NCBI RefSeq assembly: GCF_000735135.1
Contig: NZ_JPLZ01000006.1
Span: 1,364,001-1,428,000, forward strand
Direction of reading: 5' to 3'
Length of the DNA stretch: 64,000 nt
From: Chryseobacterium sp. FH1
GTDB taxonomy: Bacteria > Bacteroidota > Bacteroidia > Flavobacteriales > Weeksellaceae
Part shown: in pieces, positions 1 to 64,000 of the stretch
Position numbering within the stretch: the stretch's first letter is position 1
Layout: every line of letters begins with the position of its first letter
Notes under the pieces: generated by a model
Told to the model about the DNA's origin: nothing
The model's input: the letters and a program-made list of their open reading frames with translations, nothing else
Databases searched by the model: none
Translations under genes and position numbers: made by a program

Positions 1-396
1 GCAGGAAGAAAAGTGCCGACGCACGGTTCCATCTTGTTCACTGTCGCCGACCAGGACAAAGAAGAAGCGTCTGAAATTGCAAGAAGATTCCATACGATTG
101 GTTTCAGAATCTGGGCGACAGAAGGAACGGCAAAGTATTTCGAGGAAAAAGGAATTCAAACCAAAATCGGTTACAAGATTGGAGAGGAAGATGTCAATTT
201 GATTGATTTGATTCAAAAAGGAAAAGTCCAATACGTTGTCAATACGACCACCAAAGGAAAACAAGCCGAAAGAGACGGTTTCCAAATCAGAAGAATGAGC
301 GTGGAAAACGGCGTTCCTTGTTTGACCTCAATGGATACAGTCGAAGCGATTTTGAAGGTGATTGAAAGTATGACTTTTAAGATGGAGGCGATGTAA
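1..396 (+). CDS. carB: Carbamoyl-phosphate synthase large subunit, C-terminal fragment
   Basis: Only the last 131 codons lie in the window; the frame is open from base 1, so the gene continues to the left. The fragment is the MGS-like allosteric domain that ends the large subunit (GSILFTVADQDK, then RFHTIGFRIWATEGTA, then VVNTTTKGKQAERDGFQIRR). In the family this domain binds effectors such as UMP or ornithine and controls carbamoyl phosphate synthesis for pyrimidine and arginine pathways. The C-terminus (KVIESMTFKMEAM) is normal and a hairpin terminator follows about 25 nt after the stop. The GTG at base 13 is internal, not a start. Confidence 0.93.
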   Translation, partial: AGRKVPTHGSILFTVADQDKEEASEIARRFHTIGFRIWATEGTAKYFEEKGIQTKIGYKIGEEDVNLIDLIQKGKVQYVVNTTTKGKQAERDGFQIRRMSVENGVPCLTSMDTVEAILKVIESMTFKMEAM

Positions 397-420
397 TTTC
401 CAAATGAAATAAATTTATAG

Positions 421-450
421 ACGCATCTTAATTTTTAAGGTGCGTTTTTT
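421..450 (+). terminator. Rho-independent terminator after carB
   Basis: Stem ACGCATCTT (421-429) pairs with AAGGTGCGT (437-445) with one G-T pair, a 7-nt A/T loop, and five further T residues follow. Confidence 0.8.
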
Positions 451-490
451 GTTTTAATGCTTATCTTTAATTCAAATAAATTATCAAAAA

Positions 491-793
491 ATGAAAGCAA
501 CAAACATTTTAATTTTAGCCATTTCGGCATTATCAATTTTCTCCTGCAAGTCCGTTCACGACAGACTGCAAACGGGAACCATTGTAAGAGATTGTACGGG
601 AACTTACGTCCGAGTCGCAGAAAACGAAGATTACTTAGTTTGTAATGCGGATATTTTGGCAACGAAAAAAGACGGCGAAAAAGTGTCAGTGGTTTATGAT
701 TACACAAAAGAATGCGCAGAAAGGGACGGCAAGATCATGTGCATGATGTATCACGAGAACAAAGGAATGATAAGAGTCAAAAGCGTTCAATAA
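491..793 (+). CDS. Small hypothetical lipoprotein (100 aa)
   Basis: A 100-residue protein with a lipoprotein signal peptide: MKATN, a hydrophobic stretch, then SIFSC with the lipobox cysteine at residue 19. The mature part is about 80 residues and holds five further cysteines near residues 35, 51, 70, 78 and 84-85, so disulfides after export are plausible. I do not recognise a family and assign no function. It is a single gene between two terminators, which points to its own transcription unit, although I could not identify a convincing promoter in the 94-nt gap to carB. The coding sequence in this frame is preferred over overlapping frames because of the clear export signal. Confidence 0.7.
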   Translation: MKATNILILAISALSIFSCKSVHDRLQTGTIVRDCTGTYVRVAENEDYLVCNADILATKKDGEKVSVVYDYTKECAERDGKIMCMMYHENKGMIRVKSVQ

Positions 794-807
794 GCTTTAA
801 TAATTAG

Positions 808-840
808 AAACCTCATAATTCAGTTATGAGGTTTTATTTT
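808..840. terminator. Bidirectional terminator between convergent genes
   Basis: AAACCTCATAA (808-818) and TTATGAGGTTT (824-834) form an 11-bp perfect stem around a 5-nt loop, with T-rich sequence on the right. It sits between the stops of the plus-strand lipoprotein gene and the minus-strand gene that ends at 840, and can serve both. Confidence 0.8.
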
Positions 841-1694
841 TAATTTATTTTGAAATATGGTTCATTGAAATATTTGCTGGGTTTGATGTAGATGATCTGC
901 GTTTCCGCATCAAAGATCCAGTTGAATCTCCTGATAAGGTCTGCACCAAAATAACTTGTGCTTTGATTCTTGATCTCTCCCATAAAGAATCCGGCTGATA
1001 CATTTTGCAATGTGATATCATCAATGATTGTCAACATTGGCAGAATTCCTTGTTTGGTACTAATGCTTTGCCCGGCTGAGTTTTTCAGGGTCTTTTCACC
1101 AGTGATCTCAAGTTTTTCATTCAGTTTTTTCGAATCTGCAAATTGATTGCTATAGAGAAGTCCGCCAGAATAACCGGACTGTAACAGAAAGTTCGCTTCA
1201 TAAGTTTCATTACCAATCATATTTTCACAAGTCAGAAAGATTTGACCTTGCTTGTTATAAGTGAATGAAACTTGCTTGTAATCCTTTACATTAGGCAATT
1301 GATCATAGAGCACAAATTGATTGTTGTCATAATCGATCTTATAGGTTTTCCCTTTGAAAATTCCGGTTCCGATTTTTCCATCTGCTTCTTGACCGGTCAA
1401 CTCATTATCAAAAAAGCGGATGTTTTTAAATTCTTTCTTTCCGATTTTCACAGCATTGTTCTCACTCATTCCATTTTTGTCGAAAATTAAACTCTTCGCA
1501 GGTCGTATTCTTTCAGGCGAAATAGATGCGTCTTGCATTGCAATTTGAAACATCAGGTCCAAAGAATCTTTATCATTCACAAGGGTTTTTACAATAATGT
1601 TATTGTATTTTGTGATCCTAAAAGGGATAATTTCCTGAGCATTAACAGAATTAATGAAGAGAATAGTGTATAATAGGAAGTAGATCTTTTTCAA
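840..1694 (-). CDS. Exported retropepsin-like fold protein lacking catalytic aspartates
   Basis: 284 residues with a signal peptide (KKIYFLLYTILFINSVNAQ). The layout resembles the two-repeat retropepsin-like aspartic proteases of Bacteroidota. A first strand-turn sits near residues 42-58 (SLDLMFQIAMQDASIS), a second near 168-180 (NFLLQSGYSGGLL), and the end is typical of the family (FGADLIRRFNWIFDAETQIIYIKP). In active members each turn carries D-T/S-G. Here the first has no DTG and the second reads QSG, so peptidase activity is doubtful. The start codon is TTG: no in-frame ATG exists before the upstream stop, and the signal peptide begins right there. The fold assignment is my reading of the pattern and is moderate; the missing aspartates are seen directly. 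Confidence 0.65.
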   Translation of the reverse strand: MKKIYFLLYTILFINSVNAQEIIPFRITKYNNIIVKTLVNDKDSLDLMFQIAMQDASISPERIRPAKSLIFDKNGMSENNAVKIGKKEFKNIRFFDNELTGQEADGKIGTGIFKGKTYKIDYDNNQFVLYDQLPNVKDYKQVSFTYNKQGQIFLTCENMIGNETYEANFLLQSGYSGGLLYSNQFADSKKLNEKLEITGEKTLKNSAGQSISTKQGILPMLTIIDDITLQNVSAGFFMGEIKNQSTSYFGADLIRRFNWIFDAETQIIYIKPSKYFNEPYFKIN

Positions 1695-1767
1695 AGCGGT
1701 TGGTTTTCATGGTTGTTAATTTCAAATGTAAAAAATAAAAACTATAAAGTCTTATATTTTTTAATCA

Positions 1768-2562
1768 TTAATTATCCATTGTTTCCTCCCGATATTTAAT
1801 GAAAATTGACTGGAAATCTTCTAGGTTAGCTTTGTCAGATTTGGTGATTTTCCCGTCCTTGTAGATAGAATAGGTGTTCTTGGTGCCAACGTCCTTATTC
1901 TTAAAATCGAAATAAATCCCGTTCTGTATTTTCCCGGAAATGTCTGTGTTTAAATAAGCTAAAGCTTTCGGCTCGAATTTGTCTGCGTAGTTTCCATAGA
2001 AAAGTCTCAGCAATGCATCTTCTTTACTGAAAAAATCGCCGATATTTTCGAATATCGCATCCAGATCATCCAGATCGCTTCGAATATCCAACCTGTAAAA
2101 AACCTTGAAAGTCTTATCTGGATTGTCATCACGAAACAGTTGATAATTGGTGGTCAACATATTACTAGTGATGGTTCCATTTGAAATCGAACTTGCTATC
2201 TGTGCTTTTTTGGGTAAATGGTCAAGGTCAAAATCAATATTTTCTATAATGATCGCAGGTTTGTCTTTGTAGAAAAAAGTTCGGACCTGCTTTTTATTCT
2301 TTAATTCGATTTTGATCACCGAATTTTCATCTGCAGCATTGACGATTCGGATTTCGTCCTTTGTCTTGGAAATTATCAATGCATTGCCATAATTTACCGC
2401 GACCATGGCGACAACGATGCTGTCCAACTTCCCATCTTTGTACTTTTTAAACGTGCTTCCACCTTCAATTTCTATTTCACTGAAATCTGATAGATTTTTT
2501 TCTTGTCCGTAAAAACACAGAGAACACAACATCAAAAGTATCAAAGTAAGACTGTTTTTCAT
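1768..2562 (-). CDS. Exported protein of unknown function (264 aa)
   Basis: The protein starts with a signal peptide (MKNSLTLILLMLCSLCFYGQ) and is therefore exported. The rest is charged and soluble, with no motif I can name. A stretch near residues 155-185 (FYRLDIRSDLDDLDAIFENIGDFFSKEDALLRLFY, read in part) looks helical and acidic. The last 25 residues are lysine- and glutamate-rich. It precedes the retropepsin-like gene on the same strand with a 73-nt gap, so the two may be co-transcribed. No function is assigned. Confidence 0.6.
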   Translation of the reverse strand: MKNSLTLILLMLCSLCFYGQEKNLSDFSEIEIEGGSTFKKYKDGKLDSIVVAMVAVNYGNALIISKTKDEIRIVNAADENSVIKIELKNKKQVRTFFYKDKPAIIIENIDFDLDHLPKKAQIASSISNGTITSNMLTTNYQLFRDDNPDKTFKVFYRLDIRSDLDDLDAIFENIGDFFSKEDALLRLFYGNYADKFEPKALAYLNTDISGKIQNGIYFDFKNKDVGTKNTYSIYKDGKITKSDKANLEDFQSIFIKYREETMDN

Positions 2563-2639
2563 ATCAATATTTTAATTTAAGAACAATGAAGATAGGCATT
2601 AAAAATTAGTTTTTTCGTTAAGCTTTAAAGTACAGTTCA

Positions 2640-4229
2640 TTATTTCTTCAAAAGATTGATACTCACTGTCGCCAACTCAGAATCCGGAAATTTTTTAAAC
2701 AAATTAATGTCTGGTTCCAAGCCAGATTCTTTACAAATCCTGTAAAAAACATCGACTTCCAAAATGTATTGGTCAGAAAATCCGTGTGTGGCATCGTAAG
2801 CTGTACAAGCCGTCAATCCAAGATTTTTCGAGGTGATTTCTGGAGAAAGTGTGTGAAGTTCAATCAAAAGCAATCCAAATTTTTCAACATAAGGTGTCCA
2901 CTTTTTCAAATGATTCAAAAGATTTTCTTCGACATCGCGATTGGACAATCGTTTTCCTCGGAAGGCAAATGCACCAGTTGAAGTGCTGATTCCTTGTCTG
3001 TCGGTTTCCAAAACGTCTTCCCAAATTCGGTTATGGTCGAGGAATGTTCTGATATTCAGCAAATCTCCCAATTCGATATTGTAGTCGGATTGCAGATCTT
3101 CGGCAAGTTGTCTCGGATTTCCAATGTCGCCCCAAATCACCTTTGCCCAAATGTCATTTTTGATGAGATTGGCGCGCGTCACTTTCAACGATGCTGGATT
3201 GTAGTCCGCGCCAACCAAAAATAACGGATGTTCTTCCAAATATTTTCCGCGCAAAGTCTGCCTCTCGATGACTTCATAAAGGTGTTGCAAAAGGGCGCCA
3301 TTTCCGCAACCCATATCCAAAATTCCCTTTGGTTGCTCATTGATTGGCAGGTTGAAAATTTCAATGATGAACTCATCAATCACTTTGAAATAGGTCAAAT
3401 GCGCGCCACCACTTCCCCAAACATTCATCTCGCGGTTCACGTGGATTTCGTCTTCGCCATCTTCAATTTCACGGATTTCTGACGCTTTTCCGAAAATCAG
3501 ATTGTCCAATTTTGAGAACATCGGCAGATAAGAAACTGTTACGCCATAAGCTGTTGCGCGTCTCGCAAAGAAAAGTCCCGTTTCCGTGAATTGGAAATTA
3601 TTTCCCTTTTTGGAAAACCAGCCGATTTCTGAAAGATAATTGAGAATGATTTCAAAATAATGCGGATTCTTGTGAAACTCTTCCGCGCTGAAACTTGCTT
3701 CCATAAAGTATTTGTGAAACATTCCGCTCATTCCGAGTTTGATGATGATTGGACCAACCAGCGCGCCTTCGATATGTTTTTGGATTTGATATTTTAATGA
3801 ATTTACATCTACGTTTTCCATCAAAAAAGATTTGTACTTTTCGAAGAGAGAGATCCACTTTTTACAGAGCTCTTCGGTCAGTTCTTTGGAATTGATAACG
3901 TTTGGATCCGATAAAAATTCCGCCAGATCACAGTAGATATTTTGATGAGAAAACGCCTCTTCGGTTTTAGAATTGACTGTTATTTTCACAACATCGGTTT
4001 CATTATCCAAGTGATAATCCAGAAAACCTTGTGAAGCCAAAACCCGCAACGCCACATTCAAATAACCTTTATTGGAATTAAATTTTTCATTGATCTCAGA
4101 AAGTTCCAAAGTTTGATTTTCATTAATGAAATCCAAAATATTTTTCTTCGACAAAGCCGAAATCACAGGCGCTGTCACAATCCCATCCAAATGTCTGAAA
4201 ATCGATTCCCGAAGTTTTTTCTTATCCAT
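2640..4229 (-). CDS. Large class I SAM-dependent methyltransferase, possibly AprA-like
   Basis: 529 residues. A SAM-binding motif I is clear at about residues 304-312 (ILDMGCGNGALLQ), followed by an acidic strand end (FLVGADYNPASLKVTRANL) and a motif-IV-like region (ELGDLLNIRTFLDHNR). The N-terminal half contains two winged-helix-like segments, about 10-75 and 150-225, each with the pattern of a small-molecule methyltransferase dimerisation domain (for example LVGPIIIKLGMSGMFHKYF). Such doubled N-termini occur in the AprA-type methyltransferases of polyketide systems and in relatives outside clusters; that link is an inference. No secondary-metabolite genes are adjacent. The substrate is unknown. 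It is divergent from ada, with 131 nt between the starts. Confidence 0.7.
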   Translation of the reverse strand: MDKKKLRESIFRHLDGIVTAPVISALSKKNILDFINENQTLELSEINEKFNSNKGYLNVALRVLASQGFLDYHLDNETDVVKITVNSKTEEAFSHQNIYCDLAEFLSDPNVINSKELTEELCKKWISLFEKYKSFLMENVDVNSLKYQIQKHIEGALVGPIIIKLGMSGMFHKYFMEASFSAEEFHKNPHYFEIILNYLSEIGWFSKKGNNFQFTETGLFFARRATAYGVTVSYLPMFSKLDNLIFGKASEIREIEDGEDEIHVNREMNVWGSGGAHLTYFKVIDEFIIEIFNLPINEQPKGILDMGCGNGALLQHLYEVIERQTLRGKYLEEHPLFLVGADYNPASLKVTRANLIKNDIWAKVIWGDIGNPRQLAEDLQSDYNIELGDLLNIRTFLDHNRIWEDVLETDRQGISTSTGAFAFRGKRLSNRDVEENLLNHLKKWTPYVEKFGLLLIELHTLSPEITSKNLGLTACTAYDATHGFSDQYILEVDVFYRICKESGLEPDINLFKKFPDSELATVSINLLKK

Positions 4230-4307
4230 AAAACTGTGATTTTTGTGTTTTGGAAGATAATATTTTTCAGGAATATGAAAGAGAAAAATTGCTTGTTCAT
4301 TTTTCGG

Positions 4308-4339
4308 TTGTCATCAAATTTCCAAAACAATTACATTTG
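4308..4339 (+). promoter_or_regulatory. Bacteroidota-type promoter of ada
   Basis: TTG at 4308-4310 is followed after 21 nt by TACATTTG at 4332-4339, matching the TTG-N17-23-TAnnTTTG consensus of the Bacteroidota housekeeping sigma factor. It predicts a start near 4345 and a leader of about 16 nt before the ATG at 4361. Confidence 0.65.
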
Positions 4340-4360
4340 TATCATTAATTATCATTTTTT

Positions 4361-5404
4361 ATGAAACCAAGTTTCGAACAGATGTACCAAGCTTCTTTCC
4401 AAAAAGATCCCGACTTCGAAGGTGTCTTTTGGATGGGCGTGAAAACGACAGGCATTTTCTGTCGACCAACCTGTACTGCGAGAAAACCAAAACCAGAGAA
4501 TGTTGAGTTTTTTGACAATACAAAAGACGCTATTTTAAAAGGTTATCGCCCGTGCAAAGTCTGTAAACCATTGGAAAATCCAGATGAAACGCCGATTGAA
4601 ATTCAGAAGCTGATGAATGAATTGTCTGAGAATCCGGAACTTAAATTCAAGGATGTAGATTTGATTGGTCGTGGATTATTGCCTGCAACTGTGAAACGCT
4701 GGTTTCTAAAATACCACGGAATGACCTTCCACGCCTTTCAAAGAACCTTTAAAATCAACTCGGCTTTCAAAAAGCTTCAGCAAGGTGAGAATGTTTTGGA
4801 TGTGGCTTTGGAAAATGGTTATGAAAGTTTGAGTGGTTTTAATGAAAGTTTTAAATCCATCATCGGAACTTCACCAAAAAATTCGAAACTGGAAAAAATT
4901 GTTGACCTCAAAAGAATCGAAACACCGCTCGGAACGATGGTTGCGTGTGCTAATGACGAAGGAATTTGTCTGTTGGAATATTCCGACCGAAAATCACTTT
5001 CGAGAGAATTAGAGGAAATTTCAAAATACTTTAAAGCGAACATTATCCAAGGTGAAAATCCGCATTTCAAAACTTTGGAAACAGAATTGACCGAATATTT
5101 TGAAGGAAAAAGATTGGATTTTACCGTTCCACTTTCGCCTGTCGGAACAGATTTTCAGAAAAATGTCTGGAAAATTCTACGAACCATTCCGTACGGAATG
5201 ACGAGAAGTTACCAGCAACAAGCGGACATTCTTGGCAATCCAAAAGCTGTGAGAGCTGTTGCCAATGCGAATGGACTTAATAAAATTTCAATTATTATCC
5301 CTTGTCACAGGGTCATCGGAACCAATGGAACTTTGACAGGTTACGGCGGTGGAATCTGGCGAAAACAGAAACTTTTGGAATTGGAAAAAGCTATTCTTTT
5401 TTAG
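4361..5404 (+). CDS. ada: Bifunctional DNA repair methyltransferase / AraC-type regulator Ada
   Basis: 347 residues in the full Ada order. The N-terminal zinc domain has Cys34, Cys38, Cys65 and Cys68 (IFCRPTC and RPCKVC). In Ada proteins the first of these accepts methyl groups from phosphotriesters and switches on activation. An AraC-type helix-turn-helix region (about 85-175) follows. A C-terminal O6-methylguanine-DNA methyltransferase domain carries the IIPCHRVIG active site, with Cys315 as acceptor. All key cysteines are present, so sensing and repair both look intact. It has its own consensus promoter and probably regulates itself. A GNAT acetyltransferase gene follows after 82 nt on the same strand and may be co-transcribed. 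Confidence 0.95.
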   Translation: MKPSFEQMYQASFQKDPDFEGVFWMGVKTTGIFCRPTCTARKPKPENVEFFDNTKDAILKGYRPCKVCKPLENPDETPIEIQKLMNELSENPELKFKDVDLIGRGLLPATVKRWFLKYHGMTFHAFQRTFKINSAFKKLQQGENVLDVALENGYESLSGFNESFKSIIGTSPKNSKLEKIVDLKRIETPLGTMVACANDEGICLLEYSDRKSLSRELEEISKYFKANIIQGENPHFKTLETELTEYFEGKRLDFTVPLSPVGTDFQKNVWKILRTIPYGMTRSYQQQADILGNPKAVRAVANANGLNKISIIIPCHRVIGTNGTLTGYGGGIWRKQKLLELEKAILF

Positions 5405-5445
5405 TTCAATGTTCAAAATTTATTATTCAATGTTTAATAATTTTG

Positions 5446-5480
5446 AACTATCAACTATCAACTATCAACTATCAACTATC
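5446..5480 (+). repeat. Tandem heptamer repeat, five copies
   Basis: Five perfect copies of AACTATC run from 5446 to 5480 and end seven bases before the ATG of the GNAT gene. The unit length is not a multiple of three. The repeat sits where a ribosome binding region would be, so copy-number change could alter spacing or translation; that is an inference. Confidence 0.9.
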
Positions 5481-5486
5481 AACCAA

Positions 5487-6023
5487 ATGAACATTCAGCC
5501 TATATTAGAAAACGAAAATGTAAAACTCGTTCCGCTTGATCAAACTGATTTTGAGCAATTATTATCTGTTGCTTCAGATCCTCTCGTTTGGGAACAACAT
5601 CCGAACAAAGACCGCTACAAAAGGGAAGTCTTCGAGAATTTCTTCCAAGGTGCAATGGAAAGTGGTGGTGCGTTCAAAATCATTGAGACAAACACGGGCG
5701 AAATTGCTGGAAGCACAAGATTTTATGATTATAATCCAGACGATAATTCCATTTTCATTGGTTATACTTTTTACGGAAGGAAATTCTGGGGCTCAAAACT
5801 CAATCCGCAGGTCAAAAAATTAATGCTGGATTATATTTTTCAATTCGTTGATAAAGTCAATTTCCACGTTGGTAAAGACAACATCCGTTCGCAAAAAGCA
5901 ATGGAAACACTAGGCGCGAAAAATGTGGATGAAGTGAATGTTGCGTATGCTTATGAACCAGAACGATTGAATGTCGTCTTTGAAATTAAAAAAGAGAATT
6001 ATCAGAAGTCAGAGACTATTTAA
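5487..6023 (+). CDS. GNAT-family N-acetyltransferase (RimJ/RimL type)
   Basis: 178 residues from the ATG at 5487 (MNIQPILENENVKLVPL). The open frame extends upstream into ada and through the heptamer repeats, but homologues start like the sequence chosen here. Family features are a beta-strand N-terminus, GEIAGSTRFYDY, the acetyl-CoA-binding turn region FIGYTFYGRKFWGSKLN, and a C-terminal NFHVGKDNIRSQKAMETLGAK typical of small-molecule or N-terminal acetyltransferases of this group. It probably acetylates an amine using acetyl-CoA in the cytoplasm; the substrate is unknown. It lies 82 nt after ada on the same strand. Confidence 0.85.
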   Translation: MNIQPILENENVKLVPLDQTDFEQLLSVASDPLVWEQHPNKDRYKREVFENFFQGAMESGGAFKIIETNTGEIAGSTRFYDYNPDDNSIFIGYTFYGRKFWGSKLNPQVKKLMLDYIFQFVDKVNFHVGKDNIRSQKAMETLGAKNVDEVNVAYAYEPERLNVVFEIKKENYQKSETI

Positions 6024-6074
6024 AATTTCATCAAAGTTATTTCCCCAATTCTAAAGGGAGTAATTTCGATGAAA

Positions 6075-6130
6075 TTTCTAATTGATTTTTGTACCCTTTA
6101 GGGTTGGGGTAAACAAAAATCAATTAGAAA
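6075..6130. repeat. 18-bp perfect inverted repeat
   Basis: Arms at 6075-6092 (TTTCTAATTGATTTTTGT) and 6113-6130 are exact reverse complements separated by 20 nt. The spacer (ACCCTTTAGGGTTGGGGTAA) is itself partly complementary to 6043-6062 (CCCCAATTCTAAAGGGAGTA). Two alternative folds therefore compete. It lies between convergent genes and may terminate transcription or be a REP-type element. Confidence 0.85.
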
Positions 6131-6173
6131 AAAAATATTAGGTTTTCTACAGAATCTTTTCGTTCAAAATTTT

Positions 6174-6569
6174 TCACAAAACCAATTCCTCAAATAACCT
6201 CTCAAAAGTCTTCTCCAAATCCAAGCTCGCTCCGGGATGAGGTCTTGAAGTCTGAATGATAGAACTCTTCACAGCGGTCAACCATCGGAAACGCTCAGGA
6301 ATTTCGAGTTGCGCAATCGAGCCGGCCGATTTTTCCCCGTTCGCAATATTGACAAAAGATTCCAAATGTTTCTTCACATCATCAAAATCGATTTTCGAAT
6401 GGATCACCCGAAATTTCTCCTCACAAAGATGAATTTTAACCTTGATGAATTTCTCTCTTTTTGAGAATAAAATCAATCCCACATTAAAGAATTCCTCACG
6501 CTCAGGCTTCGGCACCAAGCGTATCACCGCATACTCATATAACTTTTGCTTTTGCATTTTTGGCTTCAT
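6174..6569 (-). CDS. DUF3037 family protein, partner of a HipA-like kinase
   Basis: 131 residues matching the DUF3037 pattern: an N-terminal strand YEYAVIRLVPKPEREEFFNVGLILFS, then a conserved FRWLTAVKSSIIQTSRPHPG segment near residues 94-113. The family has no settled biochemical role but is commonly encoded with the HipA-like kinase found here just upstream. Its start (ATG at 6569) overlaps the last 35 nt of the kinase gene, suggesting translational coupling; a second ATG at 6557 (MQKQKLYEY) is an alternative start. Function as an adaptor or antagonist of the kinase is inference only. Confidence 0.85.
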   Translation of the reverse strand: MKPKMQKQKLYEYAVIRLVPKPEREEFFNVGLILFSKREKFIKVKIHLCEEKFRVIHSKIDFDDVKKHLESFVNIANGEKSAGSIAQLEIPERFRWLTAVKSSIIQTSRPHPGASLDLEKTFERLFEELVL

Positions 6570-7323
6570 TTAAAAAGTTATCAGAATGGTCTCGTCTCAA
6601 AGTCAGGAATTGAAAGTAAACATTTTTTATTTCAGTAGGCGTCAGTTCGGTATCGTTCCATTGCAACCAATCTTCAGGAATCAGTTCTACGATCTCTCTC
6701 AAAACGTCGTCCGTCAATATCGCTTTGAATCTTTCATTGGCAGAATCTAATTCAGAAGCTTGAGGCAACAAAACGTGGTCTTTGATCATCACAAACGGAC
6801 TTACGGCATTCTTCTCCCAATTGTCCCAGGAATGGTGGAAGTAGAGCGAGGCACCGTTGTCGATCAGCCACAATTCTTTGTGCCACATCAGCATATTCGT
6901 ATTTCGGAAAGTGCGGTCAATATTGGTAAGGAAAGCATCTAGCCAAACAATTTCGGAAGATAATTTCGCATCTATTTTCACTGCGCCAGGATCGTAAGTG
7001 ATGGCGCCAGAGAGATAATGCAATGCGAGATTCAGTCCGCAACTGCCTTTCAAAAGATCTTGAATTTCTTCATCGGCTTCACTTCTTCCAAAATCCACCG
7101 AAAGATTCGCAAACACCAATTCCGGAATTCGGAATCCCAAAACCTGAGAAATTTTTCCACCGATCAATTCAGAGATCAAAGCCTTCACGCCGTGTCCAGC
7201 ACCTCGGAATTTCAACACATATTTGAAATCGTCATCTGCTTCTGCCAACGCCGGCAAAGAGCCACCTTCTCGTAATGGCAGAATGTAGCGCGTGACGGTA
7301 ACTGTTCTTAAAGATAAGTCCAA
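6535..7323 (-). CDS. HipA-like protein kinase (HipA_2 type)
   Basis: 262 residues. The N-terminus (VTRYILPLREGGSLPALAEADD) and the ATP-lysine strand (FKYVLKFRGAGHGVKALISELIGG) match the short HipA-like family. A catalytic-loop-like DAFLTNIDRTFRNTNML sits near 130-146, and a metal-binding LWLIDNGASLYF (DNG in place of DFG) near 152-163. It lacks the N-terminal subdomain of classical HipA toxins and no HipB-like antitoxin is adjacent; the neighbour is DUF3037. The start is TTG at 7323: there is no in-frame ATG between the upstream stop and the conserved N-terminus. Serine/threonine kinase activity is expected from the family; the target is unknown. Confidence 0.82.
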   Translation of the reverse strand: MDLSLRTVTVTRYILPLREGGSLPALAEADDDFKYVLKFRGAGHGVKALISELIGGKISQVLGFRIPELVFANLSVDFGRSEADEEIQDLLKGSCGLNLALHYLSGAITYDPGAVKIDAKLSSEIVWLDAFLTNIDRTFRNTNMLMWHKELWLIDNGASLYFHHSWDNWEKNAVSPFVMIKDHVLLPQASELDSANERFKAILTDDVLREIVELIPEDWLQWNDTELTPTEIKNVYFQFLTLRRDHSDNFLNEAKNAKAKVI

Positions 7324-7386
7324 TCTGTAATTTTTTGTAAAAATAAGTTATTAAAATCAAATTTGACAAGGTCGAACTATATTAGG

Positions 7387-7520
7387 TTTGGGCGCCTTTA
7401 TCCACCTTCCACTCCCGCTTTTTTCTGATATTGCGATCGACGTAAAGTCATCAATAGAACTTTTTTAAAATCGCAATATCAGAAAAAGAGCTACGTTCAA
7501 GTCGGGGCGCGCTTCGCAAA
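7387..7520. repeat. REP-like palindromic element, copy A
   Basis: Intergenic element with conserved outer blocks (ATCCACCTTCCACTCCCGCT on the left, GAGCTACGTTCAAGTCGGGG on the right) around an 18-bp inverted repeat (7420-7437 with 7470-7487). The same outer blocks recur at 41671-41763 (reverse orientation) and, more diverged, at 45343-45460. The 364-nt gap between the kinase gene and the next plus-strand gene holds this element and a short tandem repeat, and no other gene. Confidence 0.8.
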
Positions 7521-7610
7521 GTTGAAACATTTGTTATAAAACTGAAAATTACCCAAATTATCAACGCTAATACTCACAAACTCTCTCACGCTCCAACACT
7601 CAAACTCTCC

Positions 7611-7653
7611 AACCCTCCAATTCGAAACCCTCCAATTCGAAACCCTCCAACTC
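7611..7653 (+). repeat. 15-bp tandem repeat, about three copies
   Basis: The unit AAACCCTCCAATTCG repeats about three times, and is preceded by related CTC-rich sequence from about 7565. It is low-complexity spacer sequence upstream of the flavin oxidoreductase gene. A -7-like box TATTTTTG follows at 7666-7673. Confidence 0.75.
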
Positions 7654-7735
7654 AACATATTTTCCTATTTTTGAAAAAAATAAATCAATGTCCAGCTTCA
7701 TAGACTTCGGAATTGCCTCAAAACAATATCACGGA

Positions 7736-8671
7736 ATGAACAGAATCACACAGCTTTTCAACATCAAATATCCAATCATCCAAGGTGGAATGATTTGGCA
7801 TTCGGGATGGAAGTTGGCTTCTGCGGTTTCTAATAATGGCGGATTAGGATTGATTGGTTCGGCAAGTATGTATCCAGATATTTTGCGTGAGAATATTCAG
7901 AAATGTAAACAGGCAACGGACAAACCATTCGGTGTCAACGTTGCTTTGCTGTATCCAAATATTGATGAAATCATCAATATCATTCTGGAAGAAGGCGTAA
8001 AAATCGTTTTCACATCAGCAGGAAATCCCAAAACATACACCGAAACTTTGAAGAAAGAAGGCATCAAGGTTGCTCACGTGGTGGCGAGTTCCAAATTTGC
8101 AGTGAAATGTCAAGATGCAGGCGTAGATTCGGTTGTAGCAGAGGGTTTCGAAGCGGGCGGACACAACGGTCGTGAAGAAACAACAACACTTTGCCTGATC
8201 CCAAATGTCAAAAAACACATTGATATTCCATTAATTGCAGCGGGCGGAATTGGACTTGGAAGTCAGATGAAAGCAGCGATGATTCTTGGTGCAGATGGCG
8301 TTCAAATTGGTTCTCGTTTTGCAGCGACAGTTGAAGCAAGCTCTCACGAGAATTTCAAGAATAAAATTGTTGAACTAAAAGAAGGCGACACGCAATTGAC
8401 ATTGAAGGAATTAGCACCAGTTAGATTAATTAAAAATAAATTCTACCACGATTTGGAAAACCTTTACGAATCTGGCAGAAATGTTGAAGCGTTGAAAGAA
8501 ACTTTGGGAAGAGCACGCGCAAAGCTTGGAATGTTCGAGGGCGATCTCACGGAAGGCGAATTGGAAATCGGACAAGTCTCTGCTTTGATTGATGAGATCC
8601 TTCCTGTAGAAAAAGTCTTTCAAAATTTAATTAAAGAATTCAATGAAGCGAAAGTAGATTTGACTTTATAA
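7736..8671 (+). CDS. NAD(P)H-dependent flavin oxidoreductase / nitronate monooxygenase family
   Basis: A TIM-barrel FMN protein of the 2-nitropropane dioxygenase/FabK-like family, 311 residues from the ATG at 7736. The conserved start MNRITQLFNIKYPIIQGGMIW is followed by GGLGLIGSAS, a glycine-rich VVAEGFEAGGHNGREE (FMN and catalytic histidine region), and phosphate-binding AAGGIGLGSQMKAAMILGADGVQIGSRF. An upstream in-frame ATG at 7688 would add 16 residues. The shorter form is preferred because family members begin at this point and because 7688 lies only 15 nt after the -7-like box. It oxidises nitronates or reduces an unknown acceptor; the true substrate cannot be read from sequence. Confidence 0.88.
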   Translation: MNRITQLFNIKYPIIQGGMIWHSGWKLASAVSNNGGLGLIGSASMYPDILRENIQKCKQATDKPFGVNVALLYPNIDEIINIILEEGVKIVFTSAGNPKTYTETLKKEGIKVAHVVASSKFAVKCQDAGVDSVVAEGFEAGGHNGREETTTLCLIPNVKKHIDIPLIAAGGIGLGSQMKAAMILGADGVQIGSRFAATVEASSHENFKNKIVELKEGDTQLTLKELAPVRLIKNKFYHDLENLYESGRNVEALKETLGRARAKLGMFEGDLTEGELEIGQVSALIDEILPVEKVFQNLIKEFNEAKVDLTL

Positions 8672-8716
8672 GAAATAAGAAGAGGCAAAAGAGTCAAGGA
8701 AAAATTATTTAAAAAG

Positions 8717-8770
8717 GCTTCGAGAGCCTCAGCCTGACAACAATGGAATGCTTCGAGAGTCTCAGCCTGA
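8717..8770. repeat. Dispersed GCTTCGAGAG(C/T)CTCAGCCTGA repeat, two copies
   Basis: Two direct copies at about 8717-8739 and 8750-8770. The same motif, often inverted, occurs in this window near 17995, 18075, 26022, 37178, 37226, 45115 and 45222, always between genes. Confidence 0.8.
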
Positions 8771-8825
8771 AAAAGTCAAATTTCTCTTTTCAATTATATC
8801 AATTATTATTCATCAATTATCATTT

Positions 8826-9254
8826 ATGTTTTCGAAGCAAGAAGCTCAACAACTAAAAACGGAATTCTGGACAGCTTTCGGAAAAGCTTTTCCAAGGAAA
8901 TGGTTGTTATACGATACCAAGATCAAGGATTTTTCTTTCAAATTTTCTGCTGATAACAAAAAAGCGGAGGTGTCGATTGATATTGAAATGAAAGATGAAC
9001 TCTTCAGAAATGCCTACTTCGAGAAGTTTCAGTCTTTGGAAAATCTGTTGAAAGATGAGATCGGCGAATTCCAGATGGATGAGTTTTACACTTTAGAAAA
9101 CGGAAAAGTCATCAGCAGAATTTGGGTGGAAAAACACAATGTTAGTATTTTTAATAAGCAAACCTGGCCAGATACTTTCGAATTTTTTGTCTTGAAAATG
9201 AACGCTTTCGAAATGTTTTATTATGAATACGAGGATTTCATCAAGTCAGTTTAA
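8826..9254 (+). CDS. DUF4268 family protein
   Basis: 142 residues from the ATG at 8826. The open frame runs back through a dispersed repeat to 8748, which cannot be coding. The sequence matches the DUF4268 pattern: QQLKTEFWTAFGKAF near the start, FKFSADNKKAEVSIDIEMKD in the middle, and an aromatic C-terminus (FFVLKMNAFEMFYYEYEDFIKSV). The family is linked in other genomes to restriction or nucleic-acid-related proteins, but this stand-alone copy has no such neighbour, so no role is assigned. A small hypothetical gene follows 46 nt downstream on the same strand. Confidence 0.8.
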   Translation: MFSKQEAQQLKTEFWTAFGKAFPRKWLLYDTKIKDFSFKFSADNKKAEVSIDIEMKDELFRNAYFEKFQSLENLLKDEIGEFQMDEFYTLENGKVISRIWVEKHNVSIFNKQTWPDTFEFFVLKMNAFEMFYYEYEDFIKSV

Positions 9255-9300
9255 ATAAAGATAAATTATACTTTTTACAGTCTACATTATACAATTAACA

Positions 9301-9537
9301 ATGAAAAAAATTACAATAAAAGCCAACGATTTCTTCGAACTACTCAAACTGAAAGGCGAATCCATGTGGGATATTTTTGCACAATTAATTGATGATGAGG
9401 AAAAAGAAATCACTTTCGTAAATGATAAGGACGAATATCTTTTTCATTATATTTTACCAACCACTTTGGAGAAGCTTAAGGAAGATAAAGAGCTTTTCTC
9501 CAAGGAATACGCCGATAAATTGTCAGGACTTAACTAG
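9301..9537 (+). CDS. Small hypothetical protein (78 aa)
   Basis: Starts MKKITIKANDFFELLKLKGESMWDIFAQLI and is acidic and lysine-rich, with no signal peptide or membrane segment. I do not recognise a family. Its position 46 nt after the DUF4268 gene on the same strand suggests co-transcription. Its stop (9535-9537) overlaps the stop of the convergent pnuC gene by 8 bp, so no terminator fits between them. Confidence 0.6.
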   Translation: MKKITIKANDFFELLKLKGESMWDIFAQLIDDEEKEITFVNDKDEYLFHYILPTTLEKLKEDKELFSKEYADKLSGLN

Positions 9538-10192
9538 CATTCAAACCTTTCTTCCATTCCAAGTAACCGATAATTGCCATCGCTGTGAAGATAACGTATT
9601 GAATTGCTGTAATTCCCAAACCTTTGTAAAGCATCATCGGAATACAGATAAAATCGGCAACAATCCAGAAAATCCAATTCTCGATATTTCGTTTTGCCAT
9701 AAAAAACATGCCGACCAAAAATAGGGAAGTGGTGATGATGTCGGTATAATTGGCCCAATCCAAATGGTAAAGTCCCAGCCTCACGCCATTCATAGAAAAT
9801 TGATTGTCAATATAAGGTTTGAAATAATAAACCAATCCAACGAAAATCAAACTCCCCACAAACAAAGCACTTCCAATCTTCCAATCTTTTTTGCTGGCTT
9901 TTTTCACCTCCACATGGATGTTGTCATCCGAACTTTTCGACCAGAGAATCCAGCCGTAAACGCTCATCACGGTGTAATAAACATTAATGAGCATATCGCC
10001 CAACAATCCGAAAACGTACATAATGTAAATGAACAAAACCGTGGAGATGATTCCGGTAGGATAGACCCAAATGTTTTTTTTGATAGAAAAGAAAACGCTT
10101 AAGATTCCGAAGACTACCGCAATGACTTCAAAATAGATAAGGTAAGTTTCGTAAGAATTGTATTGTGCGGTGAGGGTTTCCAGAAAATTCAT
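9530..10192 (-). CDS. pnuC: Nicotinamide riboside transporter PnuC
   Basis: A membrane protein of about 220 residues with roughly seven hydrophobic segments and the PnuC signatures. These are WVYPTGIISTVLFIYIM, NVYYTVMSVYGWILW with its conserved asparagine and tryptophans, and FFMAKRNIENWIFWIVAD. It imports nicotinamide riboside for NAD synthesis by facilitated diffusion, usually trapped by a kinase (not in this window). The ATG at 10192 (MNFLETLTAQYNSYE) is chosen. A TTG at 10219 would add nine residues but lies beside the hairpin that ends the upstream gene. I see no riboswitch-like leader in front of it. Confidence 0.9.
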   Translation of the reverse strand: MNFLETLTAQYNSYETYLIYFEVIAVVFGILSVFFSIKKNIWVYPTGIISTVLFIYIMYVFGLLGDMLINVYYTVMSVYGWILWSKSSDDNIHVEVKKASKKDWKIGSALFVGSLIFVGLVYYFKPYIDNQFSMNGVRLGLYHLDWANYTDIITTSLFLVGMFFMAKRNIENWIFWIVADFICIPMMLYKGLGITAIQYVIFTAMAIIGYLEWKKGLNAS

Positions 10193-10223
10193 AGACTCAA
10201 AGATAGTGATGTTTTCCAAAATA

Positions 10224-10258
10224 AAACCCTGTCAAAGTTCAAAACTTTGACAGGGTTT
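10224..10258 (-). terminator. Terminator of the T9SS leucine-rich protein gene
   Basis: A 16-bp perfect stem (10224-10239 with 10243-10258) with a 3-nt loop. On the minus strand it is followed by TTTTATTTT. It lies 26 nt after the stop of the 972-residue protein gene and just before pnuC. Confidence 0.85.
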
Positions 10259-10284
10259 AGGAAAGAATGTTTTAGGAACTTGGA

Positions 10285-13203
10285 TTATTCTTTTACAAGT
10301 TTCTTGGTTATAGTATTACCCGCTTTTGTGGTTGCTGTGATGATGTAAGTTCCTTTTTCCAATGTTGCAACATTTACAGATTTTGCAGAAGCTGGAGCTT
10401 GTTTTACAGTTCTTCCAGAAATATCAGAAATTTTAATACTAGAAACTTCTTCGGAGAAATTAAGAATATCTTTTACGGGATTTGGATATAATACTAATTC
10501 GGATTTGCTGGTTTGAAATACTGCAAGATGATTATTACATAATGTATTGTAACTAGCGGTATTATCTTTCATCCATCCACTATAAGAATTTGCATTTGTG
10601 ACATTATCTACTTGGATACAAGTAAGACTTGGATTCTCATTTGTCCACATTGTTGCCAAGATATTGTTATTGTTATTCTTCAAGTTTAGGCTTGTAAGCA
10701 GATTTTCGCGACAGTTAAGATGTGTCAACAATGTGTTTTTACTAATGTCTAGATTAGGTAGTCGATTAGTTCTACATCTTAGATCAGTCAAAACAATGTT
10801 CTTACTTATGTCAAGATTTGTTATTAAGTTTTCACTACAATCCAAGTAAGTTAATAAAGTATTTTTGCTAATATCCAAACTTAGTATTTGATTGAATTGA
10901 CATTCTAGTTTTGTAATTTTCACAAAAGCTTCAATACCGACCATTCTTGCTATATTTTTACTACTAGCATTAATATCTCCTGTAAAAGCTTCAGCTTCGG
11001 AAACTTGTATCTCAGTATCTCCATTGGTATTGATTGCAGTATTGCTTACAAGATAAGCTTTAAAGTTGGTATCTGGGATATAAACAATTGGATCAGGATT
11101 ACAATTGGTGTTATAACTTGCAGTAGCATCTTTTGTCCAACCAGTATGAACTACTGTTGCATTATCTACTTGGATACAAGTAAGATTGGGGTTATTGGTT
11201 GCATTCATTGTTGTGATTGCAGAATTGTTACCGTTTTTAAGATTAAGACTTATTAATTTATTGGTATTAAGAAATACACTTTTCAACGCTGTATTTGAGC
11301 TTAAATCCAAAGTAGTCAATTGATTGGAGTGACAGCTTAAAATAGTTAATGCTATATTTTGACTCACATCCAAATTTGTTAGTTTATTATCAGCACAATT
11401 TAACCACGTAATTTTTGTAAATGCCTCTATTCCTACAAGGCTACTTATTGATTTTGAAAAGCACACAATATCTCCTGTGAACGATTCTGCTTCAGACACT
11501 TGTATCTCTGCATCACCATTAGTATTGATAGTGGCAACGCTTAAAAGATAAGCTTTGAAATTAGCATCTGGGATATTTACAATTGGAGTAGAAGTACAAT
11601 TGGTGTTATAGCTTGCTGTTGCATCTTTTTTCCAGTCGCCAGCTGTTGTGTAAGAATTGGCATTGGCAACATTATCTACTTGTATGCAAGTAAGGCTTGA
11701 ATTGAAATCTGCATACATTTTTGTTAATATAGTATTATTGCCATTTTTAATATTTAAACTTGTAAGTTGAGAGTTATTATTACAAGCAAAATCAGTCAAA
11801 GTAGTGTTCGAGCTTACATCTAAAGAAGTTAATAAATTGTTTCCGGTCCATAGCGTTGTCAAATTTGTATTTTTGCTCACATCTACACTTGTTAATTGAT
11901 TCCCACCACAATCTAGTTTTGTAATTTTTGTGAAGGCCTCAACCCCAGTAAGGTCAGAAATATTTTTATATTGACATAATATTTCTCCAGCAAAATCTTC
12001 TGCTTCTGAAACTTGTATTTCATTATCGCCGTTAGTATTAATAACTGTGTTTCCTACGAGATAAGCTTTAAAGTTTGCGTCCGGGATGTTTACAACTTGG
12101 TCACAAGAAATAACCTGAAGGGTTCCTATGACAGTGTTCCCGGCAATATTGTAGGTTATGTTATGATTCCCGATACCACCAGCAATCATCGTATTGAAGC
12201 TAAAAGTTTTTCCATCGCCATTATCTGTGACTCCAAGTCCGCTATAAACCCCGCCTACTGGAGAGGCACCTCCCAAATTTTGAGTTGTAATGTTAGAGCA
12301 AACTGGTGGAATGTTGGGGAAGGCTGGCTGGTTTATTGTTAATTTTGAAACTTTACCTCCCGCGTATTCGGCAAAATATAAATCAAGACCATTGAATGCG
12401 GATAGCGATGGCTCTTGCAAACCCGAAGCCATTGTTTCTAAAGAAGAGTTTGCATTGCTGATATCTTTTCTTTTGATGGTGGTACCTGTGGCTTCGGAAA
12501 TATAAAGAAAGTTTCCGTTGAACATGATGCCATCAGGTCCTCGCAAACCACTTGCGACCGAGGTTATAGAAGGATTGGGTTGGTTTAGATTAATTTTTTT
12601 TACTTCTGTTCCATAGAAGTAACTGAAATACAATTCATCCCCTTTGATGGCCATTCCGGAGCAAGGGTTGTTTGTGATAATTGAGGTTGCTGCCTGAGGG
12701 AAAGCCTGGTCAAGTCTCACCTTGTAAATGCCAGCTTGATTTGAGAGTGTTGATGATGAGCTGATGTACAAATCATTGCCATTCTGAACAAAGGCTTGTG
12801 TTATAAATGTGCTATTAAGATTTGTGGTGATAGGTTCGATTGTGGGGTTGCTTGATTCAATATTGATTCTGCCCACAGAAGTATTGTGACCAGGTAAGTT
12901 TTCTTCTGAAGCAATATACAAATAGTTGTTGATGATATACAGCCCAGTAGTTCTGTTGATGTTGTTTAAGATTGTGGTTACTGGAGCGGGAAGTGGTTGG
13001 GATATGTCTATTTTAGAAACCTTACCAGCACCATATTCGCTTATAAACAATGTATTGTCTTTTATAGCTAATCCTAATGGTTGATTTAAGCCAGAAGCAA
13101 CTGTGGTTATCGTCTGTGCAGATAATTTAAATGATAACAAAAATATAATAACGAAAAAAGATTTCCATCTTGTCTTTGTGGAAAAGAAAATAGTTTTTTT
13201 CAT
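10285..13203 (-). CDS. T9SS-exported protein with beta-propeller and three leucine-rich modules
   Basis: 972 residues. A signal peptide (to about residue 29) is followed by propeller-type repeats at about 32-295 (ASGLNQPLGLAIKDNTLFISEYGAGKV is cut here at VASGLNQPLG and LFISEYGAGKVSKI). A linker with an SprB-like feel covers 300-366. Three modules follow at about 371-536, 541-701 and 706-889, each beginning IPDANFKAYL or IPDTNFKAYL. Each passes through internalin-like repeats (LDVSKNT, LDVSSNT) and ends TCIQVDN...ASYNTNC. Residues 899-972 are a type A T9SS sorting domain (LVLYPNPVKDILNF...KKLVKE). It should be secreted or surface-anchored through type IX secretion, with adhesive or ligand-binding potential. 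The LytTR two-component genes are directly upstream on the same strand, with a shared promoter motif. Confidence 0.88.
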   Translation of the reverse strand: MKKTIFFSTKTRWKSFFVIIFLLSFKLSAQTITTVASGLNQPLGLAIKDNTLFISEYGAGKVSKIDISQPLPAPVTTILNNINRTTGLYIINNYLYIASEENLPGHNTSVGRINIESSNPTIEPITTNLNSTFITQAFVQNGNDLYISSSSTLSNQAGIYKVRLDQAFPQAATSIITNNPCSGMAIKGDELYFSYFYGTEVKKINLNQPNPSITSVASGLRGPDGIMFNGNFLYISEATGTTIKRKDISNANSSLETMASGLQEPSLSAFNGLDLYFAEYAGGKVSKLTINQPAFPNIPPVCSNITTQNLGGASPVGGVYSGLGVTDNGDGKTFSFNTMIAGGIGNHNITYNIAGNTVIGTLQVISCDQVVNIPDANFKAYLVGNTVINTNGDNEIQVSEAEDFAGEILCQYKNISDLTGVEAFTKITKLDCGGNQLTSVDVSKNTNLTTLWTGNNLLTSLDVSSNTTLTDFACNNNSQLTSLNIKNGNNTILTKMYADFNSSLTCIQVDNVANANSYTTAGDWKKDATASYNTNCTSTPIVNIPDANFKAYLLSVATINTNGDAEIQVSEAESFTGDIVCFSKSISSLVGIEAFTKITWLNCADNKLTNLDVSQNIALTILSCHSNQLTTLDLSSNTALKSVFLNTNKLISLNLKNGNNSAITTMNATNNPNLTCIQVDNATVVHTGWTKDATASYNTNCNPDPIVYIPDTNFKAYLVSNTAINTNGDTEIQVSEAEAFTGDINASSKNIARMVGIEAFVKITKLECQFNQILSLDISKNTLLTYLDCSENLITNLDISKNIVLTDLRCRTNRLPNLDISKNTLLTHLNCRENLLTSLNLKNNNNNILATMWTNENPSLTCIQVDNVTNANSYSGWMKDNTASYNTLCNNHLAVFQTSKSELVLYPNPVKDILNFSEEVSSIKISDISGRTVKQAPASAKSVNVATLEKGTYIITATTKAGNTITKKLVKE

Positions 13204-13264
13204 AGGAATTAGTTTTTTTGCCTACTCTGAAATCGCATTTTCGGCTTCCTGCGTTTTTATATCG

Positions 13265-13330
13265 CAAATATGGAAACCGTTTTATCTGTTTTGAAATTTC
13301 TGGGACAGAATGGCAAATTCTGGGATAGAA
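13265..13330 (-). promoter_or_regulatory. Putative LytTR-controlled promoter of the T9SS leucine-rich protein
   Basis: Written on the plus strand, direct repeats TGGGACAGAA (13301-13310) and TGGGATAGAA (13321-13330) are 20 bp apart. A -7-like box CATATTTG (minus strand, 13272-13265) lies 28 nt downstream of the nearer repeat. The same repeats, period and 28-nt distance occur before the histidine kinase gene at 15886-15951. Paired direct repeats just upstream of the -35 region are the usual form of LytTR sites. Confidence 0.7.
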
Positions 13331-13438
13331 AACAAAATGTATTTCGTTATTGGTGAAAATTATCAAAAAATAAAGCGTTCTGATAATAATATCAAAACGC
13401 TTAAATGTTTATTGATGTGAAAAATGTAAATTTTACAT

Positions 13439-14128
13439 CTAACGGATAAATTGCTTTACGTTATCCAAATAATTTTCAGAAACAGGAATCAAATTTCCTT
13501 TAATGATAATATTTCTATTGCTGAACTTTTCTATTTTATTCTTATTGATGATGTAGGCCCTATGGGTCTGTACGAAGGTGGATTCGGAAATTTCACTCAA
13601 GATTTTTTTGATGGTAGATCTGGATTTGTAAATTTTGTCATCGGTGTAAAGTAAAAGATAATTGCCGTCAGATTCTATATAGTTGATTTTTTCCTCGTCC
13701 AGTTTCACGCTGTACTCGCCCTCTTTTACATTTATAAAATGTTTCTGTTTTGGAAAATAGGCAGATTGCCGAATTGCGATTTCCATAGATGCAATCAAGT
13801 CGCTGTTTTTGAAAGGCTTCGTAAGGTAAGAATACGGCGAAGTGGAAACGGCCTTCCCAATGATTTCCTGATTTTCATAAGCCGTGAGATAGATAAACGG
13901 AATTTGATATTTTTCCTTTATTTTCAAGCCGAGCGAAATTCCATCCTGCTCATTTTCACCAAGATTGATGTCTAGAATGGCAAGCGTAATGCTTTCTTTT
14001 TGTAAGATTTCCAGAGCTTCTTTTGAGTTTTTAGCTTCACTCACGGCGTATCCATTTTCGGACAATATCTTTTTCGTAAATCGCCTGTTCAAAAAATCGT
14101 CTTCTACCAGTAAAATTGTCTTTTCCAT
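13439..14128 (-). CDS. LytTR-type response regulator
   Basis: 229 residues. The receiver domain (about 1-120) has the acidic pocket EDD at 9-11, phospho-acceptor Asp53 (LAILDINLG), Thr82 and Lys104 (YLTKPF). A LytTR DNA-binding domain follows at about 130-229, with the family signature INYIESDGNYLLLYT and FVQTHRAYIINKNKI. LytTR regulators bind paired direct repeats. Two matching pairs flank this locus, upstream of the kinase gene and of the exported leucine-rich protein. The gene starts 10 nt after the histidine kinase stop, so both are one transcript and a functional pair. Confidence 0.93.
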   Translation of the reverse strand: MEKTILLVEDDFLNRRFTKKILSENGYAVSEAKNSKEALEILQKESITLAILDINLGENEQDGISLGLKIKEKYQIPFIYLTAYENQEIIGKAVSTSPYSYLTKPFKNSDLIASMEIAIRQSAYFPKQKHFINVKEGEYSVKLDEEKINYIESDGNYLLLYTDDKIYKSRSTIKKILSEISESTFVQTHRAYIINKNKIEKFSNRNIIIKGNLIPVSENYLDNVKQFIR

Positions 14129-14138
14129 ATCACAATCG

Positions 14139-15857
14139 TTAAAAATAAAGCATCAATTCAAATCCATTCCCACTTGTTGTCATAATTTCGCCGTCCAGTT
14201 GATGGATCAGTCCTTTTGTAATCTCTAATCCCAGACCTTTGTCATTGTTTTTGTTGAAATCAAATCCATCACCGTTATCAGCATAATATAGTTTGCTTTT
14301 CCCGGATTTTTCATCCTCTGTGATTTCTATGTTGATGATTCCGATATTCCGATTTTTGAAAGCGTGTTTCATACTGTTGCTCAGAAGTTCTACGATGATC
14401 ATTCCCACGGGCAAAGCTTTTTCTATAGAAATAGTTTCGATTTCACATTTGATATGAAGATCGATTTTCTTTCTATGGTTGTCGTAAGATTCTTTCACGA
14501 TCTCAGAAAGCTCCGTGATGTACCTTCCAAAATCAATTTCATTCACATTGTCAGAAACATTCAGCTTCTTGTGGAGCAACGCCATAGAGTGGATTCTGTT
14601 CTGATTTCCTCTGATCAGTTCCTCGATGTTGTTATGGTCCGCAGACTCTTTCTGGATTTCTAAGATGCTGATGACGTGTTGTAGATTATTTTTTACCCTA
14701 TGTTGCAATTCCGAAAGCAAAACCTGTTTTTGCTCCAAAAGTTTCTGGAGTTCGCCAAGCTGTTCATTGATGATCTTGTTCCGATGGCTGATTTGCCTGT
14801 TTTTTCCCATCAATAAAAGCAGACCGATCGCGATAACCGCTAGCAAACTACCAATCAAAATCATCAATTTATCTTTATTCTTGATGGTGTTTTCCTTTTT
14901 ATCACTTTGATATTGCTCCTCCAGTTTTTTTATCTTGATTTTTTCTTCTTGGCTGGAGATAAGTTGCAGTTTTTCATGATATTCTTTATAATAAAACAAT
15001 GCAGAGTCTGTCTTGCCCATTCCTTCAAATATCATAGACCTCAATTTAAGATAGAAACCTTCATTTATTGTTGACTTATTAAAAAAAACACTAGCAGAAT
15101 CATTGTATGATAAAGCCACAGGATAGTTTTTCATTTTATAATTAACTACGCTGATATTATTAAACGCAGCCGCAATTTCACCAGATCGTTTTGTTTTTTT
15201 CTTATGCTTCAAAATCTTAAAATCATATTCGAGTGTTTTTTCATAATTCTTATTTTTAGAAGTATAAAATCCCATTAGGAGATAAGAATCTATCAAATCT
15301 TTTTCATTATTATATTTTTTCGAATATTTCTCGGCCTGTTTTGCATAATGGTTCATAGAATCCAGCTTCTCCACAAAACGAAAGTACGAGCTTCTCCGGA
15401 TGCAATATGTGCTGTACAGATTTTCAAGTTGATGATCCTTATATTTCTTGTAAGCTTTATCGAGATATAAGTCCGTCAATTCCAGATGTTGTGATTTTTC
15501 ATACGCCAAAGCAATCAACAGATAGATTTGATAAGAAAGAGCGTGCAGATTTTCATCTTCCGCATCATCGATTATCTTTAGCAAAATCTTCAAAGATTCT
15601 ACAGAAGTCGCTTCGTTTTCATCAAATATAATGGCTCGCCTGAATTGAGTTTCTAAAAGCTGAGTCTTATTTCTTCTACCAATCTGGAATTTTCTCAACT
15701 GCTTGTACAAACTGTCCGTTTTCTTCTGAGCAAGGTCAATCTCCTTATCTCGGATGAGTTTATCGATTTTCATTAATTCCTGATTCACAGCAGAGTCTTG
15801 GGACATATAAAAATGACCACATAATATAGATAGGAAAAATAAAAAACGGACGATCAT
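14139..15857 (-). CDS. TPR-containing sensor histidine kinase
   Basis: 572 residues from the ATG at 15857; a TTG two codons earlier is also possible. A signal peptide (MIVRFLFFLSILCGHFYMSQ) leads to a periplasmic region of TPR-like helices (about 25-320). One membrane segment follows (about 330-351), then a coiled linker and a HisKA_2-type kinase core. The phospho-histidine is His386 in LSELQHRVKNNLQHV. The ATPase part has the N box VELLSNSMKHAF (Asn494), DNGDGF and GLGLEI. Sensing through periplasmic TPRs suggests a protein or peptide cue, which is inference. It heads the operon with the LytTR regulator and appears autoregulated through the repeat pair upstream. Confidence 0.92.
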   Translation of the reverse strand: MIVRFLFFLSILCGHFYMSQDSAVNQELMKIDKLIRDKEIDLAQKKTDSLYKQLRKFQIGRRNKTQLLETQFRRAIIFDENEATSVESLKILLKIIDDAEDENLHALSYQIYLLIALAYEKSQHLELTDLYLDKAYKKYKDHQLENLYSTYCIRRSSYFRFVEKLDSMNHYAKQAEKYSKKYNNEKDLIDSYLLMGFYTSKNKNYEKTLEYDFKILKHKKKTKRSGEIAAAFNNISVVNYKMKNYPVALSYNDSASVFFNKSTINEGFYLKLRSMIFEGMGKTDSALFYYKEYHEKLQLISSQEEKIKIKKLEEQYQSDKKENTIKNKDKLMILIGSLLAVIAIGLLLLMGKNRQISHRNKIINEQLGELQKLLEQKQVLLSELQHRVKNNLQHVISILEIQKESADHNNIEELIRGNQNRIHSMALLHKKLNVSDNVNEIDFGRYITELSEIVKESYDNHRKKIDLHIKCEIETISIEKALPVGMIIVELLSNSMKHAFKNRNIGIINIEITEDEKSGKSKLYYADNGDGFDFNKNNDKGLGLEITKGLIHQLDGEIMTTSGNGFELMLYF

Positions 15858-15885
15858 TTTCAAATGAAATAACTTTATCAGGTCT

Positions 15886-15951
15886 CAAATTTAGAAAAAG
15901 AGTTTATTTTAAAATAATTTTTGGGACAGAATGATGTTTTCTGGGACGGAA
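15886..15951 (-). promoter_or_regulatory. Putative autoregulated promoter of the kinase-LytTR operon
   Basis: Minus-strand -7 box TAAATTTG (15893-15886) is preceded, 28 nt upstream, by direct repeats TGGGACAGAA (15922-15931) and TGGGACGGAA (15942-15951, both written on the plus strand). Period and distance match those at 13265-13330 exactly. The predicted transcript starts near 15879. The amino acid permease gene starts divergently at 16101 and could also be affected. Confidence 0.72.
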
Positions 15952-16100
15952 TGTTTTAGATAACTCATCATTCCATTCAACGTAATTCAAAATAAATTAG
16001 TTAAAAAATGTTAAGGTTGATATTTTTTTAATATTTTCGTAATTCAAAATAAACAAACAGAAGAAAAGCCCCTCATTTTTTGGGGATAAAAAATTAGATT

Positions 16101-17744
16101 ATGGCAAACATTTGGATTAAGAAGCCAATGGAAGCGTATGAAGCAGACATCAAAAAAAGTCAGCTAAAACGCGTATTGGGAAAATGGAGTTTAACGGCTA
16201 TTGGAATTGGTGCTATCATTGGAGGTGGCATTTTTGTTTTGACAGGTACAGGGGCATATTACAATGCAGGTCCTGCTTTGGCACTTTCATTCGTCGTAGC
16301 TGGGATTGCCTGCGTTTTTGCAGCGCTTTGCTACGCAGAATTTGCATCGATATTACCAGTTGAAGGTTCAGCTTACGCTTACGCTTATGGAACAGTAGGA
16401 GAGATTTTCGCCTGGATCATCGGTTGGGGACTGATTCTGGAATATGCGATGGGTTCAATGACGGTCGCCGTTTCGTGGTCCGGATATTTCGGAAAATTGC
16501 TCAAGATGTTCGGGTTGCATTTGCCATATTGGATGACAACAGATCCTGGAACTGCTAAAAAAGCCTTTGGTGAAGCGACTTCGCAAATCGCAGCTGGCGG
16601 TTTGCCATTGGACAAATTACAGACTTTCCAAGAAACTATCGCAAACTTCAACGCGGCGCCAGAACTTTTCAATATCAAATTGTTCCTGAATCTTCCTGCA
16701 TTGGTTATCGTATTATTCGTGATTTCAATCTTGGTAAGAGGAACAAAAGGCGCAGCAAAAGCGAACAACGCTATCGTGATCCTAAAAGTATCTGCCATCA
16801 TCTTCGTGATCATTGCAGGTGTATTTTTCATCAATGTAGAAAACTGGACACCTTTTATTCCAGAAGCTACAACTATAATTGAGAACGGAAAATCCGAGCC
16901 AGCCTATGGTTATAGCGGGATCATTGCAGGAGCCGCCGCGATTTTCTTTGCTTACGTAGGTTTCGATGCAGTTTCGACACAAGCTGGTGAGGCCATCAAT
17001 CCGAAGAAAGATGTGCCTTTCGCGATCATCACTTCATTGGTGGTTTGTACAATTTTATACATTTTGGTATCATTGGTCTTGACCGGAATGATGCATTACA
17101 CAGATTTCAATCCGTTGGGTAAATATCCAGACGCGATCAAGGCTCCCGTAGCTTACGCCTTTGATATTGCAGGACAAGCTTGGGCAGGTTACATCATCAC
17201 GATTGCAGCAACTGTAGGTTTGATTTCTGTATTGATGGTAATGATTATGGGACAATCCAGAATTTTCTTGGGAATGTCAAAAGACGGTTTGATTCCTCAG
17301 ACTTTTGCAAAAGTAGATGCAGAATCTGGCGTTCCTAGAAAAAACCTTTACATTTTAGGAGCTGTCATCGCGGTTGTAGCAGCATTTACGCCGATCAACG
17401 ATTTGGCGCATATGACAAGTTTCGGAACCTTGTTTGCCTTCACAATGGTATGTGTGGCCGTTTGGATCCTAAGAAAAAAAGAACCGAACCTACAAAGAAA
17501 CTTCAGAGTTCCAGCGTTGCCCGTCATCGCGACTCTAGGGATTTTGATCAACGTTTACTTGATTTTCAACCTTAGCCCAGAAGCACAAAAATATTCATTG
17601 ATCTGGTTGGCATTAGGTTTCCTCATCTATTTCCTTTACAGCAAGAAAAATTCAAAATTGCAGAATGGTGGATTTGGAGAGACTTTCAAAGCGGAACAAG
17701 AACCTTTGGAAGACATCGACATAAACATCGATAACAAAGATTAA
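16101..17744 (+). CDS. APC-family amino acid permease (cationic amino acid transporter type)
   Basis: 547 residues with about 12-14 membrane segments. The first has the APC substrate-binding motif GIGAIIGGGIFVLTGTGA, followed by AGPALALSFVVAGIACVFAALCYAEFAS (read in part), where the consensus loop GSAYAYAYGTVGE appears. Further conserved parts are FFAYVGFDAVSTQAGEAINP and GQSRIFLGMSKDGLIP. These place it in the YfnA/CAT-like subgroup that takes up amino acids by proton symport or exchange. The C-terminal tail is charged and cytoplasmic. It is a single-gene unit closed by a strong terminator and is divergent from the two-component operon. Confidence 0.92.
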   Translation: MANIWIKKPMEAYEADIKKSQLKRVLGKWSLTAIGIGAIIGGGIFVLTGTGAYYNAGPALALSFVVAGIACVFAALCYAEFASILPVEGSAYAYAYGTVGEIFAWIIGWGLILEYAMGSMTVAVSWSGYFGKLLKMFGLHLPYWMTTDPGTAKKAFGEATSQIAAGGLPLDKLQTFQETIANFNAAPELFNIKLFLNLPALVIVLFVISILVRGTKGAAKANNAIVILKVSAIIFVIIAGVFFINVENWTPFIPEATTIIENGKSEPAYGYSGIIAGAAAIFFAYVGFDAVSTQAGEAINPKKDVPFAIITSLVVCTILYILVSLVLTGMMHYTDFNPLGKYPDAIKAPVAYAFDIAGQAWAGYIITIAATVGLISVLMVMIMGQSRIFLGMSKDGLIPQTFAKVDAESGVPRKNLYILGAVIAVVAAFTPINDLAHMTSFGTLFAFTMVCVAVWILRKKEPNLQRNFRVPALPVIATLGILINVYLIFNLSPEAQKYSLIWLALGFLIYFLYSKKNSKLQNGGFGETFKAEQEPLEDIDINIDNKD

Positions 17745-17750
17745 TCATTT

Positions 17751-17778
17751 AAATTCCGCCTCGTGCGGAATTTTTTTT
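17751..17778 (+). terminator. Terminator of the amino acid permease gene
   Basis: AAATTCCGC (17751-17759) pairs with GCGGAATTT (17765-17773) across a 5-nt loop, and a T run follows. Confidence 0.88.
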
Positions 17779-17856
17779 GAAGTTTATCGTACAGGTTTTC
17801 CCAGTCTTTTATTTGGAGCTGTTTGACTTCGTCGATTGCTAATTTTTTATTTTTTT

Positions 17857-17946
17857 AGAAGCAATTCCCGCTATCCGCTATTACTCCTCGCGCCAAAGCC
17901 TTTCCCATCGCTAGCTGTGGGGTAACCGCTACTATCGGGGCTATGG
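17857..17946. repeat. REP-like palindromic element, copy D
   Basis: In reverse complement the element runs from CATAGCCCCGATAGTAGCGG to TAGCGGATAGCGGGAATTGC with a GC-rich middle. It shares the CCCGA...GCGG / GCGGATAGCGGGA logic of copies A-C but is more diverged. Together with two copies of the dispersed CTGAGGCTCTCGAAG repeat (17995-18100) it fills the 400-nt gap after the permease gene; no gene is seen there. Confidence 0.65.
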
Positions 17947-17994
17947 GATTCCTTTTCCAAACCAAATTTTGCAAAAAATGAACCATATTCACAA

Positions 17995-18100
17995 TGTCAT
18001 ACTGAGGCTCTCGAAGCACACTACACGATTACATTCACCTGCTGAGCAAATTGAAGCACATTATAAAATTAAATTGTCATGCTGAGGCTCTCTAAGCCTT
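17995..18100. repeat. Dispersed TGTCATxCTGAGGCTCTCGAAG repeat, two clear copies
   Basis: Copies at 17995-18016 and 18075-18100, with a degenerate one (CTGCTGAGCAAATTGAAGCAC) between them. It is the same family as at 8717 but in the opposite orientation. Confidence 0.75.
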
Positions 18101-18145
18101 CAACAAAATCCAAGATCTTTTCCAAACTTTCTTTAAATTTATAAA

Positions 18146-19162
18146 ATGAAAAAACTAAGTTTACTTCTCCTGTTGATTTCAACATTCTGTTATTCTCAGA
18201 AATTCAAAATCGATACATTGTTGACAGATAAGATCAGCATCCGAGCCATTCAACTTTGGGATGGGAAAGTTTGGTACGCAGGGACAGATTCCAAGTTTGG
18301 TTATGTGAATATTGATGATAAGGCTGATAAGAAGCAAATTGTGTTGTCAGATAAAAAATTGCAATTCCGCACCTTAGCCCAAGATGAAACTGATTTTTAT
18401 ACGATTAATATTGAGAGCCCAGCATATTTCTTTAAAATTGATAAAAAAACTTTAAAATCAAAAATATTTCATACAGATAATGCAAAAACAGCTTTTTATG
18501 ATTCATTTGTTATTCAGTCCAAGAATTTAGGAATTGCTATTAGTGACCCAGATGGAGATGGATTTCCAAGATATTTCAATTTTAATAATAATAAAAATTA
18601 TGAGCTTTTAAATTATCCAAAGTATGATAAAGGAGAAGCGCATTTTGCAGCAAGTAATACAAATATTGCTATTAATAATAATGTAGTTTGGATTGCAACT
18701 GGCGGAACCAAAGCTAGAATTTTTAGATTTAATTGGAATTATCCTATGTATTGGGAAGTATTTGACACTCCATTTGTACAAGGAACAACATCACAAGGCA
18801 TTTATTCCATAGATTTTTTTGGGAAGAAAGGTTTTGGAATTGCAGTGGGTGGAGATTATACCAAGCAAGCCGATGATATCAACAACATCGCAACTACAAA
18901 TGACGGCGGACGAACCTGGCAGATCCAAGCGAGCGGACAAAATGCCGGCTATATGACCTGTGTCAAATTTCGTCCGAAAACCAAAGGAAAAGAAATTGTT
19001 GCAGTTGGCGACCAACACATCAGTTTCTCTTCCGACTACGGCAAAACTTGGAAAAAAATCTCCGATGAAAAAAATCTCTATGCCTGCGAATGGGCTGACA
19101 AAAATACTTTGATTTTATCAGGAAAAGATAAAATTCTAAGATTAAAGTTCTCAGATAATTAA
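18146..19162 (+). CDS. Exported BNR/YCF48-like beta-propeller protein
   Basis: 338 residues with a signal peptide (MKKLSLLLLLISTFCYSQ) and repeated Asp-box (BNR) motifs, such as TNDGGRTWQ near residue 251 and SSDYGKTWKK near 295. Such propellers are often labelled oxidoreductase or glycosyl hydrolase in related genomes without proof. No catalytic residues can be identified. The middle of the gene (about 18420-18800) is markedly richer in A+T than its 3' part (18860-19160), with many AAT/ATT codons, which hints at a mosaic history. It is preceded by repeats and has no obvious operon partner. Confidence 0.75.
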   Translation: MKKLSLLLLLISTFCYSQKFKIDTLLTDKISIRAIQLWDGKVWYAGTDSKFGYVNIDDKADKKQIVLSDKKLQFRTLAQDETDFYTINIESPAYFFKIDKKTLKSKIFHTDNAKTAFYDSFVIQSKNLGIAISDPDGDGFPRYFNFNNNKNYELLNYPKYDKGEAHFAASNTNIAINNNVVWIATGGTKARIFRFNWNYPMYWEVFDTPFVQGTTSQGIYSIDFFGKKGFGIAVGGDYTKQADDINNIATTNDGGRTWQIQASGQNAGYMTCVKFRPKTKGKEIVAVGDQHISFSSDYGKTWKKISDEKNLYACEWADKNTLILSGKDKILRLKFSDN

Positions 19163-19247
19163 TTTCTTTTCTAAGTTTTACGTCTTTGCGAACCCTGAAA
19201 ATATTTTCAATAATCTAAAAGAAACCTTTGCGGACTTTGCGTTTAAA

Positions 19248-19278
19248 TTGAGCATTAAAATCAGAATCCCTATTTTTG
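19248..19278 (+). promoter_or_regulatory. Bacteroidota-type promoter of the HAD phosphatase gene
   Basis: TTG at 19248-19250, 20-nt spacer, TATTTTTG at 19271-19278. The predicted transcript starts near 19284, 31 nt before the ATG at 19315. This shows that the earlier TTG codon at 19276 cannot be the start. Confidence 0.68.
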
Positions 19279-19314
19279 CATCGAATCAATGAAATTGAAA
19301 AGAGAAATTTGAAG

Positions 19315-19968
19315 ATGAAGAACACGGTTATTTTTGATATGGACGGCGTGATTGTAGATACAGAACCGCTGCACAAAAAAGCTTACTACCAACATTTCGC
19401 AGAATTGAACATCGAGGTTGACGCAGAATTATTCTCAAAATTCACAGGCAAATCTACCCGAAATGTCTATCAAATGATCAAAGATATTTTCGGCATCGAT
19501 ACCATTACAGAAGAATTAATTCAAAGAAAAAGAACCATTTTCTATGGTCTATTTGATACAGATCCAGCACTCAAATTATTGGACGGCGTAGAAACTTTGA
19601 TTAATAATCTACATTCTCAAAATTTTCAATTGATCTTGGCATCTTCTGCTGCAAAAACGACAATTGACAGAGTTTTCAAAAGATTCAATTTATTTCCGTT
19701 TTTTTCACATCTCGTGAGTGGGGAAGATTTCCCAGAATCTAAACCAAACCCCGCGATTTTCATCGAAGCGCAGAGGCTTTCCGGAAACGAAAAATCCAAT
19801 TGCATAGTGATAGAAGATAGTACAAACGGAATATTGGCGGCCAATGGCGCCGAAATATTTTGCGTAGGTTACAAAAGCGAAAACAGCAAAAATCAAAACT
19901 ACGACTTGGCAGATTTGGTTATCCATCATTTTGATGAGTTGGAAGTAGAAAAACTGAAAGTTCTTTAG
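19315..19968 (+). CDS. HAD-superfamily hydrolase, beta-phosphoglucomutase-like
   Basis: 217 residues from the ATG at 19315. HAD motif I is FDMDGVIVDTEPLH (Asp8 nucleophile, Asp10 acid/base) and motif II is LASSAA. Motif III/lysine is in SKPNPAIFIEAQRL and motif IV in CIVIEDSTNGILAA. The helical cap between motifs I and II places it in the PGMB/DOG phosphatase subgroup. It likely dephosphorylates a sugar phosphate or similar metabolite. A start upstream at 19276 would lie inside the promoter. Its stop overlaps the stop of the convergent DUF421 gene by 4 bp. Confidence 0.88.
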   Translation: MKNTVIFDMDGVIVDTEPLHKKAYYQHFAELNIEVDAELFSKFTGKSTRNVYQMIKDIFGIDTITEELIQRKRTIFYGLFDTDPALKLLDGVETLINNLHSQNFQLILASSAAKTTIDRVFKRFNLFPFFSHLVSGEDFPESKPNPAIFIEAQRLSGNEKSNCIVIEDSTNGILAANGAEIFCVGYKSENSKNQNYDLADLVIHHFDELEVEKLKVL

Positions 19969-20669
19969 GGAATTCTTTTTTTGTTAGAAGATTCCACCCA
20001 TTCATCTTTTCCGCAAACTTTGCATTGGCTCTTTTCATGCATCTCAAATTCTTGAGTATGACCACAAAAAGTGCAGGAATAATGCGCTGTTCGGTAAAAT
20101 GATTTTACCGCTTTGTCTAGAGAATTGGGCATTATCGGCAAACCGTATTTGATGTCCTTGTCCTCATAATAAAATACGCTGATCTCACCCGAAATTTCCT
20201 CAATTGCTTTTTCGATTTGGCCAAGATGGGAAACACCTTTCAGTCTCAATTCAGAGAAGAATTCGTCTTCGCCAAGCGCTTCTTTTTTGAAATCCTCAAT
20301 ACAGAACACACCTTGATCAATCAAACAGATTGGTTTTCCTTCAACCAATTTTTCAAACTTTTTACTTTTGCTGATAATGTAAGTGATAATGCTGTAAAGA
20401 CTGATGATCATTGTGAAAACCACCAACGCAGGCATAATTCCGACATCTTTGTAAAACATCGGATCTCCCGCAGCTGAACCTAATCCGATAATTACAACCA
20501 GCTCAAAAACAGATAGTTGTTTCACGCCTCGTTTCCCAAGAAGCCGAAGCCCGAAAATGATGATGAAGAACATAATACTTGTTCTCAAAATGGTCTCCAA
20601 AAGGAAACTCCATTCTTCGGAGCCGAGTAGAATTTGTTTTAGGTCGAATGAATCGCTGGTGAGGAACAT
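19965..20669 (-). CDS. DUF421 membrane protein with C-terminal zinc-ribbon-like tail
   Basis: 234 residues. About three N-terminal membrane segments include the DUF421 signature (RLLGKRGVKQLSVFELVVIIGLGSAAGDP, cited in part: LGKRGVKQLSVFELV). A cytoplasmic YetF-like domain (about 105-185) contains GVFCIEDFKKEAL and LRLKGVSHLGQIEKA. The last 35 residues carry CTFCGH...CKVCGK, a four-cysteine ribbon not general in the family. Relatives are linked to spore coat or stress proteins in other phyla, but the role here is unknown. Confidence 0.83.
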   Translation of the reverse strand: MFLTSDSFDLKQILLGSEEWSFLLETILRTSIMFFIIIFGLRLLGKRGVKQLSVFELVVIIGLGSAAGDPMFYKDVGIMPALVVFTMIISLYSIITYIISKSKKFEKLVEGKPICLIDQGVFCIEDFKKEALGEDEFFSELRLKGVSHLGQIEKAIEEISGEISVFYYEDKDIKYGLPIMPNSLDKAVKSFYRTAHYSCTFCGHTQEFEMHEKSQCKVCGKDEWVESSNKKRIP

Positions 20670-20753
20670 AGTTTTTTTTGAGAAGCTATGTCAAAAAATA
20701 CGCCAGAGGGAAATTGATAGTTTTCTTATAATTTGATAATAAAAACTATTTGA

Positions 20754-21935
20754 TTAATTCCCAAAAAACGCCATAGAACTCCCAATCCAAATTGCATCTT
20801 TCTTATTGAAATCCACATTCACCATCGCTGCTTTTGTCATTCTTACAAGATTTACCAATAACTCTGGATTTTCTTTTTTCGGATCCCAACCAAAAAGCAA
20901 ACGGATCTCTGCTTTGGAAAATTCGCCGTTGATGTCTTCGAAAAGTGGGGCATAAATCACTTTTCTTTGAAGAATGTAATTTTCTTTATCATCAATTTGA
21001 TCAATGATTTCCTGAGTAGGATTCAGATTGACACCGCTTCCTGCGAAAGAAAACAATGGTTTCAATACAAAATTTTCTAGCGTTTCATTATTTGGAAAAT
21101 CAGACAAGAAATAACTCTTCGGAACAAACGCATGTTTCAACTTTGGAAGAATATGTTTTGAAACTTTGAAGAACCAATTCGGATGTGTGATCCATTCCAC
21201 ATCCACATCTTCACGGAAATCAAATTCTGTTTCCAATCCTTCGATCTTATCCAATTCATCAAAGATTACTCGATTGTAAATACGATTGATCGGAATTAAT
21301 TCTCCATCTTTTTCGTAGAATAACTTTTTGCCTTCTTTTTTAACTTTCGTCAGACAAACCGTTTTGATTCCCAACAATTGCTCTGTCAATACAAAATCAA
21401 CCGCAGTCTTTTGTTTCTCGGGATAAATTTCCAGCAAGATCACATTCTCTGGATTTTCATCTCCAACAATCACAGCTTTCAGTTTTTCTACAAACTCATC
21501 CTGTGAAAGCGACTTCTTCAAATCAGTAAGAAAAGGATAAACTTCTGTGATCACTTCCTCAAACAACCTTTGAAAACCGAACAAACTTGGGAAAGCCTGC
21601 AACTCTATCAATTGCGGAATGATCTCGCCATTTTCATCCTGACAGATCCCAAAATCAATCGCCAAGAAATGTGGTTTCTTGGTGTCATTCGGAACCTTGC
21701 AATTGGCGGGAATCGCTTTGCTCAATTCTTCATCAGACATATTTTTGATCTGCGTAATAATCGATTGTGAAGCGTCGTCCAGCTTGTTCCAAAAATCATT
21801 AGTGAGGAAAATCGGACTTTCAGAAAGACGAAACGCGGCTTCCTGACCGCATTTCTCTATGATTAGCTCATTTGTTTTCTGATATTTTTCCTGAGAAAAT
21901 TCTTTGTTGAATTGAGTTCTGTATTTTGAGACCAT
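20754..21935 (-). CDS. ATP-grasp-like protein (cluster gene 8)
   Basis: 393 residues, soluble. ATP-grasp-like features are in the C-terminal half: LENFVLKPLFSFAGSGVNL (ATP lysine and glycine-rich loop, about 287-305), NYILQRKVIYAP (adenine-binding strand and hinge), and AEIRLLFGWD. An N-terminal PHFLAIDFGICQDENGEIIPQLIELQAFPS is conserved-looking. It is the last gene of an eight-gene minus-strand run that also codes for a glutamine amidotransferase, a GCS2-type ligase, two other ATP-grasp proteins, two esterases and an aminopeptidase. It probably forms an amide or peptide bond; substrates are unknown. A 10-bp inverted repeat lies in the 144-nt gap before it. Confidence 0.72.
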   Translation of the reverse strand: MVSKYRTQFNKEFSQEKYQKTNELIIEKCGQEAAFRLSESPIFLTNDFWNKLDDASQSIITQIKNMSDEELSKAIPANCKVPNDTKKPHFLAIDFGICQDENGEIIPQLIELQAFPSLFGFQRLFEEVITEVYPFLTDLKKSLSQDEFVEKLKAVIVGDENPENVILLEIYPEKQKTAVDFVLTEQLLGIKTVCLTKVKKEGKKLFYEKDGELIPINRIYNRVIFDELDKIEGLETEFDFREDVDVEWITHPNWFFKVSKHILPKLKHAFVPKSYFLSDFPNNETLENFVLKPLFSFAGSGVNLNPTQEIIDQIDDKENYILQRKVIYAPLFEDINGEFSKAEIRLLFGWDPKKENPELLVNLVRMTKAAMVNVDFNKKDAIWIGSSMAFFGN

Positions 21936-21995
21936 AGTTTTTAAGTATATTTTTAAATTATCGCAAAGGCGGAAAAATCTTATTTAGTATAATGT

Positions 21996-22036
21996 AGAAA
22001 GTCGCAAATTTTCAGCGCTTTGCTTCGCGACTTTCT
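21996..22036. repeat. Inverted repeat between cluster genes
   Basis: AGAAAGTCGC (21996-22005) and GCGACTTTCT (22027-22036) form a 10-bp stem. The surrounding CTTTGCG-type sequence (21960-21970 and 22063-22076) resembles that at 19226-19246. Confidence 0.7.
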
Positions 22037-22079
22037 TCACTATTATTTAAAAAAAATATTTGCGACTTTGCGTTAAAAT

Positions 22080-22922
22080 CTAACTATAAGCTAAATTTTT
22101 AGCGATGTGCTCGGATGCAAATTTCAAGAATCTTGGAACGATCTGCGCTTGTGTCAGAACAATCTTGTCATCATCATTCATTCTGTCAATGGTTTCAAGA
22201 TATTTTTCCATTCCGAAGGTTTCAATCATTGCTGTTTTGTTTTTCTCATCCTCCAGATTTTTAATAAATCCTGTCGGATCAGCCTCTGGATGAAATTGAG
22301 TTCCGAAGATCTCATCAGAAAAACGAACGGCCATCAATGCTCTTTCAAGATGAACAGTTGGACGGTATTTTTCCAAAGCCACGACTTTCATTCCTAGTTC
22401 ATCTATTTTTTCCTGATTGGGTTCGATACATTGATAACCTCTGGAATCTACAGCGTAGAAAGGGTCTGGCAGATTTTTGAACAAGACTTCTTTCTCACCA
22501 TCCTCAGATTTGTGGATGGGCATCACGCCGAAGGAATAGGATTTTCTCTTGCAAACATTCGCAATTCCAAAATGAATCACTGCCAATTGGAAAGAATGAC
22601 AAATTAGAAATGCATATTTTTTATGTTCACTTTTCTTGTTGTGATTCCAGATTTGGTCTAAGAAATCAGCGTATTTGTTTTCCCATTCGTAGCCTTCACG
22701 GTGCGGATTTCCGGGTCCTCCGGAAGATAAAAATATATCAAAATCATTAATATTTGGCATCTCGTTTTTGTAACGAACGTCGAAGATCTCTACTGAAACA
22801 TTATCATCAGATTGCTCCTGAAAAGCTTGAGATAATTCTTTAATATTGCGCATCCCTTGATTCGGATGGTTGTTATTCATATCCAAAAGCGCAATTCTTA
22901 CATCATTTTTACTCATATTCAT
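22080..22922 (-). CDS. Class I glutamine amidotransferase-like protein (cluster gene 7)
   Basis: 280 residues. A glutamine amidotransferase domain spans about 8-230: the DIFLSSGGPGNPHREG loop, the nucleophile strand AFLICHSFQLA with Cys108, and the His211/Glu213 pair in GTQFHPEADP. The elbow reads L-I-C-H-S-F-Q rather than the usual G-x-C-x-G-x-Q, so both flanking glycines are replaced, which may alter the oxyanion hole. A 60-residue helical tail follows. Close association with ATP-grasp and GCS2-type ligases suggests it supplies ammonia or hydrolyses a gamma-glutamyl bond in their pathway (inference). A second ATG two codons later is an alternative start. Confidence 0.8.
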   Translation of the reverse strand: MNMSKNDVRIALLDMNNNHPNQGMRNIKELSQAFQEQSDDNVSVEIFDVRYKNEMPNINDFDIFLSSGGPGNPHREGYEWENKYADFLDQIWNHNKKSEHKKYAFLICHSFQLAVIHFGIANVCKRKSYSFGVMPIHKSEDGEKEVLFKNLPDPFYAVDSRGYQCIEPNQEKIDELGMKVVALEKYRPTVHLERALMAVRFSDEIFGTQFHPEADPTGFIKNLEDEKNKTAMIETFGMEKYLETIDRMNDDDKIVLTQAQIVPRFLKFASEHIAKNLAYS

Positions 22923-22965
22923 AAATTTTCTACAAAATTAAGAATTTTAAATTTGAGGGAGTTTT

Positions 22966-22999
22966 GAATGATTAATGATACCAAAATCATTAATCATTC
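22966..22999. repeat. 14-bp perfect inverted repeat between cluster genes
   Basis: GAATGATTAATGAT (22966-22979) and its exact reverse complement (22986-22999) with a 6-nt spacer, in the 88-nt gap between the amidotransferase and GCS2-ligase genes. No T run follows on the minus strand, so it is not a classic terminator. Confidence 0.8.
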
Positions 23000-23010
23000 A
23001 TCATTTATAA

Positions 23011-24114
23011 TTAAATCAATCCTTTTTCAGTTTCATAGATCATATAATCCACAACTTTTTTAAGATCGCCACCACTTTCGTTGAAGACTTTCAATTGTCG
23101 ATCTGCGCCAGTTCCCATTTTGCAAATTTCTCTAGCATATTCTACTTCTTTTCTACAACCTAAATCGTCAACAACATCATCGATGAAAGCCAATAATTCT
23201 TCCAAAAGGTCACGGTAAGGAACGCTCGCTTCTTTCCCAAAATCAATCAAATGTGCATCGATTCCGTCTTTTGAGGCGCGCCATTTATTTTCTGTCAATA
23301 ATAGTCTTCTGTAACTTCTGTAACTCGTATTTTGCTGGTGCATTTTGTAGATTTTTGCTACCAGAGATTGCATAATTGCGGCAAGACAAACGGTTTCGTC
23401 GATAGTCATTGGCATATCACAAATCCTGAATTCGATAGTCGGGTAGAAAGGATGCACTCTCAAATCCCACCAGATTTTCTTAGCATTGTCAATCGTTCCG
23501 GTTTTTACCATCAGATTTACATAAGCATCAAATTCTGCAACGCTTCCGAAGTAACTTGGCAAACCTGTTCTTGGAAATTTAGCGAAAACTTCCTGTCTGT
23601 AGGATTTGAATCCCGTCAACCGTCCCACCCAGAACGGCGAATTGGTGGACAAAGCGTAAACGTGCGGCAGAAAATAACGCATCACGTTTTGAATTCTAAT
23701 GCCTTCTTCACGGTCTGGAATTCCAATGTGAACGTGCAATCCAAAAATCAAGTTGGACCTCGCAACATCGCCCATATCACTCACGATTTTGTCATAACGC
23801 GCATCTTTTGTGATGACGTTATCCTTCCAGTGCGAAAATGGGTGAGTTCCGCCACCAGAAACGCGCAAGCCTTGGTCGTGAGCAGTTTTTACAAGATGTC
23901 TTCTGAGGTCGGTGAGTTCCTGTCGTGCTTGCTGGATATTTTCGCAGATTCCGGTTTCCATTTCAACGACGGATTCGTGCATCTCGTGTTTTAGGTTTTC
24001 GCTGAGAACCGCTTTTCCGCCTTCTATGATTTTTGAAACGTGCGAAACCAAATCCCGCGTTTCGGCGTCTATAATTTGATATTCTTCTTCTACACCTATC
24101 GTAAATCTGTGCAT
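23011..24114 (-). CDS. GCS2-type carboxylate-amine ligase (YbdK family, cluster gene 6)
   Basis: 367 residues of the glutamate-cysteine ligase type 2 family. The start is FTIGVEEEYQIID, the centre has SGGGTHPFSHW and FGLHVHIGIPDREEG, and the C-terminal half has TIEFRICDMPMTIDET (metal and nucleotide binding). YbdK-type members join an amine to a carboxylate using ATP, with weak glutamate-cysteine ligase activity reported for the E. coli protein. Here it sits among ATP-grasp ligases and an amidotransferase, so it probably makes one amide bond of an unknown product. Length and motifs look complete. Confidence 0.88.
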   Translation of the reverse strand: MHRFTIGVEEEYQIIDAETRDLVSHVSKIIEGGKAVLSENLKHEMHESVVEMETGICENIQQARQELTDLRRHLVKTAHDQGLRVSGGGTHPFSHWKDNVITKDARYDKIVSDMGDVARSNLIFGLHVHIGIPDREEGIRIQNVMRYFLPHVYALSTNSPFWVGRLTGFKSYRQEVFAKFPRTGLPSYFGSVAEFDAYVNLMVKTGTIDNAKKIWWDLRVHPFYPTIEFRICDMPMTIDETVCLAAIMQSLVAKIYKMHQQNTSYRSYRRLLLTENKWRASKDGIDAHLIDFGKEASVPYRDLLEELLAFIDDVVDDLGCRKEVEYAREICKMGTGADRQLKVFNESGGDLKKVVDYMIYETEKGLI

Positions 24115-24170
24115 ATTATTTGTGTTTGTTGGTTAAAGTTAGTTAGTCGTTAGATGAAGTTATTTTTATT

Positions 24171-24203
24171 AAACCTTCAAGGTTTCAAAAACCTTGAAGG
24201 TTT
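24171..24203. repeat. 15-bp palindrome between cluster genes
   Basis: AAACCTTCAAGGTTT (24171-24185) and AAACCTTGAAGGTTT (24189-24203) form a 15-bp stem with a 3-nt loop. A T run follows only on the plus strand, although the genes are on the minus strand, so it is better seen as an inserted palindrome than as their terminator. Confidence 0.8.
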
Positions 24204-24213
24204 GAAATTTTTT

Positions 24214-25164
24214 TTAAAGTTTATTGGTCACAAATTTTCCCCAGTTGATATTCACTTTTCCTGGTTTGTAATCTTTTGCTTTTTCAATCGCCAATTTTGC
24301 AGAATGTTCCACAATCCACGCAAAGTTCTCTTCTCCCACAGAATTTTTGTCCGCATCAGGCGCTGGGTTACAGAAGTCAATCGCGTAAGGAATGCCGTCT
24401 CTCACAGCAAATTCCACGGTGTTGAAATCGTAGCCTAAAGCTTCATTCATTTTCAAAGTGTAATCTGTGATGGTTTTAAGCAATTTTTCTCTGGCTGCAC
24501 CTTCGGTTTGATGCGTGGTTGCATATCTCAAATGGTGTGGATTTCTCGGCTCGTAAGGCATGATGTGAACATATTTTCTCCCCAAGCAATAAACACGATA
24601 GTAATCTTCGAAGATGATTTCTTCCTGCACCATCATCACCAATTGCTCTGTCTCGGCGTGTTTTGCCCACATATCTTCCGGACTTTCCACTCGGTAAACA
24701 TTTCTCCAGCCACCACCATCGTGTGGTTTCATATAAGCCGGGAATCCAACGTAATCGAAAATATATTCCCAATCGTGTGGGAATTTCAAATTTCTGAATG
24801 AAGTTTCCGAAGTGTTAGTCGGTCTTTCATAAGAAGGAAGCAACACTGTTTTAGGCAATGGAATTCCGATTTTTAGCATCAAGGCATTGTTGAAGAATTT
24901 CTCATCTGCGCTCCACCAAAATGGATTGTTGATGACGTAAGTTCCGCTCACTGCCGCATTTTTCAGATAAGCTCTGTAGAACGGAACGTCTTGCGAAATT
25001 CTGTCGATAATCACAGCGTAGCCATAATCTGCGCCTTGTTCCAATTTGTCGATTTGAACAGGTTCTGCGATGAACTCGCCTTTGCCAAGTTCATTTACTT
25101 TATCAATAAAAGCCCACGGAAATGTGTCTTCCATTCCGAATAAAATTCCAATTTTTTTTGCCAT
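24214..25164 (-). CDS. ATP-grasp ligase (cluster gene 5)
   Basis: 316 residues. The N-terminal domain (KKIGILFGMEDTFPWAFIDKVNE) is followed by an ATP-grasp domain: GFPAYMKPHDGGGWRNVYRV (ATP lysine and glycine loop, about 170-190), VMMVQEEIIFEDYYRVYCLG (hinge and base-binding strand), and metal ligands in FNTVEFAVRDG and YAIDFCNPAPDAD. It most resembles RimK/glutathione-synthetase-like ligases that join a carboxylate to an amine through an acyl phosphate. It lies in the middle of the minus-strand cluster with 99-nt and 92-nt gaps to its neighbours. The substrate is unknown. Confidence 0.83.
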   Translation of the reverse strand: MAKKIGILFGMEDTFPWAFIDKVNELGKGEFIAEPVQIDKLEQGADYGYAVIIDRISQDVPFYRAYLKNAAVSGTYVINNPFWWSADEKFFNNALMLKIGIPLPKTVLLPSYERPTNTSETSFRNLKFPHDWEYIFDYVGFPAYMKPHDGGGWRNVYRVESPEDMWAKHAETEQLVMMVQEEIIFEDYYRVYCLGRKYVHIMPYEPRNPHHLRYATTHQTEGAAREKLLKTITDYTLKMNEALGYDFNTVEFAVRDGIPYAIDFCNPAPDADKNSVGEENFAWIVEHSAKLAIEKAKDYKPGKVNINWGKFVTNKL

Positions 25165-25256
25165 AATTTTTGTTTTTTGATTGTCAGAAAATCCAAGGTT
25201 GAAAGTCTGAAGTTATTTTGATTTGTTATTATTTTAAATTTGAATTAAGTTTAGAC

Positions 25257-25970
25257 TTATCCGAAAAATCTTCCAATGAATTTCGGGAAGACCATTCGCC
25301 AAAGCACCCAATCGTGGTCTATCCATTTCTGCTCGTCATACCAATGGTTGATGCCTTTTGAGGTAAGAATTCCTGCCATTCTTCTAGTAGGTTCCAAGCA
25401 AATATCACGGTCAGAAGTGCTGAGGACGATGTGCATGTGTTTGTATTTCCACGCTTCATCATTTTTAACAAATTCATCCGGACAATTGAAATAAACCAAT
25501 TCATCCTGAATGCCATCCATAAAATTTCGAATTGAAAAAGCACCTGATAAGCAGAAAAGATGCGATACCAAATCCGGATATCTGAAAGCGAAATTCGCCG
25601 CATGATAACCGCCGAAACTTGCACCGGCAACAATCACACGATGCGTATTATGCGTTTTCTGAATATACGGAATGAACTCCTGAACCAAGAACTGAACGTA
25701 CAATTCATAGTTTCTGATTCTGTCGTTAGCCGAAATATTTTTATTATAAAAACTTAAAGAATCGATGGTTTCGAGATTGAAAAGTTTTAGTTTTCCATTG
25801 TCTGTAAACCAGGAAATGCTCCCATTCAAATGAAAATCTGCATTCTGCGTATAGGAACCCTGCGAAGTGGGAAACATAATGACAGGAAGCCCAAAATGTC
25901 CCGTGATTTCTACCTTGATGCTCTTCCCAAGGATGTGTGAGTAATAATCTGTATGTGTAATTTGAGGCAT
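25257..25970 (-). CDS. Alpha/beta-hydrolase esterase (cluster gene 4)
   Basis: 237 residues of the esterase-D-like alpha/beta-hydrolase group: a beta-sheet start with HFGLPVIMFPTSQGSYTQN, the nucleophile elbow VIVAGASFGGYHAANFA (Ser118 region), and DRDICLEP and IDHDWVLWR supplying Asp and His. There is no signal peptide, so it acts in the cytoplasm. Within the ligase cluster it could hydrolyse an ester or amide intermediate, or transfer an acyl group; this is inference. Confidence 0.82.
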   Translation of the reverse strand: MPQITHTDYYSHILGKSIKVEITGHFGLPVIMFPTSQGSYTQNADFHLNGSISWFTDNGKLKLFNLETIDSLSFYNKNISANDRIRNYELYVQFLVQEFIPYIQKTHNTHRVIVAGASFGGYHAANFAFRYPDLVSHLFCLSGAFSIRNFMDGIQDELVYFNCPDEFVKNDEAWKYKHMHIVLSTSDRDICLEPTRRMAGILTSKGINHWYDEQKWIDHDWVLWRMVFPKFIGRFFG

Positions 25971-26021
25971 ATCTTATTTATAAATGATGAATGATAATTG
26001 ATGAATGATTAATTAAAACTG

Positions 26022-26048
26022 CTGTCAGGCTAAGGTTCTCGAAGCCTT
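26022..26048. repeat. Dispersed CTGTCAGGCTAAGGTTCTCGAAG repeat inside the cluster
   Basis: One copy of the family seen at 8717 and 17995, in the 88-nt gap between the esterase and ATP-grasp genes. Confidence 0.75.
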
Positions 26049-26058
26049 AAATGAAATT

Positions 26059-27270
26059 TTAATTCGTTGGTTTGTCTTTTGGTGGCAAAATATTTAAGAT
26101 TCTTTCCGTAACAATAGTTGCAGCTTCATCCAATCTTTCCTGAACTTTCTCTTCGGTTGTTGCCTTGTAAACGATTCCGATGTGATAATCGATTGGTAAG
26201 AATTTTTCGACATCTTCGTTTTGAAGATCGCTTGTATCAGAATGTTTTTCTTTGGCAAGCGAAACAATCAATCCGGAATATAATTTCTGAGTTTCCTCAA
26301 CCGTATATTTTTCGCCGTCCAATAATGCATTTTCCAATTTTGCCCATTCTCTCCAAATGTTGACACCAGTTGCCGCTTCCACCATATCGGGAATGTGCGC
26401 GCCGCCAACTCTGGATGAAGTTTCCAGGAAGTAGTATTGACCATCAATTCCTCGGATATATTCGCTGTGTGTTGCCCCATTTTGAATCCCGAATTTATCC
26501 AAAACCTCTTTGTTTATTTTTTCTAAACCAATCGCTTCTTCAGATTTTTTATCCAAAGTTTTGGTTCGGAAAACACCACCTTCGTGTGACACTTTCATCG
26601 GTGGAGAAAGGTATTTTGAGAAGCAGGAAAACACGATTTCCTTGTTGTAAACCAAACAATCCACGTGGTAGACATCGCCAGGTTTGAACGCTTCCAGCAA
26701 AAATTTGAAACGCTCGTCGCCCAGATTTTCTACCGCTGGCCAAAGTTCTTCGGCAGAATTTATTTTGATAATGCCACTGGCAGAAGCTTCGGAGCGTGGT
26801 TTCAAAACCCAAGGTCCGGGGACATCCTGCATGAACTTATGCAATTTTGCATCATTGAAAATCGATGAAAATTCGGGTACGGAAATCCCGTTGTCCTTTG
26901 CCTGTTGGCGCATTGCCAGCTTGTCTCGGAAATAACGGTGCGTCGTTTGCCCCATTCCTGGAATACGATAGGTTTCACGAATCATCGCTGCTTTTTCCAC
27001 ATCAAAATCATCCAAAGCAATCACCGCATCTATCTGATGATTTTTCATCAAATATGCGAAACCTTGCACCAGATGGTCCAGATTCCAAACCGAAGCTTCG
27101 ATTTCCGGCATATAATAAACCTCGTCTATCGCGTGCCAAGGCCAGTTTTTTTCTTTCAGGTTTTCTGACGTGATGAGAATGACTTTGTTTCCAAGCTTTT
27201 TGCACTCGTCCATAAAGTCGTAACCTTTGTAATAACAGGAGATGCAGACAATTGTTTTTTCCATATTCAT
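26059..27270 (-). CDS. ATP-grasp ligase, biotin-carboxylase-like fold (cluster gene 3)
   Basis: 403 residues. A Rossmann-like N-terminus (TIVCISCYYKGYDFMDECKKLGN) leads to the ATP-grasp domain. This has PGPWVLKPRSEASASGIIKI (ATP lysine loop, about 150-170), FLLEAFKPGDVYHVDCLVY (hinge), and HSEYIRGIDGQYYFLETSSRVGGAHI with the metal-binding E...E-x-S/N and an arginine. This pattern is shared with carbamoyl-phosphate-synthase-like and dipeptide-forming ligases. A long C-terminal region (about 310-403) follows. It is the third ATP-grasp protein of the cluster. Initiation could be at either of two ATG codons (27270, 27264). Confidence 0.84.
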   Translation of the reverse strand: MNMEKTIVCISCYYKGYDFMDECKKLGNKVILITSENLKEKNWPWHAIDEVYYMPEIEASVWNLDHLVQGFAYLMKNHQIDAVIALDDFDVEKAAMIRETYRIPGMGQTTHRYFRDKLAMRQQAKDNGISVPEFSSIFNDAKLHKFMQDVPGPWVLKPRSEASASGIIKINSAEELWPAVENLGDERFKFLLEAFKPGDVYHVDCLVYNKEIVFSCFSKYLSPPMKVSHEGGVFRTKTLDKKSEEAIGLEKINKEVLDKFGIQNGATHSEYIRGIDGQYYFLETSSRVGGAHIPDMVEAATGVNIWREWAKLENALLDGEKYTVEETQKLYSGLIVSLAKEKHSDTSDLQNEDVEKFLPIDYHIGIVYKATTEEKVQERLDEAATIVTERILNILPPKDKPTN

Positions 27271-27280
27271 TTATTTTTGT

Positions 27281-27312
27281 CGGAAGTCAGAAGTCGGATG
27301 TCCGAAGTCTGA
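27281..27312. repeat. Short GAAGTC-type repeat
   Basis: GGAAGTCAGAAGTCGGATGTCCGAAGTCTGA is an imperfect run of GAAGTC(G/A)-type units with a GGATGTCC centre. It fills part of the 108-nt gap between the ATP-grasp and aminopeptidase genes (motif shown once, units listed as GAAGTCAGAAGTCGG and GTCCGAAGTCTGA). Confidence 0.6.
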
Positions 27313-27378
27313 TATTCTTATTTGTGATTAGTTTTTAATTTAGTTAAAAGCAAAACGCAATAAGCTAATTGCATTTTG

Positions 27379-28785
27379 CTAATTATAATTCTCAATAAAA
27401 TCCAAAAGCAACTGTACGCCATAACCTGTCGCTGCCTTATCTTTCGCATAACCAACATTTCCAAAAGCGACGCCAGCAATATCGAGATGCGCCCAATTCT
27501 GATGGCCTTCTATAAATTGCTCCAAAAATTTTGCAGCAACAATGCAATCCCCAAAAGGCTTCATCGAAATGTTCTTAAAATCTGCAACATCCGAAGTGAA
27601 ATCGTCTTTCCAGACATCCCAAAGTGGTAAATTCCAAATCCTCTGATTGGTTTTATCTGCGGACTTTTCCAATGATTTTTTCAAATCGTCATTGTTGGAA
27701 AAGTAGGCGCCACAGGTGTAACCAAACATTCGAACAGAACTTCCTGTCAAGGTTGCCAAATCAATCAGAACATCGGTTTCATAATTTTTTGACAAATATG
27801 AAAGTCCGTCTGCAAGTGTCATTCTGCCTTCCGCATCGGTGTCCAAGACTTCAATTGTTTTTCCGTTGTAAGCCGTAATCACGTCACTTGGCAAATACGC
27901 TTTTTCCGAAACTGCATTGTCCGTAATCGGCAGAATTGCAATGATATTCACGGGAAGTTTTAGTTCCGAAGCTGTAATCAAAGCGCCAATCACAGCACTT
28001 GCTCCGCCCATATCGCTTTTCATATAATGCAGATTGGCAGAACCTTTGATGGAAATTCCGCCCGTGTCGAACAAGACGCATTTTCCAACCAAACCGATGG
28101 TTTTGGCGTTCTCTTTTTCTGATTTATATTCCAAAATCGTGAAAGAGGCTTCCTGCGAACTTCCCTGATTGACCGCGACAAAAGCACCCAAACCTTCTTT
28201 GATGGATTCTTCTCGGTTCAATGATTTGTAATTCAAGCCATATTTTTCTGAGGTTGATTTCAGAAATTTTGAGATTTGGTCCACCTTTTTGTGGTTCGCA
28301 GGTTTGTTCAGCCACTCCATTCCGGCAAATTCTCCGTTGCAAAGTGCTTCGGTTTTTATGGCCAAATTGTTGGCTTCGTCTTCGGAAATATTTTCAAAAT
28401 AAAGTTCAAAATTCTCCTGCCAAAATGGATGCGATTTTTCGAAAGGGTAGAGGTAAGTTCCCAAGAACAGACCTTTTACAAATTCTTCAGTCAAATCAAA
28501 TCCTAATTTTGAATGGACTGAAGTCGGGACTACTTGTAGATTTTTTTTATAATCGTTCGCAAATTTTTTCGCTACAGCCTGGATTTCAAAACCTTTTGAA
28601 TCCTTCCCGATTCCAATGAAAAAATTGATTTCATTAGAATCTGTTTTAATGAAAACCTCGCTTTTTTTTCCGTTGAAGAAATGTTCCGTATTCGGATAAT
28701 TCGATTTTTCCTGCTCCCAATCGTCTTCGCTGAACAGGAATATATTTTGTGTGGTTGTTTCTTTTTTATTGTAGATTTTAATCAT
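27379..28785 (-). CDS. M17-family leucyl aminopeptidase (cluster gene 2)
   Basis: 468 residues. The C-terminal M17 catalytic domain has the two-metal signatures CVLFDTGGISIKGS and YMKSDMGGASAVIGAL, and DTDAEGRMTLADGLSY (canonical NTDAEGRL with Asn changed to Asp). The N-terminal part is the usual macro-like regulatory domain. Metal ligands expected from the family (Lys, Asp, Asp, Glu) are present. It removes N-terminal residues from peptides in the cytoplasm. In this cluster it may process or recycle the amide or peptide made by the ligases rather than be a general housekeeping enzyme. Confidence 0.9.
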   Translation of the reverse strand: MIKIYNKKETTTQNIFLFSEDDWEQEKSNYPNTEHFFNGKKSEVFIKTDSNEINFFIGIGKDSKGFEIQAVAKKFANDYKKNLQVVPTSVHSKLGFDLTEEFVKGLFLGTYLYPFEKSHPFWQENFELYFENISEDEANNLAIKTEALCNGEFAGMEWLNKPANHKKVDQISKFLKSTSEKYGLNYKSLNREESIKEGLGAFVAVNQGSSQEASFTILEYKSEKENAKTIGLVGKCVLFDTGGISIKGSANLHYMKSDMGGASAVIGALITASELKLPVNIIAILPITDNAVSEKAYLPSDVITAYNGKTIEVLDTDAEGRMTLADGLSYLSKNYETDVLIDLATLTGSSVRMFGYTCGAYFSNNDDLKKSLEKSADKTNQRIWNLPLWDVWKDDFTSDVADFKNISMKPFGDCIVAAKFLEQFIEGHQNWAHLDIAGVAFGNVGYAKDKAATGYGVQLLLDFIENYN

Positions 28786-28802
28786 AATTTCTTCACTGTT
28801 TT

Positions 28803-28859
28803 CATAGGAATAAATTCCTATGTTGAAATATTGGTCGTCCCGATGGGACTCGTTGGGGT
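28803..28859. repeat. Palindromic repeat with GTCC(C)GATGGGAC core
   Basis: CATAGGAATAAATTCCTATG (28803-28822) is a perfect 20-bp palindrome. It is followed by GTCCCGATGGGAC at about 28837-28849, another perfect inverted repeat. The pair occupies nearly the whole 74-nt gap between two cluster genes. Confidence 0.8.
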
Positions 28860-29984
28860 TTAGTTTTTGATGTCATTTTCCAATTCATCTTTTGCCTTCA
28901 CCGGACTTTCCAAACTGTCGATGAACAGCCATTCTACAGCTCTTGGAAATTCCTGCGACCAATAGAATTCCTGATGCGTTCCTTGTTCGTTGATATTGGT
29001 TTTCACTTCAAAATCAAACAATTTCTGAGCATTCAGCCGTTTCAAAGATTTCTCGAAAAGCCTGATTCTTCCTACCATTCTGGAGCCTTCCTGTCTTCCG
29101 CCGTACAGATAAACCTTGATTTTATAAGGATTACTGAAACTAATCATCGGAAAATCATTCTCCGGTTCTACCCAAAGCGACGGTGAAAAAATTAACAGTT
29201 TAGAATAGACTTCCGGATAGAGAAATCCACCATAAATACTAATCAAACCACCCAAAGAACTTCCGCCGATTCCCGTATTTTCACGGTCCTTTTTGGTTCT
29301 GTAATTTTTGTCAATCCAAGGTTTCAACGTGTCGGTAATGAACCTCAGATATTTTTTTCCTTCCGCATCTTTTGTGACGGCGTCATTGTCAAAAATATAT
29401 TCCTTAATTCTGTCGTCGTTCCCGTGCTCTACGGCAATGACGATGAGTTCGCCTCGTCCATATTCTGCCAGAAGCGCCAACTTTTTATCAATTTCCCAAT
29501 TGCCGTAAGCCGAGCCTTCATTAAACAAATTCTGCGCATCCTGAAGGTAAAGCACAGGATAAGTTTTCTCAGATTTGTGATAATCGTAAGGCAAAAGCGC
29601 CCAAACTTTCCTTGTTTTATCGAGCTGAGGAATGTAAAACGCCTCATCCACCAATTCCACTGTCGGGAAAAATTCCTTCTTGAAAGGTCCCCAATTCAGT
29701 CGCCATTTTTCTATATTGACCTGGACTTTTTTGTCCTCTTTTCTTGCTTTTCTATTAGGCGTAATGCTGTCATATTTGTCGATTTCTACATTTTCCCAAC
29801 CGCCTTTTGTAAACTTAAATTCAATCTCATCACTCAGTTGTTCATCGGGAATCTGGATATAATAATTGCTGTCATCCAATTTTTCCAATTCAAATTTGGA
29901 ATCGCGCGGATTCCACTTGTTAAAATTTCCGGTAATGAAAATCGCTCGGTCATCATTGTCTTCTGACTTCAGAAAAAACTCCAT
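28860..29984 (-). CDS. Esterase with N-terminal E-set domain (cluster gene 1)
   Basis: 374 residues in two parts. Residues 1-95 form a CBM48/glycogen-binding-like E-set domain (AIFITGNFNKWNPRDSKFEL, then IEFKFTKGGWENVEID). Residues about 105-360 are an enterochelin-esterase-type alpha/beta hydrolase (VWALLPYDYHKSEKTYPVLYLQD, cited in part) with nucleophile elbow NTGIGGSSLGGLISIYGG and a late GTHQEFYWSQ histidine. There is no signal peptide. This layout is that of Fes/IroE-like trilactone esterases, but no siderophore genes are nearby. It is the first gene of the cluster and has 239 nt of A/T-rich upstream sequence, including a possible TTG-N22-TAAATTTA promoter. Confidence 0.82.
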   Translation of the reverse strand: MEFFLKSEDNDDRAIFITGNFNKWNPRDSKFELEKLDDSNYYIQIPDEQLSDEIEFKFTKGGWENVEIDKYDSITPNRKARKEDKKVQVNIEKWRLNWGPFKKEFFPTVELVDEAFYIPQLDKTRKVWALLPYDYHKSEKTYPVLYLQDAQNLFNEGSAYGNWEIDKKLALLAEYGRGELIVIAVEHGNDDRIKEYIFDNDAVTKDAEGKKYLRFITDTLKPWIDKNYRTKKDRENTGIGGSSLGGLISIYGGFLYPEVYSKLLIFSPSLWVEPENDFPMISFSNPYKIKVYLYGGRQEGSRMVGRIRLFEKSLKRLNAQKLFDFEVKTNINEQGTHQEFYWSQEFPRAVEWLFIDSLESPVKAKDELENDIKN

Positions 29985-30152
29985 TCTTATTTTTAATTCT
30001 CTTTAATGAGTTATAAATTTATAAAATTATTTCTATAATCACGCAAGTGTTGTCTATTTTTCTTATAAAAAACAAGTTCATTATTTAATTTTAACTTAAT
30101 ACGGTAAATTGTTGAATTAATGAAAATTTAATAATCTTAAATATTATTAATG

Positions 30153-30194
30153 AAAAAAAAGAAAAGCCTAACAAAAATAGATTGTTAGGCTTTT
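30153..30194 (-). terminator. Terminator of the M61/GH43 gene set
   Basis: AAAAGCCTAACAA (30162-30174) pairs with TTGTTAGGCTTTT (30182-30194), a 13-bp stem followed on the minus strand by CTTTTTTTTC. It separates this transcript from the eight-gene cluster, which must have its own promoter. Confidence 0.88.
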
Positions 30195-30223
30195 AATTTG
30201 TAAAAATAATAATGCTCCTTTGC

Positions 30224-31726
30224 TTATCTGAAAAGGTCTTTAGTTACTTTTTGTTGAGTTTTTGTGAGAGTCTTTTTAATGGAAACTTGATACTTTCCGT
30301 TTTGGTTTTGTAAGTCTAAACCTGCGTTGTTAAAGTATTTTAGGTAATCGATTGGTTGTAAAGTATAAACATAAGATAAGATTTCCTCTGTAGCATCTCC
30401 AGCGTATTTTTTTATAATCGCATTTAGTTCTTCTTCCAGATATCCTCTGTTCTCATTTTTATAGATAGAGTATAGATCCTTCATCACATTATCCAGAGAA
30501 TATTTGTTTTCTGAAGATATTCGTATTTGCAGGTCTAAAAGGATTCCTATAAGCGGACCTTTTTCATAAAAAGAAATGGTTTCTCCTTTCTTTCCGAACG
30601 GACCGTCTTCCCAAGTATAATAGCTTGAATCTGCCAAGGTCTGCTTTTCTTTCGCTGGATTGTTCTCAAAACTGTTGATCATTTGACTCCATTCTTCCAG
30701 CATCACTTCTTTGGATTTTATACCTGCACGATTTAGAACGATGGCTTCGTAGTACACAGAAAGTCCTTCCCCTACCCAAAGTGTCTTTGTTTTATTTTTG
30801 TCTGAATAATTGAAAGGTCCGATTTCTATTGGTCTTATTCTTTTGATATTGAAGTGATGGAAATATTCGTGTGTCAAGAAATTTAATATTTTTTGTCGGC
30901 TTTTTTCTACATTCAGAGAGTTTCCATTGAAGGTCAAGGCAGTGGAATTGGTTTGTTCAATACCTCCATTTCCTTTTCCAATCGATATAAACGTGTAATG
31001 CTCGTAAGGAATGTCGTTGAAAATATTGGTGGTCTCAATAATCATTTTTTGCAGGTCATCCATTAGTTTTTTTCTATCAAAATCTCCAAGTTCAATGCCT
31101 TTAAAAAAGTGCTTTTTTCCTTTGACCTCAAAACTAGGTAGCTCTTCCAAATCGCCGACTAGGATTGGAGAATCATATAATTGATTGAAATCTTTTGCGA
31201 TGTAATTCTTGCCCTTTTTATCAAGACCTGTAGCAATTTTTTTCCATTTACTGTTTTCAATTGTTAGAGAGATTGGCCTTTCTAGAAATTTTTCCGGAAA
31301 CATAAAAACGGCTGTAGGTCTTATGAATGCCTTTTTTTCGCCAAGATATGCTTTGGCAATAAACTCATCCTTGGCCGAAATTTGATAATCTATGGTGATT
31401 TTTTCTGATTGGTTTGTGGCTATTCTCCAAGTATTGGCATTAGTTTTCACAAAACCCAGAACTTCATTTTTATTGTTTGTGACCTTCAGGTTTTGGACAT
31501 TTTCTGAGAAATTTAATAATTGATAATAGCCAGGTGTCCACTCTGGTATTTTGATATCTAAGATGTTTTCGCTTTTTATATTGGGAATTTTAATTTTGAT
31601 TTTATAGAGATGATCGGCAAAACTGTCAAGATTAACATCTATTCTTATGCTGTCCTTTTGAGCATAAATTGAGTTAGAAATTGAAAAAATGATAACTAAG
31701 AAAAGTTTAAAGATTTTATTTGTCAT
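30224..31726 (-). CDS. M61-family metallopeptidase (glycyl aminopeptidase type), exported
   Basis: 500 residues with a signal peptide ending near SNSIYAQ. The N-terminal beta domain contains the M61 motif IPEWTPGYYQLLNFSENVQN. The thermolysin-like catalytic domain has FLTHEYFHHFNIKRIRP (HExxH, near residue 285) and the third ligand in LWVGEGLSVYYEAIVL. Most M61 proteins end in a PDZ domain after about residue 480; here the chain stops at 500, so the PDZ domain is absent or reduced to a short remnant (LQPIDYLKYFNNAGLDLQ). It cleaves N-terminal Gly/Ala from peptides in the periplasm. It follows the GH43 gene by 10 nt. Confidence 0.9.
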   Translation of the reverse strand: MTNKIFKLFLVIIFSISNSIYAQKDSIRIDVNLDSFADHLYKIKIKIPNIKSENILDIKIPEWTPGYYQLLNFSENVQNLKVTNNKNEVLGFVKTNANTWRIATNQSEKITIDYQISAKDEFIAKAYLGEKKAFIRPTAVFMFPEKFLERPISLTIENSKWKKIATGLDKKGKNYIAKDFNQLYDSPILVGDLEELPSFEVKGKKHFFKGIELGDFDRKKLMDDLQKMIIETTNIFNDIPYEHYTFISIGKGNGGIEQTNSTALTFNGNSLNVEKSRQKILNFLTHEYFHHFNIKRIRPIEIGPFNYSDKNKTKTLWVGEGLSVYYEAIVLNRAGIKSKEVMLEEWSQMINSFENNPAKEKQTLADSSYYTWEDGPFGKKGETISFYEKGPLIGILLDLQIRISSENKYSLDNVMKDLYSIYKNENRGYLEEELNAIIKKYAGDATEEILSYVYTLQPIDYLKYFNNAGLDLQNQNGKYQVSIKKTLTKTQQKVTKDLFR

Positions 31727-31736
31727 TATTTAAAAT

Positions 31737-33497
31737 TTATTCCGATTTTACAACCTCTGTTCTCTCAGAGATTCCGTTGGCATTGAAAGCTTCGATTTGG
31801 AAATAATAGGAATCTGTTCTGTCTGCTCCAGTGAAAAAGTATTCGTTTTTACCGTAAACCATAATGCTTCCGTACAATTTGTCCGGCGATTTTCCCCAAT
31901 AGATGACGTAGCCGTCAGCGTCAGAATTCTGTTGCCATTTGAACCAGATGCTTCTTCTCTCGCCATATTTTTTAGGGTCGGCGCGCAATGGAACGAAGTT
32001 TTGAACTTTCGCAGGTTTTGCACCGGCACCTTTACCAAAAACTCGGAATCCGCTCAATGCAAATTTTCCTGTCGGCATTTTCAGGTTTTCCATTTTCAGG
32101 AATCTTGCTTTTGCCGGTTTTTCAAGTTCAATGTAATCGTGTGGAACGTCGGTTTGGTTTTTGGATTTATCGACAATCACTGTCCATTTTTTTCCGTCAT
32201 TGGAACCGTAGATTTTGTATTGGTGCATTTTGCCAAGCGTTTTTCCCATAAACTCCGCATCTTGGTCAGCATAATTCACCTGGATTGCATTAATGGTGGA
32301 AACTTCGCCCAAATCCGTTTGAAACCATTCCCCGGAATTTCCAGTTTTTGCAGACCAGTAAGTTTTAATATCTTCATCCACCGCAAGATTTGCCTGATAA
32401 CCGCCCAAAGTTGAGGAAACCTGAACGGGTTTATTGTAATTCAACAGCATCCAACCTGGGAACAATCCTTTGGTGAAATCTTTGCCTTGCGCATATTGCG
32501 GAAGCAAAGTTGGATAATCGCCGTAAGCCGTGTTGGTGTACATCACGTCATCCTTGTCGAAGCCGGTTGGCCAGATTCCCAAACGTCTTTCAAAATTATT
32601 TTTTGTTGAGATGAAAATCGTGGAAACGTGCCACCAATTCCCAAAATTATCTTCGAAAGTTGCGCCGTGGCCAGCGCCTCTCGCAAAACCACCTGGTTTG
32701 TAGGAGAATGGATTATGTTGCTGATATTCAAAACCTTCCAATGGGTTTTTAGAAACGTAAACGCCGTCAGAATAACCACTGAATTCTGTGGCTGGCGCAC
32801 CGTATTGCATATAATATTTGTCTTTGTACTTCGTCATCCAAGCACCTTCCACAAAGGGTTGAAGGAAAACATTGTCATTATATTCGCCAAATCTTTCCCA
32901 GCCGTGGTCTTCCGGTTTCAATCTTAAAATCGGTTTTACGAAACCTTCGGATTGCATTGTTTTGGTTTTGATTTCGGTGCCTAGAAGTGGCCATTCGTTG
33001 CTGGAACCCCAATACAGATACAATTTGTTTTTGTCCTCATCATAATGAAAAGCCGGGTCCCAAGCGCCAACCTTCAAAGTATCGACAGCGATTTTCCAGT
33101 CGTCTTTGGTTGGATTGGTGCTTTTCCAAATCGGGAAATCCTGTTCCCAAGTGGAACCGAAAACGTACAATGTATCTTTCATCGCCCAAACTGCGGGAGC
33201 GTTCAAATCGTGGGTGTATTTGTTATCGCGAAGGAATTTTCTGTGGACGAATTTCCAATTCAGCATATCATCAGAATGCCAATAGCCTTCTTGATTCGTG
33301 GAAAATAAGAAAAGTTTTTTCTGAAAATTGACAATCACCGGGTCGGCCGTTGCGCGGTGTTTCCCTTGTTTGGAAAAAACCTCGAAAGGCGTGTAGCCAT
33401 AATCGATGTTGATGGGATTGCAATAGGTTTTTTGTTGCGCCGAAATCTGACCGATGAAAAGTAAGATCAACAACGTAAAAATTGTTTGTAATTTCAT
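31737..33497 (-). CDS. Exported GH43 glycoside hydrolase with F5/8-type C and FN3 domains
   Basis: 586 residues with a signal peptide (MKLQTIFTLLILLFIGQISA). The five-bladed propeller (about 25-335) has the GH43 triad candidates Asp52 (HRATADPVIV), Asp147 (VGAWDPAFHYD) and Glu217 (QPFVEGAWMTKY). A discoidin/F5-8C domain (about 350-485, ATYW-like DIKTYWSAKTG and FRVFG end) and an FN3-like domain (about 500-586) follow. It probably cuts arabinose-, xylose- or galactose-containing glycans; the linkage cannot be told. No SusC/SusD pair is nearby, so this is not a standard polysaccharide utilisation locus. It lies 7 nt after a lipoprotein gene and 10 nt before the M61 gene. Confidence 0.88.
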   Translation of the reverse strand: MKLQTIFTLLILLFIGQISAQQKTYCNPINIDYGYTPFEVFSKQGKHRATADPVIVNFQKKLFLFSTNQEGYWHSDDMLNWKFVHRKFLRDNKYTHDLNAPAVWAMKDTLYVFGSTWEQDFPIWKSTNPTKDDWKIAVDTLKVGAWDPAFHYDEDKNKLYLYWGSSNEWPLLGTEIKTKTMQSEGFVKPILRLKPEDHGWERFGEYNDNVFLQPFVEGAWMTKYKDKYYMQYGAPATEFSGYSDGVYVSKNPLEGFEYQQHNPFSYKPGGFARGAGHGATFEDNFGNWWHVSTIFISTKNNFERRLGIWPTGFDKDDVMYTNTAYGDYPTLLPQYAQGKDFTKGLFPGWMLLNYNKPVQVSSTLGGYQANLAVDEDIKTYWSAKTGNSGEWFQTDLGEVSTINAIQVNYADQDAEFMGKTLGKMHQYKIYGSNDGKKWTVIVDKSKNQTDVPHDYIELEKPAKARFLKMENLKMPTGKFALSGFRVFGKGAGAKPAKVQNFVPLRADPKKYGERRSIWFKWQQNSDADGYVIYWGKSPDKLYGSIMVYGKNEYFFTGADRTDSYYFQIEAFNANGISERTEVVKSE

Positions 33498-33504
33498 TTG
33501 AATT

Positions 33505-34023
33505 TTATTCTTGAATTTTACTGTATTGTTCCAAAATATTATTGACGAATCTGAAAGTATCCTGCTTGATTTTCATATTTTCCTCTGGCTCTCTGTGGAA
33601 AAAAAGAACGTAATCCTTATCGTCTATCGTCAGTTTTTTACCTGCAGATTTTGCGTCGTAGAACTTGTCTAATTTGTAGATGAAGTATTTTCCGTTTTTC
33701 AGCGTAATCACAATCGGGAAGAATTCTGGCGGTGCAACAGAGCTTCTGTTAAAATTGTTAACGACATTGGCTATGTAATCTTCCTCGCCATCTTGATTGA
33801 AATCACCTTGGTCGATTGCGACGACCTCATTATCACTCAAGAAATCTTCGAACTCAATATCCTGAACGCCGTCTGGTCGGTAGAATTTCATCTCGTCGTT
33901 TACATTTAGCTTATTGGTAAAGCTGTTTTTGCTGATGAGACTTTGCAAAGTTTTGAGGTCCATATCACTTCTGATACAGGAAACCAAGCAGATTGCAACT
34001 AGGAAATAGAGGATAGATTTCAT
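33505..34023 (-). CDS. Hypothetical lipoprotein (172 aa)
   Basis: A lipobox follows the signal peptide (YFLVAICLVSC, Cys16). The mature protein contains AIDQGDFNQDGEEDYIAN, a calcium-loop-like D-x-N-x-D-G pattern of the kind seen in FG-GAP/VCBS-type repeat proteins, and otherwise no known domain. It is the first gene of a three-gene unit with GH43 and M61 genes (gaps 7 and 10 nt). No specific role is assigned. Confidence 0.7.
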   Translation of the reverse strand: MKSILYFLVAICLVSCIRSDMDLKTLQSLISKNSFTNKLNVNDEMKFYRPDGVQDIEFEDFLSDNEVVAIDQGDFNQDGEEDYIANVVNNFNRSSVAPPEFFPIVITLKNGKYFIYKLDKFYDAKSAGKKLTIDDKDYVLFFHREPEENMKIKQDTFRFVNNILEQYSKIQE

Positions 34024-34091
34024 TAATGAAAAGATTTATTGTAAGTTATATAAAAATGCTGAAACTTGATTCTTAAAATCAGCGAATTCTT

Positions 34092-35096
34092 TTACAACAA
34101 TAATCCGTTTGTAGGTTGGATTGCTTGTGGCAGGTCTTTCTCATTCAACATATCACGCATATCGATCTCTATCATTCGGCTGATCTGGGAAATCGGGACA
34201 TCGTTCGCACCGCCTTCAAAAGGGTTTTCACAACTTTCGCCGATCTGTTCCAAAACCAAAAAGACCCAACCCAACAACATGCTGAAGGGAATCGTCAGCC
34301 AAATGTAATTGCTTTCCAATTTTGCAAATTCATTCAGAAAACCCAAAGGTAGGAGGATGCAGAAAAGATTGGTGAAATAAGTATTGATCGTGGAAAACTG
34401 TCTTGGATAAGGAAAGTTCTTGATTCTTTCACACTTGCCTTGTTGGTCATAAAAATCCCTTAACTGATTTTCCAAAGCCGTGTAATTAAAATCATTAACG
34501 AAACCTGACTCATGCAGTTTCCTCAAGGCTTCGGATTGCAAGGTAATGAGTTGTGTTGCCCGGTTTTTCTTTTCGAGGAGGAAATTAATTTCGTTTTGAT
34601 CAATGTAATTTTTCAATTCTTCGCCAAGTTCAGATTCCCATTCCGGAACTTTATAATATTGAAGATAACGTCTGTTGTAAGGTCGCGTTTTCACATTTTC
34701 CCAAGCTTTCACTTCCCGTAATTGAAACCTCAAAGCGGTCAACCAAGCAAAATGACGATAGAACAATTCTTTGTGCAAGCGTTTTTCCTCATCAGAATTA
34801 TTTTGTCTGATGAAATCCTTCACCATGATTCCAAAACTCCGACTGTTGTTGATGATGGAGCCGTAGATCTGCCTTGCTTCCCAAAGTCTGCCATAGGTCT
34901 GTGTATTCCTGAATCCGGAAATAAAAGCGGTTGCCGTTCCCAAAAGTGCAATCGGAACCCACGGAATTGCCAGCCATTTCCATCCCAAAAAGTAAAATAA
35001 CAAGGTTGGAATAGTGCTGATGATAAGCATTTTGATGATTTTTTCTCTGGTCCACAAAATGAAATGTGAAACTTTGTAGCGGTGTGATGCGTTCAT
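34092..35096 (-). CDS. Bestrophin-family anion channel
   Basis: 334 residues with four hydrophobic segments. Bestrophin features are an N-terminal SHFILWTREKIIKM, GFRNTQTYGRLWEARQIYGSIINNSR (the conserved R-x-x-x-Y-x-R-x-W-E-A-R region, cited in part), and a C-terminal cytoplasmic cap with NPFEGGANDVPISQISRMIEIDM. Bacterial members form pentameric chloride or cation channels in the inner membrane. It starts 16 nt after the thioesterase gene and is probably co-transcribed with it. Confidence 0.9.
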   Translation of the reverse strand: MNASHRYKVSHFILWTREKIIKMLIISTIPTLLFYFLGWKWLAIPWVPIALLGTATAFISGFRNTQTYGRLWEARQIYGSIINNSRSFGIMVKDFIRQNNSDEEKRLHKELFYRHFAWLTALRFQLREVKAWENVKTRPYNRRYLQYYKVPEWESELGEELKNYIDQNEINFLLEKKNRATQLITLQSEALRKLHESGFVNDFNYTALENQLRDFYDQQGKCERIKNFPYPRQFSTINTYFTNLFCILLPLGFLNEFAKLESNYIWLTIPFSMLLGWVFLVLEQIGESCENPFEGGANDVPISQISRMIEIDMRDMLNEKDLPQAIQPTNGLLL

Positions 35097-35112
35097 TTAT
35101 GTTTTTTTTATT

Positions 35113-35529
35113 TTAAATAGTTTCAACCCAGTGTTTCTTGATCAGTTCCGTAAGATAATCCGGACATTTTACGATTTTGTTTGTCTCCGAGTCCAGAAAA
35201 AAGAGTGTGGTGGAAGCTTCCGTAATTTTTGCATTATCTTCATTATAGATTTCATAGTCAAACTCAATTCTGATTCCTGGAATTTTCCGAACATAAGTCC
35301 TGATTTCCAAAAGTTGGTCATAAAGTGCTGGTTTCAAATACTTAATTTTATATTCTGAAACAGGAAGAAAAATCCCACGTTTTTCGATTTCGTCATAGGA
35401 CATTCCCAGCGTGCGGAAAAGTTCGACTCGTGCGACTTCAAAATATTCTGCATAGTTGCCATAATAGACATATTTCATAGGGTCGGTTTCGCCGTAACGA
35501 ACTCGTATTGAGGTAGTTGTTTGTATCAT
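35113..35529 (-). CDS. Hot-dog acyl-CoA thioesterase (YbgC/FadM type)
   Basis: 138 residues of the 4-hydroxybenzoyl-CoA thioesterase group: SIRVRYGETDPMKYVYYGNYAEYFEVARVE with Asp16 as the family's catalytic residue, then the long helix and a four-strand sheet ending TTLFFLDSETNKIVKCP. It hydrolyses short- or aromatic acyl-CoA in the cytoplasm. The minus-strand -7 box TATATTTG (35559-35552) lies 23 nt upstream. The gene is divergent from dnaA, with 135 A/T-rich nt between them. Confidence 0.88.
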   Translation of the reverse strand: MIQTTTSIRVRYGETDPMKYVYYGNYAEYFEVARVELFRTLGMSYDEIEKRGIFLPVSEYKIKYLKPALYDQLLEIRTYVRKIPGIRIEFDYEIYNEDNAKITEASTTLFFLDSETNKIVKCPDYLTELIKKHWVETI

Positions 35530-35664
35530 TTGGAGTCATTAATAATTCATACAAATATATTTTTTAATAATCAATAGAGAAAAAATTTTTTTATGAAAAT
35601 TAATAATTAGATATTTGTTGTCTTCTTAAAAAACTAAAATCCCACCGGAAATAGCAGCAGAAAA

Positions 35665-37119
35665 ATGAATGAAAATTTAGTATTGATCTGGGATAGGTGT
35701 CTCCAATTTATGAGAGACAATCTAAACGCAGCGGAGGACAACACAGACCTCAAAAAGTTAGAAAATTCTTTCGACTTGTTATTTGATAAAGTTCAGCCAA
35801 TTTCTTTGGTGAACAATAATCTCACGTTGCTTGTTCCTAGTGATTTTTACAAAGAATATATCGAGGACAATTACTTGTCTTTACTGTCTGCTGCGCTTAA
35901 GAAAAATATCGGTAAAGGAGTGAAATTGTGGTATTCTGTGATGGAAAACAAACCATCTGGGAAAGAAAAACCAATTACAATGAACGTAAAAGGGATTTCT
36001 ACACAACAGCCTAAGATTCAAGAAGCTAGACCGGTTCTAAAAGATAATAACGTTAATGCATTTGCTGTTCCTGGAATCAAAAAAATTACGATTGATTCTA
36101 ATTTGAAAGCAGACCAATCTTTTGATAATTTCATCGAGGGAGAAAGTAACAAATTTGCTTCTACAGTTGCGAGATCGATTGCAAAAAGACCAGGTTCTAC
36201 GGCTTTCAATCCATTGTTTGTCTATGGTGGGTATGGTGTTGGAAAAACGCATTTGGCTCAGGCTATTGGACTTGAGGTGAAAGCTTCTTTCCCAGAAAAA
36301 GTGGTTTTGTATCAATCTTCAGAAAAATTCATTCAGGATTTTGTGAAGGCGGCGAAGTCTCAGAACAAAACAGATTTTCAGCATTATTATCAGATGATCG
36401 ATGTTTTGATCATCGATGATATCCAGTTCTTGTCTGGTAAAGCGGCGACACAAGATAGTTTCTTCCACATTTTTGATTATTTGCATCAGAATGGAAAACA
36501 GATCATCTTGACCTCTGATAAAGCGCCTGCTGATATTCTTGATACGCAGGAAAGAATTATTTCCCGTTTCAAATGGGGACTTTCTGCAGAGATCAAATCA
36601 CCAAATTTCGATACGAGAAGAAAGATCATCGTTGATAAATTAAGTCGCGATGGAATCGAATTGACTGATGATATGCTGGATTATCTAGCATCGGAAGTCA
36701 AGACAAACGGCGTTAGAGAACTGATCGGCGTTGTAAATGCCGTGATCGCTTACTCTACAGTTTATAAATCTGATTTCAGCCTTGACCTATTAAAAGATAC
36801 CATCAATAAGTTAGCGACAACTCAGAAGAAAACCATCAATATTCCTTACATCCAAGAGATTGTTTGCGACTATTTCGGGATTCAGAGAGAGCAGTTATTA
36901 TCTAAAACAAGAAAAAGAGAGATTGCACTTCCAAGACAATTGGCAATGTATTTCGCAAAAGAATATACCAACGCAACGTTCACAAAAATCGGTGAGGAAA
37001 TGGGAGGTAAAGACCATTCAACCGTGATGTATGCTTGTGACACGATTCGTGACGTTTCCAAAATCGATAAAGAATTAAAGAAATATATCAAGGATTTGAA
37101 AGATAAAATTGCTCAATAA
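35665..37119 (+). CDS. dnaA: Chromosomal replication initiator protein DnaA
   Basis: 484 residues with all DnaA domains. Domain I (about 1-80) is followed by a flexible linker. The AAA+ domain has Walker A VYGGYGVGKTHLAQA (near 185-200) and Walker B VLIIDDIQFL (near 247-257). The C-terminal DNA-binding domain has the signature ALPRQLAMYFAKEYTNATF and MGGKDHSTVMYA (about 420-460). It binds DnaA boxes and opens oriC. I see no cluster of TTATCCACA/TTTTCCACA boxes in the 135 nt upstream or 186 nt downstream, so oriC is probably not immediately beside the gene. A terminator follows. Confidence 0.96.
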   Translation: MNENLVLIWDRCLQFMRDNLNAAEDNTDLKKLENSFDLLFDKVQPISLVNNNLTLLVPSDFYKEYIEDNYLSLLSAALKKNIGKGVKLWYSVMENKPSGKEKPITMNVKGISTQQPKIQEARPVLKDNNVNAFAVPGIKKITIDSNLKADQSFDNFIEGESNKFASTVARSIAKRPGSTAFNPLFVYGGYGVGKTHLAQAIGLEVKASFPEKVVLYQSSEKFIQDFVKAAKSQNKTDFQHYYQMIDVLIIDDIQFLSGKAATQDSFFHIFDYLHQNGKQIILTSDKAPADILDTQERIISRFKWGLSAEIKSPNFDTRRKIIVDKLSRDGIELTDDMLDYLASEVKTNGVRELIGVVNAVIAYSTVYKSDFSLDLLKDTINKLATTQKKTINIPYIQEIVCDYFGIQREQLLSKTRKREIALPRQLAMYFAKEYTNATFTKIGEEMGGKDHSTVMYACDTIRDVSKIDKELKKYIKDLKDKIAQ

Positions 37120-37126
37120 CAAATAC

Positions 37127-37158
37127 AAGGATTTAAATTTTTTTAAATCCTTTTTTAT
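37127..37158 (+). terminator. Terminator of dnaA
   Basis: AAGGATTTAAA (37127-37137) pairs with TTTAAATCCTT (37142-37152), followed by a T run. Confidence 0.85.
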
Positions 37159-37177
37159 TTTTCTATGCTGTTAAAGG

Positions 37178-37248
37178 GTTCGACTCCGTTCAGCCTGACA
37201 TTTTTTTTTAAAATACTTAGTTAGTTGTCACACTGAGCGGAATCGAAG
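37178..37248. repeat. Inverted pair of the dispersed TCGACTCCGTTCAGCCTGACA repeat
   Basis: TTCGACTCCGTTCAGCCTGACA ends at 37200 and TGTCACACTGAGCGGAATCGAAG runs 37226-37248. The two halves are inverted copies that can pair across a 25-nt A/T-rich spacer. They occupy the gap between dnaA and the phosphatase gene (halves shown separately, core CGTTCAGCCTGACA). Confidence 0.8.
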
Positions 37249-37305
37249 TGTTTTCTCAATATTAAAAATTTAAATTAAATTTGACTCTTTCAAAATATTT
37301 TTACA

Positions 37306-37746
37306 ATGAAGATTTTAATGGTTTGTCTCGGAAACATTTGCAGAAGTCCTTTGGCAGAAGGAATTTTGAAACATAAATTAGGCGAGGATTATTTTGTGGA
37401 TAGCGCTGGAACCATCAACTATCACGAAGGAAGCCAGCCAGACGAACGCTCCATCAGAACCGCAACCAAAAACGGAATCGATATTTCCACCCAAAAATCC
37501 AGACCCATTACCAAATCAGATTTTGACAAATTCGATTTGATATTTTGTATGGACAAAAACAATTACAAAGACGTTCTAAAGCTCGCCGACGATTCTCAGA
37601 AGCACAAAGTCAGATTGATCTTGGATGATGAACTCGAAGTTCCAGACCCATATTTCGGTGGAATCGACGGTTTTGATAAAGTTTACAAAATGCTCGACGA
37701 ATCTTGCGAAATAATTGCCGAAAAAATCAAGAACAATAGCATATAA
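37306..37746 (+). CDS. Low-molecular-weight protein-tyrosine phosphatase
   Basis: 146 residues. The P-loop CLGNICRS at the very N-terminus gives the C-x5-R motif with nucleophile Cys7 and Arg13, and the general acid Asp114 sits in EVPDPYFGG. Tyr116 follows as in the family. It removes phosphate from tyrosine residues, for example of capsule-synthesis kinases, or acts on small phosphoesters; no exopolysaccharide genes are adjacent. A TAAATTTG box at 37276-37283 is a possible -7 element. A symporter gene follows after 39 nt. Confidence 0.92.
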   Translation: MKILMVCLGNICRSPLAEGILKHKLGEDYFVDSAGTINYHEGSQPDERSIRTATKNGIDISTQKSRPITKSDFDKFDLIFCMDKNNYKDVLKLADDSQKHKVRLILDDELEVPDPYFGGIDGFDKVYKMLDESCEIIAEKIKNNSI

Positions 37747-37785
37747 CTCGCAAACAATTCTAAATTTGTAAGACAACATTTTCTT

Positions 37786-39063
37786 ATGAATTTTGACATT
37801 GAACAAAAACCGCTGAAGCCCAAAAGATTCTATCAGCATCTGTATATTCAGGTTTTGATTGCAATTATTTTCGGGGTTTCGCTCGGCTATTTTTATCCCG
37901 ACTTAGGCGAAAAAATGAAACCTTTGGGCGACGGCTTCATCAAATTGGTGAAAATGATCATCGCGCCCGTGATCTTCCTCACAGTTTCAACAGGCATTGC
38001 GGGAATGAGCGACCTTAAAAAAGTCGGACGAGTTGCAGGAAAAGCTTTCATCTATTTTTTTACTTTTTCAACTTTAGCGTTGATCATCGGTTTGATTGTC
38101 AGTAATGTCGTTCAACCAGGAAAAGGGCTCAATATCAATCCAAGTACTTTGAACAGCGCAGAAATCGAGAAATATGTCAAAGCCGCGCACGACAACTCGA
38201 TGGTGAATTTCGTCTTCAACATCATTCCAGAAACATTGTTCAGTCCTTTGACGGGCGATAATATTTTGCAGGTTTTGTTGGTCGCGATTTTATTCGGCGT
38301 CGCATTGGCGATCACTTCCGAGAAAAGTTATCCCGTTTATGATTTCCTTCAAAGCTTGACGATTCCGATTTTCAAAATAGTTGAAATTCTGATGAAACTC
38401 GCTCCCATTGGTGCTTTCGGAGCAATGGCTTTCACGATTGGCAAATATGGACTGGAGTCTTTGAAAAATCTGGCAATGCTCGTCGGCACATTCTATGCTA
38501 CTTCCGCATTGTTCGTAATTTTAGTTTTAGGAAGTGTCGCTTGGTACAACGGCTTCAATATTTTCAAATTTCTAAGATATCTAAAAGACGAAATCCTCTT
38601 GGTTCTCGGCACAAGTTCATCAGAACCAGCACTTCCCGGATTGATGAAAAAACTCGAAAATGCTGGTTGCGAAAAAGGCGTTGTCGGTCTGGTGGTTCCG
38701 ACTGGCTATTCCTTCAACCTCGATGGAACCAACATTTATATGACCTTGGCGGCGCTTTTCATCGCCCAGGCTTGCAACATCGATCTGAGTTTGGAGCATC
38801 AGCTCGGTTTGCTTTTAGTCGCAATGTTGAGTTCAAAAGGTGCGGCGGGCGTTTCTGGCGCCGGATTTATCACATTGGCGGCGACTTTGGCGGTGGTTCC
38901 CGAGGTTCCGATTGCTGGAATGACCTTGATTCTCGGCATCGACAAATTTATGTCCGAATGTCGCGCATTGACTAATGTCATTGGAAATGCCGTTGCTACC
39001 GTTGTCGTTTCCAATTGGGAAAATCGTTTGGACAAAGAACGATTAAAAGAAGTTTTGAACTAA
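37786..39063 (+). CDS. Dicarboxylate/amino acid:cation symporter (DAACS family)
   Basis: 425 residues with about eight membrane helices and two re-entrant hairpins. Signatures are [18 protein letters not shown] (serine-rich hairpin), [23 protein letters not shown] (NMDGT-like motif, here NLDGT, cited in part), and [17 protein letters not shown]. The final helix holds the substrate-binding aspartate/asparagine ([22 protein letters not shown], cited in part: [15 protein letters not shown]). It imports glutamate, aspartate or C4-dicarboxylates with sodium or protons. A TAAATTTG box lies at 37761-37768. Confidence 0.93.
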
Positions 39064-39092
39064 ATTTGTGATTGTTAGGATAATTATTAAAA

Positions 39093-39577
39093 ATGAATGC
39101 TAAAGAAAAACAGACTGAATTTATAAAATTATATTTGAAACCTTTTTTGAAAAATAGAGATTATAAAAATTCAAACCAAACTTGGTGGAAAGATCGTGGT
39201 GATTTTTATAATGTGATTAATCTTCAGAATTTTTCTTGGAATACTTCAGATTTAATTTAGGTATCGCATTAAAAGCAACTTTGAAGGATACAACTTTAAA
39301 GAAAGTCACTCATTTTGATTGTGTCACTCATTTGGGTGATGGAGCTTTTTTACCAGATAGTAAAAATAGAAAGTTTGGAAGCAATCTAGGATATGAAATT
39401 GAATCTGAAACTCATTTAGATGATTTTGTTATTTCATTTTTTAATGATTTTTCTAATTATGTATTGCCCAAATTCGAAGAGCCAAGCAATATAAAAGAAT
39501 TGATTGATTTCTATAAACAATTTGAATTCTGGGGAAATCAACTTGAGAAACAAATTGAAATCAATAAATTAATTTGA
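39093..39577 (+). pseudogene. DUF4304-like gene broken by a single-base frameshift
   Basis: From the ATG at 39093 one frame reads MNAKEKQTEFIKLYLKPFLK, then WWKDRGDFYNVINLQNFSWN and stops with TAG at 39258-39260. A second frame, open to 39577, takes over with FRFNLGIALKATLKD. Joined at about 39249-39251 by restoring one missing base they give one DUF4304-type protein of about 161 residues (QNFSWN...FNLGI is the family's hallmark junction). Either the gene is a recent pseudogene or the assembly has a one-base error. No start codon or ribosome site supports independent translation of the second half. Confidence 0.75.
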
Positions 39578-39648
39578 AATAAAATTTCTGCTATTTGATA
39601 GGAACAACAAATTATTTTTACTTAAACATTTTACAATAATACAAAAAA

Positions 39649-40347
39649 ATGCTTTACCTTCTACCAGCTTACCTTTCAGAAAATTCTCCAATCGACTATT
39701 TCGCGCCAACGATCAAAGACATCATTATGAATGTCGATCATTATTTTGTGGAAAATGAAAAAACGGCCAGAAAAGTCATCAAGTTTTTTGCACAGGAAAA
39801 GAAACAACCAGAATTGAAATTATTCCTCCTCGACAAATATTCCGAAACAGCCGATTTGAAAGAAGCGCAAAAACTGATGAAAGAAGGCGTAGATTTCGGA
39901 TTGTTGTCAGAAGCGGGTTTGCCTTGCATTGGTGATCCGGGAAATATCATCGTTGGTTGGTCGCATAAAAATAATGTGAAAGTCATTCCTGTCAACGGAC
40001 CAAGTTCTTTCGTTTTGGCTTTGATTGCAAGTGGTTTTAATGGACAGCAATTTTCATTCAACGGTTATTTGGCGATCGAGAAAGATAAGAAGAAAAAGGA
40101 AATTCAACAGTTGGAAAGTTTGGTGGAGAAAACGGGATTCACGCAGATCTTTATGGAAACGCCTTACCGAAATAACCCATTTTTCGAAGATTTGACGAAG
40201 TTCCTAAATCCAAATACAAAACTCTGCATCGCCTCCAATATCAATGATCCGGAGAATGAATTCATCAAAACAAGAACCATCAACGATTGGAAAAAAAACA
40301 AACCGGAATTGCATAAGATTCCCACAGTTTTTCTGATTGGGAAATGA
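39649..40347 (+). CDS. RsmI-like SAM-dependent methyltransferase (tetrapyrrole methylase fold)
   Basis: 232 residues of the tetrapyrrole methylase superfamily. The glycine-rich GLLSEAGLPCIGDPGNIIV (near 85-103) corresponds to ISDAGTPLISDPG of RsmI, and VIPVNGPSSFVLALIASGF to the second binding loop. FSFNGYLAIEKDKKKKEI and IFMETPYRNN also match. RsmI 2'-O-methylates C1402 of 16S rRNA. This short form begins MLYLLPAYLSENSPIDYF and lacks the usual N-terminal GNLGDI segment, so its target may differ. Confidence 0.85.
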   Translation: MLYLLPAYLSENSPIDYFAPTIKDIIMNVDHYFVENEKTARKVIKFFAQEKKQPELKLFLLDKYSETADLKEAQKLMKEGVDFGLLSEAGLPCIGDPGNIIVGWSHKNNVKVIPVNGPSSFVLALIASGFNGQQFSFNGYLAIEKDKKKKEIQQLESLVEKTGFTQIFMETPYRNNPFFEDLTKFLNPNTKLCIASNINDPENEFIKTRTINDWKKNKPELHKIPTVFLIGK

Positions 40348-40491
40348 TTATAAACCACAAAGCCACATTGAATTTTAATGGAAAAGATTAAATAGGATTG
40401 ATTATGAACTATTTGAACTTAAAGTCTATCTAAAACTATTGTGCCTATGTGGTGGAATATTTTGTAAATTCAATAATTATAAATCAAAACT

Positions 40492-41643
40492 ATGAATCAA
40501 ACCTATCCTTTTTATGTAAAACTTTCCTGCATATTGATCAGCATTGTGATCTTGGGATTTCTTGCAATCATTGGCGAACAGATTTTGATTCCGATGGTTT
40601 TGGGATTGTTGATCTCGATTTTGTTGATGCCTCTCAGCCGATTTATGGAGAAGCGATTGCGGTTTCCGCGAAGTCTTTCTTCGATTCTGGCAAGTCTTTT
40701 GGCGTTGGCAATTATTGGTGGCGTGATCTACGTGTTGTCGCTCCAGGTAGCGAAGTTGGCGAATGATTGGCCATCATTTCAAAAGCAGTTTGTGGATTTG
40801 ATAGATGATCTTCAAGGTTGGATTTCCAGAACTTTTGGTGTGCGGAGAAAAGATCAATTGTTATATCTGAATGATACGGCGAAAAAGTCGATCAGCACCG
40901 GAACTGCGATTCTGGAAAGAGCCTTGAAATCCATTGGTTATGTTTTGATGTTGACGGGTTTTACGTTTTTATTTACGCTGTTTTTCCTTTTGTACAGGAC
41001 ACATTTGCTCAAATTTTTGGTCGCCAGTTTTTCTGAAACGTATCACAAAACGGTGTTTGAGATCATCGATAATATTCAGTTTATGGTGAAGAAATATTTG
41101 GTGGGATTGTTTCTCCAAATGTTGATCGTCACGATCTTATCATTGATTGCGTACACGATTATCGGGGTAAAATATAACTTTATGCTCGCCATTCTTACAG
41201 GAATTTTGAACATTTTACCTTACATCGGAATTCTTATCGCCTTGCTGATTGGCGCATTGATTACGTTTGCAACCGCAGGAATCAGTCACGTGTTGTTTAT
41301 TGTGATTGCCATTGTCGTGATCCACGCCATCGACGGTAATATCATAATGCCGAGAGTTGTCGGTTCCAAAGTGAAGATCAATTCTTTAATCGTGATCATC
41401 GGTTTGGTGATTGGCGAGATGCTTTGGGGCATTGCTGGAATGCTTCTCACGATTCCGATCTTGGCGATTCTGAAAATCATTTTTGATAGAGTAGAAGGTC
41501 TGCAATCCTGGGGATTCCTGATGGGTGAGGATGATGATGTTCCGCTCTTCAAAGAGACGTTTGACAAATATTTTCTGGTAAAGAAAACCAAGGTGACGAA
41601 TGTGGAAATCATTTCTAAGCCTGAAGACGAGATCGGGAAATGA
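40492..41643 (+). CDS. AI-2E family transporter (PerM/YdiK-like)
   Basis: 383 residues with about eight membrane segments. The start is FYVKLSCILISIVILGFLAIIGEQILIPM (cited in part), the central amphipathic region has WISRTFGVRRKDQLL, and the C-terminal half has NFMLAILTGILNILPYIGILI and GNIIMPRVVGSKVKINSLIVI, which are family hallmarks (PRVVG). Members have been linked to autoinducer-2 export or sodium-proton exchange, so the name is not proof of substrate. It is a stand-alone gene followed by a REP-like element. Confidence 0.9.
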   Translation: MNQTYPFYVKLSCILISIVILGFLAIIGEQILIPMVLGLLISILLMPLSRFMEKRLRFPRSLSSILASLLALAIIGGVIYVLSLQVAKLANDWPSFQKQFVDLIDDLQGWISRTFGVRRKDQLLYLNDTAKKSISTGTAILERALKSIGYVLMLTGFTFLFTLFFLLYRTHLLKFLVASFSETYHKTVFEIIDNIQFMVKKYLVGLFLQMLIVTILSLIAYTIIGVKYNFMLAILTGILNILPYIGILIALLIGALITFATAGISHVLFIVIAIVVIHAIDGNIIMPRVVGSKVKINSLIVIIGLVIGEMLWGIAGMLLTIPILAILKIIFDRVEGLQSWGFLMGEDDDVPLFKETFDKYFLVKKTKVTNVEIISKPEDEIGK

Positions 41644-41670
41644 TTTGGAAAAATTTTAAAAAGAAATAGA

Positions 41671-41763
41671 AATCCCGCAACCCGACTTGAACGCAGCTCA
41701 TTTTTTGTGGCTGGAAAAGCGATGGCAAAAATAGCGGGAGTGGAAGGCGGATAAGTTGCCCCA
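41671..41763. repeat. REP-like palindromic element, copy B
   Basis: CCCGACTTGAACGCAGCTC at the left and AGCGGGAGTGGAAGGCGGAT at the right flank a T-rich/A-rich middle. It is copy A (7387-7520) in inverted orientation with a different inner hairpin. It fills the 137-nt gap between two plus-strand genes. Confidence 0.8.
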
Positions 41764-41780
41764 ATAATTAAAAATTAACT

Positions 41781-42395
41781 ATGAAAAAATTAAGTCTTCT
41801 AATGTTGTTGCTTTCTGTATTTTGGAATGCGCAGACGAAAAAGGAAAATCTGAAAGCTGTAGAAAAGTTCCAAAATGAGCTGAACGCAGAATATCTCAAC
41901 CCAAAAGAATCGCCATTGCGAGGGGACAATTTGACGAATTTCAAAAAGCATCCGTTCTTTCCGGTCAATCTAAAATATCGGGTGAAAGCAAAATTGACCA
42001 AGACGGAAAATCCCGTTCCGTTTGAGTTGCCGACTTCTTCTGGCCGTTTTCAAAAATATAGGGAATATGGGACGGCGGAGTTCGAAATTGATGGGAAAAA
42101 GTACGCGCTGACCATCTATCAAAACTTGAGACTCATCGAAATGGAGAAATATAAGGATCATCTTTTCCTGCCTTTCCGCGATGAAACGAATGGAAAAGAA
42201 ACCTACGGAGGCGGAAAATATATGGATCTGAGAATTCCGAAAGGTGATGAAATTGTTTTGGATTTCAACCAATCCTATCAGCCGTTTTGTGCTTACAACG
42301 CGTTTGATTACAACTGTCCAATTGTTCCGGAGAAGAACAAATTAGCTGTGAGAATAGAGGCTGGTGTGATGTACGAGGATGTTTATCATCATTAG
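41781..42395 (+). CDS. Exported DUF1684 family protein
   Basis: 204 residues with a signal peptide (MKKLSLLMLLLSVFWNAQ). The mature sequence has the DUF1684 pattern: FQNELNAEYLNPKESPLRGDNL, FFPVNLKYRVKAKL, PVPFELPTSSGRFQKYREYG (cited in part), TYGGGKYMDLRIPKG, and the near-C-terminal FNQSYQPFCAYNAFDYNCPIVP, a conserved N-P/A-x-C-AY motif. The family's biochemical role is not settled. The gene starts 18 nt after REP copy B, which therefore lies in its leader or promoter. Confidence 0.85.
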   Translation: MKKLSLLMLLLSVFWNAQTKKENLKAVEKFQNELNAEYLNPKESPLRGDNLTNFKKHPFFPVNLKYRVKAKLTKTENPVPFELPTSSGRFQKYREYGTAEFEIDGKKYALTIYQNLRLIEMEKYKDHLFLPFRDETNGKETYGGGKYMDLRIPKGDEIVLDFNQSYQPFCAYNAFDYNCPIVPEKNKLAVRIEAGVMYEDVYHH

Positions 42396-42466
42396 AATTT
42401 GAACTTTAACGTTCCTTAACAGCGCATTAGCACGAACCTTGGAACTATCATTCAAATCAAAAAATT

Positions 42467-42844
42467 ATGACTGATAAAAAAGTAGCCGGACTTTGGATAG
42501 ACGGCAGAAAAGCAATTGTAGTAACGAATCACGATGGACAGGATGTTTCTGAATTTGAAGTGAAAGAAACGGTGAAAGCAGATGTTCAACACGGAAATTC
42601 TAACGAAAACGCGGCGAACAATGTAGAACAAACCAACAAAGCGAAGTTCTACAAGGAAATCGAAAAAATCATCACCAACAGTACAGATCTTTATGTGACT
42701 GGGCCAGGAACTTCTCAGGAAGAATTGAGAAATCACCTTTTGGACACAGCGCAATACAAAAATCTGAATATCAAACTAGGAACCGATTCGCAACTGAGCG
42801 AAGAGCAAGTTCTGGAAGAAGTGAAATCTCACTTCAACGCATAA
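42467..42844 (+). CDS. Small eRF1/Pelota-like domain protein
   Basis: 125 residues: VAGLWIDGRKAIVV at the start, a hydrophilic middle, then FYKEIEKIITNSTDLYVTGPG and LSEEQVLEEVKSHF. This strand-helix order, with LWID-R-A-IVV and GPG...EL, is shared with small bacterial proteins related to the third domain of archaeal/eukaryotic release factor eRF1 (baeRF-like). The role in bacteria is uncertain, with links to ribosome stalling proposed for relatives. There is no signal peptide. It is a single gene with its own terminator. The family call is from pattern memory and is moderate. Confidence 0.6.
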   Translation: MTDKKVAGLWIDGRKAIVVTNHDGQDVSEFEVKETVKADVQHGNSNENAANNVEQTNKAKFYKEIEKIITNSTDLYVTGPGTSQEELRNHLLDTAQYKNLNIKLGTDSQLSEEQVLEEVKSHFNA

Positions 42845-42850
42845 AAAATG

Positions 42851-42881
42851 AAAACGATCCCGAATTTGGGATCGTTTTTTT
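42851..42881. terminator. Terminator shared by convergent genes
   Basis: AAAACGATCCC (42851-42861) and GGGATCGTTTT (42868-42878) form an 11-bp stem, followed by T residues on the right. It also lies just after the mutS2 stop on the other strand. Confidence 0.88.
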
Positions 42882-42886
42882 GGGTT

Positions 42887-45034
42887 TTAAATCCTCTCCA
42901 ATTCCCCAGAATCAATCGTGGTTTTGAAAGTTCCATAGTTCACGGTGACTTTGTTTTTCTTGATTTCGTCAATCGTTCCAACACTCGCACTGCCTTTGAT
43001 GCGGACGCGCTGACCCACTTTCATCCAGATTGCACGTTCGGCAACGCGCTTTTCTTCTAGTTTTTCGTTGGTTTCAACGATTTTTTCCTGAACATCTTCT
43101 TTCTTGAGTTGTTGCGTTATTTTTCGTTTGATGACTTGCAGACGTTTGCTTTCGTCTTTGTCTACGCCAATTTTTCGGAATTTTTCCTGTTCCAAGATCT
43201 TCACGAAATCTTTCACCACATCTTTTCTTGATTTCCCTTTCACATAACTGTCGATGAAGGATTCTATCTTGTTTCCGAATTGTAGTTTGCGGTGTTCGTC
43301 TTCATACAATTTTTGGAAATTATGAAGTTTTTGCTGAAGTTGCTCGTTCAGTTTTTGAAGATTGTCACGTTTGTCTTCTACAGAATCTCGCTTTTCCGAA
43401 AGGTCAGATTTTATCTTTTCAACCTCAAATTTTTCCTGCTGAAGTTTCACAATCGTTTTGTCAAGATTCACAATGTCGTGTTCCACTTTTTTCTTTGCAG
43501 AATTGATGATGAATCTCGGAATTCTGTTTTTCTCCGCCACTTCAAAAGTGAAAGAACTTCCAGCTTGTCCAACTTCCAATTTGTATAATGGTTCAAGGGA
43601 ATTTTCATCGAAAAGCATTGCGGCGTTTGTGGCTGCAGGAAGATTTTCCACGACCAGTTTGATGTTCGTGTAATGCGTCGTGATGATCCCGAAACTTTTT
43701 TTGTCATAGAAGAATTCGAGGAAACTTTCTGCCAACGCGCCACCCAATTCCGGATCGGAACCAGTTCCAAATTCGTCGATCAACAAAAGCGATTTTCCGT
43801 CGGCCTGTTTGATCATTCCAGACATTTTTTTCAGTCGGGAAGAGTAGGTTGATAAGTGATTCTCAATGGATTGATTGTCACCGATGTCCGTCATTATTTT
43901 CTCAAAAAAGAACATTTCCGATTTTGGATGACAAGGAACCAAGATGCCACTCTGAATCATCAATTGTAACAATCCAACGGTTTTCAGCGTGATGGATTTT
44001 CCACCGGCGTTTGGTCCGGAGATGCAGACAATTCGGTTGTGTTCCGTCAAGGATATCGTTTGTGAGAAGATCTCTTTGTTCTCCGCTTTGTTCCTGATCC
44101 AAAGCAACGGATGAAAAGCTTCACGCAATCTCAAAGTGTGATGGCGATTGATTTTTGGTAAAATTCCATTCACTTTCTCAGCGAATTTTGCTTTGGCTCG
44201 GATTAGGTCTAAGTCAAAGATATAAGTTTGATAATTTGAAAGTTGGGGTTGGAATTCTGCAATTTCGGCGGTCAGTTTTCTCAGGATCTTATCGATTTCT
44301 TTTTTCTCTTCTTCCTGATTTTCTTTCAGTTTGAAATAATGTTTAACGACACTTTCCGGCTGGATAAAAGTAATAGAACCCGTTTTAGAAATGCCCAAAA
44401 CTCTTCCGTTGACTCTTTTTTTGAATCCGGATTTCACGGCCAAAACTCGCTGATCTTCGATAATGCTTTCCTTGATGTCATCCAAAAAATCACTTTGTCC
44501 GTAATTGAAAAGAGCTCTGTTAAAGTTTTCATCAATGGTTTTTCTCGCGTGCTGAATTTCTGTTCTAAGGACTTTCAGAATCGGCGACGCTTCGGTTTTT
44601 ACGTCTCCGAAACGGTTGAAAACCTTGTCGATTTTGTCAACAATTTCTTTTCGGAATTCCAAATCTTTGATCTCTTCCAGAAGTGTTGGGAAAAGCTCTG
44701 AAAGTTGAGGGAAAAATCTTTGCAATTTCCCGATCTGCTCCGTCATCGTTTTGATTCTGATGAAGGATTTGTTTTCCAATCGAAAATTCTCGATCAGCAT
44801 CAGTTTCAATTCTTCTTCGATGTCCTCGTATTCATTAAAGGGAACTGCTGTTGAACTTTCGAAGCTTGAAAGGAATTCTGAGGTTTTTTTCAAGGATATT
44901 TCTGCTTCGTCTATGGGCATTGGACGAAGTTCCATTATTTTGTCTGCCGTTTTTGGCGAGAATGCGAAAGGGGCGATCTCCGAAAGAAGTTCCGGAAATT
45001 CTAATTCATTAAGGTCTGCTTGATTGATATTCAC
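42887..45034 (-). CDS. mutS2: MutS2-family ATPase lacking the Smr domain
   Basis: 715 residues. The MutS core has Walker A SGPNAGGKSITLKTVGLLQ near residue 340, DNQSIENHLSTYSSRLKKM (signature helix), Walker B LLLIDEFGTGSDPELGG near 415, and TTHYTNIK. A long coiled coil (about 515-640) is followed by a small beta domain (VGQRVRIKGSASVGTIDEIKK). The family's usual C-terminal Smr nuclease domain is absent, so endonuclease activity is unlikely; ribosome splitting or recombination control remain possible. The start is GTG at 45034. A TAAATTTG box lies only 4 nt upstream, which I do not trust as the promoter. Confidence 0.9.
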   Translation of the reverse strand: MNINQADLNELEFPELLSEIAPFAFSPKTADKIMELRPMPIDEAEISLKKTSEFLSSFESSTAVPFNEYEDIEEELKLMLIENFRLENKSFIRIKTMTEQIGKLQRFFPQLSELFPTLLEEIKDLEFRKEIVDKIDKVFNRFGDVKTEASPILKVLRTEIQHARKTIDENFNRALFNYGQSDFLDDIKESIIEDQRVLAVKSGFKKRVNGRVLGISKTGSITFIQPESVVKHYFKLKENQEEEKKEIDKILRKLTAEIAEFQPQLSNYQTYIFDLDLIRAKAKFAEKVNGILPKINRHHTLRLREAFHPLLWIRNKAENKEIFSQTISLTEHNRIVCISGPNAGGKSITLKTVGLLQLMIQSGILVPCHPKSEMFFFEKIMTDIGDNQSIENHLSTYSSRLKKMSGMIKQADGKSLLLIDEFGTGSDPELGGALAESFLEFFYDKKSFGIITTHYTNIKLVVENLPAATNAAMLFDENSLEPLYKLEVGQAGSSFTFEVAEKNRIPRFIINSAKKKVEHDIVNLDKTIVKLQQEKFEVEKIKSDLSEKRDSVEDKRDNLQKLNEQLQQKLHNFQKLYEDEHRKLQFGNKIESFIDSYVKGKSRKDVVKDFVKILEQEKFRKIGVDKDESKRLQVIKRKITQQLKKEDVQEKIVETNEKLEEKRVAERAIWMKVGQRVRIKGSASVGTIDEIKKNKVTVNYGTFKTTIDSGELERI

Positions 45035-45068
45035 AATGCAAATTTACGAATTTGAAATGTTTTAAAAT

Positions 45069-45251
45069 TTGAAAATTCACATTTGAAATTTCTTTCAGAA
45101 ATTGAGTTTTTATATGTCTTCGAGAACCTCAGACTGACAGCTTTGATAAATTGTTAGGCGTTTGAACTTTGTTTGAAAGTTCATATTGGAAATTTCTTTC
45201 AGAAATTGAATTTTTATTGGTCTTCGAGATCCTCAGACTGACAGCTTTGAA
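45069..45251 (+). repeat. Tandem duplication with 104-bp period, containing the dispersed repeat
   Basis: Two direct copies, roughly 45069-45146 and 45173-45251. Each contains GAAATTTCTTTCAGAAATTG and then TCTTCGAGAxCCTCAGACTGA. They differ at a few positions. They lie in the 518-nt intergenic stretch between mutS2 and the YceI gene, which otherwise holds REP copy C and a terminator, and no gene. Confidence 0.85.
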
Positions 45252-45342
45252 TCTTTGAATTTAATTTGAGGATTGTTTTTTTTAAAATGATGAGTATTTA
45301 AAATGGATATTGTCACTTTATTTTGAAATAGAATCGTCGATA

Positions 45343-45460
45343 ATTGCGAAGCGCGTCCTGGCTTGAGCGGAAATCCTTTTTTGTGTAAACAAAAATTCTA
45401 TTTAGAGAGAAATCGTTTGTAAAAAAGATTGGGAGCGGAAGACGGATACAGACGCCCAAA
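45343..45460. repeat. REP-like palindromic element, copy C
   Basis: In reverse complement it reads GGGCGTCTGTATCCGTCTTC, then an imperfect stem region, then GATTTCCGCTCAAGCCAGGA and GCGCGCTTCGCAA-like ends (here GACGCGCTTCGCAA). The block order and the GCGCTTCGCAA end match copy A, and the GGATTTCCGCT block resembles copy D, linking both types. Confidence 0.7.
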
Positions 45461-45468
45461 TCATTTTA

Positions 45469-45505
45469 CAAAAAAACAACATCACCGGAAAAACCAGCGA
45501 TGTTG
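45469..45505 (-). terminator. Terminator of the YceI/porin/YceI unit
   Basis: On the minus strand CAACATCGCTGG pairs with CCGGTGATGTTG (12-bp stem with G-T pairs, 5-T loop), followed by seven T residues. Confidence 0.85.
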
Positions 45506-45552
45506 CATTGAAAAATCTAATTGTATGAAAAAGTATTATGAAAAATTTGTTT

Positions 45553-46053
45553 TTAGATTTTGGTTGATAGGCTGAAGATGAGATTCAGGTCGTCTTTTAC
45601 GACGATCATTCCGCCCATTTTTTTCGGTGGTGTGATGTTGAAATCACTGAATTTCACATTCTTCCGGCCAATCATTTTGTTGTTTTCTACATTGAATTCT
45701 ACGTTGTATCTTTTGCTTTGATTCATCATTCTGACTTCTACGACTGCGTTGTAACTTTTTTGAGTCTTGGTAAAATTGATGAACTTGATGGTCATTTCCG
45801 GATATTTTTCTGAGTTCAGGATTTTCTGAAAATCTTTGGTCATCATTTTGTTTCCGCAATCAAAATCGTTGACTTTTAGAATGATGTTTGGTAGTGTCTT
45901 TTCTGAAAATGTGTAAACGCCGGTTTCTGCTTTGAACTTGTTGTTGACACATCTGAAACTGTTGACATTCGTATTCCCGTTGATCTGAACGAAGTTGTCC
46001 TGTGCCTGAGCGACGATGGTGATAAAACCGAAAAGCAAATAGAGAAGTTTCAT
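45553..46053 (-). CDS. YceI-like exported protein
   Basis: 166 residues with a signal peptide (MKLLYLLFGFITIVAQAQ). The mature part is a YceI-type lipocalin-like barrel: NTNVNSFRCVNN at the start, FDCGNKMMTKDFQKILNSEKYPEMTIKF (cited in part) in the middle, and IGRKNVKFSDFNITPPKKMGG near the end. YceI proteins bind polyisoprenoids or other lipids in the periplasm. It is the third gene of a set with a porin-like protein and a second YceI, which suggests a shared envelope function. Confidence 0.82.
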   Translation of the reverse strand: MKLLYLLFGFITIVAQAQDNFVQINGNTNVNSFRCVNNKFKAETGVYTFSEKTLPNIILKVNDFDCGNKMMTKDFQKILNSEKYPEMTIKFINFTKTQKSYNAVVEVRMMNQSKRYNVEFNVENNKMIGRKNVKFSDFNITPPKKMGGMIVVKDDLNLIFSLSTKI

Positions 46054-46070
46054 AGTAGTTGTATTTTTAA

Positions 46071-46107
46071 GAAAAAAGCAGAGGTTTCCCGAGAGTTTCC
46101 TCTGCTT
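46071..46107 (-). terminator. Hairpin terminator after the porin gene
   Basis: AGCAGAGG (46077-46084) pairs with CCTCTGCT (46099-46106). On the minus strand the stem is followed by TTTTTT. It may reduce readthrough into the downstream YceI gene at 46053. Confidence 0.75.
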
Positions 46108-46122
46108 CTCGTTAACTGAATA

Positions 46123-47409
46123 TTAGAAAGAAATCACCGCCTCCAACATAAATCCTTTGAACTCGCCATCTCTTCTGATGTTTGCCTCTGGATATCCGTC
46201 ATATTTCTGGTTGACGTATTCTAATTTTGTAAGAATGTTTTTGGTCATAAACCAACCTCCACCGATGTTGTATCTATCTACGCTGATGTCTTCTCCGCTG
46301 ATTAGTTTTCCATCCACTTTATTGTATCGCCCACCGAAGTAGAAGTTTTCCGTATTTCCAAATCTGTAGATGAGTTCTGCGGCATATTGGTTGTAGGTTC
46401 TTCTTTCGGTTTCTGCCAGGTTGCGTCCAGATGCAGATTCGAAGATTCCGAAGAATTCTAAACCTCTGTATTTTACAAATGGATTGATCATAAATGTAGT
46501 CAAAGTGTTTTGGAAATCAGGGTCTACCATTCCAGATCTGTGGTTTGCAGAAGATGTCGCGGCGGTGTTCTCCATCACGAAATAATATCTAGATCCCGCT
46601 CTGTCTCCATTGTAGAAATCCAATCTTGGTGCTCTTGCAATGTTGTAGAAAGATCCGGTCAATCTTACTCTTAAGTCGCTGTTCAGTTGTTTGTCATAGC
46701 CCAGTTTTCCATAGATCCCCGCACTTGTGCCTCCTGTTGCGGTTTGATTAAGTCTGCCATTGGTGATACCACCCATCACGATTACGCCGTTTCTTCTATA
46801 ATAGACCTCTGCGAAAGGAAACGTTGCATAGGCATCCATCAAGTAATTTCCTACGAAGGGATTCATAATGGCGTAGGCATTGTCGGATCTTCTCAGTTGC
46901 GCATCACCGTAGTTGATTTGGTCTTGACCTACTTTGATGGTTGTATATTTCATAATATCTTCAGCAAAACCTTTTTGGATGAAATCCAACTTGTCGATTT
47001 GTAGATATCCACCTTTTACATAAGTTTCATTGTGGTGTCTGGAAGATAGAAATGTTCTCAAGTGTAGATTTACGCCGTCGTATAGAGCTACATCCAAATC
47101 CAAATTGGCGGTTGGCAGGTTGATGTTGTTTCCGATGTCAAAAAGCTGATTGGTATTCAAGCCTGCAGCATTCAGAACAGGAGTTGCGTTGTTTTTATGT
47201 TGTAATCCTTGAAACTGCAATGCAAATGCGCCTCCAACTTTCACTCTTAAATGATCGAAGGTTGAAATCGTGTCTTTTGGATTTTCGAACACTGTGATTC
47301 CACTTTTGTCTCTTGGTTTCAGGTTGTCCAATTTGCCTTCCTGTGCCTGTGCGAATGTTGCGGTTAGTAAAGCGGCGATGAAGCTGGCTTTCAATAGATT
47401 TCTTTTCAT
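46123..47409 (-). CDS. Porin-like outer membrane beta-barrel protein
   Basis: 428 residues with a signal peptide (to FAQAQ). The mature chain alternates short amphipathic strands and turns and ends in phenylalanine (FMLEAVISF), the usual outer-membrane barrel signal. Segments such as KVGGAFALQFQGLQ, TTIKVGQDQINYGDAQLRR and FYFGGRYNKVDGKL resemble the phosphate-selective porin O/P-type family of Bacteroidota. It likely forms a channel for an anion or small solute. It sits between two YceI genes on the same strand (gaps 41 and 69 nt). Confidence 0.8.
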   Translation of the reverse strand: MKRNLLKASFIAALLTATFAQAQEGKLDNLKPRDKSGITVFENPKDTISTFDHLRVKVGGAFALQFQGLQHKNNATPVLNAAGLNTNQLFDIGNNINLPTANLDLDVALYDGVNLHLRTFLSSRHHNETYVKGGYLQIDKLDFIQKGFAEDIMKYTTIKVGQDQINYGDAQLRRSDNAYAIMNPFVGNYLMDAYATFPFAEVYYRRNGVIVMGGITNGRLNQTATGGTSAGIYGKLGYDKQLNSDLRVRLTGSFYNIARAPRLDFYNGDRAGSRYYFVMENTAATSSANHRSGMVDPDFQNTLTTFMINPFVKYRGLEFFGIFESASGRNLAETERRTYNQYAAELIYRFGNTENFYFGGRYNKVDGKLISGEDISVDRYNIGGGWFMTKNILTKLEYVNQKYDGYPEANIRRDGEFKGFMLEAVISF

Positions 47410-47450
47410 AATATTAAAATTATTCAGTTATTATTCAGTTTTGTTTTCAG

Positions 47451-47993
47451 TTACTCTGCTACGATGTTTACTTTGACAGTCACCACATCACCGGTTTTGA
47501 TGCCCATAAATCCAGGTCTGTCCATCCCGAATTCTGATAACTTAATGCTTTCTGATCCATCGATCACGTAACCATTACCTTTTTTGGCCACGTTCACTGG
47601 GAAGCTTACATTTTTAGAAACACCTGCGATGGTCAATTTTCCTGTAATGTTGCTTTTTCCAACACTCAGTGTAGGAGCGGAGAATGTAATGTTTGGAGTC
47701 TTATCAGCTTTCAAAGCATCGTAAGCTTTCTTCTCCATCGTTTTTCCTTTTTCAGCTTTGATGGTTTTTACCGGGACAATGAAGGTCACATTATTGATCG
47801 TGCTGCCAGCTACGGTTCCCACAAAAGTGGCTGTTGAACCGGTCATTTCCCAATCGTGCATTGGTGATGTTCCAGTTATTTTTATATTCGTTGTTTTCTG
47901 AGTTATTTTTTGTGCATTTGATAATTGTGGTAATAATGCAAAACCTAAAACTAACCCGATGCTCATTAAATTTGTAATTGTTTTCATTTTCAT
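47451..47993 (-). CDS. YceI family exported protein
   Basis: 180 residues with a signal peptide ending PQLSNAQ. The YceI barrel is clear: ITGTSPMHDWEMTGSTATF, NNVTFIVPVKTIKAEKGKTM, ALKADKTPNITFSAP, GKLTIAGVSKNVSFPVNV and the end IKLSEFGMDRPGFMGIKTGDVVTVKV (cited in part). It is a periplasmic lipid-binding protein and the first gene of a YceI/porin/YceI unit. A TACCTTTG box on the minus strand (48045-48038) fits a promoter with a leader of about 40 nt. Confidence 0.88.
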   Translation of the reverse strand: MKMKTITNLMSIGLVLGFALLPQLSNAQKITQKTTNIKITGTSPMHDWEMTGSTATFVGTVAGSTINNVTFIVPVKTIKAEKGKTMEKKAYDALKADKTPNITFSAPTLSVGKSNITGKLTIAGVSKNVSFPVNVAKKGNGYVIDGSESIKLSEFGMDRPGFMGIKTGDVVTVKVNIVAE

Positions 47994-48410
47994 AAAATTT
48001 GATTGTTATAATTATATATATTTCATTATTGATAGGACAAAGGTATAGGGATTGTAATCATTTTGCTATTTTTTTATACTGACAAAAATCTTATTAAAGT
48101 TGTAGATTGCCATCTTGATAATTTTTACCAATGATGGTTATAGATTTTATCTTATTTCAGTTTTATTTTAAAATTTATGAATACTCTTTGTTTACTTCGT
48201 TTGAAGAATAATCAGATATGACATTTGTTAGGTCACTGATTGATGATGAATATCAGTTTGTAAATTTTTGAAATCTTATAAAAAATGTTAAATTATTAAG
48301 GAATTTATAAAGTTATATGACGGAAGTCATCTTTGAATTTTGATAGTAAATTTGTATTTTAAGAATTCACAGTATTTCTTACTTTTACATTTCGAAAACA
48401 CAAAATTCTA
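47994..48410. other. 417-nt divergent intergenic region
   Basis: A/T-rich spacer between the YceI gene (minus) and the antiporter gene (plus). Minus-strand -7-like box TACCTTTG lies at 48045-48038 and a plus-strand TAAATTTG box at 48347-48354. Neither has a well-spaced TTG upstream. No open reading frame, RNA gene or repeat is recognised. Confidence 0.5.
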
Positions 48411-49994
48411 ATGCATACTTTACTTCCATTTCTGCTTGCAATGATTGCGGCCATCGTTCTCCTCAATATGTGGGCTGCAAAACTCAGGATTGCTTATCCC
48501 ATATTATTGGTTGTCGGCGGATTGCTTGTGAGTTTTATCCCAGGTTTGCCGGTTGTTCGGATAGATCCGGATCTTATTTTCTTTATCTTCCTTCCGCCAT
48601 TGTTGTTTGAGGCTTCTTGGGCAATATCATTTAAAGAAATGAAGAAGTGGTGGCGCATCATTGGAAGTTTCGCTTTCTTGGTTGTATTTTTTACGGCACT
48701 TTCGGTGGCTTTGGTCACCAATTACTTTATTCCGGGATTTACGATTGCGATAGGATTTCTTTTAGGTGGAATTGTCTCTCCGCCAGATGCGGTGAGTACT
48801 GGAGCAATTATGAAATTTGTTAAAATTCCGAAATCCACCTCTGCTATTCTCGAAGGCGAAAGTTTGTTGAATGACGCATCTTCTCTGATTATCTTTCGAT
48901 TTGCCTTGGTTGCTGTTGGGACAGGACAATTTGTTTGGCAGGAAGCGACGCTTAGTTTTCTGTGGATGGTAATTGGTGGTGCAGGAATCGGTTTGTTGAT
49001 TGCCTGGCTTTTTGTTCAGGCTCATAAACGTTTGCCTACAGACGCACCTTCCGACATTGCATTGACATTGATTGAACCTTATCTGATGTACTGGATTGCC
49101 GAGCAAGTTCACAGTTCCGGCGTGATGGCTGTTGTTTGTGGTGGTTTGTATATGTCGTTGAAACGTTTGGTTTTTCTGAATAGTGCCAGCAGGATACAAG
49201 GATACAGCGTTTGGCAAAGCTTTGTTTTTATCTTGAATGGAATTGTGTTTCTGATTATCGGTTTGGAGCTTCCAGAGATTGTCTCAGGCATCCGTGCAGA
49301 GGGAATTCCACTTCGTACAGCAATAGGTTATGGGATTTTGGTAACTGGAATTCTGATTGTTGCGAGAATGATAAGTTCGTACACTGCATTGATTTCGACA
49401 ATCATTTTCAGGCCAAGTGTGCAACCTCACGCATCTTCAAGAGCGCGCCGATGGTTGATGCCACTTTTATTAGGTTGGACGGGAATGCGTGGAGTGGTTT
49501 CTCTGGCAGCTGCTTTGGCAATTCCAGTGACTTTGGACAATGATGAGGCTTTTCCGCACCGGAATTTGATATTATTTATCACTTTCATCGTGATTCTGCT
49601 GACGCTTTTGGTTCAAGGTCTTACATTGCCATATTTGATTAGAAAAACAGGATTTTTTGATGGTGCCTTTGCTGAAGAAAGTGAAAAGGTCACCAAACTG
49701 AAAATGAAGCAAGGTTTGAAAACACACGTTTACGAAGTCTTAAAAGACAAATACGAAAACAAATACCAAGGCAATGTAATCATAGAGAAAACCCTGAAAC
49801 AATGGGAAGAGCGCACCAAAGTAAACGACGAAAACTGGATGAACAGAGAGACGAAGCAAATCTTCATCGAAATTCTGGACAGCCAGCGCGAATATTTGAC
49901 GGAATTGAACAAAGACCAAGATATCAACGAGGAAATCATCCGCCAGCAATTGTATCAGATTGATTTGGAGGAGGAAAGGTTGAAGCGGATTTAA
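48411..49994 (+). CDS. Na+/H+ antiporter, CPA1 (NhaP-like) family
   Basis: 527 residues. About 12 membrane segments (1-415) carry CPA1 motifs LGGIVSPPDAVSTGAIMK and AILEGESLLNDASSLIIFRFAL (cited in part), with the acidic ion-binding residues in place (ND and PPDA). TGMRGVVSLAAALAIP is the conserved arginine helix. A hydrophilic cytoplasmic tail (430-527) with helices rich in Glu and Lys follows. It exports sodium or potassium in exchange for protons and is likely constitutive or osmotically controlled. It is a single gene. Confidence 0.92.
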   Translation: MHTLLPFLLAMIAAIVLLNMWAAKLRIAYPILLVVGGLLVSFIPGLPVVRIDPDLIFFIFLPPLLFEASWAISFKEMKKWWRIIGSFAFLVVFFTALSVALVTNYFIPGFTIAIGFLLGGIVSPPDAVSTGAIMKFVKIPKSTSAILEGESLLNDASSLIIFRFALVAVGTGQFVWQEATLSFLWMVIGGAGIGLLIAWLFVQAHKRLPTDAPSDIALTLIEPYLMYWIAEQVHSSGVMAVVCGGLYMSLKRLVFLNSASRIQGYSVWQSFVFILNGIVFLIIGLELPEIVSGIRAEGIPLRTAIGYGILVTGILIVARMISSYTALISTIIFRPSVQPHASSRARRWLMPLLLGWTGMRGVVSLAAALAIPVTLDNDEAFPHRNLILFITFIVILLTLLVQGLTLPYLIRKTGFFDGAFAEESEKVTKLKMKQGLKTHVYEVLKDKYENKYQGNVIIEKTLKQWEERTKVNDENWMNRETKQIFIEILDSQREYLTELNKDQDINEEIIRQQLYQIDLEEERLKRI

Positions 49995-50033
49995 GTTGAA
50001 ATCTTGAAAGATTCATTTTTAAATTAAAATATA

Positions 50034-51032
50034 TTACCTTATTTTAATCACCACTTTTCCTTTAGCACGTCCGCTTTCAACATATTCCAAGGCTTCATTG
50101 GTCTGTTCAAAAGGGTATATTTTGTCGATTACAGGTTTGATGATGTCAGACTCAATAAGCTTTGTGATTTTCTCCAATTGATTTCCATTGGCTTTCATAA
50201 AGAGAAAAGAGTAGTCGATATTTCGCTTTTTTGCTTTGCTTCTGATGCTGAAACTGAGTAGTGACAAAACAATCTTTAGATACCAAGGTAATTCCATTTC
50301 TTTGGCGAAATCCGGAGTGGGCGGACCTGAAATAGATATCACCTGACCATTTGTTTTCAAAATTTTGATTGATTTTTCTAATGTTTTATTGTCCTGGCTG
50401 TTGAGTACGACATCGTAATCATTAAGCATCTTTTCGAAATCTTGCGTTTTATAATCAATCAAAACATCTGCTCCCAGATTCTTCAAAAGTTCAAAGCTTC
50501 TTTCACTGGCGGTCGTCGCAACAGTTGCTCCCAAATGTTTTGCGAGTTGAATGGCTACAGTTCCAACACCACCGGAACCCGCTTGGATAAAGACTTTCTG
50601 TCCTTTCATCAAATTTGCTTTTTCAACCAACGCTTGCCACGCAGTCAGCGCTACCAAAGGTATTGAAGCAGATTCCTCCATCGTCAGGTTTTTTGGTTTG
50701 ATGGCAACATATTGTTCATTAATGGAAATATATTCCGCAAAAGTCCCGATGTGAAAATCCGGAACCCTTGAATAGATCTCGTCACCCACTTTGAATTTCT
50801 TAACATTCTTACCGACTTCCGTTATGATTCCAGAAACATCGTGTCCTAAAATTAATGGAAATTCATAAGGCAAAAACAATTTAAAATCTCCCTTTTTGAT
50901 TTTCGAATCCAAAAGATTGATGCTGGCGGAATGAACTTCTACTAAAACATCATTGTCACCGACTGTTGGCGCCGGAACATCTGCAATCTGAAGTCCATCT
51001 TTCGTGTAGCTGTTGATGAGGAATGCTTTCAT
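50034..51032 (-). CDS. NADP-dependent quinone-type oxidoreductase (MDR superfamily)
   Basis: 332 residues of the zinc-independent medium-chain dehydrogenase group. The N-terminal GroES-like half has LILGHDVSGIITEVGKNVK, and the Rossmann half KVFIQAGSGGVGTVAIQLAKHLGA. No catalytic zinc cysteine/histidine set is present, as in quinone oxidoreductases and enone reductases. It probably reduces quinones or unsaturated carbonyls with NADPH. It is the last of four minus-strand genes (5 nt after an SDR gene) behind a TetR gene with matching operators. Confidence 0.9.
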   Translation of the reverse strand: MKAFLINSYTKDGLQIADVPAPTVGDNDVLVEVHSASINLLDSKIKKGDFKLFLPYEFPLILGHDVSGIITEVGKNVKKFKVGDEIYSRVPDFHIGTFAEYISINEQYVAIKPKNLTMEESASIPLVALTAWQALVEKANLMKGQKVFIQAGSGGVGTVAIQLAKHLGATVATTASERSFELLKNLGADVLIDYKTQDFEKMLNDYDVVLNSQDNKTLEKSIKILKTNGQVISISGPPTPDFAKEMELPWYLKIVLSLLSFSIRSKAKKRNIDYSFLFMKANGNQLEKITKLIESDIIKPVIDKIYPFEQTNEALEYVESGRAKGKVVIKIR

Positions 51033-51037
51033 TTTTA

Positions 51038-51805
51038 TTAATTTTTTAAAAGTTGATGACTCTGTTTTGGATTGATGATGTTAAAGCCTATTTTCGGAAA
51101 GAATCTGTTGATAAAGGTAAAGATTTTAGCGTCACCCACTCGGATGGTGTAATGGTCTTTTGTCAAACCGTGGATGAGACCGTCGATCATTTTCTTAGGC
51201 GTTATCTTCTTGTCGTTTCTTTCAGCCGTCATTTCTGTCGCCACAAGTGGTGGGATCAATTCGAATATTTTCACCTTGCTTCCAATGATTTTTAAATGTT
51301 CCCGAAGCGATACAGTGTAGAATGCCAATGCAGTTTTAGAGGAGGAATAGGTCGCTTCGATTAGTGAAGGCGTGATGCTTAGTATTGATGTGGTGTTGAT
51401 GATTGCAGATTCATTTCTGGAATTTAGCATATCCAAAAAAAGATTATTCAGACGGATGACACCCAGATAATTAACTTCCATTTCGTAAGCCGCACCCTCA
51501 AGATGTTTATTATTTGGAATACCGAGATTTGCAGGTGGCACAAGGACACCTGCATTATTGTATAAAATATCAATGCCACCTAATTCTTTCACCTTTTCAA
51601 AAAGGGACTTAGCATCAGCTTCTTTTCCTGCATCACTTTGTATCGTAACGATGGATGGAAATTCTTTTTTCACCGCGTCCAATTTCGATTGTGTTCTCCC
51701 GGTAATGATGACCTTGGCGCCAATTTCTAAAAATTGCTTTGCAGCTTCGAGTCCGATGCCGGACGCGCCACCTGTGATCAGAATGGTTTTTCCTTTTAAT
51801 TTCAT
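51038..51805 (-). CDS. SDR-family oxidoreductase (DltE-like)
   Basis: 255 residues. The cofactor motif is ILITGGASGIGLEAAKQF, the structural motif NNAG is in IDILYNNAGVL, and the catalytic serine and Y-x-x-x-K are in NTTSILSITPSLIEATYSSSKTA (cited in part: TYSSSK). It reduces a carbonyl or oxidises an alcohol using NAD(P)H. It is closely related to the next gene upstream (similar lengths and motifs), which points to an old tandem duplication. It is co-transcribed with the MDR gene 5 nt downstream. Confidence 0.9.
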   Translation of the reverse strand: MKLKGKTILITGGASGIGLEAAKQFLEIGAKVIITGRTQSKLDAVKKEFPSIVTIQSDAGKEADAKSLFEKVKELGGIDILYNNAGVLVPPANLGIPNNKHLEGAAYEMEVNYLGVIRLNNLFLDMLNSRNESAIINTTSILSITPSLIEATYSSSKTALAFYTVSLREHLKIIGSKVKIFELIPPLVATEMTAERNDKKITPKKMIDGLIHGLTKDHYTIRVGDAKIFTFINRFFPKIGFNIINPKQSHQLLKN

Positions 51806-51832
51806 AAGATTTAAATTTAATACTTTAAAAAA

Positions 51833-52561
51833 TTAATGAGGTAATTGCTCTATGATCGGATGGATCAAGGCATGAATTTGTTTGCTGTCACCAACCGGAA
51901 CTTCAAACTGATTTTTTTCTAGGGCTAAAAACAATTCATTGGCAACTTCGGATGGCGGAATTCCGTTAGCGCCACCAATTTCTGCTGAAAATTCCGTGTT
52001 GACCAGTGGTGGATAAACTTCATAAATATTCAGTTTTTCGTTTTCTGCAAAAGTGTCTCTGAGTCCTTGCGTGTAGCTGTTCAAAGCAGCCTTGCTTGCT
52101 GCGTAGGTTGGTGCATATTTGTTTCCACGGAAAGCGGCGATAGAAGAGATGTTGATGATTGCAGCTTCCGATTGTTCAAGGAGAGAGGGCAACATCAATT
52201 CTGTAAAATCAATTACAGAGACATAGTTCGTATTCATCTCATTTGCCGCAAGATCTGCGGAACTGATCTCTGGATTGTTCAGATCATTGAGGAAGGCAAG
52301 TCCAGCATTGTTAATGATAATGTTGACTTCCGGATGTTTTTGATGTAGTTCTTCTACAATTCGAATACGATCTGCCTTATCGGAAAGATCACCCTGAATA
52401 GAAGATGTATTCTCTAGTTGGGATGCGGCATTTTGAAGCCGTTCCTCGTTTCTTCCATTAATAATGATTTTGTTGCCTGCTTCACTTAGTTTTTTAGCAA
52501 GTGCTAGTCCAATTCCGGCACTTCCGCCACTGATGAATATGGTGTTTCCTGTTGTTTTCAT
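51833..52561 (-). CDS. SDR-family oxidoreductase (DltE-like), second copy
   Basis: 242 residues with IFISGGSAGIGLALAKKL, NNAGLAFLNDL, and catalytic NISSIAAF...YAASKAALNSY. It is similar in layout to the neighbouring SDR, including the C-terminal ...EVYPPLVNTEFSAEIGG versus ...ELIPPLVATEMTAER segment. It lies between the SDR gene downstream (27 nt) and the Old Yellow Enzyme gene upstream (27 nt). The substrate is unknown. Confidence 0.9.
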   Translation of the reverse strand: MKTTGNTIFISGGSAGIGLALAKKLSEAGNKIIINGRNEERLQNAASQLENTSSIQGDLSDKADRIRIVEELHQKHPEVNIIINNAGLAFLNDLNNPEISSADLAANEMNTNYVSVIDFTELMLPSLLEQSEAAIINISSIAAFRGNKYAPTYAASKAALNSYTQGLRDTFAENEKLNIYEVYPPLVNTEFSAEIGGANGIPPSEVANELFLALEKNQFEVPVGDSKQIHALIHPIIEQLPH

Positions 52562-52588
52562 TTTGATATATTAAAATTTGGTTCAAAA

Positions 52589-53686
52589 TTATTCTGATAA
52601 AAATGGATAATCTGTGTAGCCTTTTTCGCCAGGCGTGTAGAATGTGCTTTGGTCGGGAGCGTTGAGTGCAGCATCAGTTTTGAATCGCTCTACCAGATCC
52701 GGATTTGCAAGGAAGGGAACGCCGAAAGATACAAGGTCGGCATCGCCGTCATTCAGTACTTTGGTAGCGGTTTCTTTGTTGAATCCTCTATTGATGATCA
52801 TGGTGCCGTTGTAAATTTTACGGAAATGCTTTGCAACTTCCTGTATCGCATCCGGATTGTCTGTAACATCCGTAAAAGGTTCGATGAGGTGGATATAGGC
52901 TAATCCGTAATCATTCAATCTGTTGACAACGTAATTATAAAATGCAATGGTCTCGTCATCTACCGAGATTCCCATAATGCCATTCAACGAAGGATTCAAG
53001 CGAATTCCAACATGGCTAAGATTTACCACATTTTTTAATTCATCCAAGATCTCGAAAAGGATTCTTGCGCGATTTTCGATTGAACCACCATACGCATCCT
53101 CACGTAGATTACTATTTTTACTGAAGAATTGTTGTAGCAAATAACCATTTGCACCATGTAATTCCACACCATCAAAGCCAGCTTCGAAAGCATTGATTGC
53201 ACCTTGTCTGAAATCTGAAACCGTTTGTTTGATGTCATCGATGCTCATCGCTCTGGAGCTTTCACTTTTTTTGAATCCTGTAGGCGTGAAGACTTCCACA
53301 TTCGGATTGTATGCAGACGGTGCGAGAGGAGCGCTTCCATTGTGATGGTCGGGATGTGAGTTGGCGCCCGTGTGCCAAAGTTGCGCAAAGATTTTACCTC
53401 CTTTCTCGTGAACAGCTGATGTCGTGAGTTTCCAACCTTCGATTTGGGAATGGCTGTAAATACCTGGGACATTGATAACGCCAACTGCTTCTTCACTAAT
53501 GACAGTTCCTTCTGTGATGATAAGGCCTGCTGACGCTCTTTGGCTGTAATATTTGGCATTCAATTCTGTTGCGGTGTGTTCTGGATTATCAGAGCGACTT
53601 CGGGTCAATGGTGCCATTACCATTCTGTTTTTTAGTTGTAAATCGTTGAGTTGAAAAGACTCAAATAATGATGTTGTATGACTCAT
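52589..53686 (-). CDS. Old Yellow Enzyme family alkene reductase (NemA-like)
   Basis: 365 residues. The FMN barrel starts LFESFQLNDLQLKNRMVMAPLTRSR (cited in part). A histidine pair for carbonyl binding is in FDGVELHGANGYLLQQFF, and the family signature is REDAYGGSIENRARILFEIL. Also present are AQLWHTGANSHP and RGFNKETATKVLNDGDADLVSFG (cited in part). It reduces electrophilic alkenes such as N-ethylmaleimide or enones with NADPH. It is the first gene of the four-gene oxidoreductase set, and a TetR operator-like palindrome overlaps its -7 region. Confidence 0.92.
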   Translation of the reverse strand: MSHTTSLFESFQLNDLQLKNRMVMAPLTRSRSDNPEHTATELNAKYYSQRASAGLIITEGTVISEEAVGVINVPGIYSHSQIEGWKLTTSAVHEKGGKIFAQLWHTGANSHPDHHNGSAPLAPSAYNPNVEVFTPTGFKKSESSRAMSIDDIKQTVSDFRQGAINAFEAGFDGVELHGANGYLLQQFFSKNSNLREDAYGGSIENRARILFEILDELKNVVNLSHVGIRLNPSLNGIMGISVDDETIAFYNYVVNRLNDYGLAYIHLIEPFTDVTDNPDAIQEVAKHFRKIYNGTMIINRGFNKETATKVLNDGDADLVSFGVPFLANPDLVERFKTDAALNAPDQSTFYTPGEKGYTDYPFLSE

Positions 53687-53731
53687 AAGTTTGTTGTTTT
53701 TAAATATTTTGTATGATTAAATATGTTTAAA

Positions 53732-53749
53732 ATATACTTTTTGGTCTAT
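53732..53749. promoter_or_regulatory. TetR operator-like palindrome upstream of the Old Yellow Enzyme gene
   Basis: ATATACT-TTTT-GGTCTAT on the plus strand, an imperfect inverted repeat with 7-nt arms. It is nearly identical to the palindrome before the TetR gene (54377-54394), and in both cases the minus-strand -7-like box (TATATTTT here) overlaps the same half-site. Confidence 0.7.
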
Positions 53750-53764
53750 TTTTGATTAAAAAAA

Positions 53765-54355
53765 TTAGATTGCGTATTGCTCTAATTCTGCTTTTAGATT
53801 TTTGATGAGTGATTGCATCGGTTTCATCGTGTCCATCGTTCGGCACATTACAATACCTCCTTCTACAGATGCCACAAGTTTGAATGCAAAAACCACAGGG
53901 TCGAGCTTGGTAGAATATTCACCATTGGCAATGCCTTCCCGCAAAATAGAACTAAGTCCTTCCTGCCCGACTCTGAACAATGTCGCAACCTTTTGCTTGA
54001 TAATGGGGAAATTGTCATCTACTTCCACGGCTGTGTTGAAAATAGGACAACCTCCTGAAATATAAGTATTTATGGGGTCTTTGTAAAAATCCAGGAATGC
54101 TGCTATTTTAGCTTTAGTCGTTTTAGCATTTGAAACTGCGAGATGCATTTTGTCCGACACTTTTTTCAGCATCAATTCAACCACCTGCTCGGTGAGATCA
54201 TCTTTATTTTCGAAATGGCCGTAGAGACAGCCTTTGGTCAGTTTGGTCTCATCTAAAACGTTGTCAATGTTCACACCAGAAATACCTTTCTTGTTGTAGA
54301 GAGGTACAGCTGTTTCCAGAATAAATTGTTTTGTCTTTTCTGCTTTGGTCAACAT
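53765..54355 (-). CDS. TetR-family transcriptional regulator (NemR-like role)
   Basis: 196 residues from the ATG at 54355. A TTG at 54376 would lie inside the promoter. The N-terminal helix-turn-helix is KTKQFILETAVPLYNKKGISGVNIDNVLDETKLTKGCLYGHFENKDDL (cited by parts: LTKGCLYGHFENKDDL). The ligand domain carries ISGGCPIFNTAVEVDD with a cysteine in the position of redox- or electrophile-sensing members. It probably represses itself and the Old Yellow Enzyme/SDR/MDR genes, releasing DNA when a reactive electrophile is present, by analogy with NemR-nemA. The analogy is an inference from gene order and operators. Confidence 0.88.
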   Translation of the reverse strand: MLTKAEKTKQFILETAVPLYNKKGISGVNIDNVLDETKLTKGCLYGHFENKDDLTEQVVELMLKKVSDKMHLAVSNAKTTKAKIAAFLDFYKDPINTYISGGCPIFNTAVEVDDNFPIIKQKVATLFRVGQEGLSSILREGIANGEYSTKLDPVVFAFKLVASVEGGIVMCRTMDTMKPMQSLIKNLKAELEQYAI

Positions 54356-54376
54356 TGGTATTGAATTATGATGCAA

Positions 54377-54394
54377 ATATACTAAAAAGTATAT
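54377..54394. promoter_or_regulatory. TetR operator-like palindrome in the TetR promoter
   Basis: ATATACT (54377-54383), AAAA, AGTATAT (54388-54394): a perfect 7-bp inverted repeat. It overlaps the minus-strand -7 box TATATTTG (54381-54374), so binding would block the promoter. Confidence 0.72.
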
Positions 54395-55088
54395 TAATGT
54401 CTATTTGTTTTTTTAAATTATTTTTTTAATTGTAGATAATTCAGTGAATTAAGATGTTTAACTGATAGTACAAGTGAAAGCCAAATTTAACTTAAAATCA
54501 ATGTTGAATAAATTAGGATATCCTTCTGTATTAGCTGTATTGTTTTCAATTTTACTAATTTAATTGGAATAACACATCCTACTTTATCATGCATTTATTA
54601 CTTAGTATAGTAATCTTAAATTTCATCTATTTAATTGTTGAAACGATTTATTTTTTATATCAAAAAAGAGAAAATTCTTTTTAAACTGAATTATTATTTA
54701 TTGGTAGTAACATTTATGTGGTCAATTATTTTCATAATCTGATCATTGATAGAATGAAAAAAGCATTATTTTTTATATCAACAATCTAAAGCTAAGTGCA
54801 ATGGTTAATCTGATCGATCTAAAAGGTAGATGTGTTTATACTGGTTGCAGATCTTACGGGAAATATTACTACGACCTATTTCAAGACGATGATCAGTATT
54901 CTGGTTTCTTTGCTGCTAAGAAGTAAAACTTATTATGTTTCATGGTCTTTTACTCATATAGAGCCAATTTTTTGAATGTCTAATCTATCTAAAATGTAGC
55001 ATAAAGAGTATATAAATTCTGTCTCAAAAATAGTTGCAAGTTCACCCTGACTATTTAATTACACAATTCATGGAATAGTCACAAATTA
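54395..55088. other. Gene-poor A/T-rich stretch with microORFs
   Basis: About 690 nt without a convincing gene. Two short plus-strand frames are noted. Bases 54589-54684 encode 31 residues (MHLLLSIVILNFIYLIVETI, then YFLYQKRENSF), a single hydrophobic helix with a charged end. Bases 54801-54926 encode 41 residues, including GRCVYTGCRSYGKYYYDLF. The second frame continues upstream, through a shifted frame, towards MKKALFFIST at 54754, so it may be the rest of a decayed small exported protein. Neither is supported beyond this. Confidence 0.35.
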
Positions 55089-55126
55089 TCAAAAAAGTGA
55101 AAGCTCCGTAAACTATACGGAGCTTT
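55089..55126 (-). terminator. Terminator of the AsmA-family gene
   Basis: AAAGCTCCGTA (55100-55110) pairs with TACGGAGCTTT (55116-55126). On the minus strand a run of six T residues follows shortly after. Confidence 0.85.
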
Positions 55127-55130
55127 TACA

Positions 55131-58028
55131 TTATTTTTCTTTGACATCTCTACTTACTTGCTTCTCCGCATTCTCAGCCTTCTTTTCCTGCGCACGTTTG
55201 TCTTTTCGTTGTTGCGCTCGGGATTTTTTCTCAGCCCGTTTTTCTTCTCTGATGACTTTGTTCGATTTTGTATTATAAAGAGCATCCATAATACCTTGTC
55301 CGGTTTTGCTGAAGATTTTGATTTTCGGTTTCTCGTGAGTTCCTGTGACTACCACTGGGAAACCAATCCAACCGCCAGGTGGCAGACCAACTCGGATTCG
55401 GAAATCGAGTAGGCCATTGAAACTCGTTGTTCCGCTGATAGATGGTCTCAAAACTGAAACTTTGAATGTAAACGGGTCCACGTGAATCAAATTGTTTTTG
55501 ATATTTGTTTTGATGTCAACGCCTTTCATATCGGGATTGTTGAAGGCATTTGCGCCAATATCATTTCCGACGGCTGAGAGCATTTTCAGGTTTTTGACTT
55601 CGACATCTTTTAGATTCACATTTCCGCCACCTTCCAATGATGGATAAATCGGTTTCATATTCGCATCGAAATCACCTTTCAGTTTGTAATCCAAAGACAC
55701 AATTCCTTTCACATCTTTGGCTGCTGTCGCCATTTCGCGAATCATATCGATTTCTTTGTAAGCGCGCTGAACATCGAAGTTATCAACCTTCAAAGCGACA
55801 TCGTAGTTGGCTGTAATTGGCGATTCGTTCTGATATCTCGCGTCGATTCCCATTCGGCTTCCGACAATATCGAAAGTTGTATTCTTAAGATAAACTTCGC
55901 CTTTGTTCACAGAAGCCAAACCAACCAAATTATTCAAACCAAGTCCTTTGAACTCGACTTTTCTGGCATTCGCTTCCAACGAAACATTCAAGTTTGTAGG
56001 AACAATCACGACGCCACTGCTTTTCGGATTTTCCTCTTTCGCATATTCCACAGCCAGCGATTTGTCTTTGTTGTCACCTTCTTTCAGTGCCATAAATTCA
56101 TCAATCAAAATATAATTGGACTTGAGATGGAATTTCCCGTGCAAAGTTCCTTTTCTTTCGATGAAGTAATTGATGGTGTTTAAAAGATAACCATTCAAAG
56201 CAAAATCGGATTTACCATAAGTTGCATAGAACTTTCTGAACCACATTTTTTCATTCTCAAATTCGAAGTTTCCTTCTTTGATGAAGAATGATTTTGGTAA
56301 ATATTCTGTAGTTGCTTTGATGTTTTTTAAGATTAAGTTTCCTCGGTTATCAAGCTTGCTGTATTGTCCCGTAGTCGCATAACTTTGACGACCATTTAAA
56401 GATAAATCGGCCATTATCAAACCACTTACATCAAAACCTTCTTTCTTGAAAACCTGATAGATTCGACCAATATTCAAAACACCTTTTGCTCTGACTTTAT
56501 ACAATAAGTCTTCGAAGTTTTGCAAATCAGCATTTACGAAAACAGGATTTCCTTCAAAATCAAATTTGAACGGGTCGAGTTTCACGCCAAGACTTTTGAA
56601 AGTCCCGTCTGTATTATAAATATTCGCTAAAATATTGATGTTCTGAATCGCATTCGGATAATATTTGGTTTTCAGCCAACCGTTTTTCAGATTCAGATAA
56701 CCTTTTGTTTTTGGGAATAATTTTTTATCTAAATTGAAAATCCCGTTCGATTGAATATCTGTATTCAACAGGCCTTTCAGTTCAATATCTTTCAATCCCA
56801 AAGCTGAATCCAAGGTCGCCAAATCAATTCCGCCCTTGATGTTGGCATTGATTTTCATTTCGTCCATTCCCTGCGTTTTCACAACGGCTCGGAATTTATT
56901 GTTTTTTCCTAGGTCAAAACTCAGATTTCTCAAGTCGAGTAGGAGTTTATTCGTATCAAGCGAAGGTAAATCAACATTCAAATCCAGATTCAGATTGTTC
57001 ATCGGCACTGGCGCGTTGCTGTTGGAAACGAAACCATTGTTCACTTTCAGACTTGCTTTCAAATCGGGTTTCTGATTTTTCGGCTCGCTGAATCGGCCTT
57101 TTAAACTAAAGAACAAATCACTATTTCCCTCGATTTTCGTATCCTTCACCCAACCTAAATATTGAGGTGGCAAAACGGACAACATATCTTTAATTGTTGT
57201 TTTTTCTGAAGCTGCATTGATATTCAGATTATAACCATCCTTCAAAATACTGACGAAACCGGTGAATTTCAAAGGCAGTTCATTGATTCTCAACTCATTT
57301 TTTCTCAAGACAAAAGTCAAGGCATTGGTGTTGATTCTCGTAATCAAATCGGCGTGAAGTGATTTTTCTTTGGCGTACCAAATTCTATTTAATGCAAAAT
57401 CAAGTTTGTCAATTCCAAGGTCGGTTTCGAGGTCGAAAATATCTTCGCTCAATCCACCTTTTCCTGTGTAATTAAGACCTTTCGCATTCACCAAAACATT
57501 GGTTGCGTGGTCATTGTATTTGATGTTCCAGTTTTTCAGTTTGATTAAATCTAATTTGATAGATGCTCCAGCTTCCGTCGTATCTTTCGGCTTTTCGGAA
57601 GGCTTGGAAACATAAACATTATAATTCGCCTGACCTTTGGAATTGACGAAAACGTTGGCCACAGCGTCATTCACATAGATTTCATCGATTTTTATCTCGC
57701 CATCGAAAATCAAATTTTTAAGATTGATTCCAGCCGCAACCTCCTTAGCCGCGAGAAGCGTGTCTTGTTCAAAAGGTTTGGAGCCTTTCAACAGGAAATC
57801 ATCCACAGAAACCGTGAGAGAAGGGAAGTGACGGAAAAAACTAAGGTGTGTTTTCTTGTAATCGAGTTCGCCAGCCAAATGTTTGTTGGCGAATATCTTG
57901 ACCTGATTCGAAATCTGCCCAGGAAAAAGAATCGGAATGATGAACATTAGAAATAGGATAGAAGCAATCGTAATTCCCAGCCATTTTAATATTTTCAGCA
58001 ACACTGTTGTGATATTTCCCGCACTCAT
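55131..58028 (-). CDS. AsmA-family envelope protein
   Basis: 965 residues. One N-terminal membrane helix (about 12-33, LGITIASILFLMFIIPILF) anchors a very long beta-rich region, starting with the AsmA pattern LAGELDYKKTHLSFFRHFPSLTVSVDDFLLKGS (cited in part: FFRHFPSLTVSVDDF). The C-terminal half has VKNLKMLSAVGNDIGANAFNNPD and a hydrophobic GLPPGGWIGFPVVVTGTHEKPKIKI (cited in part). The tail (about 925-965) is a lysine/arginine/glutamate-rich helix. Such proteins are thought to form grooves that move or organise lipids between membranes. It is a single gene with its own terminator. Confidence 0.88.
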   Translation of the reverse strand: MSAGNITTVLLKILKWLGITIASILFLMFIIPILFPGQISNQVKIFANKHLAGELDYKKTHLSFFRHFPSLTVSVDDFLLKGSKPFEQDTLLAAKEVAAGINLKNLIFDGEIKIDEIYVNDAVANVFVNSKGQANYNVYVSKPSEKPKDTTEAGASIKLDLIKLKNWNIKYNDHATNVLVNAKGLNYTGKGGLSEDIFDLETDLGIDKLDFALNRIWYAKEKSLHADLITRINTNALTFVLRKNELRINELPLKFTGFVSILKDGYNLNINAASEKTTIKDMLSVLPPQYLGWVKDTKIEGNSDLFFSLKGRFSEPKNQKPDLKASLKVNNGFVSNSNAPVPMNNLNLDLNVDLPSLDTNKLLLDLRNLSFDLGKNNKFRAVVKTQGMDEMKINANIKGGIDLATLDSALGLKDIELKGLLNTDIQSNGIFNLDKKLFPKTKGYLNLKNGWLKTKYYPNAIQNINILANIYNTDGTFKSLGVKLDPFKFDFEGNPVFVNADLQNFEDLLYKVRAKGVLNIGRIYQVFKKEGFDVSGLIMADLSLNGRQSYATTGQYSKLDNRGNLILKNIKATTEYLPKSFFIKEGNFEFENEKMWFRKFYATYGKSDFALNGYLLNTINYFIERKGTLHGKFHLKSNYILIDEFMALKEGDNKDKSLAVEYAKEENPKSSGVVIVPTNLNVSLEANARKVEFKGLGLNNLVGLASVNKGEVYLKNTTFDIVGSRMGIDARYQNESPITANYDVALKVDNFDVQRAYKEIDMIREMATAAKDVKGIVSLDYKLKGDFDANMKPIYPSLEGGGNVNLKDVEVKNLKMLSAVGNDIGANAFNNPDMKGVDIKTNIKNNLIHVDPFTFKVSVLRPSISGTTSFNGLLDFRIRVGLPPGGWIGFPVVVTGTHEKPKIKIFSKTGQGIMDALYNTKSNKVIREEKRAEKKSRAQQRKDKRAQEKKAENAEKQVSRDVKEK

Positions 58029-58131
58029 AATCTTAGATTTTTATGATTGATTCAAAGACTGTGCTAAAAATTAATTCACAAAAAGACCTTCCCCGATTTG
58101 AGAAAGGTTTTAAGTCTTTATTGATGAATGT

Positions 58132-58761
58132 TTACAAATATTTTTCGATAATTGGAAGGGCAATTTCTGCCATCATTCCATATCCTTTTTCGTTGGGATG
58201 AACGTTGTCCTTGGAAAGCAGAATTTCTTTGTCTTCCAAAAAAGCTGAATGAAAATCGATGTAACTCAACGCGTTTTCTGTTGCGATATCTTTTAGAATT
58301 TGATTATAAACCAAAACATCTCCGTTCGTTCTAATCTTTCCTGTTGTTGAGATTTTAGAATCAATTTTATCAGAAATTGGAAGAATGCTGACCAGATAAA
58401 TCTCGTTTGAATAAAGCTTTGCATCTTGAATTGCAGTTTCAATATTTGCTTTAAACTGAGTTGGATTGACCATTTGATTTCCGTCTTTCACAGCCAAATC
58501 ATTGGCGCCATAACCGATGAATACGATATTTCCGTCAGCAGAGTTTCTGGCTTTCATCTCGTGCGGAATTCTTTTGACCAAACCTTCCGACGTTTCGCCA
58601 CCAATTCCGAGATTGAAAAGAATCAGTTCATTCGAGCTTCCTTCATTATATTTCTGTAGCGCATAACGTTTCAAAATATCGACCCAGCCACCAAAAATAC
58701 CATCATATTCGCCGTAAGTAATGCTGTCTCCGAAGAATAATCCATAAATCATCTTGTTCAT
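58132..58761 (-). CDS. SGNH/GDSL-type hydrolase
   Basis: 209 residues with the four SGNH blocks: GLFFGDSITYGEY (Ser12 nucleophile region), FNLGIGGETSEG (Gly), VFIGYGANDLA (Asn) and LLSKDNVHPNEKGYGMMA (Asp and His). There is no signal peptide. It hydrolyses an ester or thioester, often of acylated sugars or peptides; the substrate is not readable. It lies 14 nt after the barstar-like gene on the same strand and is likely co-transcribed. Confidence 0.9.
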   Translation of the reverse strand: MNKMIYGLFFGDSITYGEYDGIFGGWVDILKRYALQKYNEGSSNELILFNLGIGGETSEGLVKRIPHEMKARNSADGNIVFIGYGANDLAVKDGNQMVNPTQFKANIETAIQDAKLYSNEIYLVSILPISDKIDSKISTTGKIRTNGDVLVYNQILKDIATENALSYIDFHSAFLEDKEILLSKDNVHPNEKGYGMMAEIALPIIEKYL

Positions 58762-58775
58762 TGTCTTTTTTTAAA

Positions 58776-59159
58776 TCACTCCAAAATTAATGTAATATTC
58801 TTGTGCGATTCTAAAATCTCAACTAAAATTTCGAATAAAGTTTGCCCGTTTCCAGCAATCAAATCATCCAGTTTTTGCTGAATTATCTCAATATTAAAAG
58901 GTTTTCCTTGTTTGATTTTGTTTTCATAAAAAACTTTCGTCAATTCAAAACCCAAATCCTGTTTTGATTTCTCAGATTTTTTCCAAATGATTTCACCCTG
59001 AAATCCATAAAGAATATCATCAAAACCATCCAGAGTTCCGACTTTCCAATCTTCATCTTTCATAAAAAGTTCAGAAACTTCATCGTAAAAACCTTCCAAA
59101 GCTGAAAAATGACTGCCATTGATGACAGTCATTTTATTATTGTGAATTTCGTTTTCCAT
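58776..59159 (-). CDS. Barstar-family protein (ribonuclease inhibitor fold)
   Basis: 127 residues with the barstar pattern. The first strand and helix are MTVINGSHFSALEGFYDEVSELF, then DEDWKVGTLDGFDDILYG, where the acidic residues correspond to the barnase-binding face, and a C-terminal strand NITLILE. Barstar inhibits barnase-type RNases. No barnase-like gene is adjacent, so it may be an orphan immunity protein. It starts 4 nt after the DUF4097-like gene and precedes the GDSL hydrolase gene. Confidence 0.82.
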   Translation of the reverse strand: MENEIHNNKMTVINGSHFSALEGFYDEVSELFMKDEDWKVGTLDGFDDILYGFQGEIIWKKSEKSKQDLGFELTKVFYENKIKQGKPFNIEIIQQKLDDLIAGNGQTLFEILVEILESHKNITLILE

Positions 59160-59163
59160 TTAA

Positions 59164-59886
59164 TTATTTCCTTAGATAGATATTCCCATATTTGGATTCA
59201 AGACTGTATTGCGGTCCGCTTCCAAATGTTGTCGTAACTAAGGTATGAAAATCTTCCGAATCCTTCCCTGTAAATTTTGTATCCAAATTAGAATAGATTT
59301 GTCCGTAGTATGTTTCTGCAGAAAGTTTCCCCGTGTTTTTTTCTGGAATTGTAGCATCAATTCCGCCGTAAGTTGCATCAACGCTTATTTCTCCACCAAA
59401 ATTTTTCACTTCTACCAAACCGTATTTTGCTTCTATGTGGGTTTTGAGAGATTGCGGAACTTTGATTTCCAATTCGATATTGATGTCAACGCCATCGGAC
59501 ATTGTATTGAAAGTTACACCATTGGTTTTACAATATTGTTGATAATCATCTTTGGTTTTAAAAGTTAGTTTCTCACTTCCCTTACGAACTGTTATTCTAT
59601 GAGGAATTTTGTCGATTTCAGAAACTCTTCCTTCTATAACAAGAGAATTTCCTTCTTTTGACTCTTTGATTTGAAAAGCTCCATTGTTTTCATTTTCATT
59701 AATGTTGACCGTTCCCGAAATCTGAACTTCATCTTTATCCCAAGTGCTGATTTTTATCAATTGAGGATAGTCGAATTTCAAAGAAACATTCTGATTTTTG
59801 ACCGTTGAAAAGCTTCTGTTAATCGTTGTTTGTGCTGTAATGATTCCGAAAACAAAAGTCACTACAAAAATGATTAGCCTTCTCAT
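59164..59886 (-). CDS. Exported DUF4097-like beta-helix protein
   Basis: 240 residues with a signal peptide (MRRLIIFVVTFVFGIITAQ). The sequence is built of short repeated strands with Y-G turns: EAKYGLVEVKNFGGEISVDATYGGIDA (cited in part), AETYYGQIYS, LESKYGNIYLRK. This fits DUF4097-type right-handed beta-helix adhesin-like domains. It overlaps the stop of a similar upstream gene by ATGA, so the two are translationally coupled. It is part of the ECF sigma operon (sigma, anti-sigma, two DUF4097 proteins). Confidence 0.78.
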   Translation of the reverse strand: MRRLIIFVVTFVFGIITAQTTINRSFSTVKNQNVSLKFDYPQLIKISTWDKDEVQISGTVNINENENNGAFQIKESKEGNSLVIEGRVSEIDKIPHRITVRKGSEKLTFKTKDDYQQYCKTNGVTFNTMSDGVDINIELEIKVPQSLKTHIEAKYGLVEVKNFGGEISVDATYGGIDATIPEKNTGKLSAETYYGQIYSNLDTKFTGKDSEDFHTLVTTTFGSGPQYSLESKYGNIYLRK

Positions 59887-60686
59887 TTTGCTCTCAAATA
59901 GATTTTACTGTAATCTGAACGAACTTCTATTTCCGTTCCGCCACCATTTACTTTTCCGACAAGGTCATCACCGTGACGAATTAGGTCATCCTCTGTTTTT
60001 TTTTCTTGCTCAATTTTAAAATCCGGAGAAATATAGATTTCGCCATAAGAAGTTGTCGCTTTCAGGTTTGCTTTTACAGATTTTGGAAGGCTGACATCCG
60101 CATGTCCATAAACCGAAATGATGGATAAAGGACCTTTCACATTTTGGCTGAAAACGGCTTCCACATTTCCATAAATAGATTTTACAGTTGCCGGTCCAGT
60201 AATATTTTCTAACTGAACATTGTTATAAGTTGAAGCAATCTCGATCTCATTCTGCATATTTCTGAAAATAACTTTTCCGCCATATTGTGATTGATGTTTA
60301 AATGAAACAATAACATTCTCTGGAACTAATATCTTAATCGATGGAGATGAGATTTTTTTCAATGGATTAACTTCCAAAACGCCGTCTTTGTCAGAAATAT
60401 TGATTCCAAGTCCGGTATTATCGATAAGTCCTAAAGCATTGATTGCCTGAAGTCCTTCTGCACGTTTGTCCTCTGCCGGAGCTTTACCTTCCAAAGAGAA
60501 AATAATCTCATTCCCTTTGTAGCCTTCAACCGTTGCTTTTCCAAGATTGATAATTAATTTTCCTTTGTTTTTATTGACTTTGTAAGTCTTCGGATTTTCT
60601 TTTGTTGTAGTTGTCTGGTTCGTGGTTTCCTGCGCTTGGAAGGAAACAGTCATCAAAGCAAACATAATCAAATATATCTTATTCAT
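59883..60686 (-). CDS. Exported DUF4097-like protein, paralogue of the next gene
   Basis: 267 residues with a signal peptide (MNKIYLIMFALMTVSFQAQ). The same short-strand architecture is present: QSQYGGKVIFRNMQNEIEIAS, KSIYGNVEAVFSQNVKGPL, ISVYGHADVSLPKS, TTSYGEIYIS and the final RSDYSKIYLRAK, close to the end of its neighbour (ESKYGNIYLRK). The two are likely duplicates. It lies 47 nt after the anti-sigma gene and probably belongs to the output or sensing side of that sigma system. Confidence 0.78.
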   Translation of the reverse strand: MNKIYLIMFALMTVSFQAQETTNQTTTTKENPKTYKVNKNKGKLIINLGKATVEGYKGNEIIFSLEGKAPAEDKRAEGLQAINALGLIDNTGLGINISDKDGVLEVNPLKKISSPSIKILVPENVIVSFKHQSQYGGKVIFRNMQNEIEIASTYNNVQLENITGPATVKSIYGNVEAVFSQNVKGPLSIISVYGHADVSLPKSVKANLKATTSYGEIYISPDFKIEQEKKTEDDLIRHGDDLVGKVNGGGTEIEVRSDYSKIYLRAK

Positions 60687-60733
60687 AATGTTTAAATTGT
60701 TAATAATTACTGAGTTTATTTATATAAAAGCTT

Positions 60734-61576
60734 TTAGAATTTCATTATTACAGAATATGCTTCGTCTTTCACAAAAGCTACTGTTGTTGGATTTTTAGCG
60801 AGTGCTAAAAGTTTTATGTTAACTTCAGAACTGAGCTCGGACGAGTGTTTTTCAGCCAACAAGGATATCAGTTCTTTCTCTACCATCGGGTCATTCTGTT
60901 GAACAAAAATTTGTTGAATTCTATCTTTTACAGCAGGATTCTGTCTTTGTATTTCTAAAGCGGAAATAGCCGCCAATCGTACATTCGTATTTTCGTCCGA
61001 GATGGCTTTTTCAGAAAGAATATCAATGATGTTTGCGTCATAATCTGGTAAATTCTTTATCAAAGCAATTCCTTGTAATCTGGAGCTGGCAGAAAATTGA
61101 TTGTCCATCAAATCTATTGCATTTGCTTTCTCAAAATGATTTTCCTCTTCAATATTGTAGTTCGGAACAGAATTTTGTTCTTGAATTCCTTTTTTTAAAT
61201 CATAAGAATTAGTCTTTGCAAGAAATTGCTTAGAATTTTGCTCTCCATTATCTTGTTTTTCCGATGTTTCTATTTCTTTGTGAGGAATTGAAATTTCATC
61301 TGGAATTTTTTGTTCTTTTTTCGGAGTTTGTTTAACAAAAACAGTTTTGTCGACTTCTTTTTTTTGCCATAAATTAAAAATTCCTAAACTTAAAATAATC
61401 GTGATAGAAGCAGCAATAGCGTAATTTTTCCAGGAAATTATGGAACGTGATTTTGCAACAGGTGGAGTAGAGTTCTCCATCTTTGACATTATTTTGTCAA
61501 ACATTTCATCTGGAGCTTCGATTGTATCGAATTCCTCGCGGTGGTCTTGTATATATTTTTTAAGCGGATCTGTCAT
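60734..61576 (-). CDS. Membrane anti-sigma-like protein with C-terminal HEAT-type repeats
   Basis: 280 residues. The cytoplasmic N-terminus (about 1-45, LKKYIQDHREEFDTIEAPDEMFDKIMSKM, cited in part) is followed by one membrane helix (about 51-70). After a low-complexity linker, a helical C-terminal domain (about 175-280) has a HEAT-like unit (ENTNVRLAAISALEIQRQNP). It overlaps the sigma gene by 17 nt, the usual coupling of sigma and anti-sigma. No standard zinc-binding anti-sigma motif is present, so the role is inferred from position and topology. Confidence 0.78.
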   Translation of the reverse strand: MTDPLKKYIQDHREEFDTIEAPDEMFDKIMSKMENSTPPVAKSRSIISWKNYAIAASITIILSLGIFNLWQKKEVDKTVFVKQTPKKEQKIPDEISIPHKEIETSEKQDNGEQNSKQFLAKTNSYDLKKGIQEQNSVPNYNIEEENHFEKANAIDLMDNQFSASSRLQGIALIKNLPDYDANIIDILSEKAISDENTNVRLAAISALEIQRQNPAVKDRIQQIFVQQNDPMVEKELISLLAEKHSSELSSEVNIKLLALAKNPTTVAFVKDEAYSVIMKF

Positions 61577-62132
61577 TTTGCTCTTTTGAAGTTAATTTTT
61601 CAAAAATTTTCTTTTTAGCACGGTGATAATAGCTTCTCACCGTTCCGTGCGGGATGTTTAGAACTTTTGCTATTTCTTCCTGTGGCATTTCCTCGAACAG
61701 AAAAAGGTTGACAATCGTTCTTGTCTGAGGCGGAAATTCAGCAATAATATTTTGAAGCTCCGTCACGCGAGATTCCATAGCTAGCTTCTCTTCCAAGTCG
61801 TCATCATTGAAATCCAACATTTTATCATCATCAATCTCCGAAAAGTAGATTTTATTTTTCCGGAGAAAGTTCAACGATTGGTTGATGGCGATTCGTTTAA
61901 TCCATCCACCAAAACTCTCTACATTTTTCAGAGATTTAATTTCGGAAAATGCTTTTACAAAAACCTCCTGAAGAATATCTTCTGCGTCTTCTCTATCATT
62001 TAAAATCCGAAAAATAGAATTGAAAATTGCTTTAGAATAACGATGATAAAGCAGAGAATATCCCGAATTGTCTCCGGAACTGCACAATTCCAACAATTCT
62101 TTGTCGCTGATATTTTCTGTTTTTGTCTTCAA
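61560..62132 (-). CDS. ECF-type RNA polymerase sigma factor
   Basis: 190 residues. Region 2 is YHRYSKAIFNSIFRILNDREDAEDILQEVFVKAF (cited in part: DREDAEDILQEVFVKAF), followed by GGWIKRIAINQSLNFLRKNK. Region 4 is FPPQTRTIVNLFLFEEMPQEEIAKVLNIPHGTVRSYYHRAKKKI (cited in part: EIAKVLNIPHGTVRSYYHRA). It is an extracytoplasmic-function sigma factor directing transcription in response to envelope signals. It heads an operon with its anti-sigma and two exported proteins. A GCAAC-N17-GTCTT promoter-like motif lies upstream and recurs before the GLPGLI gene. Confidence 0.93.
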   Translation of the reverse strand: MKTKTENISDKELLELCSSGDNSGYSLLYHRYSKAIFNSIFRILNDREDAEDILQEVFVKAFSEIKSLKNVESFGGWIKRIAINQSLNFLRKNKIYFSEIDDDKMLDFNDDDLEEKLAMESRVTELQNIIAEFPPQTRTIVNLFLFEEMPQEEIAKVLNIPHGTVRSYYHRAKKKIFEKLTSKEQNDRSA

Positions 62133-62164
62133 AAAGTTATTCGTTTTTTTATGGTTCTATCTAA

Positions 62165-62191
62165 AAGACGCAAACCTGTTGCAAATGTTGC
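62165..62191 (-). promoter_or_regulatory. Putative ECF-sigma promoter of the sigma operon
   Basis: On the minus strand TGCAACATT at about 62192-62184, then GTCTT (62169-62165): GCAAC and GTCTT are separated by exactly 17 nt. The same arrangement with ATCTT is found before the GLPGLI gene. It lies 33 nt before the sigma ATG and suggests autoregulation. Confidence 0.65.
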
Positions 62192-62213
62192 AGTTTTTTT
62201 CTGATTTTTTTAA

Positions 62214-63047
62214 TTAATGTCCACAAGATTGAGTTTCGATAGGAATTTTAAAAATATCAATTTTTTCCTTTTCTACCTTATCGTACATTTCTTTAGCCTC
62301 TTTGCTGTCTACGTTTTTACTTTGATAGACGTAAGTGAAAGTTGCGGTCGGCGAATTGAGATTGGCAAAAATCATCGATGGGTTTTCTTGATATCTCTTC
62401 CAAAATACTTCCCATTGTTTTGGTGTAAAATTCACTTTCGCAGTGTAAGCATTTCGCCCTTCGATATTGGTATTTTCTTTTGTAAGTCCTTTGACTTCAA
62501 AGATAAAATTCTCTTCAGAATCAGATATTTTAAGAATCAATCCGGGTAAACCAAAAAATTTATAAGGTCCGTCGCTGATTGGTATTTCGTTTGTAAACCA
62601 AGCAATCCATTGTCTTCCGCCAAAATTGGTTTCAGCTTTTTGGACATTATAATTGAATAGCTTACTTTTTTCTTGCTGGATTTTCCAGCTTGGTTTGCAA
62701 TTGTAAGTTGTTAAATACACTTTGTCGAAGAAATTTTCTTCAACGATTGTGTTTTGAGATTTTAAATCTTTGAAAATCAAAGATTGCAACTTCCATTGAA
62801 CATTCGGACCTGGGAAACTTCTGCTTCCCTCATCCACAAGTTTGGTTTTTATTGAATCATATTTGAATTTTGCTAGGGATTCGAAATAAGAATTCTCATC
62901 ATTTTTTAAAAGAACGGTTAATTCTGAATTATAATCCTTTGCGTGTTCTTCGGTTTTCCATTTGAAGTCGTAAATGATTTTATATGATTGTGAAAATACG
63001 GAAATGCAATAGATTAATGCAAATAAGCATAGTAATTTGGTCTTCAT
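62214..63047 (-). CDS. GLPGLI family exported protein
   Basis: 277 residues with a signal peptide (MKTKLLCLFALIYCISVFSQ). It carries the family's naming motif in GPYKFFGLPGLILKISDSE, preceded by the conserved RQWIAWFTNEIPISDGP. GLPGLI proteins are found almost only in Bacteroidota, and their role is unknown; many are next to TonB-dependent or sigma genes. It lies directly upstream of the ECF sigma gene on the same strand, has its own sigma-like promoter, and so is the likely target gene of that factor. Confidence 0.9.
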   Translation of the reverse strand: MKTKLLCLFALIYCISVFSQSYKIIYDFKWKTEEHAKDYNSELTVLLKNDENSYFESLAKFKYDSIKTKLVDEGSRSFPGPNVQWKLQSLIFKDLKSQNTIVEENFFDKVYLTTYNCKPSWKIQQEKSKLFNYNVQKAETNFGGRQWIAWFTNEIPISDGPYKFFGLPGLILKISDSEENFIFEVKGLTKENTNIEGRNAYTAKVNFTPKQWEVFWKRYQENPSMIFANLNSPTATFTYVYQSKNVDSKEAKEMYDKVEKEKIDIFKIPIETQSCGH

Positions 63048-63076
63048 ACAATAGTTTTTGATGGTTTATTACTATT

Positions 63077-63103
63077 AAGATGCAGGATAATGAATAATGT
63101 TGC
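63077..63103 (-). promoter_or_regulatory. Putative ECF-sigma promoter of the GLPGLI gene
   Basis: On the minus strand GCAAC (63103-63099) and ATCTT (63081-63077) are separated by 17 nt, within TGCAACATT...TGCATCTT. This matches TGCAACATT...TGCGTCTT before the sigma gene in block order and spacing. Confidence 0.65.
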
Positions 63104-63115
63104 AATTTGTTCAAA

Positions 63116-63149
63116 AAAAATGACTGTCGAGATTGACAGTCATTTTTTT
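63116..63149. terminator. Terminator between purL and the GLPGLI gene
   Basis: AAAAATGACTGTC (63116-63128) and GACAGTCATTTTT (63135-63147) form a 13-bp stem with T runs on both strands. It ends purL on the minus strand. Confidence 0.88.
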
Positions 63150-63178
63150 ATTTAAGTAATTGTATAAGATTTACGGTA

Positions 63179-64000
63179 TTATTTAAAATACTCAACGCCG
63201 TTTTTAAAGATGTTGTGATAATTCGCAGTCGGAATATTTTTCATCAAACCTTCTGCAAAGCGCTCAGGATGTCCCATACGACCGTAGATTTTTCCACACG
63301 GACTTGTGATTCCTTCTATTCCGAACAATGAGTTGTTTGGATTGAAAGGCATTCCGTGAGCGACGTTTCCATCCAAATCCAAATATTGAGTAGCAATCTG
63401 TCCGTTCTCAAACAACTTCTGAATTTCCGCTTCTGACGCCATAAAACGACCTTCACCGTGAGAAATTGGAATGGTGAAAACTTGGTCTTTCATTCCTTTC
63501 AGCCAAGGCGATTCGTCGTTTAGAACTTTCACATTCACCATCTGAGAAATGTGTCTTCTGATTGCGTTGTGAGCCAAAGTAGGAGAGTTCTCATCCAAAT
63601 CCTTGATTCTTCCGTAAGGCAACAATCCTGACTTTACCAAGGCCTGGAAACCGTTACAGATTCCGATAATCATCCCGTCTCTGTCGAGCAATTCGTGAAC
63701 GGCATTTCGCATCTTTTCATTTTTCAAAACATTCACGATAAACTTGGCAGAACCGTCTGGCTCATCACCCGCAGAGAAACCTCCGGAGAATGCTAAAATC
63801 TGTGACTGTTTAATTTCTTTCACCCACGCATCAATGCTTTCGTCAAGTAACTGATGATTGATATTAATCAAAGGCAAACTGCTAACAATTGCGCCTTCTT
63901 TTTGGAATGCATTCAGTGTATCGTATTCGCAATTTGTTCCCGGGAAAACTGGTGCGAAAACTCTCGGTTGAGCAATTCCGTGTTTTTTAATAATGATATT
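63179..64000 (-). CDS. purL: Phosphoribosylformylglycinamidine synthase, C-terminal fragment
   Basis: The frame is open to the right edge of the window, so only about the last 273 codons are present. The fragment is the glutamine amidotransferase domain of large PurL: the start FAPVFPGTNCEYDTLNAF, the nucleophile strand MIIGICNGFQALVKSGLLP, SHGEGRF, and the histidine in YGRMGHPERFAEG. It makes ammonia from glutamine for FGAM synthesis in purine biosynthesis. A TTG at 63877 is internal. A strong terminator follows. Confidence 0.94.
   Translation of the reverse strand, partial: NIIIKKHGIAQPRVFAPVFPGTNCEYDTLNAFQKEGAIVSSLPLININHQLLDESIDAWVKEIKQSQILAFSGGFSAGDEPDGSAKFIVNVLKNEKMRNAVHELLDRDGMIIGICNGFQALVKSGLLPYGRIKDLDENSPTLAHNAIRRHISQMVNVKVLNDESPWLKGMKDQVFTIPISHGEGRFMASEAEIQKLFENGQIATQYLDLDGNVAHGMPFNPNNSLFGIEGITSPCGKIYGRMGHPERFAEGLMKNIPTANYHNIFKNGVEYFK

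Follow-up and report, generated by a model that had tools for sequence, protein, structure and literature searches.

Two minus-strand promoters of one Chryseobacterium sp. FH1 locus carry the same pair of short direct repeats at the same distance from the promoter core, and the gene of a LytTR-family response regulator lies between them. The question raised by this arrangement is whether the repeats are the operator of that regulator and, if so, what is controlled.

Paired repeats and genes of the locus

In the window (the whole stretch of DNA analysed, 64,000 nucleotides), the unit TTC(T/C)(A/G)TCCC is found twice in each of the two promoters, with a 20-bp period. On the minus strand, the promoter of the exported protein (the cargo) reads TTCTATCCC-N11-TTCTGTCCC (13302-13330) and that of the kinase reads TTCCGTCCC-N11-TTCTGTCCC (15923-15951). 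An earlier reading, made from the letters of the window (the sequence-only reading), had placed repeats of this period in both promoters, at 13301-13330 and 15922-15951, and had claimed a gap of exactly 28 nt to a -7 box; the repeats are present and the distance is exact, the nearer repeat being followed by one base (A) and then by 28 nt that lead to CATATTTG or TAAATTTG (Table 1). The -7 consensus of Bacteroidota is TAnnTTTG.

Table 1. Features of the two promoters and of the genes that they precede (positions in the window)
Feature	Position	Strand	Remarks
Exported cargo, 972 aa	10285..13203	-	signal peptide, propeller-like/LRR passenger, Por_Secre_tail sorting domain
DUF805b RNA (RF02914), cargo 5' leader	13219..13254	-	39.7 bits, gathering threshold 35.6
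-7 box, cargo promoter, CATATTTG	13265..13272	-	one mismatch to TAnnTTTG
Proximal LytTR half-site (predicted), cargo promoter, TTCTGTCCC	13302..13310	-	-7 box after one base and a further 28 nt
Distal LytTR half-site (predicted), cargo promoter, TTCTATCCC	13322..13330	-	
REC-LytTR response regulator, 229 aa	13439..14128	-	Pfam Response_reg 1.9e-21, LytTR 3.4e-17
HisKA_2 sensor kinase, 574 aa	14139..15863	-	HisKA_2 and ATPase domains, N-terminal signal peptide, TPR-like region, one membrane helix
-7 box, kinase-regulator operon, TAAATTTG	15886..15893	-	
Proximal LytTR half-site (predicted), kinase promoter, TTCTGTCCC	15923..15931	-	
Distal LytTR half-site (predicted), kinase promoter, TTCCGTCCC	15943..15951	-	

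The genes had been assigned in the same reading to a kinase, a LytTR regulator and a leucine-rich T9SS protein, and these assignments hold, the domains being those of a HisKA_2 kinase, a REC-LytTR regulator and an LRR protein with a T9SS sorting domain; the signal peptide and helix of the kinase and the signal peptide and propeller of the cargo are by-eye readings. The TPR region claimed for the kinase is weak in the window protein (TPR_12, E = 0.004, below the cut-off) and clear in an orthologue (E = 3.5e-11). The phosphoacceptor residues, regulator D53 and kinase H388 (within SELQHRVKNN), are invariant in the aligned orthologues, and with its receiver and LytTR domains, intact Asp and cognate kinase bearing the His, the regulator qualifies as a LytTR-family response regulator. 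In two further loci, L034 (1181-1259) and L035 (5210-5296), the amino acid permease gene next door is followed by a Flavo-1 RNA (RF01705).

The genome scan that had been proposed as a check yields three places in the whole 4-Mb genome at no more than two mismatches, two of which are the window promoters; the reversed pattern has no match in the same 4 Mb, and none to the repeat pattern is expected from shuffled windows. The third match (C6:660491-660520) is located about 100 bp behind a remnant of a second LytTR gene, with 70% identity to the LytTR domain of the window regulator. The surrounding region (L036, G000:C6:652000-668000, positions 8100-12200) is a decayed duplicate of the module, with the LytTR fragment and a repeat pair whose -7 box is broken, into which a C39-peptidase-like gene and another gene are inserted, followed by a remnant of an ancestral-type cargo.

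Co-occurrence of the sites with the kinase-regulator pair

Within the genus, the site is present in 3 of 23 genomes, exactly the three that carry the regulator. In the family, the kinase is encoded in 4 of 320 genomes (G000, G001, G009 and G317), all four of which have the paired site, compared with one convincing site (in G088) among the 316 genomes that lack the kinase (Fisher p = 1e-8, with shared ancestry ignored); a search of all 320 with the reversed pattern gives no match. G317 belongs to a genus other than that of the window, and its kinase, which is 61% identical, has no site of its own. The G088 site is probably an orphan relic of loss: at L052 8495-8620 there is a promoter that combines the repeat pair and a -7 box with a degenerate leader resembling DUF805b, and neither cargo nor kinase is present. 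A match in G260, with three mismatches and no GGGAY cores, was judged to be due to chance. The kinase frame of G009 is interrupted (L034 3181-4886, pieces of 125 and 431 aa), and both promoters retain their sites.

For the phylum, contigs were scanned with the regulator protein alignment, blind to the DNA sites, which gave 22 orthologous loci across Bacteroidota at 53-74% identity, after which identity falls to 35%; 58 lower-ranking, non-orthologous loci from the same scan served as controls (about 21 with a LytTR-like signature by a crude test, the others being other receiver proteins). With the pattern fixed beforehand, a pair was detected in 16 of the 22 orthologous loci and in 1 of the 58 controls. 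With a relaxed pattern, chosen after the loci had been viewed, that allows any base after TCCC and requires both cores, the counts are 21 of 22 and 0 of 58 (p = 2e-18), with 27 sites seen against 0.05 expected and enrichment in the orthologous loci at period 20 only. The sole orthologous locus without a pair, L080, is one in which the sequence ends about 2 kb upstream of the regulator. The single control match (L134, three mismatches) and a match at position 15445 of L070 were taken as chance. The sequence-only reading had named failure of the repeats to persist in relatives that keep the genes as evidence against it; they persist in 4 of 4 cases in the family and 21 of 22 in the phylum. This distribution strongly supports the interpretation of the paired repeats as a putative LytTR operator.

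The geometry is also regular: of 37 sites, 30 have TAnnTTTG, with at most one mismatch, at offset 28, and no other offset accounts for more than three. One could suppose that the promoter stretches are copies of a single DNA segment, spread by duplication or by a mobile element, in which the repeat is a functionless hitchhiker, as might be read from the similarity of the relatives' cargo promoters over about 200 bp and from the decayed duplicate of the locus in the same genome. However, the cargo and kinase promoters have in common the repeats, the length of the 28-nt gap and the -7 box but not the intervening sequence, and in the loci of the phylum the gap is partly variable in sequence whereas the half-sites and their spacing are constant, so that this explanation is barely credible.

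It is also highly improbable, if slightly less so, that a different, dimeric regulator reads each unit as a small palindrome (TTCT-N5-AGAA), with the LytTR gene a mere neighbour. Units such as TTCTGTCCCAGAA are indeed imperfect palindromes, but among the 37 sites, all chosen for their TCCC cores, strong conservation of the left arm does not extend to the right arm, most distal units being TTCTATCCCTAAA or similar; moreover, the gene maps reveal no other regulator gene that travels with the sites, whereas the kinase-LytTR pair does.

In scans of 21 whole genomes, nearly all two-core sites, one to three per genome, are located at the kinase locus, and the remaining matches are few, weak (three mismatches) and at chance level, with the exception of one extra two-mismatch site in G357, which adjoins the kinase locus. 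Because two-core sites are almost confined to the kinase-regulator locus, the predicted regulon is local. LytTR regulators are common in Bacteroidota, and we know of few with a defined operator. Here, a single putative operator of rigid geometry is recognisable across the phylum, the same paired sign recurring at the same distance together with the sensor-regulator pair, usually before a different exported protein.

Promoter layout and proposed mechanism

As in LytTR operators, the window sites consist of two direct repeats about two helical turns apart, upstream of a promoter. The classical LytTR half-site has a central GTT, and TTCT(A/G)TCCC contains no GTT on either strand; given this divergence, and since divergent repeats are known, the operator assignment rests on layout and linkage. 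The placement just upstream of a -35 element that had been likened to LytTR operators stands in part: the period and position fit known operators, but 28 of the 37 sites have no TTG in the -33 zone.

The operators of the LytTR Regulatory Systems (LRS) are 9-bp direct repeats, usually 12 bp and in a minority of cases 11 or 13 bp apart, located about 10 bp upstream of -35, which mediate autoactivation and are poorly conserved in sequence, with divergent repeats reported (PMC6193735). The LRS of streptococci and others, such as HdrRM and BrsRM, have in common with the window paired direct repeats near a promoter, autoregulation and a variable repeat with fixed spacing; however, their partner is an inhibitory membrane protein rather than a HisKA_2 kinase with a response regulator, and the targets studied are bacteriocins and competence rather than an exported cargo next door (PMC6193735). 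Without an inhibitory membrane protein partner, which an LRS operon has, the window system is LRS-like in layout and not a member of this group.

The target of Escherichia coli YpdAB, yhjX, is a membrane transporter, and we know of neither leader RNA nor cargo exchange in that system, whereas AgrCA of Staphylococcus aureus serves peptide quorum sensing and differs from the window in half-site and kinase family. YpdAB with yhjX nevertheless resembles the window in the combination of a REC-LytTR regulator with a kinase, two direct repeats and few targets; YpdB binds GGCATTTCAT twice, with period 21, sequentially and cooperatively, and its half-site differs from that of the window (PMC4847170). 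AgrA acts as a dimer that is bound upstream of two promoters whose cores are suboptimal, a layout like that of the window (PMC4227749). A literature search found no paper on this regulon.

The shortage of -33 elements suggests activation. Repression by the bound regulator, with phosphorylation relieving or altering the binding, would be permitted by the placement of the sites near the polymerase; however, promoters that mostly lack a -33 element and have a rigid -7 spacing fit activation, and the characterised LytTR systems of this layout activate (PMC6193735), which makes repression unlikely.

Very probably, the paired repeats serve as operator for the LytTR regulator whose gene lies between the two promoters, an estimate that extends to the whole of the following mechanism. 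Sequence comparison establishes the sites, their spacing, their co-occurrence with the kinase-regulator pair, the local range, the exchange of cargo and the leader; we infer binding, phosphorylation, activation rather than repression, and feedback. The envelope kinase would phosphorylate the regulator, two molecules of which would occupy both TTCT(A/G)TCCC half-sites, on the same face of the double helix at a distance of two turns and directly upstream of RNA polymerase; the promoter usually has no -33 element, and transcription would originate from the -7 box. One promoter would yield the exported cargo, from an mRNA that starts with DUF805b RNA, and the other the kinase and the regulator, with positive feedback either via the kinase's own site or via read-through from the cargo promoter. 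The module is confined to its own locus, seems to have spread horizontally and has an exchangeable cargo.

The sequence-only reading had predicted that the kinase controls itself and one exported repeat protein. The local sites agree with this prediction, which has to be amended on two points: the controlled protein need not be a repeat protein, given that the cargo can be exchanged, and a separate site for the kinase is present in some loci only (the window, G001, G009, L059, L063, L064, perhaps L076 and L078). In the others, all the genes in the run may be transcribed from the cargo promoter.

Leader RNA and exchangeable cargo

In 13 cargo promoters (the window, two genus relatives and ten of the 22 loci), the distal half-site is followed by DUF805b RNA at a distance of 74-90 nt; no copy was found behind a kinase promoter, and the 58 control loci contain none. 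The cargo mRNA thus often opens with this RNA, at about 76 nt from the sites. Its hairpin and a pairing of the loop with the 3' part (GCC/GGC, with the variants ACC/GGU and GCU/AGC) covary in 17 copies, a small, hand-chosen set in which, with the loop pairing included, 97% of the cells are paired and 6 of 7 pairs are changed on both sides; slid alignments, used as controls, fail. The covariation between loop and 3' part suggests a candidate H-type pseudoknot.

An obligatory association of DUF805b with this operator was rejected: the window genome has further copies inside other operons that lack the repeat (L139 5298 and 5748, L140 6565, L141 6076), so the RNA is not specific to this operator. 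At L139 2554-8620, another kinase-LytTR pair is followed by small genes, the first two of which are each preceded by DUF805b; the present repeat is absent, and a search of two stretches there for direct repeats gave none. To our knowledge, DUF805b, reportedly described by Weinberg in 2017, has been known only as a candidate cis-regulatory RNA with no function assigned so far, and we know of no description of its recurrent position behind a LytTR promoter, which gives this RNA a recurrent regulatory setting. None of the papers covered by a literature search names DUF805b.

Compared with G009 and L059, the window shows 73-74% identity over the stretch that starts with the promoter, includes the leader and ends with the signal peptide, and 82% identity over the sorting domain and 3' flank, whereas the approximately 2.6 kb between these conserved flanks are unrelated. 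Among the 69 sorting domains of the genome, the closest to that of the window cargo belongs to the broken G009-type cargo remnant at C6:663932 (75%), the next reaching 44%. The conserved flanks, the unrelated middle and the sorting-domain match together indicate that the passenger was swapped and that the promoter, the leader, the signal peptide and the tail were retained, that is, that a secreted cargo was exchanged inside a fixed regulatory socket.

In other loci, the cargoes comprise ricin-B or bulb-type lectins, a beta/gamma crystallin, a collagen-like lipoprotein, F5/8C plus AbfB, astacin plus a lectin (in a second gene) and Recep_L/leucine-rich proteins with a T9SS tail. Many of these domains are glycan-binding, from which a role in surface interaction might be guessed. 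The leucine-rich T9SS cargo of L064 (5104-6084) is split between two reading frames, which may reflect gene decay or a sequencing error.

As a tentative proposal, which we would place somewhat short of probable, the locus could represent a horizontally spreading sense-and-deploy module of Bacteroidota, in which a dedicated kinase-LytTR pair drives its own locus only and a fixed socket accepts exchangeable surface proteins. The proposed socket would consist of the standard promoter, the DUF805b leader, the signal peptide and often the T9SS tail; lectins, crystallins, collagen-like and leucine-rich proteins and peptidases would be its inserts, exchanged by recombination in the conserved flanks. 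In the regulator tree, Flavobacteriaceae, Chitinophagaceae and Leadbetterellaceae are interleaved, with several strongly supported forks, and this mixing of bacterial families suggests horizontal spread. The regulator of L072, a record named Cellulophaga, is close to that of Flectobacillus in this tree, and the organism name may be wrong.
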